Source of the DNA: Patescibacteria group bacterium
Lineage (GTDB): Bacteria; Patescibacteriota; Minisyncoccia; Minisyncoccales; Staskawiczbacteraceae
DNA length: 38,390 nucleotides
Direction: 5' to 3'
NCBI GenBank assembly: GCA_018895235.1
Contig: JAHIOM010000028.1
Coordinates: 1 to 38,390 of the forward strand
Shown piece after piece: positions 1 through 38,390 of this stretch. Position numbers and translations under genes: made by a program. The stretch's first letter is position 1. The number at the start of each line of letters is the position of its first letter. The notes under the pieces are model-generated. The model ran no database searches. It worked only from the letters and a program-made list of their open reading frames with translations, and was not told where the DNA came from.

Positions 1-20
1 AAATTCGCCGGTCCAAACGA

Positions 21-67
21 GGGCGCGGCGGAAGGAAGGGGCGAGGGGGAGGAATTCCGCCGCGCCC
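21..67. repeat. GC-rich stem-loop at left edge
   Basis: A perfect 13-bp inverted repeat (21-33 with 55-67) encloses a purine-rich loop. It is far richer in GC than the rest of the window. It lies just past the stop codon (81-83) of the recombinase C-terminal remnant read on the minus strand, so it could be a terminator-like structure or the end of an element. There is no clear U-run on either side, so the function is open. Confidence 0.5.
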
Positions 68-80
68 GAGCGATAAAAAT

Positions 81-236
81 TCAGAAGTCGGCATCCGGAT
101 TTTCCTTAAAATAAGTTCGGATTTTGTCCAGAGTGCGGAGCAGAGTTAAATTTTCGGATTTTTGGAACGCAATTTTCGCCTCGCCGCTTCGCGGCTTCGT
201 CCCGCCTTTGGCGGGATACAGGCAAATTTTCGAGTA
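81..236 (-). pseudogene. 3' remnant of a serine recombinase gene (alternative C-terminus)
   Basis: Read on the minus strand, this stretch repeats the last residues of the recombinase at 274-1770 (AKIAFQKSENLTLLR). Instead of stopping in the tRNA it continues in frame with TLDKIRTYFKENPDADF and a TGA stop at 81-83. It looks like the native C-terminus of such a protein, present without the rest of the gene. The arm carries a 10-nt net insertion (a small palindrome near 200-216) relative to the other copy, which shifts the frame upstream of the shared segment. It may be a leftover of integration, one half of an inversion switch, or an assembly artefact near a contig edge. Confidence 0.55.
134..236 (+). 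repeat. Left arm of inverted repeat flanking the recombinase
   Basis: This stretch is the reverse complement of 1673-1765 apart from a 10-nt net length difference near 200-216. The arm begins with TGCGGAGCAGAG, which equals the 3' acceptor end of the tRNA-Asn at 1759-2054 plus its flank. The repeat therefore links a tRNA 3' end to recombinase coding sequence, as expected of an attachment-site region for a tRNA-targeting recombinase. The inverted rather than direct orientation is unusual. Confidence 0.85.
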
Positions 237-273
237 GTAAATTTTTGACCATAAGGCAAAAATTTAAAAATAT

Positions 274-1770
274 ATGAATAACTTTTTCATCTATGTAAGA
301 AAATCAACCGACGAACCAGATAGGCAAATTTTGTCTATTGAGGCACAAGTCGATGAACTGAAGGAATTCGCCCAAAAGGAAAAGTTAGAAATCGTAAAAA
401 CTTTCATTGAATCTCAAACCGCCAAAGAACCGGGCAGGCCTGTTTTTAATGAAATGCTTTTAAGAATTGAAAAGGGAGAAGCAGAAGGAATTTTAGCTTG
501 GCACCCCGATAGATTGGCAAGAAATTCTGTTGATGGAGGAAAAATAATCTACCTTGTTGATATTCAAAAAATAAAGCAGCTAAAATTCCCTACTTTCTGG
601 TTTGAGAATACGCCTCAAGGAAAGTTTATGCTGAATATCGCTTTTGGGCAAAGCAAATACTTTGTTGATAATCTTTCAGAGAATACCAAAAGAGGGTTGC
701 GGCAAAAGTTAAGGCGCGGAGAATGGCCCGGCTGGGCGCCGATCGGATATTTGAACAAGGAGCACAAAATAATCCCCGACCCTGAAAGATGCAAACTGAT
801 AAAAAAGATGTTTGAGCTTTATTCAACCGGTAAATATTCTCTGAAAGATTTGAAAGAATTGATGGCTTCTTCCGACCTGAAAAGCCGAGCTGAAAAAGTT
901 TTGTCTGTTTCCATGATACAGCACACCTTGGCTAATCCTTTCTACTACGGAGCGTTTGTCTACAAAGGCGAACTATGCCAAGGAACACACAAACCAGTCA
1001 TATCAAAAAAACTTTTTGATAAAGCGCGAGAAATAATGAAAGATAAATCAAGACCCAAGAAAAGAAGCGAGAAGGTTTACGCTTTCCGAGGACTTTTCAA
1101 ATGCGGCGAATGCGGCTGCGCCATTACTTCGGAAACCCAAAAGGGGCATGACTACTATCGCTGTACTAAAAAGAAAGTCCCCTGCTCCCAAAAATATGTC
1201 AGGAAGGAAACTTTGGCCGAGCAGATTTCGGATATTCTTCAAAAAGTTTCCTTGTCCGACAAATGGAAAGATAAAATGATTGAAATTCTCGAAAAAGAAC
1301 AAATGGAAACAGACCGAGCCGGATTTTCTTTTTCTCAAAAACTGAAATCTCAAATAAAGGAATGCGAAGAGAAGCTGGAAAAACTTTTGGACGCTCATTT
1401 GAACAGCGATATTTCCCGCGAGGAATATCTTGAAAAGAAACAAAAAATCCTCAACCAAAAGATTGAGATTTCAGAGAAATTAACGGCTTTTGAGAAAAAG
1501 GGAGGTAATTGGCTCGAACCAGCAAAAAACTTCATTTTGGCCTCAAATCAAGCACAAATCACGGCTTTAAGCGATGATCTCCAAGGAAAGAGCCAATTCC
1601 TCAAAAAAGTCGGCTCGAACCTCCTTTTGACGGACCGGAAAATAAAATATTTCCCACGCGGGGCGTGGGAAATACTCGAAAATTTGCCTGTTTTCGGAGC
1701 CGAGCCGCGAAGCGGCGAGGCGAAAATTGCGTTCCAAAAATCCGAAAATTTAACTCTGCTCCGCAGGTAG
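274..1770 (+). CDS. Large serine recombinase / site-specific integrase
   Basis: The protein has 498 residues in the usual large serine recombinase layout. The N-terminal resolvase domain has nucleophile Ser11 in YVRKS and the WHPDRLAR signature near 76-83. A recombinase domain follows (about 140-255), then a zinc ribbon with Cys277, Cys280, Cys297 and Cys304, and a charged coiled coil at about 350-405. Enzymes of this family cut and rejoin DNA through a serine-DNA bond to integrate, excise or invert DNA. The ATG at 274 gives a full catalytic domain. The gene ends inside the 3' exon of tRNA-Asn on the other strand, so its last codons (LLRR-stop) come from the tRNA. The native tail was probably the one encoded at 81-140 on the minus strand. 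It is likely the integrase of an element that uses this tRNA as its attachment site. Family call is firm; active state is unknown. Confidence 0.92.
   Translation: MNNFFIYVRKSTDEPDRQILSIEAQVDELKEFAQKEKLEIVKTFIESQTAKEPGRPVFNEMLLRIEKGEAEGILAWHPDRLARNSVDGGKIIYLVDIQKIKQLKFPTFWFENTPQGKFMLNIAFGQSKYFVDNLSENTKRGLRQKLRRGEWPGWAPIGYLNKEHKIIPDPERCKLIKKMFELYSTGKYSLKDLKELMASSDLKSRAEKVLSVSMIQHTLANPFYYGAFVYKGELCQGTHKPVISKKLFDKAREIMKDKSRPKKRSEKVYAFRGLFKCGECGCAITSETQKGHDYYRCTKKKVPCSQKYVRKETLAEQISDILQKVSLSDKWKDKMIEILEKEQMETDRAGFSFSQKLKSQIKECEEKLEKLLDAHLNSDISREEYLEKKQKILNQKIEISEKLTAFEKKGGNWLEPAKNFILASNQAQITALSDDLQGKSQFLKKVGSNLLLTDRKIKYFPRGAWEILENLPVFGAEPRSGEAKIAFQKSENLTLLRR
1673..1765 (-). repeat. Right arm of inverted repeat, overlapping tRNA-Asn 3' end
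   Basis: This is the partner of 134-236. It encodes the last ~30 residues of the recombinase on the plus strand and the acceptor end of tRNA-Asn on the minus strand. The shared core with the left arm is TGCGGAG plus CAGAGTTAAATTTTCGG. The crossover is likely in or beside the tRNA acceptor sequence because the arms stop matching there. Confidence 0.85.
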
Positions 1771-2054
1771 GATTCGAACCTACAACCCACGCCTTACACT
1801 TATCCCCGTGTTACCACTGGGGGTGGACTATATCATCACCCATTAAGGGTGCGAGGCGCTTCGGCTGATAAATTATCAACCTACTCCTAAAAAGGATAGT
1901 CTCTACACCTTCCCCGCCATCGGCGGGGCTTGGCTCGGGATTATCCCGTTATCAACGGGACTTCCCCGAGTTCACCTCGTTTTCCATCCCGCATTACTGC
2001 GGGAGGCTGCGTATTTATTCACAGGGCGTCGCTCTACCATTGAGCTACTGCGGA
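1759..2054 (-). tRNA. tRNA-Asn(GUU), split by a group I intron
   Basis: The 5' exon is 2021-2054 (34 nt) and the 3' exon is 1759-1796 (38 nt). Joined, they give a standard 72-nt cloverleaf: acceptor TCCGCAG/CTGCGGA, D-arm GCTC/GAGC, anticodon stem ACGCC/GGCGT with loop CTGTTAA (anticodon GTT), T-arm GTAGG-TTCGAAT-CCTAC and discriminator G. CCA is not encoded. Without removal of the intervening 224 nt no anticodon loop can form. The apparent GTG read across the 5' splice site (His) is a false anticodon. The 3' end is shared with the inverted repeat and recombinase gene, so this tRNA is probably also an integration target. Confidence 0.88.
1797..2020 (-). ncRNA. Group I intron (IC3-like) in tRNA-Asn
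   Basis: The 224-nt intron sits between anticodon positions 35 and 36. The 5' exon ends in U and the intron ends in G, as group I splicing requires. A GCAG guide near the intron start can pair with exon CUGU, giving the U-G wobble at the splice site. Core elements are recognisable: a P2-like hairpin (CCCGCAG...), a Q-like AATCCCGAGCCAAG, an R-like GTAGAGACTATC and an S-like GATATAGTCC, close to the tRNA introns of cyanobacteria and proteobacteria. It encodes no protein. Subgroup assignment is from motif likeness only. Confidence 0.85.
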
Positions 2055-2069
2055 ATATTTATTTTTGTA

Positions 2070-2101
2070 AGAACCATGCCTCGCTAACGCTCGGCAGAAC
2101 C
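2070..2101. repeat. Short palindrome flanked by AGAACC direct repeats (copy 1)
   Basis: AGAACC, a 20-nt partly palindromic core (GCC...GGC) and a second AGAACC followed by TTGA. A second, shorter example stands at 29968-29990 with the same flanks and the same following TTGA. This looks like a tiny inserted palindrome with duplicated flanks. Confidence 0.4.
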
Positions 2102-2218
2102 TTGAATGTTTGCCTCTCAATATTCGAAAAGCCATTGTCTAAGAATTGCTCTAAGGCCGTAATGGTTTATTCCTTTAAATAATATTCCTTATTTAATAAT
2201 AAATCAATAATCTTTCTT

Positions 2219-2341
2219 TTAAATCAACCCGAGTAAAATCACAATTGCTATCACTACAACTACCGCGACTATACCGAATACTATATGAACACTCTTTATA
2301 CTAGAGGGTGTATTTGAGTCTGGACTATTAATCTTGTTCAT
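2219..2341 (-). CDS. Small single-TM protein, unknown function
   Basis: This is a 40-codon frame starting at ATG 2341. A polar N-terminus of about 19 residues (MNKINSPDSNTPSS) precedes one hydrophobic segment rich in Val and Ile that runs to the C-terminus. The composition fits a membrane peptide with its N-terminus in the cytoplasm or a short signal-anchor. It follows tRNA-poor intergenic DNA and lies beyond the 3' end of rpoD on the same strand, so it could be the last gene of the dnaG-rpoD unit, but there is a 60-nt gap. Similar tiny one-TM proteins are common in such genomes. No family recognised; existence rests on the clean TM pattern. Confidence 0.5.
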   Translation of the reverse strand: MNKINSPDSNTPSSIKSVHIVFGIVAVVVVIAIVILLGLI

Positions 2342-2401
2342 AATTTAACCCACTAAATCCGCTGAGAACAAATGCTACGAGGCGGTATTTAAATGGGTAA
2401 G

Positions 2402-3643
2402 TTAGTAATAATCCTTTACTTTTTTGAGTTCGTGGTGTTTTCTAAGTTTTTCCAGGGCCTTTGCTTGAATTTGACGGATTCTTTCGCGAGTTACCCCGAA
2501 CTCTGATCCTGTTTCCTCAAGCGTGTGCATTACGCCGTCATCTAAACCAAACCGCATTGCCAGAATTTTTAATTCTCTGGGGGTTAGTTCGTTTGAAATC
2601 TCCTTTAATCTTCTTTTCAAAAGGCGCCTGGCGGCTTCGGTGTTGGGAGCTATACTTTTTTCGTCTTTTATAAACTCGGCTAAAACGCTTTCTTGTTTGT
2701 CTTTGTTCTCGCCTACTGGCGTTTCTAAAGACACTGCCTTTTGGGCAATCTTCCTTATATGGTGGATTTTCTCAACTTCTAATCCCATCTCAGCTGCTAT
2801 CTCTTCTGACAAGGGCTCTCTGCCCAGTTCTTGAAGAAGGCTTTTTCTAATTTTCGTATATTTTGAGATAGTTTCTATCATGTGAACAGGAATTCTAATG
2901 GTTCTTGCTTGGTCAGCTAGGGCCCGGGTAATTGATTGTCTTATCCACCAGGTGGCATAAGTGGAAAACTTATATCCTTTTCTCCAATCAAATTTCTTAA
3001 CCGCTTTAAACAGCCCAAGATTCCCTTCTTGGATCAAATCAAGCATGGTTAAGTTGGGAGATCTGCCAACATATCTTTTAGCGATAGAAACTACCAATCT
3101 TAAGTTGGCTAAAGCCAATCTGTTTTTTGCTTCTTCGTCTCCCCGTTCAATCCTTTTGGCTAATTCTTTTTCCTCTTTTGCAGTTAAAAACCCGACCTTG
3201 CCGATTTCTTTCAAATACATCTGGATGGGGTCAATCTTTCCGCCAATCAATGGTTTTTTCTTTTTTTCTTTTTTACCCTTCTTCACCACTTCTAAAAATT
3301 CTCTGGATTCTTTTATTTCAATGCCCTTTTCTTGTAGATTTTCATAAACATCTTCTAATTGAGAAATATCTTTCTCTATGTCGGGAAAAGCATATAGAAC
3401 TTCAGATGTTGTCACAAAGCCGCGCTCCTGGCCTTTTCTCAAAAGATCATCCATTTTTTCTGGGGTAACGAGTATTCTTTTTCTCCTTTTTACTATTTTC
3501 CTCCGCATCAGCTTTTTAATTCTCTTCTTTCCTTTTTTAATCTTCTTTGTTCTTTTCGCCTTTTTTATCTTTTTTCTCTTCGGTGTTATTCTTTTTCTCT
3601 TCTTTAATACTTTATTTTTCTTTTTTTGATGTTTTTTTTTCAT
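2402..3643 (-). CDS. rpoD: RNA polymerase primary sigma factor (sigma-70)
   Basis: The 413-residue protein carries sigma regions 1.2 to 4.2: [11 protein letters not shown] (1.2), the region 2 core with [18 protein letters not shown] and [13 protein letters not shown], region 3, and a C-terminal helix-turn-helix ([18 protein letters not shown]) that reads the -35 box. It is the housekeeping sigma, consistent with the TTGACA/TATAAT-like promoters in this window. The first ~57 residues are almost only Lys and Arg, in place of the acidic region 1.1 usual in such factors. The start ATG overlaps the dnaG stop by 4 nt, so the two genes are translationally coupled. The dnaG-rpoD order is the old macromolecular-synthesis arrangement, without rpsU here. 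Confidence 0.95.
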
Positions 3644-5469
3644 AATTGCTTACTTAAATTATTAAAATCAGCCATCAGATTATTAATTTTTTCTAAATTT
3701 TTCTCGTTCTCTGCTTTTTTAATTTCTTCTGAAATCTCTTTTAGTTTGTTTTTTAGCTCAATTAATTTCAACTCGGTTAGACAAAGCTGGATTTCTTCTT
3801 CGGCATCTTCATCATATTCAACTTCTGCCCTTAAAGAAAGGGCTGCCAGAAAGTTCTTCAAATCTTCATCGGCATCTGATGTTTTATACTTTGCAGAAAA
3901 ATCAGCCACAATCTTTTTAAAATCCTTATTTTCGCTTTTTAGCGTTTTTTCTTCAAATACGAATTTCTTAACATCCTCTAAAAACTTTTTCACTTTCTCA
4001 GAAAAAAGAGGAAGATGCTGAACGTTGATTAAATCCAAAATCTCGGGGTCTTTAAGAATAAGGGAGATGATCTTTTCTTCTAAAATCTTTTTTCTACCCT
4101 CTGATTTGATAAAACCGGCAGCCGCTGTTAAAACAATGGGTTTTTCTTCTACTTCATTATTAAAGACGGAAACAGATTCAGTTTTTACTTTTTTCAACTC
4201 TTCTAAAATAACATCTTCTCTGACCGATAAAGTTGAAGATAGTTTTTGGACCCAGAAGGATTGTTCAATTTTGTTTGGTATTCTTTTAATAACCGGCAAT
4301 AATATTTTCCCGATCTCCTTTTTCCCTTCGGGCGTGTTTTTGTCATAACTTGAAAGAGCGGAATCAAAATAAAAATCGAGGATGGAACGAGCCTCTTTAA
4401 CTGCCTTTTCCCAGTTTGCCGGGTTTTCTAAAATCACATCTGCCGGATCAGAATTTGCTGCTGACCGCTTGATTATCTTAATGCCAAAACCCTGTCCTTG
4501 AGCCAAATCAATTCCCCTTTTGGTGGCGCTGTCTCCGGCAATATCCATATCAAAGGCCAAAACAAGATTCTCGCTGTACCTTTTAAGAATATTCAAGTGG
4601 TAGGACGTTAGGGCGGTTCCTGAAACCGCAACCGTATTTTCAAAACCGGCTTGGTGGGCCATAATTACATCTGTATAGCCCTCTGTAATTACGCATTGCG
4701 CCTGTTTTCTTATTACAACCTTGCTATAATTCAAACCGTAAAGAGTTTGGCTTTTGTCATAAAGAAGAGTTTGGGGCGTATTGATATATTTGGCAATTTC
4801 TTCTTCGCCTTGAACTTTTTTAAAAACTCTGGCGCCAAAACCAATCACTTGAGAATTCAAATCGAAAACAGGAAACATAATCCTTCCTCTAAATCTGTCG
4901 TAGAATCCTTGGGATTTTTCCGACTTTATCGCTAATCCCGCCTTTTCTATTTCTTCCCGGTCATAACCCTTTGAAACCAAAAAATCAGAAAGACCCTGCC
5001 AAACCTCGGGGCTATAACCCAATCTCCATTTTTTAATACTTTCTTCTTTAATACCTCGGGAAAGAAGGTATTTTTTTGCCTCCTGGCCAACAACGCTGGA
5101 TTTAAGCTGGGCTTCAAAAAAAAGACAAGCTAGCTCGCAAATTTCATAAAGCCGTTGTCTGGCTGTTCTTAATTCCGGGTCTTGTTTTTTTAGTTCTATT
5201 CCGGCTTTCTGGGCTAAAATCCTCAAAGCGTCCCCAAACTCAACGCCTTCAATTTGTTTTATAAAACCAAAAATGTCTCCTCCCAAACCGCAACCAAAAC
5301 AATGCCAGATTTGGCGGGCTGGTGATACAAAAAAAGAGGGCTTCTTCTCGGAGTGAAATGGGCAAACTCCCCTGTGGTTAGCTCCTGCCTTCTTGAGTTT
5401 GATATAACCTCCGATTACCTCTACAATGTTTAGCCGGTTTTTGATTTCCTCGACTTGAGAATTAAACAT
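3640..5469 (-). CDS. dnaG: DNA primase DnaG
   Basis: The 609-residue primase makes RNA primers for replication. An N-terminal CHC2 zinc-binding domain has Cys36, His39, Cys57 and Cys60. The Toprim catalytic core has EGYTD (Glu263) and DMD (Asp307, Asp309) for metal binding. The C-terminal third is acidic and helical, fitting a DnaB-binding region. Length is normal. The gene starts at ATG 5469, only about 8 nt after the predicted transcription start, so it has a very short leader. It is followed by rpoD with an ATGA overlap. Confidence 0.96.
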
Positions 5470-5483
5470 GATATCTTACCAAT

Positions 5484-5511
5484 ATCATACCATTTTTTGC
5501 TTAAAAATCAA
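5484..5511 (-). promoter_or_regulatory. Promoter of dnaG-rpoD
   Basis: TTGATT (-35, 5506-5511), 16-nt spacer and TATGAT (-10, 5484-5489) preceded by TGG, an extended -10. The predicted start is near 5477, about 8 nt before the dnaG ATG, leaving no room for a Shine-Dalgarno site. Confidence 0.6.
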
Positions 5512-5551
5512 TCTAAAGCGCTGTTTTCTTTCATATTGTGTGTATTTTTTC

Positions 5552-5581
5552 TTGACATTCTGTTTTAGAAAAGAGTAAAAT
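5552..5581 (+). promoter_or_regulatory. Promoter of the glycosyltransferase gene
   Basis: A perfect TTGACA (5552-5557), 18-nt spacer and TAAAAT (5576-5581). It is divergent from the dnaG promoter and leaves a leader of about 85 nt before ATG 5673. Confidence 0.55.
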
Positions 5582-5672
5582 TAAATATCTCGCGAATAAC
5601 GGGTTTTATGATGATTGAGAAAAAACAAATTATTTAGACCATTCCGCTTAACCAAAGTGGATTTTAATTTAG

Positions 5673-6734
5673 ATGAAAATTGCTCAACTTGTTTATAACT
5701 TTCATAAAGTAAGCGCTTCGGCCAATTTAGCAATTTATTCCCACGTTGCTTGGCTTACAAACAAATTGGCAGACCACGGCCATAAAGTTTCTTTGTTTGC
5801 ATCGGGCGACTCTGATACAAAAGCAGAATTGATTTCAACCGCTCCAACCGCTTTATCCAAAATAAACACCTCTGATCAAATGGCAAGCCGCCATTATCAT
5901 TTTTTAATATCCAAATGCTATAATCAGGCCTCTCGGTTTGATATTATTCATTCGCATTTTAATTTATTAACTTCGTTTTATTCGGGACTTGTCGATACCC
6001 CTACTGTACAGTCGTTCCATAGCCCAATTAATGATGAGATAAAGCCGTTTCTTTTACAATTTAGTGCCGCCAATCACTACGTTTCTTTTTCTTTAGCTCA
6101 AAGAAAAATAATGCCGGAGCTAAACTGGGTTGGCAATATTTATCACGGAGTAGATACAAATATTTTTTCCTTTAACCCTAAACCGAAAAATTATTTCCTA
6201 TATCTTGGGAGAATAACCCAAAAAAAGGGCGTCCATCTTGCCATTAAGGCTGCCAAAGCAGCCGGCGTAAAACTTATTATCGCCGGAAGAAGCCAACCGG
6301 ATTACTGGCACAAAGAAATTGAGAAAAATATTGACGGCAAAAATATAAAATATATCGGCGAAGCAAGTTTTAAGCAAAAAATTGATTTGTACCAAAATGC
6401 CAAAGCCATTCTTTTCCCAACCCAATATGTGGAAACTTTCGGTTTGGTTATGATTGAAGCAATGGCCTGCGGTACACCGGTTATCGGCTGGGATATAGGT
6501 TCTGTGCCAGAAATAATCAATAACGGCAAAACGGGTTTTGTGGTAAAAAGCGTAGCCGAAATGATAAAAGCCATAAAGGTAATTGACGTCATCAGCCGAG
6601 AAGAAACCCGTAAAAGAGCGGAAATGTATTTCAGCGTTGAGAAAATGGTTTCTGGTTACGAAAGAATATATGAACGGATAATTAAAGAACATCATTATAA
6701 AAAAGAGAAAAATAATCATAATAACCACCGATAA
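5673..6734 (+). CDS. GT4-family glycosyltransferase
   Basis: The 353-residue protein has the two-Rossmann (GT-B) layout. The C-terminal donor-binding half carries FLYLGRITQKKGVHLAIKAA (about 176-195) and the EX7E-type segment ETFGLVMIEAMACGTPVIG followed by GSVPEIINNGKTGFVV, typical of family GT4. The N-terminus (AQLVYNFHKVSASANLAIYSHVAWLTNKLADHGHKVSLFASGD) matches the acceptor half. Such enzymes move a sugar from a nucleotide donor to a lipid, glycan or sugar acceptor on the cytoplasmic face of the membrane. The specific sugar is not evident. It stands alone, with its own promoter and a terminator at 6753-6785. Confidence 0.88.
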   Translation: MKIAQLVYNFHKVSASANLAIYSHVAWLTNKLADHGHKVSLFASGDSDTKAELISTAPTALSKINTSDQMASRHYHFLISKCYNQASRFDIIHSHFNLLTSFYSGLVDTPTVQSFHSPINDEIKPFLLQFSAANHYVSFSLAQRKIMPELNWVGNIYHGVDTNIFSFNPKPKNYFLYLGRITQKKGVHLAIKAAKAAGVKLIIAGRSQPDYWHKEIEKNIDGKNIKYIGEASFKQKIDLYQNAKAILFPTQYVETFGLVMIEAMACGTPVIGWDIGSVPEIINNGKTGFVVKSVAEMIKAIKVIDVISREETRKRAEMYFSVEKMVSGYERIYERIIKEHHYKKEKNNHNNHR

Positions 6735-6752
6735 AGACAAAAACAACATAAA

Positions 6753-6785
6753 CAAAAAGCGGTCGTCTTGGACAACCGCTTTTTG
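6753..6785. terminator. Bidirectional terminator
   Basis: A 15-bp stem with one mismatch (6753-6767 with 6771-6785) and a TTG loop, with A-runs and T-runs on the two sides. It serves the convergent glycosyltransferase (+) and HIT (-) genes. Confidence 0.75.
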
Positions 6786-6800
6786 TTTTAAAAATCAATC

Positions 6801-7253
6801 TTAAAGATTTGTCCTTTTAATATCATCTGCTAGTTTTTTAAGTTCCTGGATATCGGCTTTCGGACCAAGCTGGGTAGAAAAATAACCTTGGTATCTGTCA
6901 AAAAATATTCTGTCTTTCGCCAAAATCTCTTCAAACTTTTCCCCTATCCCATACAGGGGGTAAAGTTTTATGTGAGCGTGATTAACTCCCATACCCTCCA
7001 TTACCAAAGCCACTCTTTTTACCTCCAACCCCCTTTCTAATAATTTTGCTACCTTTTTTGCCGCTACCATTATTTTTTGATAAAAATCATCATCTTCATC
7101 AAAAATATAAGAATCGCGATGGTTTTTCGGTAACACAAGGGTCATACCTTTTGTATTCGGATTTACATCAAGAATTGCAAGGAATTCTTCGTCTTCCCAA
7201 ACCTTAGCAGAGTCGATTTCTCCTTTTGCAATTTTACAAAAAATACAGTCCAT
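6801..7253 (-). CDS. HIT-family nucleotide hydrolase/transferase-like protein
   Basis: The 150-residue protein has the HIT N-terminus (CIFCKIAKGEIDSAKVWEDEEF) with a Cys3/Cys6 metal pair, and the central LDVNPNTKGMTLVLPKNH. The C-terminal triad region reads NHAHIKLYPL. The first two His of the H-x-H-x-H motif are present, including the usual nucleophile, but the third is Lys. Family members hydrolyse dinucleoside polyphosphates or nucleotide phosphoramidates. Whether the Lys variant is active is not known from the sequence. It lies 13 nt downstream of the SIMPL-domain gene and is probably co-transcribed with it. Confidence 0.88.
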   Translation of the reverse strand: MDCIFCKIAKGEIDSAKVWEDEEFLAILDVNPNTKGMTLVLPKNHRDSYIFDEDDDFYQKIMVAAKKVAKLLERGLEVKRVALVMEGMGVNHAHIKLYPLYGIGEKFEEILAKDRIFFDRYQGYFSTQLGPKADIQELKKLADDIKRTNL

Positions 7254-7266
7254 TAATTATTGGTTG

Positions 7267-8022
7267 TTAACGAATGCGATAAGTAAGATAAACCGTGATT
7301 GTCACTTCTTGCTGGCCGGGTTGGATTTCCGGCACCGGGGCCTCTATTGCTCCTCCTAGGCCCGATTCTCTCATTACAGTATTGTAGTAATAAGGATCAT
7401 AACTACTTTCTTGGACGTTTAATAATTTGATTATTTTTAATCCTGAGGCTTCGGCAATATTTTCTGCCTTAATTTTAGCCTTAGCAATTGCTTCTTCTCT
7501 TGCTTCTTGCCTGGCTTTTTCCGGATCATCAATACTAAAAGACAAATCTCCAACTAAGGTAGCGCCATTTTCTGTTCCTGTGCCAAGAACATCTCCAATT
7601 TTTGTAAAATCCCTTATCTTAACATTAATCTGCTGAGTTATTATATATCCCTTAAAAACTCTTTCCCCTTTTATCCAATCATAACGGGGCGACAAACTAT
7701 ATTGGGTGGTTTTAATATCTTTTTCATCTATGCCCAAATCTTTTATATCCTTTAGAATACTGTTCATTGTTTCTGTGTTTTTTTGAACGATTACGGAAAT
7801 ATCATCTCCCTCATTGGTTACTCCTAACTGCACTGTCGCAATATCGGGAGTTGCATAAACCTTGCCTTCGCCAGAAACTGTTATTTCCCGAGGCTGGTTG
7901 CCAGGAATTGACCTATAATCCAAGGTAGCTTTTATAAGGTAAGAAACGGTCAAAACGGTTATTAAAACTAACGCTAATATAAATAAGCGATAAGATAAAT
8001 CAATTTGTTTTTCTTCTGCCAT
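7267..8022 (-). CDS. SIMPL-domain (DUF541) exported/membrane-anchored protein
   Basis: 251 residues. One membrane segment at about 12-32 acts as an uncleaved signal-anchor, followed by an outside SIMPL/DUF541 domain: REITVSGEGKVYATPDIATVQLGV near the start, TQYSLSPRYDW in the middle, and the helical EAREEAIAKAKIKAENIAEASG near the end, closing with VTITVYLTYRIR. Relatives include E. coli YggE and BP26 periplasmic proteins, linked to stress tolerance and oligomeric ring assembly; the biochemical role is unclear. It is followed by the HIT gene after 13 nt. Confidence 0.9.
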   Translation of the reverse strand: MAEEKQIDLSYRLFILALVLITVLTVSYLIKATLDYRSIPGNQPREITVSGEGKVYATPDIATVQLGVTNEGDDISVIVQKNTETMNSILKDIKDLGIDEKDIKTTQYSLSPRYDWIKGERVFKGYIITQQINVKIRDFTKIGDVLGTGTENGATLVGDLSFSIDDPEKARQEAREEAIAKAKIKAENIAEASGLKIIKLLNVQESSYDPYYYNTVMRESGLGGAIEAPVPEIQPGQQEVTITVYLTYRIR

Positions 8023-8084
8023 ATTTAAACTAATTATCGTTTATATGTTTTTAAATTTTGCTATTGCTCGACCTTTCTAAAAGT

Positions 8085-8336
8085 TTATTTTTCAAAACGT
8101 TTTAATACTGTGTTTTTGACTCGATTAAGATCTGACGGCGTCATTACATCACCTTTATTATAGTGAAGTTTATTGATTCTTTGCTTTAATTCCCAAGCTG
8201 ACAGCCCATTTTGTAAATCTTTTTTAAAGGTCTGATTTAAATAATCTCTTTCCTGCCGGGAGATATTAGGCATTTTTTTTAATGTTTCGTTAAATTTGTA
8301 GGTATTTACTCTCCTTTCGTAACTATAAGATGGCAT
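8085..8336 (-). CDS. Hypothetical 83-aa protein
   Basis: A short, basic, mostly helical protein without membrane segments or Cys. It contains two probable helical hairpins (ISRQERDYLNQTFKKDLQNGLSA... and TPSDLNRVKNTVLKRFEK). No family recognised. The reading frame is supported by its composition, an ATG start, and its fit between the SIMPL gene and the four-TM gene on the same strand with short spacers. The TPSDLNRVKN segment hints at a small DNA- or protein-binding fold, but that is only an impression. Confidence 0.6.
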   Translation of the reverse strand: MPSYSYERRVNTYKFNETLKKMPNISRQERDYLNQTFKKDLQNGLSAWELKQRINKLHYNKGDVMTPSDLNRVKNTVLKRFEK

Positions 8337-8385
8337 AAATTAATCGTTTTATTTAATCTTATACAATAATCGACCTTTGGTTAAT

Positions 8386-9141
8386 TCATATTTTCTCTTC
8401 TTTAATTTCTTTTATGTCGGCTTCGTCGATAATGCGCAATACATCGCGGGCAATATCGCGACTGAAGTGTTTACCGAATATAGAAAGATTATCCAATTGT
8501 TTAATGAGTATAATAACCAAAAATACAGATGTAGCAAAAATAATTTTAAGCATATTGACCCAAAATAAATCAGTTTCTAGAAAATGGAACGAAATAATAG
8601 TTAAACCGGCAAAAATATAGACCAAAATCCACTGGAATATGAGTAAGCGTTGCTGACAGGCGGCAATAATCTTTTTACGGTTTCCTTGAAGCGCTTGAAT
8701 TACGCCCCAGATACCGTCAAACAGATTATTGTTCTTCACGAGGTCTGCTTCCTCGTCGGTTACACTTCCCATAGATTTGGTTAACCTCGTTATGGTTGTT
8801 GAGGGATGGAATTCATTGTATGCCCAGTCGTTGTTATCAAGAATTCTAGTATAATGCGCTCTAATAATTTCTCGCATCTCCGACTGTATTCTCGGAAGAA
8901 GATTGAAAACTCTGTACAAAGTTGAATAGAGACCGTCTCGTTCTGCGATGATATCAATTATTTTGTTATAACGGTCATTCTGCCTAGCAATAAAAAAACC
9001 GGAGAAAAGAGCAAAAAAGAAAACACTCGCAACTATTAATTGCGACGCAAAGTCCAACGATATGTTCAACTTCACCTTGAAGATAAAAACAGAGCAAAGA
9101 ATTATAAAGCTTATAATTAGTAATGCACTTGATTTGTTCAT
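8386..9141 (-). CDS. Four-TM membrane protein, unknown function
   Basis: 251 residues. Two hydrophobic segments lie near the N-terminus (about 6-23 and 32-52), then a ~100-residue soluble helical region (about 55-160) with charged residues, then two more segments (about 172-190 and 198-215) and a cytoplasmic tail ending KEIKEEKI. The layout of two TM pairs around a helical domain resembles bestrophin-like or DUF4239-type channels, but no diagnostic motif is visible, so this is only a suggestion. It is transcribed away from the tRNA remnant at 9257 and separated from it by the terminator at 9197-9222. Confidence 0.7.
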   Translation of the reverse strand: MNKSSALLIISFIILCSVFIFKVKLNISLDFASQLIVASVFFFALFSGFFIARQNDRYNKIIDIIAERDGLYSTLYRVFNLLPRIQSEMREIIRAHYTRILDNNDWAYNEFHPSTTITRLTKSMGSVTDEEADLVKNNNLFDGIWGVIQALQGNRKKIIAACQQRLLIFQWILVYIFAGLTIISFHFLETDLFWVNMLKIIFATSVFLVIILIKQLDNLSIFGKHFSRDIARDVLRIIDEADIKEIKEEKI

Positions 9142-9196
9142 AGTTTATTTTATTAAAATTTATCTAAAACCTTTGTTCTATTATACTAATATACCA

Positions 9197-9222
9197 AAAA
9201 ATTGCCCTGTTTGGCAATTTTT
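9197..9222. terminator. Rho-independent terminator
   Basis: A 10-bp stem (9197-9206 with 9213-9222) with loop CTGTTT, with A-rich and T-rich flanks on either side. On the minus strand it would end transcripts coming from the EamA gene and tRNA remnant. Confidence 0.65.
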
Positions 9223-9255
9223 AAGTATCTCGGTCTTCGATAAAAAATGCTGTCT

Positions 9256-9281
9256 GCGGAGGAGGTGGGACTCGAACCCAC
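9256..9281 (-). repeat. tRNA-Ser 3'-end direct repeat (left copy)
   Basis: Twenty-six bases identical to 10427-10452, the T-arm and acceptor end of the intact tRNA-Ser. The two copies bracket the EamA gene in the same orientation, the usual mark of integration at a tRNA 3' end or of tRNA gene duplication. Confidence 0.75.
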
Positions 9282-9312
9282 GAGACCATTTCGGGTCAAA
9301 TAGCAGACCTAA
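9257..9312 (-). pseudogene. 3' half of a class II tRNA (Ser/Leu type), 5' half missing
   Basis: On the minus strand one sees a variable arm GACC-CGAAAT-GGTC, T-arm GTGGG-TTCGAGT-CCCAC, acceptor strand CTCCTCC and discriminator G. The last three match the tRNA-Ser at 10428-10511, but the variable arm differs. No matching 5' acceptor (GGAGGAG) or D-arm lies upstream. That position is the end of the EamA gene. The TTAGG near 9310 might be the edge of an anticodon loop of Leu type, but the discriminator G favours Ser. It is best read as a broken tRNA or attachment-site remnant. Confidence 0.6.
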
Positions 9313-9321
9313 GAAAGACGC

Positions 9322-10239
9322 CTATCCCATCGTTATATTAAAAGCCAGGAAAGTAAGGCCAAACCCTATAAACAGTATTGCAAGCAGTTTCTGGAAAATA
9401 ACCTTCCTGGAAATTTTCTCTTCCAGAGCCTTCGGGAACCTAAAAGAAATCAGAGTTGCCAGAACAAATAGAAAGGCGTACTGCAGGCCCTGAAGGGCGT
9501 TTATTATCGGAAGATAAGCAAGACCCACTAGAGCAATAGCCCAGTTTTGCATAATAAAAGCCCCTGCTCCCACCCCTTGGTTGAGAATAAAAAAAATCCC
9601 TGTCTTCTTGCTAAAAGCGGAAGCCCCGGAAAAAATCTCTCTTCTGACTTCTTTGAAAAAAATGAAAAGCAGAGCTGTCATAAAGACGCCGATTCTTATC
9701 CAAATAAAGCCGGTCCAAAACGGCAGTATTAAATAAACATACTTTGTTAAAACAAAGCTCAGAGCAAAAAGAAAGGCCGCAATAACCGAAATCCGCAAGC
9801 TGTCAAAGGAAACTTTCTTTGATGGATTATAGGTAACCAAAACACTTCCCAAAACAAGGGGAATAAAAGCTAATATTTCTTTAAGGCCAAGGGCCTCTTT
9901 CCCTTCAGAAAAAAGGTAAATTAGCGCAAGGCTGAATAAAGGCAGAAATCCTCCAACAGCCGGAATTATCCTGGAGGCTTCAAAGCGTTCCAGCCCGGAA
10001 AAAAGACCCAGTAAAGCAAAAACAAATATTACTCCTGTTAACAGACACAAAATCATTTGCAAAATACCGGGAACAAAAAATCCGACAAACGGTATTAGGA
10101 CTAAAACCAAAATCCCCAAAACCCCTCCGTAGAAGACGTATATCTTTGGATTAGGCGGTCCGGACAGAATATACTTATCTCCCAAAGAGACAAGAGCAAA
10201 AAGGAAATAGGCTAAGATGATGATTATTAACCAGAACAT
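9322..10239 (-). CDS. EamA/DMT-superfamily transporter
   Basis: The 305-residue protein is almost all hydrophobic, with about ten predicted membrane segments in two halves. The second half contains the EamA-like pattern ending FVLATLISFRFPKALEEKISRKVIFQKLLAILFIGFGLTFLAF. Drug/metabolite exporters of this superfamily move small solutes across the inner membrane; the substrate cannot be told. It is flanked on both sides by pieces of tRNA 3' ends (9256-9312 and 10252-10452) and its last codons replace the 5' half of the broken tRNA. That suggests it came in, or was moved, through recombination at tRNA genes. Confidence 0.82.
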   Translation of the reverse strand: MFWLIIIILAYFLFALVSLGDKYILSGPPNPKIYVFYGGVLGILVLVLIPFVGFFVPGILQMILCLLTGVIFVFALLGLFSGLERFEASRIIPAVGGFLPLFSLALIYLFSEGKEALGLKEILAFIPLVLGSVLVTYNPSKKVSFDSLRISVIAAFLFALSFVLTKYVYLILPFWTGFIWIRIGVFMTALLFIFFKEVRREIFSGASAFSKKTGIFFILNQGVGAGAFIMQNWAIALVGLAYLPIINALQGLQYAFLFVLATLISFRFPKALEEKISRKVIFQKLLAILFIGFGLTFLAFNITMG

Positions 10240-10251
10240 AATGATTGGCGG

Positions 10252-10383
10252 AAGGGGTGGGACTCCACTTTGTTAGAACCCGTCGCTCGTCTCTCGCTCC
10301 TTCAAAACCCTCAGTTTTGAATAATTTCCTACACTGGGGAATACCCAATTCCCCCGACCCCTTTTGTGGGGTTTGAATCCCAC
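10252..10383. other. Degenerate tRNA-like 3' ends and hairpins
   Basis: At 10252-10275 the minus strand reads like a damaged tRNA 3' end (...GTCCCACCCCTTCCGCCA). At 10366-10383 a T-arm-like GTGGGGTTTGAATCCCAC stands on the plus strand. A GGGGAAT/ATTCCCC hairpin lies at 10336-10354. None forms a full cloverleaf. Together with the repeats at 9256 and 10427 they mark this patch as a site of repeated tRNA-directed recombination. Confidence 0.35.
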
Positions 10384-10426
10384 CATATTCCTAATTTTAA
10401 CCCAATTCTGAGTTAAAATTATGAAA

Positions 10427-10452
10427 GCGGAGGAGGTGGGACTCGAACCCAC
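10427..10452 (-). repeat. tRNA-Ser 3'-end direct repeat (right copy)
   Basis: The partner of 9256-9281, here within the intact tRNA. The distance between copies is about 1.17 kb and holds only the EamA gene and tRNA fragments. No recombinase is encoded between them. Confidence 0.75.
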
Positions 10453-10511
10453 AAGCCCTTGCGGGCGCACGCTTTCCAAGCGTGTTCCTTACCAATTCGG
10501 AGCACTCCTCC
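10428..10511 (-). tRNA. tRNA-Ser(GGA)
   Basis: A complete 84-nt class II tRNA: acceptor GGAGGAG/CTCCTCC, anticodon loop TTGGAAA in a CACGC/GCGTG stem (anticodon GGA), variable arm GCCC-GCAA-GGGC, T-arm GTGGG-TTCGAGT-CCCAC and discriminator G. CCA is not encoded. The first 23 nt are also the 3' coding end of the LAGLIDADG gene upstream. An AT-rich 9-bp hairpin (10393-10420) follows. Confidence 0.95.
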
Positions 10512-11532
10512 TAGTACGATACTTTTCTTTTTTAATTTTTCTGAGCCTATTTGCATGATATATATTTGTAAATCCTACTTCTTTTGTATATCTGCAAACT
10601 TCTGATTCTCTATAAAGATTTACTCCATTCGCAAAAATTTTGGGATGAAAGTTTAAATTTTTTAGCGTCCTATATACAAATTTTAAAATTGGGGTTGATT
10701 TATTGGAAAAATTTATACCCATATTTAAACAATTGCATCCATTAACCCTGTGCTTATGGATATAAATACATCCATCCGTATCAATTAGCCCGCGAAGGCA
10801 ATATTTCGAAAAATTTTTGTTTGCTTTAATCCAATCTGGGACATCTATTTGTTGCTTCACTTTATTCCCCCTCTTTAAACCTTTATTTATTAGGAAATTT
10901 ATAAAGGAAGTACTTGAAACTGTTATTACTCCAACATTTTTGCGGCTTCCATGATTAGAAAAATATACAGCAGGATTTATATCAAACAAACGCTTTATTA
11001 AGTCGCACACAATTAAAATATATTCTTTAGAATCTTTTTTATGTAAGGTTATTGTTGCTTGTGTATAACTGCTAATCCCGCCGTCACCCAACATAATACC
11101 AATAAATTCTGCTAGATCAGAACTATTTTTCGGATCAGAAATAATCTTAGGCAAATTACAATTCGGATAAAGTTCAGGGAAAAGTCTCCTTTTTTCTTGC
11201 GAAACTAGCCCACCCTTTCTTCGTCCTTCAGGTGTCCCGGGCCCGCCATATTTCTTGGCAATAGCGAGTCCTCCTTTTTTGCCAGCTTTGAATGTGCTCC
11301 AAAAATCAGGTAAAATCTTATATTCAGGCGCTTTAACTTTTCCTTTTGCTAACTTTAAAAAAATCCTAAAAGCATTCTCTGAAATAGTAGATTTTGCTTT
11401 CCGCCAATCTAAAATAGTTCTAGAACATACTTCTGCGTATTCACCTAAAGTCTCCCAGCCCAACCCTGCCTCATAATAAAGGCTGTTAAAAAATTCAATT
11501 TGATCTTTCTTTTTAATCTTTACTCGTGGCAT
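10489..11532 (-). CDS. LAGLIDADG homing endonuclease-like protein with N-terminal DNA-binding part
   Basis: 347 residues. The N-terminal third looks like a helix-turn-helix region (about 15-62, with TILDWRKAKSTISENAFRIF), then a Gly/Lys-rich linker (about 84-115, KKGGLAIAKKYGGPGTPEGRRKGG) as in NUMOD-type tails. Two LAGLIDADG helices follow, AEFIGIMLGDGG (about 141-152) and LRGLIDTDGCIYI (about 246-258), each with the acidic residue that binds catalytic metal. A monomeric two-motif enzyme cuts one long asymmetric DNA site. It is free-standing, not inside an intron or intein. Its last seven codons (RRSAPNW) are tRNA-Ser sequence, so it directly abuts and overlaps the tRNA. The TATAAT box 8 nt before the ATG predicts a leaderless mRNA. 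Confidence 0.88.
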   Translation of the reverse strand: MPRVKIKKKDQIEFFNSLYYEAGLGWETLGEYAEVCSRTILDWRKAKSTISENAFRIFLKLAKGKVKAPEYKILPDFWSTFKAGKKGGLAIAKKYGGPGTPEGRRKGGLVSQEKRRLFPELYPNCNLPKIISDPKNSSDLAEFIGIMLGDGGISSYTQATITLHKKDSKEYILIVCDLIKRLFDINPAVYFSNHGSRKNVGVITVSSTSFINFLINKGLKRGNKVKQQIDVPDWIKANKNFSKYCLRGLIDTDGCIYIHKHRVNGCNCLNMGINFSNKSTPILKFVYRTLKNLNFHPKIFANGVNLYRESEVCRYTKEVGFTNIYHANRLRKIKKEKYRTRRSAPNW

Positions 11533-11540
11533 ACGTTTTT

Positions 11541-11549
11541 ATTATACCA
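11541..11549 (-). promoter_or_regulatory. Extended -10 promoter of the LAGLIDADG gene
   Basis: TGG-TATAAT with the hexamer ending 8 nt before the ATG at 11532. The -35 region is weak. The predicted transcript starts at or within two bases of the start codon. Confidence 0.5.
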
Positions 11550-11583
11550 CATTTCATTTATCAGCTAAAGCACCCTTCTCAAT

Positions 11584-12036
11584 TTAATCATTTATTTTAC
11601 CGCCCTGACAAGTTAGCTCATAGACTCTTTCTCCTTTATAAAATATTGTTTCAATGTGTTGGAAATAATCCAAATCACCTCCACCAACATTCAAATATTT
11701 AAAATCGCCTTCTTCAAATTTTTCAGGACCCCGTAATGGGATTAATTTGTTAGGTTTTAACAATGCTTTCTTTAAAAATTTATATATTTCCTCCACGCCT
11801 GCAACATCTTTCAAAACTTTTCCACAGTAATTCATAACCCACACCACTTTTCCGTTTTTCCATACAACTTCTTGCCCAACAAATGGATCATACCCGAAAT
11901 ATCTGTCTTTGTATTTCCATTCTCCATCAGCATATTCAAACTCCCTTACGCCATCCTCAAACTTTTTTTCCGTATCTTCTTTTTCGGCAACATAAGTGTT
12001 CTTTTTCGCTTTTATTAAAAATTCATTTAACTCCAT
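11584..12036 (-). CDS. DUF5680-domain protein
   Basis: The 150-residue soluble protein matches the DUF5680 pattern: FLIKAKKNTYVAE at the start, then YKDRYFGYDPFVGQEVVWKNGKVVWVMNY in the middle and a C-terminal beta-rich end (FYKGERVYELTCQGG). In other bacteria this domain is found alone or behind helix-turn-helix domains; its function is not established. It is surrounded by unrelated genes, with gaps of about 50 nt to the endonuclease gene and 66 nt to htpX, so it is probably its own unit. Confidence 0.8.
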   Translation of the reverse strand: MELNEFLIKAKKNTYVAEKEDTEKKFEDGVREFEYADGEWKYKDRYFGYDPFVGQEVVWKNGKVVWVMNYCGKVLKDVAGVEEIYKFLKKALLKPNKLIPLRGPEKFEEGDFKYLNVGGGDLDYFQHIETIFYKGERVYELTCQGGKIND

Positions 12037-12102
12037 TATTTTTAACTATTTTCATATTTTTATAAATATGGGTTTTGCTGTTTATTTGTTCTCAAATCCT
12101 TT

Positions 12103-13005
12103 TTATTTTATATCCATGCCTCTTAATGCCCTAACCCTTTCTTCTATCGGAGGATGGGTCATAAACAGCTTTGCCAACCAGTTTTTTGCTTGTTCTCCCC
12201 GCAGAGGTGAATAGATAAAAAGATGATTGGTGGAATTATTCGCCACCCTCATTGGCGAAGGATCGGCTGCGATTTTTTCAAGAGCTCTAGCCAATCCTTC
12301 GGGATACCTTGTTAAAAGGGCGCCTGAAGCGTCAGCTAAAAACTCTCTCTTTCTGGAAATAGCCAGTTTAATCAATACTGCGGCAATAGGGGCTAAAATC
12401 GCGGCAACTATTCCTAAAATTATCAAAAGCCCGCCTCCCTTGTTTTGGGAATCCCTGCTCCTGCGACTGTTAAAAAAACTGATTCTTAAAAAGAAATTAG
12501 AAATCATAACTACAATACCAACCAGAATCACAACTACCGTGCCCAAAAGCATATCTTTATTGCCGATATGAGCTAGCTCGTGGGCGATTACTCCTTCTAA
12601 TTCTATTTTCTCCAATCTTTCTAAAAGGCCGCGGGTGACAACTACGACAGCGTGTTTTGAATCTCTGCCGGTTGCAAAAGCATTGGGTTGCTTTTCTTCA
12701 ATAATATAGATTTTCGGCAAAGGAAGGCCGGCTGTAATACAAAGATTTTCAACCAACAAATAAAGCTCCGGGTTGTCTTTTTTCTCAATTGGTTTGGCTT
12801 TCATCATCGCCAGGACAATTTTGTCCGAATACCAATAACTCCCGAAACTCATTATGATACTGAATAATACAGCAATTATAAGAATAACGGAACTATCAAG
12901 TAAATAACTGAAAAGCCAGCCGAGAATAATAATAAAAACCAAAAAACCGAAAACTAGAATCCAAGTTTTTCTTGTATTTGAATCTGCTTGAGTATAAAGA
13001 TTCAT
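12103..13005 (-). CDS. htpX: M48 zinc metalloprotease HtpX
   Basis: The 300-residue membrane protease has two N-terminal membrane segments (about 14-35 and 38-58), the zinc site HELAH at 142-146 and a downstream glutamate in KREFLADASGA. Two further segments lie between these (about 155-175 and 190-215). HtpX cleaves damaged or misfolded membrane proteins on the cytoplasmic side. The lemA gene is 13 nt upstream. The lemA-htpX pair is a widespread operon, though the link between the two products is not understood. Confidence 0.95.
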   Translation of the reverse strand: MNLYTQADSNTRKTWILVFGFLVFIIILGWLFSYLLDSSVILIIAVLFSIIMSFGSYWYSDKIVLAMMKAKPIEKKDNPELYLLVENLCITAGLPLPKIYIIEEKQPNAFATGRDSKHAVVVVTRGLLERLEKIELEGVIAHELAHIGNKDMLLGTVVVILVGIVVMISNFFLRISFFNSRRSRDSQNKGGGLLIILGIVAAILAPIAAVLIKLAISRKREFLADASGALLTRYPEGLARALEKIAADPSPMRVANNSTNHLFIYSPLRGEQAKNWLAKLFMTHPPIEERVRALRGMDIK

Positions 13006-13018
13006 ATTTAAGAATACT

Positions 13019-13573
13019 TTAGAACTTCACTGCCACTGGCTCTCTTTCTGTTTTTTCGGCTATCTCAAACAGCTCCATTTGTTTGAACCCAAATATGCCA
13101 GCAACAGTATTGGCCGGAAAACTTTCAATTTGGGTATTCAACTCCATAACATTTGTGTTATAGAAGCGCCTTGCTGCTTGGATTTTATTTTCAGTATCGG
13201 CAAGCTCTCTTTGGAGTTCCAAGAAGTTTTCCGATGCTCTTAATTGGGGATAATTTTCTGAAACAGCAAAAAGGGTTTTTAGGGTTGAAGACAGCATATT
13301 TTCTGCCTCTGAATGTTCCTTTACTGTTTTAGCTCCCATTGCCCTGGTTCTGGCTTCGGTCACTCTTTCAAAAAGCTCTCTTTCGTGGGTTGCGTAACCT
13401 TTAACTATTTCTACCAAATTTGGGATTAAATCATACCTTCTTTTTAATTGGACATCAATATCGGCCCAGGCCTCTTTAGTCCTATTACGCCGCTTTATCA
13501 AACCGTTATAGGTGGATATTATCCAAAGAAGGATAACCACCAAAACGGCTAAAACGATATAGAGTATATTCAT
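13019..13573 (-). CDS. lemA: LemA family protein
   Basis: The 184-residue protein has an N-terminal membrane segment (about 1-20), then the helical LemA domain with NGLIKRRNRTKEAWADIDVQLKRRYDLIPNLVEIVKGYA, the ENYPQLRASENFLELQRELADTENKIQAARRFYN signature and a C-terminal FGFKQMELFEI. The helices face outside if the N-terminus is in the cytoplasm. Function is unresolved in all organisms; it is co-transcribed with htpX here. Confidence 0.95.
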   Translation of the reverse strand: MNILYIVLAVLVVILLWIISTYNGLIKRRNRTKEAWADIDVQLKRRYDLIPNLVEIVKGYATHERELFERVTEARTRAMGAKTVKEHSEAENMLSSTLKTLFAVSENYPQLRASENFLELQRELADTENKIQAARRFYNTNVMELNTQIESFPANTVAGIFGFKQMELFEIAEKTEREPVAVKF

Positions 13574-13644
13574 AATAATATAATTTTGAAGTTATGCCGC
13601 TAATATTGGTTGCCGAAGGCAAAATAATATTTAGCGATACAACT

Positions 13645-14181
13645 TCATTTAGGTAAATCCTTAATTAATATTGCCAAGTAAGGATGCTGGGCTAAAAATT
13701 TGTAGTGAAGCAACTTTAAAAGGGTTAAAAGGTCTAAAATTTCTTCCCTTATTTTTTCTGGCCCTATAAATATTTCTCCAAACTCTTGTACAAGGTTTTT
13801 TGAAAAGTGGCGTAAAATTTCGTAATCTGCTTTTTCTTTAAGATATTTTATTATCTTTTCAAATTCTTTCTTATCCAGCCATATGCCTTTGCATAAATTA
13901 CAAAGGTCAACCGTCACTTTTGATTTGTCATATTGAACTTCGTAAAGCGGCATCCTACAGTGGGGGCAAAGCCGATTGCTCCGCGAGACATTAAACTTTT
14001 TTATATCCCGCCACAAATCAATATCAAGCCAATTTAAATTTTCATCTTTTTTATCTTTAGCCAACCTTAATTCGTCTTGGTCAAACCAAAGACCAAAACA
14101 TTTAGTACAGTAATCAACCTCTACGTTCAGTAGAATTGCTTTTTCTAAAGTTTCTTTTTTACAATTGGGACAATTTATCAT
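13645..14181 (-). CDS. Double zf-TFIIB zinc-ribbon protein
   Basis: 178 residues with two copies of the TFIIB-like zinc-ribbon pattern. The first reads CPNCKKETLEK...VDYCTKCFGLWFDQDEL (about 4-38), the second CPHCRMPLYE...VDLCNLCKGIWLDKKEF (about 72-109). Each has four Cys for one zinc and the GxWxDxxE ending of PF13453. The remaining ~70 residues are helical. The role of this family is not established; binding to nucleic acid or to other proteins is plausible. It is transcribed apart from groEL, with a terminator between. Confidence 0.82.
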   Translation of the reverse strand: MINCPNCKKETLEKAILLNVEVDYCTKCFGLWFDQDELRLAKDKKDENLNWLDIDLWRDIKKFNVSRSNRLCPHCRMPLYEVQYDKSKVTVDLCNLCKGIWLDKKEFEKIIKYLKEKADYEILRHFSKNLVQEFGEIFIGPEKIREEILDLLTLLKLLHYKFLAQHPYLAILIKDLPK

Positions 14182-14200
14182 ACATATTTATTATAAACAA

Positions 14201-14226
14201 AAATCCTCTTTTTAGCAAGAGGATTT
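14201..14226 (-). terminator. Terminator of groES-groEL
   Basis: A perfect 10-bp stem (14201-14210 with 14217-14226) with loop TTTAGC. On the minus strand the stem is followed by TTTTTGTTT. It lies 38 nt past the groEL stop. Confidence 0.8.
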
Positions 14227-14263
14227 TTGTTTTATTATCTAACACCCAAAACCTAACACCTAT

Positions 14264-16178
<1,915 letters not shown>

Positions 16179-16234
16179 GCGTTTGTTTAATTTATTTATT
16201 TTTAGCAATTATTTTATTTAAGCGCCAATAATGT

Positions 16235-16263
16235 TGTTTAGACAAAAATAAGATTTTTGTCAA
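16235..16263 (-). promoter_or_regulatory. Possible promoter/operator of groES-groEL
   Basis: TTGACA (16258-16263) overlaps the uvrA stop codon, with a 17-nt spacer to a weak TAAACA. An 8-bp perfect inverted repeat (16241-16248 with 16254-16261, GACAAAAA/TTTTTGTC) fills the spacer. It could be an operator in place of CIRCE, or a weak uvrA terminator. Confidence 0.3.
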
Positions 16264-19145
16264 TACCTCAAAGCTTTTAAAAACTTCCCTGTATAACTTT
16301 TTTTATCTTTAGAAATTTGGTCGGGTTTTCCTTCGGCAACAATTTCTCCCCCCTTATCTCCTCCTTCTGGTCCTAAATCTATTATCCAATCAGAATTTTT
16401 AATAAGGTCTAAGTTATGTTCAACAACTAAAACCGTATTGCCTTTTGCCACTAATTCTTCTAAAACAAATAATAATTTTTTGATGTCGTCGGGATGAAGC
16501 CCGGTTGTCGGTTCATCTAAAATATAAAGTGTTTTGCCTGTTGTTTTTCTAGACAATTCGGTGGCCAGTTTTATCCTTTGGGCTTCTCCGCCGGAAACTG
16601 ATGGTGCTGGCTGGCCCAATTCAATATATGAAAGGCCTACTTCTTTTAAGGTCTTTAATTTGGAAAAAAGCCCGAGGATGTTCTTAAAAAATTCCATTGC
16701 CTCTTCAACCGTCATAGATAAAACCTCAGCAATATTCTTTCCTTTATACGTAATTGAAAGAACTTCTTTGTTATAGCGCTGGCCCTTGCATTCCTGGCAT
16801 TCAACATAAATATCAGGCAAAAAATACATTTCAACCTTGATCTGGCCCTGGCCCTCGCAGGCCTCGCATCTTCCTCCCTTAACATTAAAACTAAAACGAC
16901 CGGGACCATATCCTCGTATTCTCGCTTCTTTGGTTTTGGTAAAAATGTCTCTTATATAGGAAAAGGCACCGGTATAGGTTGCGGGATTGGATCTTGGAGT
17001 TCTGCCTATGGGCGATTGATCCACCAAAACAACCTTATTCAGATGTTCTGCTCCTAAAATCTCTTTATGTTTTCCAGGTTCATCTTTAGCCCTGTAAAAG
17101 CGCTTTAATAGGGATCTGGCTAAAATATCATTAACCAAAGAACTTTTTCCTGAACCAGAAACTCCGGTAATACAGACGAATTTGCCAAGGGGAATTTTAA
17201 CATCTATGTTTTTCAAATTATGCTCTTCTGCTCCTTTGATAATTAAACAGTTTTGAGTGCAACCCTTCGGGGAGTCCGCTTCGCGTCCAGTACGCTGTGG
17301 TTTTGCGCTTTGCTCTTTGCGCTTTGAGTTATTCGTAATTTCAACTATTTTTCGCCCTGACAAATATTCTCCTGTTAGTGTTTTAGATTTTAGCAATTGT
17401 GCCGGTGTTCCCTCAAAAACTATCTTTCCCCCGTGTTTTCCTGCCCCGGGCCCGACGTCAATACTCCAGTCAGCAGATTTAATCGTTTGGGGATCGTGTT
17501 CTACGACTATAATGGTGTTTCCGAGTCCTTTTAATTGTTTTAAGGTTTCAATTAGCTTATGCTGATCCCGAGGATGAAGCCCGATTGATGGTTCATCTAA
17601 GATATATAAAACTCCGGAGAGCTTTGAGCCAATCTGGGTTGCCAATCTTATTCTTTGCTCCTCGCCTCCGGCCAAAGTCGAGGCCTTCCTATCTAAAGTT
17701 AAATAACCCAATCCAACATCAATTAAAAATTGGACGCGGTTAATAATTTCTTTGATTATGGGCTGAGTAATTTTTAATTCGCCGGCAGCTTTATGATTGA
17801 TTAATTTTTCAAAAAAAGCTTTTGTTTTTTCAACCGGCATTTCAACCAGCTGGTCAATCGATTTTCCCGCCACCAAAACGGACAAAACTTCCGGCTTCAA
17901 TCTTTTGCCCAGACACTGCGGACATTGCTTCACCACCATATACTGTTCAATTTCCTGACGTGTCCAATCAGAATCGGTTTCATGGTGTCTTCTTTCTAAA
18001 CTAGGAATAACGCCTTCAAATTGACTATCGCCGTAAAGAATAATATCTATAACTTTTTTGGGAAGATCTTTAACCGGCTCATCTAAAGAGAACTTGTGTT
18101 TTTCAGATAGTTCTGAAAGTTTTGACCAAAAATAACCCTGCCTGCCAATTTTATGAGATGCTCTCATCCAGGGCCAGATTGCACCCTCGGCTATCGTAAG
18201 GTTTTTATTGGGAATAACCGATTCCGGGTCAACCTCTAATTTTTCGCCAAGACCGGTGCATTCGGGACAAGCGCCGAATGGATTGTTAAAGGAAAACAAA
18301 CGGGGCTCTAGCTCCGGCAAAGATATGCCGCATTCTTCACAATTAAAAAGCTCGCTAAAAATCAAATCGCGATTTTTTTCTTTTTTGTTTTTTCCTTTTT
18401 GGCTTATTACAGCTATTCCCTTGCCTAATTTTAAAGCCGTTTCAATTGAATCAGCCAACCTTGACCTATCCAAACCTTCATCTAAGACCAAACGGTCTAC
18501 CACCACCTCAATGTTGTTTTTTTTCTTTTTATCTATTGTCTTTTCAAGCATCTCCTCAAGCCGATATATTATTCCGTTAAATCTTATCCTAACAAATCCC
18601 GCTCTTTGAATTTCTTCCATAATTCCTTTATGTTCTCCTTTTTTAGCGCGTATTACCGGCCCCAGAATAATAATCTCGGACTTTCCCTGCCCTGAGCGCC
18701 TCGAAGGGTTCGGTAGTTTCAAAACCTGCTCGATTATTTGATCAATTGTTGAGCGGCTGATCGGTTTTTTACATTTTGGACAGTGAGGTTTTCCGATCCT
18801 TGCAAACAAAAGCCGGAGATAATCATATATCTCTGTAATTGTTCCGACCGTGGAACGAGGATTATGGGCTCCCTTTCTTTGGTCAATAGAAATAGCTGGA
18901 CTTATTCCTTCAATTTTATCTACATCGGGCTTATCCATTACTCCTAAGAATTGTCTGGCATAAGCGGACAAGCTTTCAACATATCTTCTCTGGCCTTCGG
19001 CGTACAAAGTATCAAAAGCCAAAGATGATTTCCCGGAACCGGAAAGCCCTGTAATAACCACCAGTTTATTTTTGGGAATATCCACATCAATGTTCTTTAG
19101 ATTATGAACCCGCGCACCCCTAATTTTTATAAAATTATCAACCAT
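16260..19145 (-). CDS. uvrA: Excinuclease ABC subunit A
   Basis: The 961-residue protein is the damage-sensing ATPase of nucleotide excision repair. It has two ABC cassettes: Walker A GLSGSGKS at 33-40 and GVSGSGKS in the second half, signatures [12 protein letters not shown] and [12 protein letters not shown], and zinc clusters with CPKC, CEEC and the CEACEGQGQ...CQECKGQRY module. Two low-complexity inserts stand out: NPSRRSGQG (about 146-154) and a linker of about 28 residues (about 604-631) encoded by palindrome-rich DNA. Promoter TTGATA-N17-TATAAT is upstream. No uvrB or uvrC in the window. Confidence 0.97.
18690..18708. repeat. Imperfect palindrome inside uvrA
   Basis: CCCTGAGCGCCTCGAAGGG is nearly its own reverse complement and encodes the extra residues near 147-153 of UvrA. 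Similar palindromes sit in intergenic DNA of many related genomes, so this may be an insertion that kept the reading frame. Confidence 0.4.
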
Positions 19146-19166
19146 AGGTCGTAATTTAAGTAAGCC

Positions 19167-19195
19167 ATTATACTAATTTTTGAAAGAAATATCAA
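19167..19195 (-). promoter_or_regulatory. Promoter of uvrA
   Basis: TTGATA (19190-19195), 17-nt spacer and TATAAT (19167-19172). The start codon is 22 nt past the -10 box. No SOS box is evident. Confidence 0.65.
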
Positions 19196-19264
19196 GAGTA
19201 TGTATGTAGTTGGTGTAGTGTCAATCATCGGGCGACAACTTTGATAAGCGAGATGTAAACAAAA

Positions 19265-19281
19265 ACCCCGCCTAGCGGGGT
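19265..19281 (-). terminator. Terminator of the 73-aa gene
   Basis: Stem ACCCCGC/GCGGGGT with a three-base loop, followed on the minus strand by TTTTTG. It lies 20 nt past the stop codon. Confidence 0.8.
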
Positions 19282-19300
19282 AACAACATACAAAACAAAT

Positions 19301-19522
19301 TTATATTGCAAATAACCCTTTTAGTTCTTTAACTTCTGTTTCTAACCTTTCTATTCTTTTACGGTGGCCCTCGATAATTAAATTTTGAATCACCTCCAAA
19401 CTTTTTTCTACTTTATCAATTCTGTATTCTAATTTTTCCACCTGTTCCTTGGTAGATGTTTTATCAAAACCTTTCTGCACCATTATCGCCAAATCATCTA
19501 TTGTAATATTTTTCTTTTTCAT
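19301..19522 (-). CDS. Small coiled-coil protein, unknown function
   Basis: 73 residues. A short N-terminal part (MKKKNITIDDLAIMVQKGFD) is followed by heptad-rich helix from about 26 to 70 (EQVEKLEYRIDKVEKSLEVI...RIERLETEVKELKGL), so it probably forms a dimeric coiled coil. Related short proteins are seen often in Parcubacteria, but I know of no function. It is a single-gene unit with a consensus promoter 23 nt upstream and a strong terminator, which suggests high expression. Confidence 0.75.
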   Translation of the reverse strand: MKKKNITIDDLAIMVQKGFDKTSTKEQVEKLEYRIDKVEKSLEVIQNLIIEGHRKRIERLETEVKELKGLFAI

Positions 19523-19544
19523 ATTATTTATCTCTTGTGTTTTT

Positions 19545-19572
19545 ATTATACCCCCGTAAAGACCTCTGTCAA
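19545..19572 (-). promoter_or_regulatory. Consensus promoter of the 73-aa gene
   Basis: Perfect TTGACA (19567-19572), 16-nt spacer and perfect TATAAT (19545-19550). It is the closest match to the sigma-70 consensus in the window. The leader is about 16 nt. Confidence 0.75.
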
Positions 19573-19639
19573 TTATTCAACTGATATCGAACCTCGTAAC
19601 AACTTTTTATAAAAATTTTGCCAATCAACAGGTATTAAA

Positions 19640-20008
19640 TTAGCGAGTAATCTTGTTAACTAATAGATCTAAAAGAATCTTTACGTCTTCTTGGGCCTGG
19701 GCTTCACTCTTGGCTTCGGTGAATTTTTGCCATTGGTCAAAAATGGCCTTATTATTAATCTCTCTTACTGCATTCTCGAGTTGGAGACGGTCCTCAAAAG
19801 AAACGTCTTCCTTGGCTCTGATTACTTTGGTAATAAACAATTTGGTAAAATTTAATATCTTCTCATTGTACTGGTAAATCCGGTTAAGGTCTTTCTGAGT
19901 TTGGATGTCTTTATAAAAAATATAACACTGGCCGGCGAGAATGATAACAATCGCAATAAGGGCAGTAATGATAATTAAAATAGTAGTGCGCGGATTTATT
20001 TTAAGCAT
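19640..20008 (-). CDS. Membrane-anchored helical protein, unknown function
   Basis: 122 residues. One N-terminal membrane segment (about 8-30) precedes a helical, charged outside region (FYKDIQTQKDLNRIYQYNEKILNFTKLFITKVIRAKEDV). No family recognised. It starts 19 nt after the end of the giant surface protein gene on the same strand, so it probably belongs to the same transcript and may act with it at the envelope. Confidence 0.65.
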   Translation of the reverse strand: MLKINPRTTILIIITALIAIVIILAGQCYIFYKDIQTQKDLNRIYQYNEKILNFTKLFITKVIRAKEDVSFEDRLQLENAVREINNKAIFDQWQKFTEAKSEAQAQEDVKILLDLLVNKITR

Positions 20009-20027
20009 GAAAGTTTATTATTTATTA

Positions 20028-23000
20028 TTATTTTTTAACGGATGCAATTTTTTTATCTCTCATTTTATCGCGATAAAAATTATAAATCAAGAAAACAAAC
20101 ATCAATAGAATAATAATAATTTTCCAATCAAAATATTTTGTTAACCAATTACTACTCTTAAGCTCAATGTTTTCGTGCACGCCAATGCCATTTTTAACCT
20201 CAAACTCATTGCTATAGTAAGTTGTATATCCCCAGGCTTCAACTTTTAGATAATAATTTCCTTCGGGCACCAAGAAAGAATATCTGCCCGTAACATCGGT
20301 TGTTTGCGGGTTTGCCTGCTGATATCTTTTTGCCGACCAAAGTTCATATAATTTTGTCTCCGGGTTCAACCAATATAAAGTGACCTTAGCGTTGCTAACT
20401 CTTATTTGCCCTTCTGGTTTTTGGTAATAAATATACCCTTCCGGGTCAACAACAACAATTAAACTCATTTGGGTCGGTTTTAATCTTTGGTCCTCATAAT
20501 CAGTTACTGTTACAATTTCGTATTCTCCATCAACAGCCGGAGAGATTATGTCCGCTGTCCAGATACCGTCTCCATCCGGGTCAGAATAATCAAATTCTTG
20601 GACAACCAATCGCTCTTCAGTATTAACCGGTTCTTCTCTAATATTCACAGGAATTAACGAGGCAGTGGCTAATTTTGGAGTAATTTCAATTGAAGCTCTT
20701 GGCTCTTTCTTTTTGAAAAGCAGATAACCCTTAATTGCTTTGGCTGGTTTATCCGGCTTAACAATAAGTTGAAGCGATTTGTTGGAAATCACCTCTATTT
20801 TTTGCTGCGGCTCGCCCTGTCGGTCAACATAAAGATTGGCATTCTGGTCAATCAAACCGTTGCCTGTTCTGGCAAAAACAATTTCAGAAGGTATTTTCAT
20901 TTTTGCCTCGCTGGTTAATTGTCCCAAAAGAACTCCCTCGGGAAGAACGCGCCCTGCCTCCAAATCAGCGGAAGACAAACCAACCACTTCGGTTAACCCG
21001 GGCAAGATTAAATTAGTTCCCACCAACTTGCTAACATCTGTTGCTCTGGAAACGCCGATATCTTTAAATGTTTGTTCCAACTGCGGTAATTTTTGAGCAA
21101 GGGCGTTTAATTTTCTCGGCATCGGACCTAAAACAAAACTTTTCAATTGTCCCACCGGCAAAATTTCCGTTTGTTTTTTGAGCGCAAATGGCGTTTCTTT
21201 TTTAACAACTTCTTCTATCGGGGGGAATTCTATTTTTGACGTTTCTTTCGGCTTTATAATTTCCGCAATTTTTTCAGTTATTTTTTCTATACCTTCAACA
21301 ACTTTTCCCGGCAATTTAGTTATTTTTTCAACCGCCTTACCCGGTATTTCAACTATCTGTTGAACAATTGCTTTTTTCCCTAAATAAATTGTGTCAAAAA
21401 CAACTTCTGACCCTTGGCCCCAAGCAGTAAAAAACTTAACATAAACTGTTTTATCTCCATCGCCCCCTGGCAGAACCCATTGTTTTGTAGTTTGATATAA
21501 CTCCTGGACCGCGTTTATAAAATCGGGGTTGTTAGATATTGCCACTCTGGCAGTATCTGAACCTGCTTTTAAAAGAAGGGTGACAACTGGAGTTTCCGTA
21601 TTTGAATCATTATTGTTTATAAAAACAGAAAAACCTCCGGTTGGAATAGAGGGGACGCTGTAGGCGCCCGAAGGCAATCCTCCGCCACCACAACCACTGG
21701 TAGTTTTGCTAACCCCATCAGTAAAGCCGGTCTCTACGCTATCCCCATTCCTGGCTTTAATTCTAAATGTGTATGATGTGCCGCAGGTCAGGCCGGACGA
21801 TGTCCAAAAGAGCGCTGTGAGCCAGCCCGAGTTGGTAGAATTGGTTGTGTTTTCAATATAGTATTCGGTACCTGTGGGGTTGGAGTTAGCTGTCCAAGTA
21901 GCAGTTATCTGAGAAGTAGAATCAGCAGTCAGGGTTGGGGTGGTGGGAGCATTGGCTAAGGTGTATTTAGTTGAAGTCGAAGAATATTCAGAGGTGTTAC
22001 TCAAAGAATCCTTGGCTCTGACCTTGTAGGTATATTGTGTGTTTATGGATAATCCCGTGTCTACAAAAGTAGTGGACGATTGCCAATCGCTTGAAGACCC
22101 GCCTGTATTAGTTGATGTTTCTTCAAATTGGTAAGACAAAGTAGCTAGACCACTGGGGTCAGTCGCTGTTTGAGCTGTAATTGTCAGTTGAGAGGTGGAA
22201 TCAGCTGTGATTGATGAAATCCCGACATTGGTTGGTGCGGTGGTATCGGTCTCAATCACAATGTCTTTGTTGGCGGCGAGGTTGGTGGTCGGGACGAAAT
22301 TGGTCATTGAATTTCCCGCTTGGTCTGCAATGGTTCCTGAAATACTGGAAACGGTTAAATCAGAACTGGCGTCTCCATTTTGAACAGTGTAATTGCAGGT
22401 TCCTGTTGTGGCGCTGGAAACAGTAAAAGTACAAGTTCTGTCAGTGTCTCCTGTTTCCAAAGTAACTGTCACATTCCCAGTTGAAGTTACTGCTTCTGAA
22501 AAGGTTACATCAATGTCAATTACTTCATCTGCTCCATAGGTTCCATTGGTTTTATCTGAACTGACGCTAGTAATAGTAGGAGCTGTTGTGTCCCAAACTA
22601 AAGTGAAATCATCTGAAGTAGAGTTGGTGGCATTGTCAGCTGCGGTAAATCGGATAACATATGTGCCGTCTGTATTAGCGCTGATGGTTGTGCCTAGTGC
22701 GGTGGCAGAACCAAAAGTGATTGTTCCAGGACCTGATACTTTTGACCACTGGTAAGAAGAAGCATTAATCTCGCTGCCTGCATCAGTGGCAGTGGCGGTC
22801 TGGGTAAATTGAGTTTTCTTTGTCTGGTCTGTGCCTGCGTTGACAGTGGGGTTGGTTTTATCAATCTTAACTATCTTTGAAACAGTTGTCTGGGTATTAC
22901 CAGCATTATCTTTGGAGCCGTATCTGAAATATGTTGTTCCTTCAGTGATAATTTGGACTGGTGTTGTATAACTAGTTCCTGTAGATGGGTTGCAGGTGTT

Positions 23001-24485
23001 GACTGCGTCAGTGCAGTATTTCGTCCACTCGCAGCCAGACACATCGCAGTTTGGAGTTAGAGTGATTGTTTGATTGCTTGTTTGCCAAACATTGTTTTTT
23101 GCGCCGTAATCATCTGCGGTTGTCGGCGCTGTGGTATCTATTGTAAAAGAAGTAACAGATAACCAATTAGAACCATTGCCTACTGCGTCAGTAACCTTAA
23201 CTTGACAATTGCTGTGGACTCCATCGCCAAGAGTATTAAAAGTAATGGTGTTATTCCCTGCTGTGGCTGAAGTTGTGGCAGAAGAACAATCTCCCTGATA
23301 AGATATTGTGCCTGCTTCGTCAGATGAAAAAGTATAGTTAGGGGTGCTATCATTTGCAGGGGTGGGAACTGCTGTAATTTCGGCAAGAGCTGGCGCTGTT
23401 GAATCAACCGTGTATGTTGTTGTTCTTTCTGTTGAATAATCTGTTCCATCGTAGGCGCGACAATAAACTGTGCGCGTTGTGTCGCCGGTTGAAACATTGT
23501 AAGTGCAGGTCATTGAGGAATACGGGCTTGCGTAGCTGGCGTTGGCTTGCGAGCACAGAGTGTTTGCCGAGGTAGCTGTGCCTGTTTCGTTGCAGTAATA
23601 ATATAACGCGTCGCTTTCAGCGTCTCCCTGCCCTGTTGGAGTAATTGTTATTTGGCTTCCTCCTTTTATCGGGTCGGGGGAATCTGAAACGTTCGTTAAA
23701 GTTGGCGCGGTGTTACTCAAAAAAGCCACAATTATTGAATCTAAAACAGGGGTGTCTGTTCCGTCGGAAGCAAACGACATTTTGTAGTAAAAATTAGCGC
23801 TGGTCCAGCCGAGCCCGGACAAACTAATAGTATTCGCTCCAGCAGAAAGAGTGTCTGAGTTGTTTAAAACGCCCGCCGAACTATACCAATTTGTATTATT
23901 CTGGCTAAACTGGCAAGTCAAACCAGTGCCAGACGGAATATCGGTGGCAGTATAGCCAAAAGAAGTTATACTGGAAACTGTTTGGCCAGAAAGCAAATTG
24001 GTTGAGGTTAAAGAACCGGTAGTATAATAGGTGTTTGTCGTAGAAAAAGTATCAATAAGATTTAATGTTATTGATTTCAAAACAGGAGTGTCAGTGCCAT
24101 CTGAAGTAAATAATATTTTATAATAAAAATACCCTGTTTGCCATTTAAGAGCGGACAAATCAATTGTGTGCGTCCCGGAAGAAAGGGTGTTTAGGGCATT
24201 AACAGTTCCCGCTGAATCATACCAATTAATGTTGTCTTTGCTGAATTGTATTTTTAATCCTGTGCCGGCTGGAATGGCAGTAACGTTATATGTAAAACTG
24301 TGTATTATTGAAGCGCCTGCGGCTGAAAGAAGATTTTTTGAAATTAAAATACCTTCTGTGTTATAAGCCAATGCTTTGCCAGGAAAAAACCAAAAACCAG
24401 CCAAAATTATAGCAGTAAGTAAGACAACTTTTTTTATTTTTCCATTAACTTCTTGTTTCCTAAGTTTTTGAACAGATTTTATCAT
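20028..24485 (-). CDS. Giant surface protein with Ig-like/FN3 domains, membrane-anchored
   Basis: About 1,485 residues from ATG 24485 (MIKSVQKLRKQE); the frame opens 18 codons earlier. A signal sequence (GKIKKVVLLTAIILAGFWFFPGKALA) comes first. Two tandem ~100-residue beta domains follow, each with LLS...GTGL..QFS..N..WY and SDGTDTPVL, then several Ig-like/Big-type domains rich in Thr and Asp (VDSTAP, IDTTAPT repeats), one or two FN3-like domains, a Gly-rich hinge (GCGGGGLPSG), and a C-terminal carboxypeptidase-regulatory-like domain (TDVTGRYSFLVPEGNYYLKVEAWGYTTYY). A C-terminal membrane helix and basic tail anchor it. An adhesin or contact protein is plausible. The start overlaps the RT stop by 26 nt. 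It lacks any VR copy. Confidence 0.85.
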   Translation of the reverse strand: MIKSVQKLRKQEVNGKIKKVVLLTAIILAGFWFFPGKALAYNTEGILISKNLLSAAGASIIHSFTYNVTAIPAGTGLKIQFSKDNINWYDSAGTVNALNTLSSGTHTIDLSALKWQTGYFYYKILFTSDGTDTPVLKSITLNLIDTFSTTNTYYTTGSLTSTNLLSGQTVSSITSFGYTATDIPSGTGLTCQFSQNNTNWYSSAGVLNNSDTLSAGANTISLSGLGWTSANFYYKMSFASDGTDTPVLDSIIVAFLSNTAPTLTNVSDSPDPIKGGSQITITPTGQGDAESDALYYYCNETGTATSANTLCSQANASYASPYSSMTCTYNVSTGDTTRTVYCRAYDGTDYSTERTTTYTVDSTAPALAEITAVPTPANDSTPNYTFSSDEAGTISYQGDCSSATTSATAGNNTITFNTLGDGVHSNCQVKVTDAVGNGSNWLSVTSFTIDTTAPTTADDYGAKNNVWQTSNQTITLTPNCDVSGCEWTKYCTDAVNTCNPSTGTSYTTPVQIITEGTTYFRYGSKDNAGNTQTTVSKIVKIDKTNPTVNAGTDQTKKTQFTQTATATDAGSEINASSYQWSKVSGPGTITFGSATALGTTISANTDGTYVIRFTAADNATNSTSDDFTLVWDTTAPTITSVSSDKTNGTYGADEVIDIDVTFSEAVTSTGNVTVTLETGDTDRTCTFTVSSATTGTCNYTVQNGDASSDLTVSSISGTIADQAGNSMTNFVPTTNLAANKDIVIETDTTAPTNVGISSITADSTSQLTITAQTATDPSGLATLSYQFEETSTNTGGSSSDWQSSTTFVDTGLSINTQYTYKVRAKDSLSNTSEYSSTSTKYTLANAPTTPTLTADSTSQITATWTANSNPTGTEYYIENTTNSTNSGWLTALFWTSSGLTCGTSYTFRIKARNGDSVETGFTDGVSKTTSGCGGGGLPSGAYSVPSIPTGGFSVFINNNDSNTETPVVTLLLKAGSDTARVAISNNPDFINAVQELYQTTKQWVLPGGDGDKTVYVKFFTAWGQGSEVVFDTIYLGKKAIVQQIVEIPGKAVEKITKLPGKVVEGIEKITEKIAEIIKPKETSKIEFPPIEEVVKKETPFALKKQTEILPVGQLKSFVLGPMPRKLNALAQKLPQLEQTFKDIGVSRATDVSKLVGTNLILPGLTEVVGLSSADLEAGRVLPEGVLLGQLTSEAKMKIPSEIVFARTGNGLIDQNANLYVDRQGEPQQKIEVISNKSLQLIVKPDKPAKAIKGYLLFKKKEPRASIEITPKLATASLIPVNIREEPVNTEERLVVQEFDYSDPDGDGIWTADIISPAVDGEYEIVTVTDYEDQRLKPTQMSLIVVVDPEGYIYYQKPEGQIRVSNAKVTLYWLNPETKLYELWSAKRYQQANPQTTDVTGRYSFLVPEGNYYLKVEAWGYTTYYSNEFEVKNGIGVHENIELKSSNWLTKYFDWKIIIILLMFVFLIYNFYRDKMRDKKIASVKK

Positions 24486-25644
24486 AATTGCCAACAGTGT
24501 AAATATAAGGATAAAAACGCGGCAAAAGGCATTTAACAAGCATTTTTTTCCGCAATTTATAAGTATTATAATGCTTCATCATTCCCAAATAAGAATTTAC
24601 GCTTGCTAAAAATTTTCCAAACTCGTCTTTTGATAATTTACGTCTCTTTTCTGAAAGAAATTTATTCCAGTATTGAATTTTTTTATAAAAATTACCTTTT
24701 ATTTGATTCCGAATATAAGTGCGATATGGTTTTATTATTGTCCCGAGAAAAGCCACTCCTTTGGAAAAATGCTGAAGATATATTTTGTTAGGATGAATCT
24801 CCAGCAAAAAATTTCTTTTCAGATAATCTCTTAAAATAGGAATGAGAAATCTTGTGGACTTCTTATTTTGATAAACAATAACTAAATCATCCACATACCT
24901 GCAATAATATCTACAGAAAAGTTTATTTTTAATAAAATGGTCAAAGTCGTTAAGATAAATATTCCCAAACAACTGCGATGTCAGATTGCCGATGGGCAAC
25001 CCCTTATTTTCTCCGGCATAAAATAAACTTTTGGATTTCGGCAGGCCCTGCCAGTCTTCTCTTTTTCCTTTTGTGCGGCAATTTTTTGTATGGTCGTGAA
25101 ATATAATTTTACGGATAAGCCGTAATATAAAATCAACATCAAAATCGGTTGTTTCTCTAAAACGATCTAATGTTTCTTCAACTTTTTTATATAAAATATG
25201 CTTATCCATAGACATAAAATATCCCTTTATATCTAATTTAAGAATGTAACAATCCTTTTTATAATTATCAGAGCAAGAACGAATAAAACGATCTGTCCGT
25301 TTAATGCCGCAAGAAGTTCCTCTGCCGACTCGACAGCTATATGTGTCATTAATAAATAATCGTTCAAAATACGGATTGATATAATTATAAATTAAATGAT
25401 GGACAATCCTGTCGCGGAAGCCAGCGGCAAAAATTTCTCGTTTTGTCGGCTTAAAAGAAATAAAACAAATACTTGGACTAATTTCATATTTTTCACTTTT
25501 AATCTCTTCATAAAGTTCAAAAAGTTTTGATTCATAATCTATTTCAAAAGCCAGCACATTTATAGTGGAACGTTTATTTTTTCTGGCATCATAGTACGCT
25601 TGGAACAAATCATATAAAAGTTGTCTTCCAAAAAAAGTGTTCAT
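24460..25644 (-). CDS. DGR reverse transcriptase
   Basis: The 394-residue RT is of the diversity-generating retroelement type. Motifs in order: KLDIKGYF with catalytic Asp138, GLPIGNLTSQLFGNIYLN (about 215-232) with the DGR-type IGxxxSQ at 218-224 in place of the QGxxxSP of group II introns and retrons, and YVDD at 250-253 with the catalytic Asp pair. A thumb-like region follows. No maturase or endonuclease domain is present, as expected. It copies the template RNA with errors at adenines, and the cDNA replaces the VR. The start codon is 30 nt past the TR. It is the last DGR gene, and its 3' end overlaps the giant surface protein gene. Confidence 0.95.
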   Translation of the reverse strand: MNTFFGRQLLYDLFQAYYDARKNKRSTINVLAFEIDYESKLFELYEEIKSEKYEISPSICFISFKPTKREIFAAGFRDRIVHHLIYNYINPYFERLFINDTYSCRVGRGTSCGIKRTDRFIRSCSDNYKKDCYILKLDIKGYFMSMDKHILYKKVEETLDRFRETTDFDVDFILRLIRKIIFHDHTKNCRTKGKREDWQGLPKSKSLFYAGENKGLPIGNLTSQLFGNIYLNDFDHFIKNKLFCRYYCRYVDDLVIVYQNKKSTRFLIPILRDYLKRNFLLEIHPNKIYLQHFSKGVAFLGTIIKPYRTYIRNQIKGNFYKKIQYWNKFLSEKRRKLSKDEFGKFLASVNSYLGMMKHYNTYKLRKKMLVKCLLPRFYPYIYTVGNYDKICSKT

Positions 25645-26042
25645 AATTCAAGGTTTATAGTAAAGGGCTGATACCAGTTCTTGAGGCAGCGGACCGAAAA
25701 GCCGTTTGCCTTATCGTTGGTGTTGCGGTTGACCGTCGCGTTGCCAGAATTCAATTTGCGATTCCAAGCGCTAGTACCACTCTGCAAAGATGTCCAGAAG
25801 TTCCCGTTGGAAGAAAGATTGTTGAACGACCCATCGGTATTGCGGTTGCCAGCTAAAAAATAATGGCCGTTTAATTTCTCATATTTTCTTTAAGCAGAAA
25901 ATATGAAATTGCTTTTTGCAAATATACCTTGCCAAATTGGCAAGAAGACCATTGAACTGATAAATAAGCGCGCTCGCTTAGGCCGCCCCAGTTAGATAAT
26001 AAACATCTAACGGGGTAAATAACCATAAGCGATTCTGGCCCT
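25645..26042 (-). ncRNA. DGR template RNA region (leader + TR)
   Basis: The 398 nt between the Avd-like gene and the RT gene hold no credible protein. The part before the TR (25859-26042) has three stems: an 11-bp stem with one bulge (25986-26015, CCCC-A-GTTAGAT with ATCTAAC-GGGG), CTTGCC/GGCAAG (25928-25944), and a 10-bp AT-rich stem just before the TR (25880-25889 with 25896-25905). In the well-studied Bordetella phage DGR, sequence flanking the TR is needed for cDNA priming; these stems may do the same here. Confidence 0.7.
25675..25858 (-). repeat. DGR template repeat (TR)
   Basis: 184 bp, aligned without gaps to the VR at 26451-26634. Read in the frame of the target protein, the TR is full of AAC/AAT codons: 14 Asn, of which 13 are changed in the VR. 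The last 31 nt on the coding side (25675-25705) are identical in both copies, and the TR reads TGG where the target gene has its TGA stop. Confidence 0.97.
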
Positions 26043-26384
26043 TTATTTTTGCGACTTTTCCCAAGCAGTAAGTTGTTTGGAAACACTCTCGACCTTTTCG
26101 TTGATATCTACAAACCTTTTCAATCCCACCTGCCCCAAATCTCTTGTTAATCTAAAAAACATTCTAATTGTTTCAATTTTTTCTCTTGCTTTTTCAATAT
26201 ATGGTCTTTTGGAAAAACTGGAATTGGCTCTATAAATATTAGTTATCATTTCCATTGCCTCCCTTTTTATATTCTCGCCCAAAGTGTATTTATACTCCCG
26301 GTTAAAATCTTTTATCGCTCTAAATATATCAATCAAAAGATCATAACTGGCTTTGTATACTGGGAGATGATTATATGTGGCCAT
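26043..26384 (-). CDS. avd: Avd-like DGR accessory protein (four-helix bundle)
   Basis: The 113-residue all-helical protein belongs to the four-helix-bundle group that includes Avd and the 23S rRNA intervening-sequence proteins (YKASYDLLIDIFRAIKDFNREYKYTLGENIKREAMEMITNIYRAN pattern, then PYIEKAREKIETIRMFFRLTRDLG). In DGRs, Avd forms a basic pentamer that binds the RT and the template RNA and is needed for mutagenic copying. Its place between VR and TR, 65 nt after the target stop, is the standard order. By sequence alone it cannot be told from an rRNA intervening-sequence protein, but the setting decides it. Confidence 0.9.
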   Translation of the reverse strand: MATYNHLPVYKASYDLLIDIFRAIKDFNREYKYTLGENIKREAMEMITNIYRANSSFSKRPYIEKAREKIETIRMFFRLTRDLGQVGLKRFVDINEKVESVSKQLTAWEKSQK

Positions 26385-26411
26385 AATTTTGAATAGTCAA
26401 ATAGCCGAATA

Positions 26412-26448
26412 CACATTGAAATTGCGGCGAAGCCGCAATTTCAATGTG
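26412..26448. promoter_or_regulatory. Hairpin/cruciform just past the VR (DGR target-site element)
   Basis: A perfect 17-bp inverted repeat (26412-26428 with 26432-26448) with a three-base GAA loop, 2 nt past the VR end. The plus-strand tip is GCGAAGC, a known very stable DNA mini-hairpin. Hairpins a few bases past the VR are required for efficient retrohoming in Bordetella phage BPP-1. There is no T-run, so it is not a typical terminator, and the TR has no such hairpin. Confidence 0.8.
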
Positions 26449-26449
26449 A

Positions 26450-28798
26450 TCAGTTCTTGAGGCAGCGGACCGAAAAGCCGTAGGCCTTATCGAAGGTGCC
26501 GCGGTAGACCGACGCGCCGCCAGAACTCAATTTGCGATACCAAGCGCTAGTCCCACTCTGCAAAGATGTCCAGAAGTACCCGTAGGAAGAAAGATAGAAG
26601 AACGACCCACCGGTACCGCGGTCGCCAGCTAAAAGACCGGAGAAATGCGTGGAATCAACGGTCTTTAATGTTGTTCCTTCGTTGGTGCCGCGCCAGCCAG
26701 TAGTACTGGCGTCGTATGGAAAATCCGTGGCGCAGGTTCCTGATGTGCAGACAGTCAATTCTAATGTGGTGTACTCGTCGTGGGTTGGAATATGCCAGCC
26801 GGTTGGGCAGATGCCTTGAGCTCCGGCTGTTGTTGAACCGCACATTGCCTGATTCCATTGGTATAACCCCCCGTTTGAGGTGCAGTTTGCTTCGGTATCT
26901 GAATAACAATATTTTTGGATTGAAGCGCAACTGGTGCCTTGTGTGTTTGCTCCGGCGGTCAGTGTTCCCACATTGATATTTTGACGCATCCAGCACTGGC
27001 TTCCAATTAAAACAGTTGAATAGGTTTTAGCATCCCTTGAATCAACTAAAGTATTGCCGCAAACCCAGGAAGAGCTGGCGGACAAAGAAACCGTTCCGCC
27101 TGTCGTATCTACGGTAAGATTTGTGCTATCGGCGATTTTAGTTGTATCGGCAAAGTTATCCGTAATGGTTGCGGGGGTTGGGTCAACAATCCAATCAATA
27201 TCAACATTACCAATAATCTTTAAATCAAAGACATCTGTGGGTGTTTGTAGGTTGGTGAGATATACTTTGTAAATGTTTTCTTGGTCTATGTTTTCAAAGG
27301 CGGTAATCAGCTGGTCGCTGTTTTCCTGATAAACCTCTACTCTGACGCTTTCACTCGGATTTGTTGGTTTGGCATAGAGGGTAATGTCATTTTGGTTGGT
27401 GAGGATTTGTTGGAAAGTAATTCTGACGTAGTAGTTGTTTTCTATAGTTACCCAAACATTGTCTTGGGCCTGTACTTGGTCGTAGATGTCTTCAATAATA
27501 TTTCTGTCTTGGTCTAACTTGAACGCCTTGGAGATAAAAATGATATTAAATATCTGCTCTGATAAATGAGGCACTGTCCACTCTACATAATCAAGCTTGC
27601 CATTGTTGTTAAGGTCATAGGCATTGAATTGCACATCCTGATTATTGTTGTTCTGCCACTTGATTTTTATCTTGTTTTCCTGACCTACCTTGAAAATTTC
27701 GGGAATGGTGGTGTAGGCCAAAACATTTGTGTATTCAAATTCATCCGGAGCGGAAACAGCGACTAATTTTCCTGTGTCTGTTTCCTGCTCTGTAATTTCC
27801 GGCACCGGGGTCTCGTATTCTATGGCTATATAATCGCTGACTTCCGGAGCAAGAGCAACTTCTTCTGCGGGCGGAGTGACCTCTTCTTCTGGTTGCGAAG
27901 GAATAATCTCTTCCGCTGGAGAGGGTGGAGTTTCTTCTACCGGCGGTTGTTCTTCTATTACCGGTTGGTCAGACGGCGACACTGTTTCTAATATATCCAC
28001 ATTTTCTATTGGAAGCTCTTGGAGGGTCGGACCTTCCAAGGGCACTTCCGCTGAAGGCGGAGTAATTTCTTCTGTCGGAGGAGCTATTTCTTCTATTGGT
28101 TGGGGACTAGTTTCTTCTACCGGCTGAACTGGTTCCTCTTGCGCCGGCGGGACAGATTCTTCGGGCTGAATAAAGGGAGTTAGGTCAACAAACTTATTGT
28201 CTTTTGTTTCAATAATTTTAACTTCGGCTTGTTTTTGTTCTTCTTTTTCTGCTTTTTTCTCTTCTTTAATTTCTTCTTTCTCTTCTTTGAATATTTCTTT
28301 AATTTGGTCAGCAGCGTTTTCAAGGCTGGCGGTTAAAGAGTGCCAGGCCATGACTAGGATGTTTGGTTTTTGGGTCTTGGGCTGGATAAGGGTGGCCAGC
28401 AGTTCCTTTCTTTTTTCCTGGGTCAATGTTTCAGGCTTTTCTTTTACGACGCTGAGAGCGGCTTGGCCTGTTTTGATGGTGATGTTTTGGGCGTCTTTGG
28501 GAAGCTCCAAATATCTTTTATCCTTCTGAATAGCGCTGGCAGTCACAACCTTTACCCATTTAACCGGCTGGCCGGCTATGATTATGTTTTGTTTGATTGC
28601 AACCTCTTTGATAATCTGGTCTTGGGGTATTTGGGGCCTGAAAATTCCAGCTTGGACTCCCAGCAAAACAAGAACGACAAAAACCAAAAAAGAAAAAAAG
28701 AGCCGTAGCTCTTCTTTTTTAAGTTTTCTTAAAACAAACTCTTTTACAAGATTGGCGGGAATGGAAATTTTCTTTGTAAATTTATTTTTTTCTTCCAT
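26450..28798 (-). CDS. DGR target: membrane-anchored display protein with variable Fib_succ_major (C-type-lectin-like) domain
   Basis: 782 residues. A basic N-terminus and one membrane helix (about 33-51) give a signal-anchor. Then come a helical region (about 55-150), a Lys/Glu-rich stretch (about 165-195), a long Pro/Glu-rich stalk (about 210-330, repeated PxEE), a beta-rich part (about 340-560), and a C-terminal domain from about 580 with CWMRQN, GGLYQWNQAM, CPTGWHIPT and FSVRCLKN-stop, matching the Fibrobacter succinogenes major paralogous domain, a formylglycine-enzyme/C-type-lectin relative. The VR encodes residues from about 722 to the end. Variable sites are mostly Tyr, Gly, Phe and Ser, as in binding surfaces. 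The stalk would hold the variable tip away from the cell. Confidence 0.92.
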   Translation of the reverse strand: MEEKNKFTKKISIPANLVKEFVLRKLKKEELRLFFSFLVFVVLVLLGVQAGIFRPQIPQDQIIKEVAIKQNIIIAGQPVKWVKVVTASAIQKDKRYLELPKDAQNITIKTGQAALSVVKEKPETLTQEKRKELLATLIQPKTQKPNILVMAWHSLTASLENAADQIKEIFKEEKEEIKEEKKAEKEEQKQAEVKIIETKDNKFVDLTPFIQPEESVPPAQEEPVQPVEETSPQPIEEIAPPTEEITPPSAEVPLEGPTLQELPIENVDILETVSPSDQPVIEEQPPVEETPPSPAEEIIPSQPEEEVTPPAEEVALAPEVSDYIAIEYETPVPEITEQETDTGKLVAVSAPDEFEYTNVLAYTTIPEIFKVGQENKIKIKWQNNNNQDVQFNAYDLNNNGKLDYVEWTVPHLSEQIFNIIFISKAFKLDQDRNIIEDIYDQVQAQDNVWVTIENNYYVRITFQQILTNQNDITLYAKPTNPSESVRVEVYQENSDQLITAFENIDQENIYKVYLTNLQTPTDVFDLKIIGNVDIDWIVDPTPATITDNFADTTKIADSTNLTVDTTGGTVSLSASSSWVCGNTLVDSRDAKTYSTVLIGSQCWMRQNINVGTLTAGANTQGTSCASIQKYCYSDTEANCTSNGGLYQWNQAMCGSTTAGAQGICPTGWHIPTHDEYTTLELTVCTSGTCATDFPYDASTTGWRGTNEGTTLKTVDSTHFSGLLAGDRGTGGSFFYLSSYGYFWTSLQSGTSAWYRKLSSGGASVYRGTFDKAYGFSVRCLKN
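26451..26634 (-). repeat. DGR variable repeat (VR)
   Basis: The partner of the TR at 25675-25858. There are 22 differences in 184 bp; 21 fall where the TR coding strand has A, and one is T to G (26552, silent). They change 15 residues: 13 Asn, one Asp and one Thr in the TR become Tyr, Gly, Phe, Ser or Asp in the VR. The 31 bp next to the stop codon are unchanged (26451-26481), the likely initiation site for mutagenic homing. Confidence 0.97.
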
Positions 28799-28841
28799 AT
28801 AATTAAATAGAAATTTTAATAATAATTCTTTTTTTAGCTAG

Positions 28842-28868
28842 TTTTCCTGAAGTCAGACTTCGGGAAAA
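28842..28868. terminator. Stem-loop between AbiEii gene and DGR target gene
   Basis: A 12-bp stem with one G-T pair (28842-28853 with 28857-28868). It could end the AbiEii transcript before the DGR operon; the following T-run is poor, so this is uncertain. Confidence 0.45.
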
Positions 28869-28910
28869 TGCTTACAATTGGTTGGTTGAAATTGAGGGTG
28901 ACCGGCGATT

Positions 28911-29531
28911 TCATCCTAATTTAATTTTTTTTATCTCTTCTTCAAAAAATTCATGAAGCTGCTGTTTTGAAACAGATTCTTTCAAAAAATTTATTCTCAT
29001 TTCTCTTACATCCTGTAGATAAATTAACTGTTCTAAAAACAATCTGCCATTAAACTCATCTTTGTATTTTTTCTCGGCAATACTGATTATACCATTCAAA
29101 TCAATGTATTTATCTTTTAAAATAAAATACAAATCAATATAATCTTTTAAACTCGGCCTTCTTCCTAAAACATTGGCTTTCATAGCCGCTATTTCAGAAA
29201 TTTTTAAAATATTCACGCCCTGATAATTTATAAATCCAAGAATAGGCGGAAAAAGATATTTAACAAAATCTATTTTTATTTTATCAATTTTTACGGTAAG
29301 TTGATTTGAATTATTAATAACAACAGAAATTTTATAATCTTTAAAAACTTTTTCTACTTTATCTAAAAAATTTGGAGAAATCTTTTTATTAGAAAACAAA
29401 TCAAAATCAACAGAAACTCTATGCCCTATTTGTAATGCTAAAGCGGTTCCGCCCACCAAATAAAAACCGCGGAATTCTTTAAGTTTCTGGAATACTTTTT
29501 GCCTCTTTGATCCGATGGCTTCGAGATACAT
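28911..29531 (-). CDS. AbiEii/AbiGii-type nucleotidyltransferase (toxin-like)
   Basis: The 206-residue protein carries the minimal nucleotidyltransferase signature: YLVGGTALAL (about 24-33), then GHRVSVDFDLF with Asp42 and Asp44 that bind metal, and a third acidic site further on. Family members include AbiEii-type toxins, which modify tRNA or other targets with nucleotides, as well as proteins of unknown role. It overlaps the upstream small gene by 53 nt, the coupling typical of toxin-antitoxin pairs. Length is on the short side for the family. Toxicity is inferred from family and context only. Confidence 0.85.
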   Translation of the reverse strand: MYLEAIGSKRQKVFQKLKEFRGFYLVGGTALALQIGHRVSVDFDLFSNKKISPNFLDKVEKVFKDYKISVVINNSNQLTVKIDKIKIDFVKYLFPPILGFINYQGVNILKISEIAAMKANVLGRRPSLKDYIDLYFILKDKYIDLNGIISIAEKKYKDEFNGRLFLEQLIYLQDVREMRINFLKESVSKQQLHEFFEEEIKKIKLG

Positions 29532-29799
29532 ATTTTAATTTATTTATTTTGAGAAGAAGCGACACTAACTTCAGCGCTCTTTCGCGAAAAGCGCTAATCG
29601 GAATATTTTCAATTATTTCTTTAGATTTTTCTCTGCCGTAATATTTAAAAAGCCACTGCCAATGTCGCCAATCGCCATAATTTATTACTTGAATTATTAT
29701 TTCCTCTTCATTTTCTTGAATGTTAAGCTTTGAAAAATCGCAATACCAAAAAAGCGGTTTGAAAAACTGAGGAAGTGTTTTTTTTTCAGCGGAAACCAT
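29479..29799 (-). CDS. DUF6922-like partner of the AbiEii protein (putative antitoxin)
   Basis: The 106-residue protein has the pattern LFWYCDFSKLNIQENEEEIIIQVINYGDWRHWQWLFKYYG, as in DUF6922-type proteins that precede AbiEii nucleotidyltransferases in Bacteroidetes and CPR genomes. It is first in the pair, and its 3' end overlaps the toxin-like gene by 53 nt. An antitoxin or regulatory role is the usual reading. Upstream, a TATAAT (29847-29852) and an inverted repeat (29861-29876) offer a promoter with a possible operator. Confidence 0.7.
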   Translation of the reverse strand: MVSAEKKTLPQFFKPLFWYCDFSKLNIQENEEEIIIQVINYGDWRHWQWLFKYYGREKSKEIIENIPISAFRERALKLVSLLLKINKLKYVSRSHRIKEAKSIPET

Positions 29800-29815
29800 A
29801 ATTACGAGCGAGGGA

Positions 29816-29876
29816 GCCCCGCTTAGCGGGGCGACCGAGCGAAGTGATTATATAAAAAGGTTTCTATAAATAGAAA
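29816..29876 (-). promoter_or_regulatory. Upstream region of the AbiEii pair: hairpin, -10 box and inverted repeat
   Basis: GCCCCGC-TTA-GCGGGGC hairpin (29816-29832) in the leader, TATAAT at 29847-29852, and TTTCTA-TAAA-TAGAAA (29861-29876) over the -35 region. The last could bind the antitoxin for self-control. Confidence 0.35.
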
Positions 29877-29957
29877 CTAAAGTTTATATATTGTAATTAT
29901 ATCATATTTACTTTTAAAATTCCATCATTTGCTATTTTCCTAAAAACCTGCTATTAT

Positions 29958-29966
29958 TGGTATAAT
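29958..29966 (+). promoter_or_regulatory. Extended -10 promoter before the holin-like gene
   Basis: TGG-TATAAT; the -35 region is poor. The leader is about 75 nt and contains the AGAACC palindrome (29968-29990). Confidence 0.45.
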
Positions 29967-29967
29967 A

Positions 29968-29990
29968 AGAACCTGCCTGCTGGCAGAACC
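29968..29990. repeat. Short palindrome flanked by AGAACC direct repeats (copy 2)
   Basis: AGAACC, TGCCTGCTGGC and AGAACC, followed by TTGA as at 2070-2101. The core is a short imperfect palindrome. Confidence 0.4.
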
Positions 29991-30048
29991 TTGATTCGCT
30001 AATGTATTGCAGCTCACGCTACATAATATATAATCTTGAATTAACGAA

Positions 30049-30444
30049 ATGGGGAAAATTCTTTCTCAATTAATCGCGGGCATTTTGGGTTTATGGTTGG
30101 CTGTTATTTTTATATCTGAAATTAAAATAAGAATTCTGCCCGATTCAAACTTCTTTGGGGTTCCTTTAACTGCTCAGTGGCATATTATCGTTTTTTTGGG
30201 ACTAACTCTGGGATTGCTTAATATATTTTTAAAACCGGTCTTAAAAATGATTGCCCTGCCCTTAAGAATCGTAACCTTAGGTCTTTTCAGTTTAGTAATA
30301 AATATGGTCTTAATTTGGGCGGTTGACCTAATATTTCAAGAAATAACAATACCCTGGTTCTGGCCTCTTTTATGGACAACTCTTATTATTTGGTTCTTAA
30401 GTCTGATAATCCCTATGTTATTTGGGAGAAAGGAAAAAGGATAA
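30049..30444 (+). CDS. Phage-holin-family (4TMS, PF04020-like) membrane protein
   Basis: The 131-residue protein has four predicted membrane helices (about 5-24, 42-62, 66-90, 100-125) and the family pattern TAQWHIIVFLGLTLGLLNIFLKPVLKMIALPLRIVTLGLFSLVINMVLIW. The family is named after mycobacterial phage holins, but chromosomal members are widespread with unknown function. It is not accompanied by phage genes here, so a phage origin is not supported. Confidence 0.88.
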   Translation: MGKILSQLIAGILGLWLAVIFISEIKIRILPDSNFFGVPLTAQWHIIVFLGLTLGLLNIFLKPVLKMIALPLRIVTLGLFSLVINMVLIWAVDLIFQEITIPWFWPLLWTTLIIWFLSLIIPMLFGRKEKG

Positions 30445-30547
30445 AAATGATGCCAATATGCTAATTTTATGCTAATCTACGAATTACGAATACGTATTTG
30501 CAATTAGCGAAATTGGCATAAAATTCGTTGATTAGCATCACATTGTT
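30445..30547. repeat. Imperfect palindrome between holin-like gene and secG
   Basis: The segment 30450-30540 is a mosaic of the words ATGCTAAT, GCCAAT, TTTTATGC and ACGAAT and their complements. It starts with GATGCCAAT and ends with GATTAGCATC, so it can fold into a long interrupted stem. No gene is seen. Confidence 0.45.
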
Positions 30548-30763
30548 ATGCAACAATATTTACTTATAATCCAAATCATAGTCTCTATTTTAATAGTCGT
30601 TTGTATATCCCTGCAACAAAGAGGAGCGGCTTTGGGTTCTGCTTTCGGCGGAGGAGGAGAATTTTATGCAAGCAGGCGAGGTCTGCAAAAGAAGCTTTTC
30701 TATGCGACCGTAGCCCTAACGACTCTCTTTATTCTTTTGGGAATCCTCAATCTTTTAATCTAA
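30548..30763 (+). CDS. secG: Preprotein translocase subunit SecG
   Basis: The 71-residue protein has two membrane helices (about 3-19 and 50-70) joined by the SecG loop with LQQRGAALGSAFGGGGEFYASRRG. SecG sits beside SecYE and aids protein export, needed for the many exported proteins coded nearby. It ends 3 nt before the solute-binding protein gene, so the two are co-transcribed. Confidence 0.93.
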   Translation: MQQYLLIIQIIVSILIVVCISLQQRGAALGSAFGGGGEFYASRRGLQKKLFYATVALTTLFILLGILNLLI

Positions 30764-30766
30764 CAA

Positions 30767-32740
30767 ATGAAACAGATAAAACTCCCAAATCTCTCTCAAT
30801 GGAAAAGGATTTTTAAAATACTCCACAAAAAAGAGAAAATAGCATTTCTTACCTTTTTGGTTTTAGCTCTAGGGTCTTTAATTTTTCTGTTAACCAGCCT
30901 TTATTTGGACCATACTAAAATCGCTCCAGCTTTCGGAGGATCTTTCAGCGAGGGAGTAGTTGGCCAACCGAGATTCCTCAACCCTATTTATGGCGAAACC
31001 AATGATGTTGACAGGGATTTAATCGAACTTATTTTTTCCGGACTGATGTCTTACGATAATACGGGGCAGATTGTTAAAGATATGGCCTCGGATTATAAAA
31101 TCTCAGAGGACGGCAGAGTTTATGAGTTTACGCTAAAAGACAATATTTTCTGGCACGATGGTAAGCCCTTCACTTCAGAAGATATAATTTTTACAATAAA
31201 AACAATCCAGAACTCCGATTATAAAAGCCCTTTAAGGGCTAACTGGTTAGAGGTAGAAACGGAAATGATTTCAGAAAAATCCTTTCGTTTGAAATTAAAA
31301 AGCCCCTATAATTCTTTTTTGGAAAACTGCACCCTAAAAATAATACCAAAACACATTTGGGAAAGTATATTGCCGGAGAGCTTCGCCCTTTCTTTTTATA
31401 ACCTTCAGCCAATCGGCTCTGGCCCCTACAAATTTAAGGAGTTAAGGCAGGCGGACACCGGCTTTATAAAATCTATAACACTGAAATCTAACCAAAATTA
31501 TTATCAAAAAAAGCCGTTTATTTCTGAAATTTCCTTCAAGTTTTTTGAAAAAAAAGAAGATTTAATTAAAGCTGCAGCCAAAAAAGAGATTGACAGCTTT
31601 TCCTCCGCATATCTGAACGGCCAAACTTCTTTGCCGAAAAACTTCTCTTTTTATTCTTTTGCAACGCCGAGATATTTTTCTATTTTTTTCAATATTACAA
31701 AATCCGATATTTTTGCTGACAAAAAAATAAGATGGGCATTGAATTATGCCATAAACAAACAAGAGATAATTGATGGAATAAATTCTCCGCTTCTTAAAGA
31801 ATACAATGCCGAAGTTTTCCGGATTGTAGAATCGCCGATTCTGCCTGATTTTTTTGGATATCAAGACCCTTCAGAAATTTACGGCTTTAATATTGAAGAG
31901 GCAAAAGAACTTCTTGATGAAGCAGGATTTAAAGAAAACGACGAGGGCAAAAGGGAGAAAAGCATTATTAAAAATCCTGCCTTTCAGTTTAAAATAAACC
32001 TTGCAACCGGCTCGCAAGGAAAAGATGTTGAAGAGCTTCAGAAATGTTTGGCAAAAGACCCTGATATTTACCAAGGCGAGATCACAGGATATTTTGGGAA
32101 AGCCACCAAAGAAGCGGTCACTAAGTTCCAGGAAAAATATTCTATAAACATCACAAATTTCGGCTCTGTCGGTAAAACAACCAGGGCAAAATTAAACGAA
32201 CTTTGCACTCCCCCGCCCCAGACAACCCTACCGCTTCAATTCACCTTAACAACAGTCAACCAACCGCTGTTGGTCCGGGTTGCGGATATTTTAAAATCCC
32301 AACTGGAAAAAATAGGCGCGATGGTTGAAATTAAAGCGCTGGACATCCAAGACTTAAAACCAATAATCAAAGAAAGGAATTATGATGCTTTGCTTTATGG
32401 AGAGGCTCTGGGTATGCTTTTTGACCCATATCCCTTTTGGCATTCTGCCCAAATAATTGACCCGGGCTTGAATCTTTCCGGTTATGAGAATAAAAACGCC
32501 GACAAGCTGTTAAAAGAAGGCAGAGAAACATTAGATGAGGATATAAAAAAAGAAAAATACGAAGAGTTCCAAGAAATATTAATTGCGGACGCACCAGCAG
32601 TATTCTTATACAACTCCAGCTATTTTTATTTTATTGATAATAAGATAAAAGGGATTGAAACCAAAAAAATAATCGACCCAGCTAGAAGGTTTTCCAACAT
32701 CGAAGATTGGTATTTAAAAACCCGCCGGGCTTGGAAGTAG
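30767..32740 (+). CDS. Family 5 extracellular solute-binding protein with inserted peptidoglycan-binding domain
   Basis: 657 residues. A membrane segment at about 25-47 anchors it outside. The SBP_bac_5 fold begins with GVVGQPRFLNPIYGETNDVDRDLIELIFSGLMSYD (about 63-97) and includes FTLKDNIFWHDGKPFTSEDI, as in oligopeptide/nickel binders. At about 410-480 it is interrupted by a PG_binding_1 module (GSQGKDVEELQKCL...GYFGKATKEAVTKFQ...GSVGKTTRAKLNELC). The SBP fold then resumes (LPLQFTLTTVNQPLLVRVADILKSQLEKIGAMVEI). No permease or ATPase genes are adjacent, so uptake partners are unknown; the insert could tie the binder to the wall. Confidence 0.87.
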   Translation: MKQIKLPNLSQWKRIFKILHKKEKIAFLTFLVLALGSLIFLLTSLYLDHTKIAPAFGGSFSEGVVGQPRFLNPIYGETNDVDRDLIELIFSGLMSYDNTGQIVKDMASDYKISEDGRVYEFTLKDNIFWHDGKPFTSEDIIFTIKTIQNSDYKSPLRANWLEVETEMISEKSFRLKLKSPYNSFLENCTLKIIPKHIWESILPESFALSFYNLQPIGSGPYKFKELRQADTGFIKSITLKSNQNYYQKKPFISEISFKFFEKKEDLIKAAAKKEIDSFSSAYLNGQTSLPKNFSFYSFATPRYFSIFFNITKSDIFADKKIRWALNYAINKQEIIDGINSPLLKEYNAEVFRIVESPILPDFFGYQDPSEIYGFNIEEAKELLDEAGFKENDEGKREKSIIKNPAFQFKINLATGSQGKDVEELQKCLAKDPDIYQGEITGYFGKATKEAVTKFQEKYSINITNFGSVGKTTRAKLNELCTPPPQTTLPLQFTLTTVNQPLLVRVADILKSQLEKIGAMVEIKALDIQDLKPIIKERNYDALLYGEALGMLFDPYPFWHSAQIIDPGLNLSGYENKNADKLLKEGRETLDEDIKKEKYEEFQEILIADAPAVFLYNSSYFYFIDNKIKGIETKKIIDPARRFSNIEDWYLKTRRAWK

Positions 32741-32750
32741 ATTTAAAAAA

Positions 32751-33341
32751 ATGGATATTAATCTAAAAAAACTTAAACCGGATATTCGCCACCTCAACGA
32801 TATGAGAGAGGTTGTTTATGATAAAGAGTGGTTAAAAACAGCTCCCAACCTTGAGCTCTATTATATGTATAGAGGATTAAAGGAAAAAAACGGACTGAGA
32901 TACAACATCACCGTTGTTCCAACAAGAATGCTGGGTAAGGAGCTCGTTAAAACAAAGGGACATGTCCACATTGGAAGTTTTGGAGAAACCTATACTGTTC
33001 TTGAGGGAGAGGCGATTTATCTTATGCAGAAAACAAAAGACAATATTGTAGAAGATATTTATGCGGTAAAAGCACAAAAGGGCGAATCAGTAATAATTCC
33101 TCCTCTTTACGGCCATGTAACCATTAATCCATCTAACCAAGATTTAAAAATCGGCGACTGGAGTTCTCAAAATTGCAAAAGCGACTATTCTTTATTTGAA
33201 AAATTAAACGGCGCCTGCTATTACTACACCAAGAAAGGATGGATCAAAAACGAAAACTACAAAAACGTTCCTCAAATTCGCTTTGAAAAACCTATGGTCG
33301 GAGAATTGGATATAAAATCAATTTTAGAAACCACAAAATGA
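32751..33341 (+). CDS. Cupin-type glucose-6-phosphate isomerase
   Basis: The 196-residue protein matches the archaeal-type phosphoglucose isomerase (GPI cupin, PF06560), unrelated to the common Pgi fold. Metal-binding residues lie in GHVHIGSFGETYTVLEGEA (H-x-H and E) and the later YGHVTINPS. The N-terminal ELYYMYRGL and TVVPTRMLGKELVKTKGH are typical. It interconverts glucose 6-phosphate and fructose 6-phosphate and needs a divalent metal. It is 10 nt after the solute-binding gene. The 3' end takes part in a 21-bp inverted repeat. Confidence 0.92.
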   Translation: MDINLKKLKPDIRHLNDMREVVYDKEWLKTAPNLELYYMYRGLKEKNGLRYNITVVPTRMLGKELVKTKGHVHIGSFGETYTVLEGEAIYLMQKTKDNIVEDIYAVKAQKGESVIIPPLYGHVTINPSNQDLKIGDWSSQNCKSDYSLFEKLNGACYYYTKKGWIKNENYKNVPQIRFEKPMVGELDIKSILETTK

Positions 33342-33568
33342 GATGATTTCTAGGCGCGACAACAAAAGATAGTGTTCCACTACCTTGAGGAGGAGCAACG
33401 AAGAAATCAGCCATTTTCTGGCTTCCCTCGCTAGGGCGAAGCGACATTTCAAGCAATCTTCTGTGTTACTCGTTGCTCATGTGTAATTAATACACACATC
33501 GCTCCTCGCGCCTTGAATCTTGCTTGAATCCGCTTCGCTAAAATGACTTTATATCCAATTCTCCGACC
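33296..33568. repeat. Nested inverted repeats from the PGI 3' end into intergenic DNA
   Basis: A perfect 21-bp inverted repeat pairs 33296-33316 (in the PGI coding end) with 33548-33568. Inside are further pairs: AGGCGCG (33352-33358) with CGCGCCT (33507-33513), a GAGCAACGA/TCGTTGCTC pair, a GCGAAGCG...TTTCAAGCAA/TTGCTTGAA...CGCTTCGC pair and TGTGTA/TACACA (33480-33496). I see no protein gene in 33342-33620. Confidence 0.65.
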
Positions 33569-33620
33569 TAAAAATCTTTGCCAAAAGATCTAAGTTTTTT
33601 GAAAGGACAGGATTAATTAT

Positions 33621-33704
33621 GCCGCGGTGGCGGAACTGGAATACGCGCAGGGCTCAGAACTCTGTCCCCGCAAGGGGTTGTGGGTTCGACTCCCACCCGC
33701 GGCA
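33621..33704 (+). tRNA. tRNA-Leu(CAG)
   Basis: An 84-nt class II tRNA: acceptor GCCGCGG/CCGCGGC, anticodon loop CTCAGAA in a CAGGG/CTCTG stem (anticodon CAG), variable arm CCCC-GCAA-GGGG, T-arm GTGGG-TTCGACT-CCCAC and discriminator A. CCA is not encoded. Confidence 0.95.
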
Positions 33705-33744
33705 CAAAAATTAATTCTCTTTTGTATCATTAATTAATATTTTT

Positions 33745-35448
33745 ATGATTAGAAAACCAAAATATCATCCGCCAGCAAGCGGACAAAATTTGCGCATAAT
33801 CCCTTTGGGGGGTTGTGAAGAAGTCGGTCGAAACATGACTGTTTTTGAGTATGGAAAAGATATCCTAATAATGGATATGGGCATTCAATTCCCCGAAGAA
33901 GATATGCCCGGCGTTGATTATGTTATCCCCAATGCCGAGTATTTACGGGGCAAGGAAAAAAATATTAGGGGTGTTATCTTTTCTCATGGTCATTTGGACC
34001 ATATTGGAGCAGCCCACATCCTTTTGGAAAAGATAGGCAATCCTCTTATTATCGGCCGGCCTCTTACTATAGAAATGATAAAACGCCGGCAGGAAGAAGC
34101 AAGACGGGGAAGCTCAAAGAAATTAAAAATCGTCTATATAAAAGACGTAAAAGACAGAATAAATCTTGGGAGTTTTTCAGTAAGTTTTTTCCCAATAGAC
34201 CATTCTTTTATGGATGCGGTGGGAACAATATTACAAACTCCGTCAGCCACAATAATTCATCCTGGTGACTGGACTATTGAAAGGGGACCTGTCGGAAGAA
34301 AGGAAATAGAATATAATCATCTTTCTAAATTAAAAAAACCAACCATTCTGATGTTGGAAAGTTTGGGCGCGGTTAATAAAGAAATGCCCATCACTGAAGA
34401 GCAAATGTTAAAAAACCTGCATGGTTTAATAAGCAGCGCGCCAGGAAGGATTATAATTGCTACTTTTTCCTCGCAGTTGCAAAGAATAAAACAAATTCTT
34501 GAATACGCCCAAAAAATTGGGAAAAGAGTTGCCTTTGATGGCTACTCAATGAAATTGAATGTAGAAATAGTAAAAGAACTGGGGTATATCAAACCGATGA
34601 AAGACACGATAATTCCCATTGAGAGAATACATGATTATCCTGAAAACAAAATAATAGTAATATGCACGGGGGGACAGGGAGAAGAAATGTCGGTTTTGCC
34701 CAGAATTGTCACCGGAAACCATCGTTTTATTAAAATAAAGAAAACGGATACGGTTGTTTTTTCTTCTTCAATAATTCCAGGAAATGAAAGGGCTATCCAG
34801 CGGCTTAAAGACAACCTTTACCGCCTTTCTGATAATGTTTTTCATGGGGAGATAATGGATGTCCATATATCGGGGCACAGTAACATATATGATATTGAAA
34901 AAATAATTAAACAAATTAAGCCCGACTATTTTATACCGGTTTATGCCAATCATTTTATGCTAAAAGAGGCTGCTAAAATAGCGTATAAAGCCGGCATTAA
35001 AAAAGAAAGAGTATTTGTTCCCGACAATGGTTCAATTATAGAAGTAACCAGGGGCGGTGTGAGAATGTTTAAAGCGGGGGTACCTACCAATTATATATTC
35101 GTAGACGGATTAGGGGTTGGCGATGTCGGACAGGTTGTTTTAAGAGACCGCCAGATGTTGGCAAATGATGGAATGTTTGTTATTGTAACAATAATAGATA
35201 GGCAAACCGGAAAAGTAAGAGGGTCGCCGGATATAATCTCAAGGGGTTTTGTTTATTTGAGAGAATCAAAGGATTTACTCGCTCAAACAAGGCGAAAAGT
35301 GATTGATATTGTAGACAAGGCAGCGGGATCGGGAGGAGCGATTAACTGGGTTTATATCAAAGATGAAATCAGAAACAAAATCGGTGATTTTCTGCATTCA
35401 AAAACCCAAAGAAGGCCAATGGTATTACCAGTGGTCATCGAGGTATAA
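33745..35448 (+). CDS. rnj: Ribonuclease J
   Basis: The 567-residue protein is a metallo-beta-lactamase/beta-CASP nuclease. GGCEEVGRNMTVFEYG opens the domain, HGHLDH holds the two-zinc site, and HVSGHS-like DVHISGHSN and the C-terminal PDYFIPVYANHFMLKEAAKIA complete the family pattern. It degrades and matures RNA, acting both as 5' exonuclease and endonuclease. It fits a genome that lacks an RNase E-type enzyme in this window. Length is typical. It lies 14 nt before trpS. Confidence 0.96.
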   Translation: MIRKPKYHPPASGQNLRIIPLGGCEEVGRNMTVFEYGKDILIMDMGIQFPEEDMPGVDYVIPNAEYLRGKEKNIRGVIFSHGHLDHIGAAHILLEKIGNPLIIGRPLTIEMIKRRQEEARRGSSKKLKIVYIKDVKDRINLGSFSVSFFPIDHSFMDAVGTILQTPSATIIHPGDWTIERGPVGRKEIEYNHLSKLKKPTILMLESLGAVNKEMPITEEQMLKNLHGLISSAPGRIIIATFSSQLQRIKQILEYAQKIGKRVAFDGYSMKLNVEIVKELGYIKPMKDTIIPIERIHDYPENKIIVICTGGQGEEMSVLPRIVTGNHRFIKIKKTDTVVFSSSIIPGNERAIQRLKDNLYRLSDNVFHGEIMDVHISGHSNIYDIEKIIKQIKPDYFIPVYANHFMLKEAAKIAYKAGIKKERVFVPDNGSIIEVTRGGVRMFKAGVPTNYIFVDGLGVGDVGQVVLRDRQMLANDGMFVIVTIIDRQTGKVRGSPDIISRGFVYLRESKDLLAQTRRKVIDIVDKAAGSGGAINWVYIKDEIRNKIGDFLHSKTQRRPMVLPVVIEV

Positions 35449-35462
35449 TTATTTTTAAAAAC

Positions 35463-36440
35463 ATGCGCATTTTATCAGGAATTCAACCAACAGGCGATAT
35501 CCATATCGGCAATTATTTGGGGGCAATCAAACAGTGGCTTCTACTCCAAGAAAAAAATGAATGTGTTTTTTTTATTGCTGATCTGCATTCTTTGACCGTG
35601 CCTTTTGATCCAAAAATTCTTCAAAAATCTATTACTGAAAAAATAATTTCTTATATTGCTGTCGGTCTGGACCCGGAAAAAAGCATTATTTTTGTCCAAT
35701 CTCAAATCAAAGAGCACGCTGAACTTGCCTGGATTCTGAATACTCTCTGCCCGGTGGGAGAATTAGAAAGAATGACTCAATACAAAGAGAAATCAAAAAA
35801 GTTCAAAGACAATATCAATGCCGGACTTTTAGATTATCCCGTTTTAATGGCGGCGGATATTCTCCTTTATAAGACCGATGCGGTACCGGTGGGCAAAGAC
35901 CAAACCCAGCATGTTGAATTAACAAGAACTTTAGCCAAAAAATTCAACCAAAAATTCGGCAAAACATTTGTAGAACCAAAAGCAATTTTACCCAAATTCG
36001 GTTCAAAAATTATGAGTTTGACCAACCCCAAAAAGAAAATGTCAAAAACAGACAACCCCCAAAGCTATATTTCCCTGTTTGATACGCCAGAAAATATCCA
36101 GAAAAAGATAATGGCTTCCACCACCGACTCCGGGAAACAGATAAAATATGATTTAACTAAAAAGCCCGGGGTTTCCAACCTTTTAACCATTTATAGTCTT
36201 TTAACTGACAAACCGATTAAAGAATTGGAAAAAAAATTCAAAGATAAGGGTTATGCAGACCTTAAAAAATCTTTAGCCAAAACAGTTATAGAGTTTTTAG
36301 AACCCTTCCGCAAAAAACAAAAAGAACTTGTGACAAGAGATGTTTATATAAAAGAGATTTTAAGCAGAGGGAAAAACCGCGCCCAAACTATTGCTCAAAC
36401 AACAATGCAAGAAATAAAGGAAAAGGTGGGATTAGTTTAA
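35463..36440 (+). CDS. trpS: Tryptophanyl-tRNA synthetase
   Basis: The 325-residue class I synthetase has GIQPTGDIHIGNYLG at 5-19 with the HIGN motif, the tryptophan-pocket region with DYPVLMAADILLY and PVGKDQTQHVELTR, and KMSKTD (KMSKS-type) near 195. It charges tRNA-Trp. It directly follows rnj and is closed by a strong terminator. Confidence 0.97.
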   Translation: MRILSGIQPTGDIHIGNYLGAIKQWLLLQEKNECVFFIADLHSLTVPFDPKILQKSITEKIISYIAVGLDPEKSIIFVQSQIKEHAELAWILNTLCPVGELERMTQYKEKSKKFKDNINAGLLDYPVLMAADILLYKTDAVPVGKDQTQHVELTRTLAKKFNQKFGKTFVEPKAILPKFGSKIMSLTNPKKKMSKTDNPQSYISLFDTPENIQKKIMASTTDSGKQIKYDLTKKPGVSNLLTIYSLLTDKPIKELEKKFKDKGYADLKKSLAKTVIEFLEPFRKKQKELVTRDVYIKEILSRGKNRAQTIAQTTMQEIKEKVGLV

Positions 36441-36472
36441 AAAATTAAGGTGTAATATCTAAAATAAAAAAC

Positions 36473-36500
36473 AGTCCCGCCATAGCGGGACTATTTTTTT
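36473..36500 (+). terminator. Terminator after trpS
   Basis: Stem AGTCCCGC/GCGGGACT (36473-36480 with 36485-36492), loop CATA, followed by ATTTTTTT. The A-rich run before the stem may let it serve the converging mutase gene too. Confidence 0.9.
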
Positions 36501-36514
36501 GTCCACTATTGGGT

Positions 36515-37852
36515 TTACAAACTAGAAATAAAATCTGTAATTTCTTTCTTTTTTTCCTCTAACAGTTCTTTTTTATTCGCTTCAATGGTTAATCTTAAAA
36601 GTGGCTCGGTATTGGACGGCCGCAGATTAAAATACCAATCATCATATTCAACAGTAACGCCATCCAAATACTCTTGGCGGCCCGAAGAATACTTTTCTTT
36701 TATTTTATTTAAAATCAAATCCTTATCCTCAACCTCAAAGTTTATCTCAGAGGCCTTGGAATAAAGAGTAAGTTCTTTGGCCAATTCAGAAACCTTTTTC
36801 TCGGCTTTGGAAATAACCTGTAAAAGGATAAATAAAGCCATCAGAGAAGAATCCCCGTAAAAATTATCTTTAAAGCAGTAATGGCCGGATAATTCACCGC
36901 CCATCATGGCATTGCTCTCAATCGCCTTTTCTCTAACATTAACGAACCCAACCTTGGACTTCACCGCATTTCCCCCCCATTTTTCAACTAACTCTGGCAC
37001 GGATTTGGAGCAAATAGTATTATAAACAATGCCGGCACCCGCTTTCTTTTGCAAAAAGTATTTAGCAAGCAGTAAAATAGTAACATCTGACCCGACTAAA
37101 TTTCCTTTTTCATCAATTAGAAAAATCCTGTCAGCGTCCCCGTCAAAGATAAAACCAAAGTCAGCCCTTTCTTCTATTATTTTTTTAGATATCTGCTGAG
37201 TAACACTCTCTTCCAAAGGATTAGAGGGGTGGCTGGGGAAATTTCCATCTATCTTAAAATTTAAAGGTATTATTTTAACGGATATTTTCTTTTCTAATAA
37301 AGGAATGATTTTTGCAGCCATTCCGTTGCCAGTATCAATAACTATTTTAAAAGGCTTTGTTTCTTTTAAATCAAAAAAAGAAGAAATATAATCAACGTAA
37401 TCTTTTATTAAATTTATTTTCTTTATTTTCCCTTTTGTCCGAGACGGCGCAATAGTAGCCCTCTTTATTTTGCCGTATATATCTTGGCCGCGAACTATTA
37501 AAAAATTGCTGTTTGCTTTTCTAACCAATTTTAAACCGTTATATTCTTTTGGGTTGTGGCTGGCGGTTATCATAATCCCGCCGCTGTAATTATTGCTGCC
37601 GACAACAAAATATATCATTTCAGTGGGAACCTGACCCAAATCATAAACATTGCACCCCGCTTCGGTAATACCCTTACGAAGCGCTTTAAAAAGAACGGGG
37701 GAAGAAAGACGCATATCGTAACCGACCGCCAACTCTTTAGCTTTGATATAGTTAACAAAAACTTTCCCGATTAAATAAGCGGTGTCTTCATTTAATTGAT
37801 CGGGGTAGATACCCCGGATATCATAAGACCGGAATATTTCAGGGTCAATCAT
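36515..37852 (-). CDS. Phosphomannomutase/phosphoglucomutase
   Basis: The protein has about 445 residues from ATG 37852 (MIDPEIFRSYDIRGIYPDQL); the frame extends 20 codons upstream with no family likeness. The alpha-D-phosphohexomutase domains are all present: catalytic serine in TASHNPKEYNG, metal loop FDGDADR, sugar-binding GGELSGH and the C-terminal phosphate loop RPSNTEPLLR. It moves phosphate between C1 and C6 of mannose or glucose, feeding nucleotide-sugar synthesis for glycosyltransferases. It has its own promoter with almost no leader. Confidence 0.95.
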   Translation of the reverse strand: MIDPEIFRSYDIRGIYPDQLNEDTAYLIGKVFVNYIKAKELAVGYDMRLSSPVLFKALRKGITEAGCNVYDLGQVPTEMIYFVVGSNNYSGGIMITASHNPKEYNGLKLVRKANSNFLIVRGQDIYGKIKRATIAPSRTKGKIKKINLIKDYVDYISSFFDLKETKPFKIVIDTGNGMAAKIIPLLEKKISVKIIPLNFKIDGNFPSHPSNPLEESVTQQISKKIIEERADFGFIFDGDADRIFLIDEKGNLVGSDVTILLLAKYFLQKKAGAGIVYNTICSKSVPELVEKWGGNAVKSKVGFVNVREKAIESNAMMGGELSGHYCFKDNFYGDSSLMALFILLQVISKAEKKVSELAKELTLYSKASEINFEVEDKDLILNKIKEKYSSGRQEYLDGVTVEYDDWYFNLRPSNTEPLLRLTIEANKKELLEEKKKEITDFISSL

Positions 37853-37861
37853 AATATAATT

Positions 37862-37891
37862 ATTGTAGCACTTTTGCCTACATTTTGTCAT
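37862..37891 (-). promoter_or_regulatory. Promoter of the phosphohexomutase gene
   Basis: ATGACA (37886-37891), 18-nt spacer and TACAAT (37862-37867). The predicted transcription start is within about 3 nt of the ATG at 37852, giving a leaderless mRNA. Confidence 0.5.
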
Positions 37892-37919
37892 TAACCCGCG
37901 CTCTTTATTCAACTAAAAC

Positions 37920-37948
37920 TTGATTTTTAAAATATTATCCGATATAAT
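37920..37948 (+). promoter_or_regulatory. Promoter of rpsF
   Basis: TTGATT (37920-37925), 17-nt spacer and TATAAT (37943-37948), with the ATG at 37978. It is divergent from the mutase promoter. Confidence 0.65.
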
Positions 37949-37977
37949 GGTCTTAAATTGAATATATCTTATATATT

Positions 37978-38390
37978 ATGAAAATATACGAACTTGTTTA
38001 TCTTATCTCTCCGGAATTGGAAACCGAGGAAGCAGGAGAACTCGCTTCAGAGATCAGCGCATTTCTGCAAAAAGAAGGAGGATCTATCTTAAAGGCAGAA
38101 AATCCTAGTCCGAGGACACTAAGCTACCAGATAAAAGCACAGGGAGCGGCTTTTCAGGTAAATATGGAATTTACTTTAGACCCGGAAAAGTTAAGGGTTT
38201 TAGAAGATAAAATAAGAAAGAACACAAAAATTCTTCGTTATATGCTTATTATCAAAAAACCGCCTCGCAAAGAACCGACAGCAAGAAAAATGAGGCCGGT
38301 AGGGGCTGAAAAAGCAGAAACACCCAATGAAGTAAAAAATAAAAAAACGGAAAAAAAGGTCGAGTTAAAAGATATTGAAGAGAAATTAGA
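37978..38390 (+). CDS. rpsF: 30S ribosomal protein bS6 (partial, runs off the window)
   Basis: The first 137 residues are visible; there is no stop codon before the window ends. MKIYELVYLISPELETEEAG is the bS6 beginning, and the ILRYMLIIKKPPRKE pattern near residue 85 ends the conserved fold. bS6 binds bS18 and the central domain of 16S rRNA. The charged extension after about residue 95 (KNKKTEKKVELKDIEEKL) is longer than in E. coli. In most bacteria ssb and rpsR follow, probably beyond this window. Confidence 0.93.
   Translation, partial: MKIYELVYLISPELETEEAGELASEISAFLQKEGGSILKAENPSPRTLSYQIKAQGAAFQVNMEFTLDPEKLRVLEDKIRKNTKILRYMLIIKKPPRKEPTARKMRPVGAEKAETPNEVKNKKTEKKVELKDIEEKL

Follow-up and report, generated by a model that had tools for sequence, protein, structure and literature searches.

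A diversity-generating retroelement in a Staskawiczbacteria relative, with a predicted docking RNA on the 5′ side of its template repeat

Knowledge of the mechanism of diversity-generating retroelements (DGRs) rests largely on one phage element, in which docking and priming RNA lies 3′ of the template. In BPP-1, the spacer 3′ of the template repeat (TR) folds, recruits reverse transcriptase (RT) and Avd, and supplies the priming adenine (PMC12875486). The locus described here raises the question of where such an RNA would lie when the spacing is different. In BPP-1 (AY029185) avd abuts the TR, and a 144-nt structured spacer, matched by the Rfam family Phage_DGR (RF03022), stands 3′ of it, whereas here 184 nt separate avd from the TR, 30 nt separate the TR from the RT gene, and the structure is on the 5′ side. 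Avd, TR, a DGR-type RT, adenine-specific differences between TR and variable repeat (VR), and a target gene that ends in the VR are common to both.

The window, the whole stretch of 38,390 nucleotides that was analysed, lies on contig C27 of an 837-kb, 40-contig genome of a Staskawiczbacteria relative (CPR). On its minus strand, at 24460-28798, target gene, VR, an inverted repeat, avd, the 184-nt spacer, TR, the 30-nt gap and the RT gene follow one another, and all DGR reading frames are open. The original prediction of a complete DGR in this order and range on one strand, with no part broken, was thus borne out. Other genes of the window, such as uvrA-like and groEL-like ORFs, have a chromosomal look by eye. 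Judged from its sequence, the cassette is an intact chromosomal DGR with nothing visibly broken. As had also been stated, its class is not new: DGRs of CPR bacteria are already on record (Roux et al. 2021, PMC8144416), and this complete one adds a member to them.

Several neighbouring features were recorded. A predicted surface protein of 1503 aa (20028-24539), with PKD, OmpL47-like and Fn3-like stretches, starts where the RT gene ends and has the same orientation; a search with the TR as query found no VR in it. Directly upstream of the DGR target, genes for an AbiEii-type nucleotidyltransferase and a DUF6922 protein (28911-29799) are perhaps a toxin–antitoxin pair. A group I intron (1804-2137, minus strand; Rfam 73.5 bits) adjoins a large serine recombinase gene (274-1770), and a LAGLIDADG homing-endonuclease-like ORF (11532-10489) overlaps with its end a tRNA-Ser gene (10511-10427).

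The RT (394 aa; 24460..25644, minus strand) matches the family RVT_1 (E 7.9e-16). Among PDB entries it is closest to the BPP-1 DGR RT 8ub7 (E 2.1e-30; others 5e-6 or weaker). The DGR-type IGxxxSQ and YVDD motifs that had been claimed are both present, as LPIGNLTSQ and YVDD, and are invariant among relatives. Placement in a DGR RT tree had been proposed as a check. We built a tree from 88 RTs, with group II intron RTs as the root; the enzyme falls inside the DGR RTs, split from the group II RTs at support 100. Its neighbours are copies from Staskawiczbacteria, Falkowbacteria and Peribacteria, in an RT clade of mixed phyla. Relatives of this RT are encoded in 26 of 36 genomes of the same family, many of which have several. 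By profile search, the avd gene (26043..26384, minus strand; 113 aa) matches bAvd above the cut-off (E 6.5e-12) and the PHROG 'Avd protein of DGR', and scores 52.7 bits against NCBIfam DivGenRetAVD, under its cut-off of 80.

TR (25858-25675) and VR (26634-26451) are 184 nt each on the minus strand and 88% identical. The TR has an adenine at 21 of their 22 mismatches: 11 are A>T, 9 A>G and 1 A>C. With 48 adenines among the 184 sites, the binomial probability of at least 21 in 22 is about 9e-12. Moreover, 20 of the 21 adenine changes affect codon positions 1-2, mostly those of AAY codons. The sole exception is a synonymous T>G, which points to an ordinary mutation after the last homing event. 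An additional search for extra VRs with the TR as query had been proposed as well; run on this genome, it found none beyond the known one. Between species, the VR of the window differs from that of L042 at 23 of 43 shared TR-adenine sites and 6 of 109 other sites, from L043 at 28 of 39 and 0 of 96, from L062 at 17 of 34 and 0 of 95, and from L064 at 19 of 36 and 1 of 95. Repeated rounds of adenine mutagenesis, all templated by a conserved TR, would produce such a pattern.

The VR forms the last 61 codons of the target gene (26450..28798, minus strand; 782 aa) and ends at its stop codon. Residues 583-782 form a Fib_succ_major/FISUMP domain (Pfam E 1.9e-29; NCBIfam E 2.2e-35), and by this profile the target is C-type-lectin-like. 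AlphaFold prediction of the domain from 7 sequences gave pLDDT 37 and was set aside. A hydrophobic segment (about residues 32-54, by eye) precedes a Pro/Glu-rich linker and then the FISUMP domain, so arranged that the protein is probably membrane-anchored and its surface display plausible. A survey reported that neither membrane segments nor domains could be recognised in targets of the CPR-restricted RT clade (Roux et al. 2021, PMC8144416). The present target is unlike these, with its mixed-phyla RT clade, hydrophobic segment and FISUMP domain. FISUMP targets with Avd have been described in Bacteroides phages (PMC8143477).

Directly after the VR stands an inverted repeat with 17-bp arms and a 3-nt loop (26412..26448). 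The hairpin of the original prediction is therefore present, but its role is doubtful because close relatives have none at the same position. It also does not fit the BPP-1-type pattern published for post-VR hairpins, a 7-10 bp stem with a GRNA loop (PMC3240598). We considered it as a conserved homing element of the clade and rejected this, since in near relatives its place is taken by short direct repeats rich in pyrimidines. Such repeats (for example GACTATTTGACTATTTGACTATTT) follow the VR in many DGRs, and we noted them in L042, L043, L062, L064, L067, L090, L059, L078 and the window, where two pyrimidine-rich units stand after the hairpin at 26411-26391. Across 98 loci, post-VR sequence was more periodic than post-TR sequence (Wilcoxon p 1.6e-4), with strong excess in 9 versus 1.

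Where, then, is the RNA that would serve this element? The sequence between avd and TR, on the 5′ side of the TR, contains a structured RNA of 180 nt (26041-25862) that was absent from the original prediction. All of its parts are on the minus strand. It begins with a core hairpin, P1/P2 (25967..26040), whose loop carries a window-specific insertion of 34 nt (26019-25986). Directly after the hairpin comes a strand that we call the clamp (UAUCAGUUC, 25954..25962), complementary to the TR 3′ junction (GAACUGGUA, 25672..25680). Next is the 5′ strand of P3 (AAUGGUC, 25947..25953), then the hairpins P4 (25927..25945) and P5 (25878..25907), and finally the 3′ strand of P3 (GGCCAUU, 25862..25868), which lies in the 5′ flank of the TR and ends 3 nt before it. 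In an alignment of 8 homologous spacers, including Staskawicz-, Falkow- and Peribacteria copies, five helices comprise 40 pairs, 24 of them changed on both sides; 93.6% of cells are paired, versus 38-53% with the partner slid, and none of 500 shuffles did as well.

The nearest elements with this domain are L042, L043, L062-L065 and L067, from Staskawicz-, Falkow- and Peribacteria and related MAGs (one 8614-base contig bears both the label L042 and the label L061). Their RTs belong to the same clade as that of the window, at 59-71% identity, and they share the order target–avd–TR–RT, the FISUMP target and the 5′ RNA domain. The window differs from them in the 34-nt loop insertion and in its own post-VR inverted repeat. 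In L043, a Staskawiczbacteria DGR, a gene for an NYN-domain protein (3741-4283) stands after a terminator-like hairpin. We also searched 287 genomes of the phylum, under strict filters, with a model of the full 5′ domain (R1); no further genome matched, and in its entirety the domain therefore seems limited to the RT clade of the window.

The core hairpin, clamp and P3 alone seem, from comparison of DGR loci, to be wider than this clade. The hairpin follows the pattern GCCRGA, stem, YAMG-type loop, stem, RGNGNGC, and over 22 sequences 91.2% of cells are paired, with 74 double-change cells versus 23 in shuffled alignments. We searched 138 DGR loci (1.07 Mb) with a 39-position model at E <0.03 and obtained 51 matches, all on the TR strand and 28 of them outside the model set. 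A detected TR lay within 200 nt of 47 of the 51, with the hairpin 5′ of the TR in 44 and 3′ in 3; among all loci with a detected TR, fewer than half gave a match. The hairpin accompanies the TRs of DGRs in many phyla and in phages, nearly always on the 5′ side. Among extra records it stands 5′ in a fecal phage contig (L187) and in Bacteroides phage F2 (L188), and 2 nt 3′ of the TR in a Microcystis plasmid DGR (L186). The three 3′-side loci of the search (L078, L080, L082) are one RT clade, adjoining Microcystis. Moreover, the hairpin stays on the TR strand where the TR is opposite to the RT (L158, L166, L171), and stays with the TR where this lies downstream of the RT (L084). By its positions, the hairpin module follows the TR and not the RT.

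Pairing of the clamp with the TR is maintained while its sequence changes. The pair reads CAGTTC/GAACTG in the window, L042 and L043; CAGTCC/GGACTG in L063, L067, L068 and L122, both sides having changed together; and AATCC/GGATT in L072. It is imperfect in L062, L064 and L065, where 5 of 6 positions are kept. We grouped loci into RT clusters at 60% identity and permuted TR ends among loci. For 21 clusters the clamp score was 14.93 in matched loci versus 12.02 (sd 0.54) in permuted ones, a value reached in 0 of 5000 permutations. Control segments gave z from -0.3 to 2.6, and the weak positives among them (z 2.1 and 2.6) perhaps originate from base composition shared within a locus. P3-like helices scored 15.53 versus 11.93 (sd 0.56) in 20 clusters, again with 0 of 5000, and the TR-middle control of this test gave no signal. 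At the level of predicted pairing, these permutations show that clamp and P3 strands match the TR ends locus-specifically across unrelated DGRs.

Folding of the 398-nt RNA of the window without constraints formed the clamp with P 0.70-0.80, stacked directly on P3 (P 0.73-0.92), and forcing P1-P5 raised the clamp to P 0.87-0.99. Twelve other loci were folded likewise. The clamp formed in L063, L067, L068, L072, L087 and L122, and did not form in the isolated RNAs of L042 (P 0.09), L062, L064, L065 and L085; folding of L043 was done out of register for the clamp.

We therefore arrive at a reading that we consider probable: an intact DGR with a 5′ docking RNA made of core hairpin, clamp strand and P3 strand in this order, in which the TR is looped out, an adenine primes and P3 stops copying. 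Since the clamp pairs with the TR 3′ end and P3 pairs with the TR 5′ flank, the TR would form a loop, some 180 nt long, closed at the clamp/P3 junction where its two ends come together. RT and Avd would bind the core hairpin and copy the TR part of the structured RNA into adenine-mutated cDNA. The clamp strand would lie on the TR like a primer, so that the adjoining 3′ adenine, 25953 or 25952 (two conserved adenines, minus strand), is the expected priming nucleotide, and P3 would probably stop the RT at the other TR end. The copied stretch would then roughly equal the region common to TR and VR, and the junction could determine both the start and the end of copying. The mutated cDNA would replace the VR and thereby diversify the C-terminal FISUMP domain.

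Other functions of the 5′ RNA have to be weighed against this. It might be only a stop for reverse transcription, like the avd end in BPP-1, with priming in a 3′ spacer shared in part with the RT coding sequence. A 5′ termination motif has indeed been described for BPP-1 (PMC12875486), and P3 directly abuts the TR. However, the strand pairing with the TR 3′ end sits in the 5′ domain, locus-specifically. Furthermore, the TR-to-RT distance is 24-35 nt in the window and its near relatives L042 and L062, and in L043 a separate gene, that of the NYN protein, parts the RT from the TR, which together make a BPP-1-like 3′ spacer unlikely. The same hairpin is found 3′ of the TR in L078, L080, L082 and Microcystis, as if a docking module fits either side. 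A role as a stop alone is quite improbable. Even further from our expectation, and very improbable, is a cis-regulatory leader of the RT gene (an attenuator or translation control) outside the template RNA machinery. In the window the RNA does precede the RT gene, in the same orientation, but elsewhere it stays with the TR when the TR is opposite to the RT strand or downstream of the RT, and its strands pair with both TR ends.

A different doubt concerns activity. The cassette might be complete but silent or decaying, with the TR/VR pattern as a record of past events only. The one non-adenine mismatch would agree with this, as would the sister element L042, where 7 of 29 mismatches are at non-adenine sites. 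Against it, the reading frames are all open, the RT motifs are intact, the RNA helices are kept up and 21 of 22 mismatches fall at adenines. We regard silence or decay as unlikely, and the DGR is probably active today.

The relation to described systems can now be stated. A structured spacer 3′ of the TR, the mark of a BPP-1-type template RNA, is missing from the window, and an Rfam search of 25600-26500 gave no match even at E 1, Phage_DGR included. The BPP-1 spacer (Sp) likewise gave no match to the core-hairpin model. Strand 48-54 of Sp (AGGUGGU) can pair with AUCACCU of the TR two nt before A56, a clamp that is not significant alone (114 of 2000 shuffles). A56 is reportedly the priming nucleotide of BPP-1, a result attributed to Handa et al. 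2018. BPP-1 thus resembles the window: in both, the priming adenine, a predicted one in the window, is closely preceded by a strand that can pair with the 3′ end of the TR. Retron msr-msd RNA offers another likeness, with structured RNA 5′ of the copied template and a possible internal 2′-OH priming, but the DGR-type RT, Avd, TR/VR and target gene distinguish the element, which is not a retron.

Full-length matches to the Rfam family RT-7 RNA (RF03028) coincide exactly with the 5′ domain in L042 (48.9 bits) and in Saprospiraceae L072 (52.5 bits), both under the family's gathering score of 116.8, which no locus tested (window, L042, L072) reaches; the window itself has no match at E 1. At gathering scores, Rfam models found only tRNAs on 18 viral loci. 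The Rfam title of RF03028 is only 'RT-7 RNA' and leaves DGRs unnamed, and a text search of open papers returned none naming RT-7 together with DGRs. Provisionally, given incomplete coverage of the literature, we treat the 5′ template-RNA layout as a variant for which no description was found.

A second DGR of the same genome, on contig C10 (L011, G000:C10:30000-48000, 9000-11783), has an RT of a clade made up of CPR genomes. Its parts are the RT gene (10106-9000, minus strand), avd (10117-10446, plus strand), TR (10498-10612) and VR (10906-11020), and 17 of its 19 TR/VR mismatches are at TR adenines. Its target of 294 aa has no Pfam match. The PHROGs matched by the DGR of the window also match this one, and a weak core-hairpin signal stands at the expected place 5′ of its TR.

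How far the proposed layout extends is a matter on which we hold the chances about even. In most DGRs outside the BPP-1/cyanobacterial type, a single unbroken 5′ strand, clamp plus P3, behind a shared docking hairpin may pair with both TR ends, so that the TR is a closed loop, an adenine 5′ of the template primes, and the product is branched as in retrons, RT-7 RNA being a piece of this structure. If many DGRs carry such a 5′ module holding both template ends, this would explain what bounds the mutated region. The priming nucleotide would be predictable in many uncharacterised DGRs, and the orphan Rfam RT-7 family would gain a likely role. Such a module would also offer a compact layout for targeted-mutagenesis tools.
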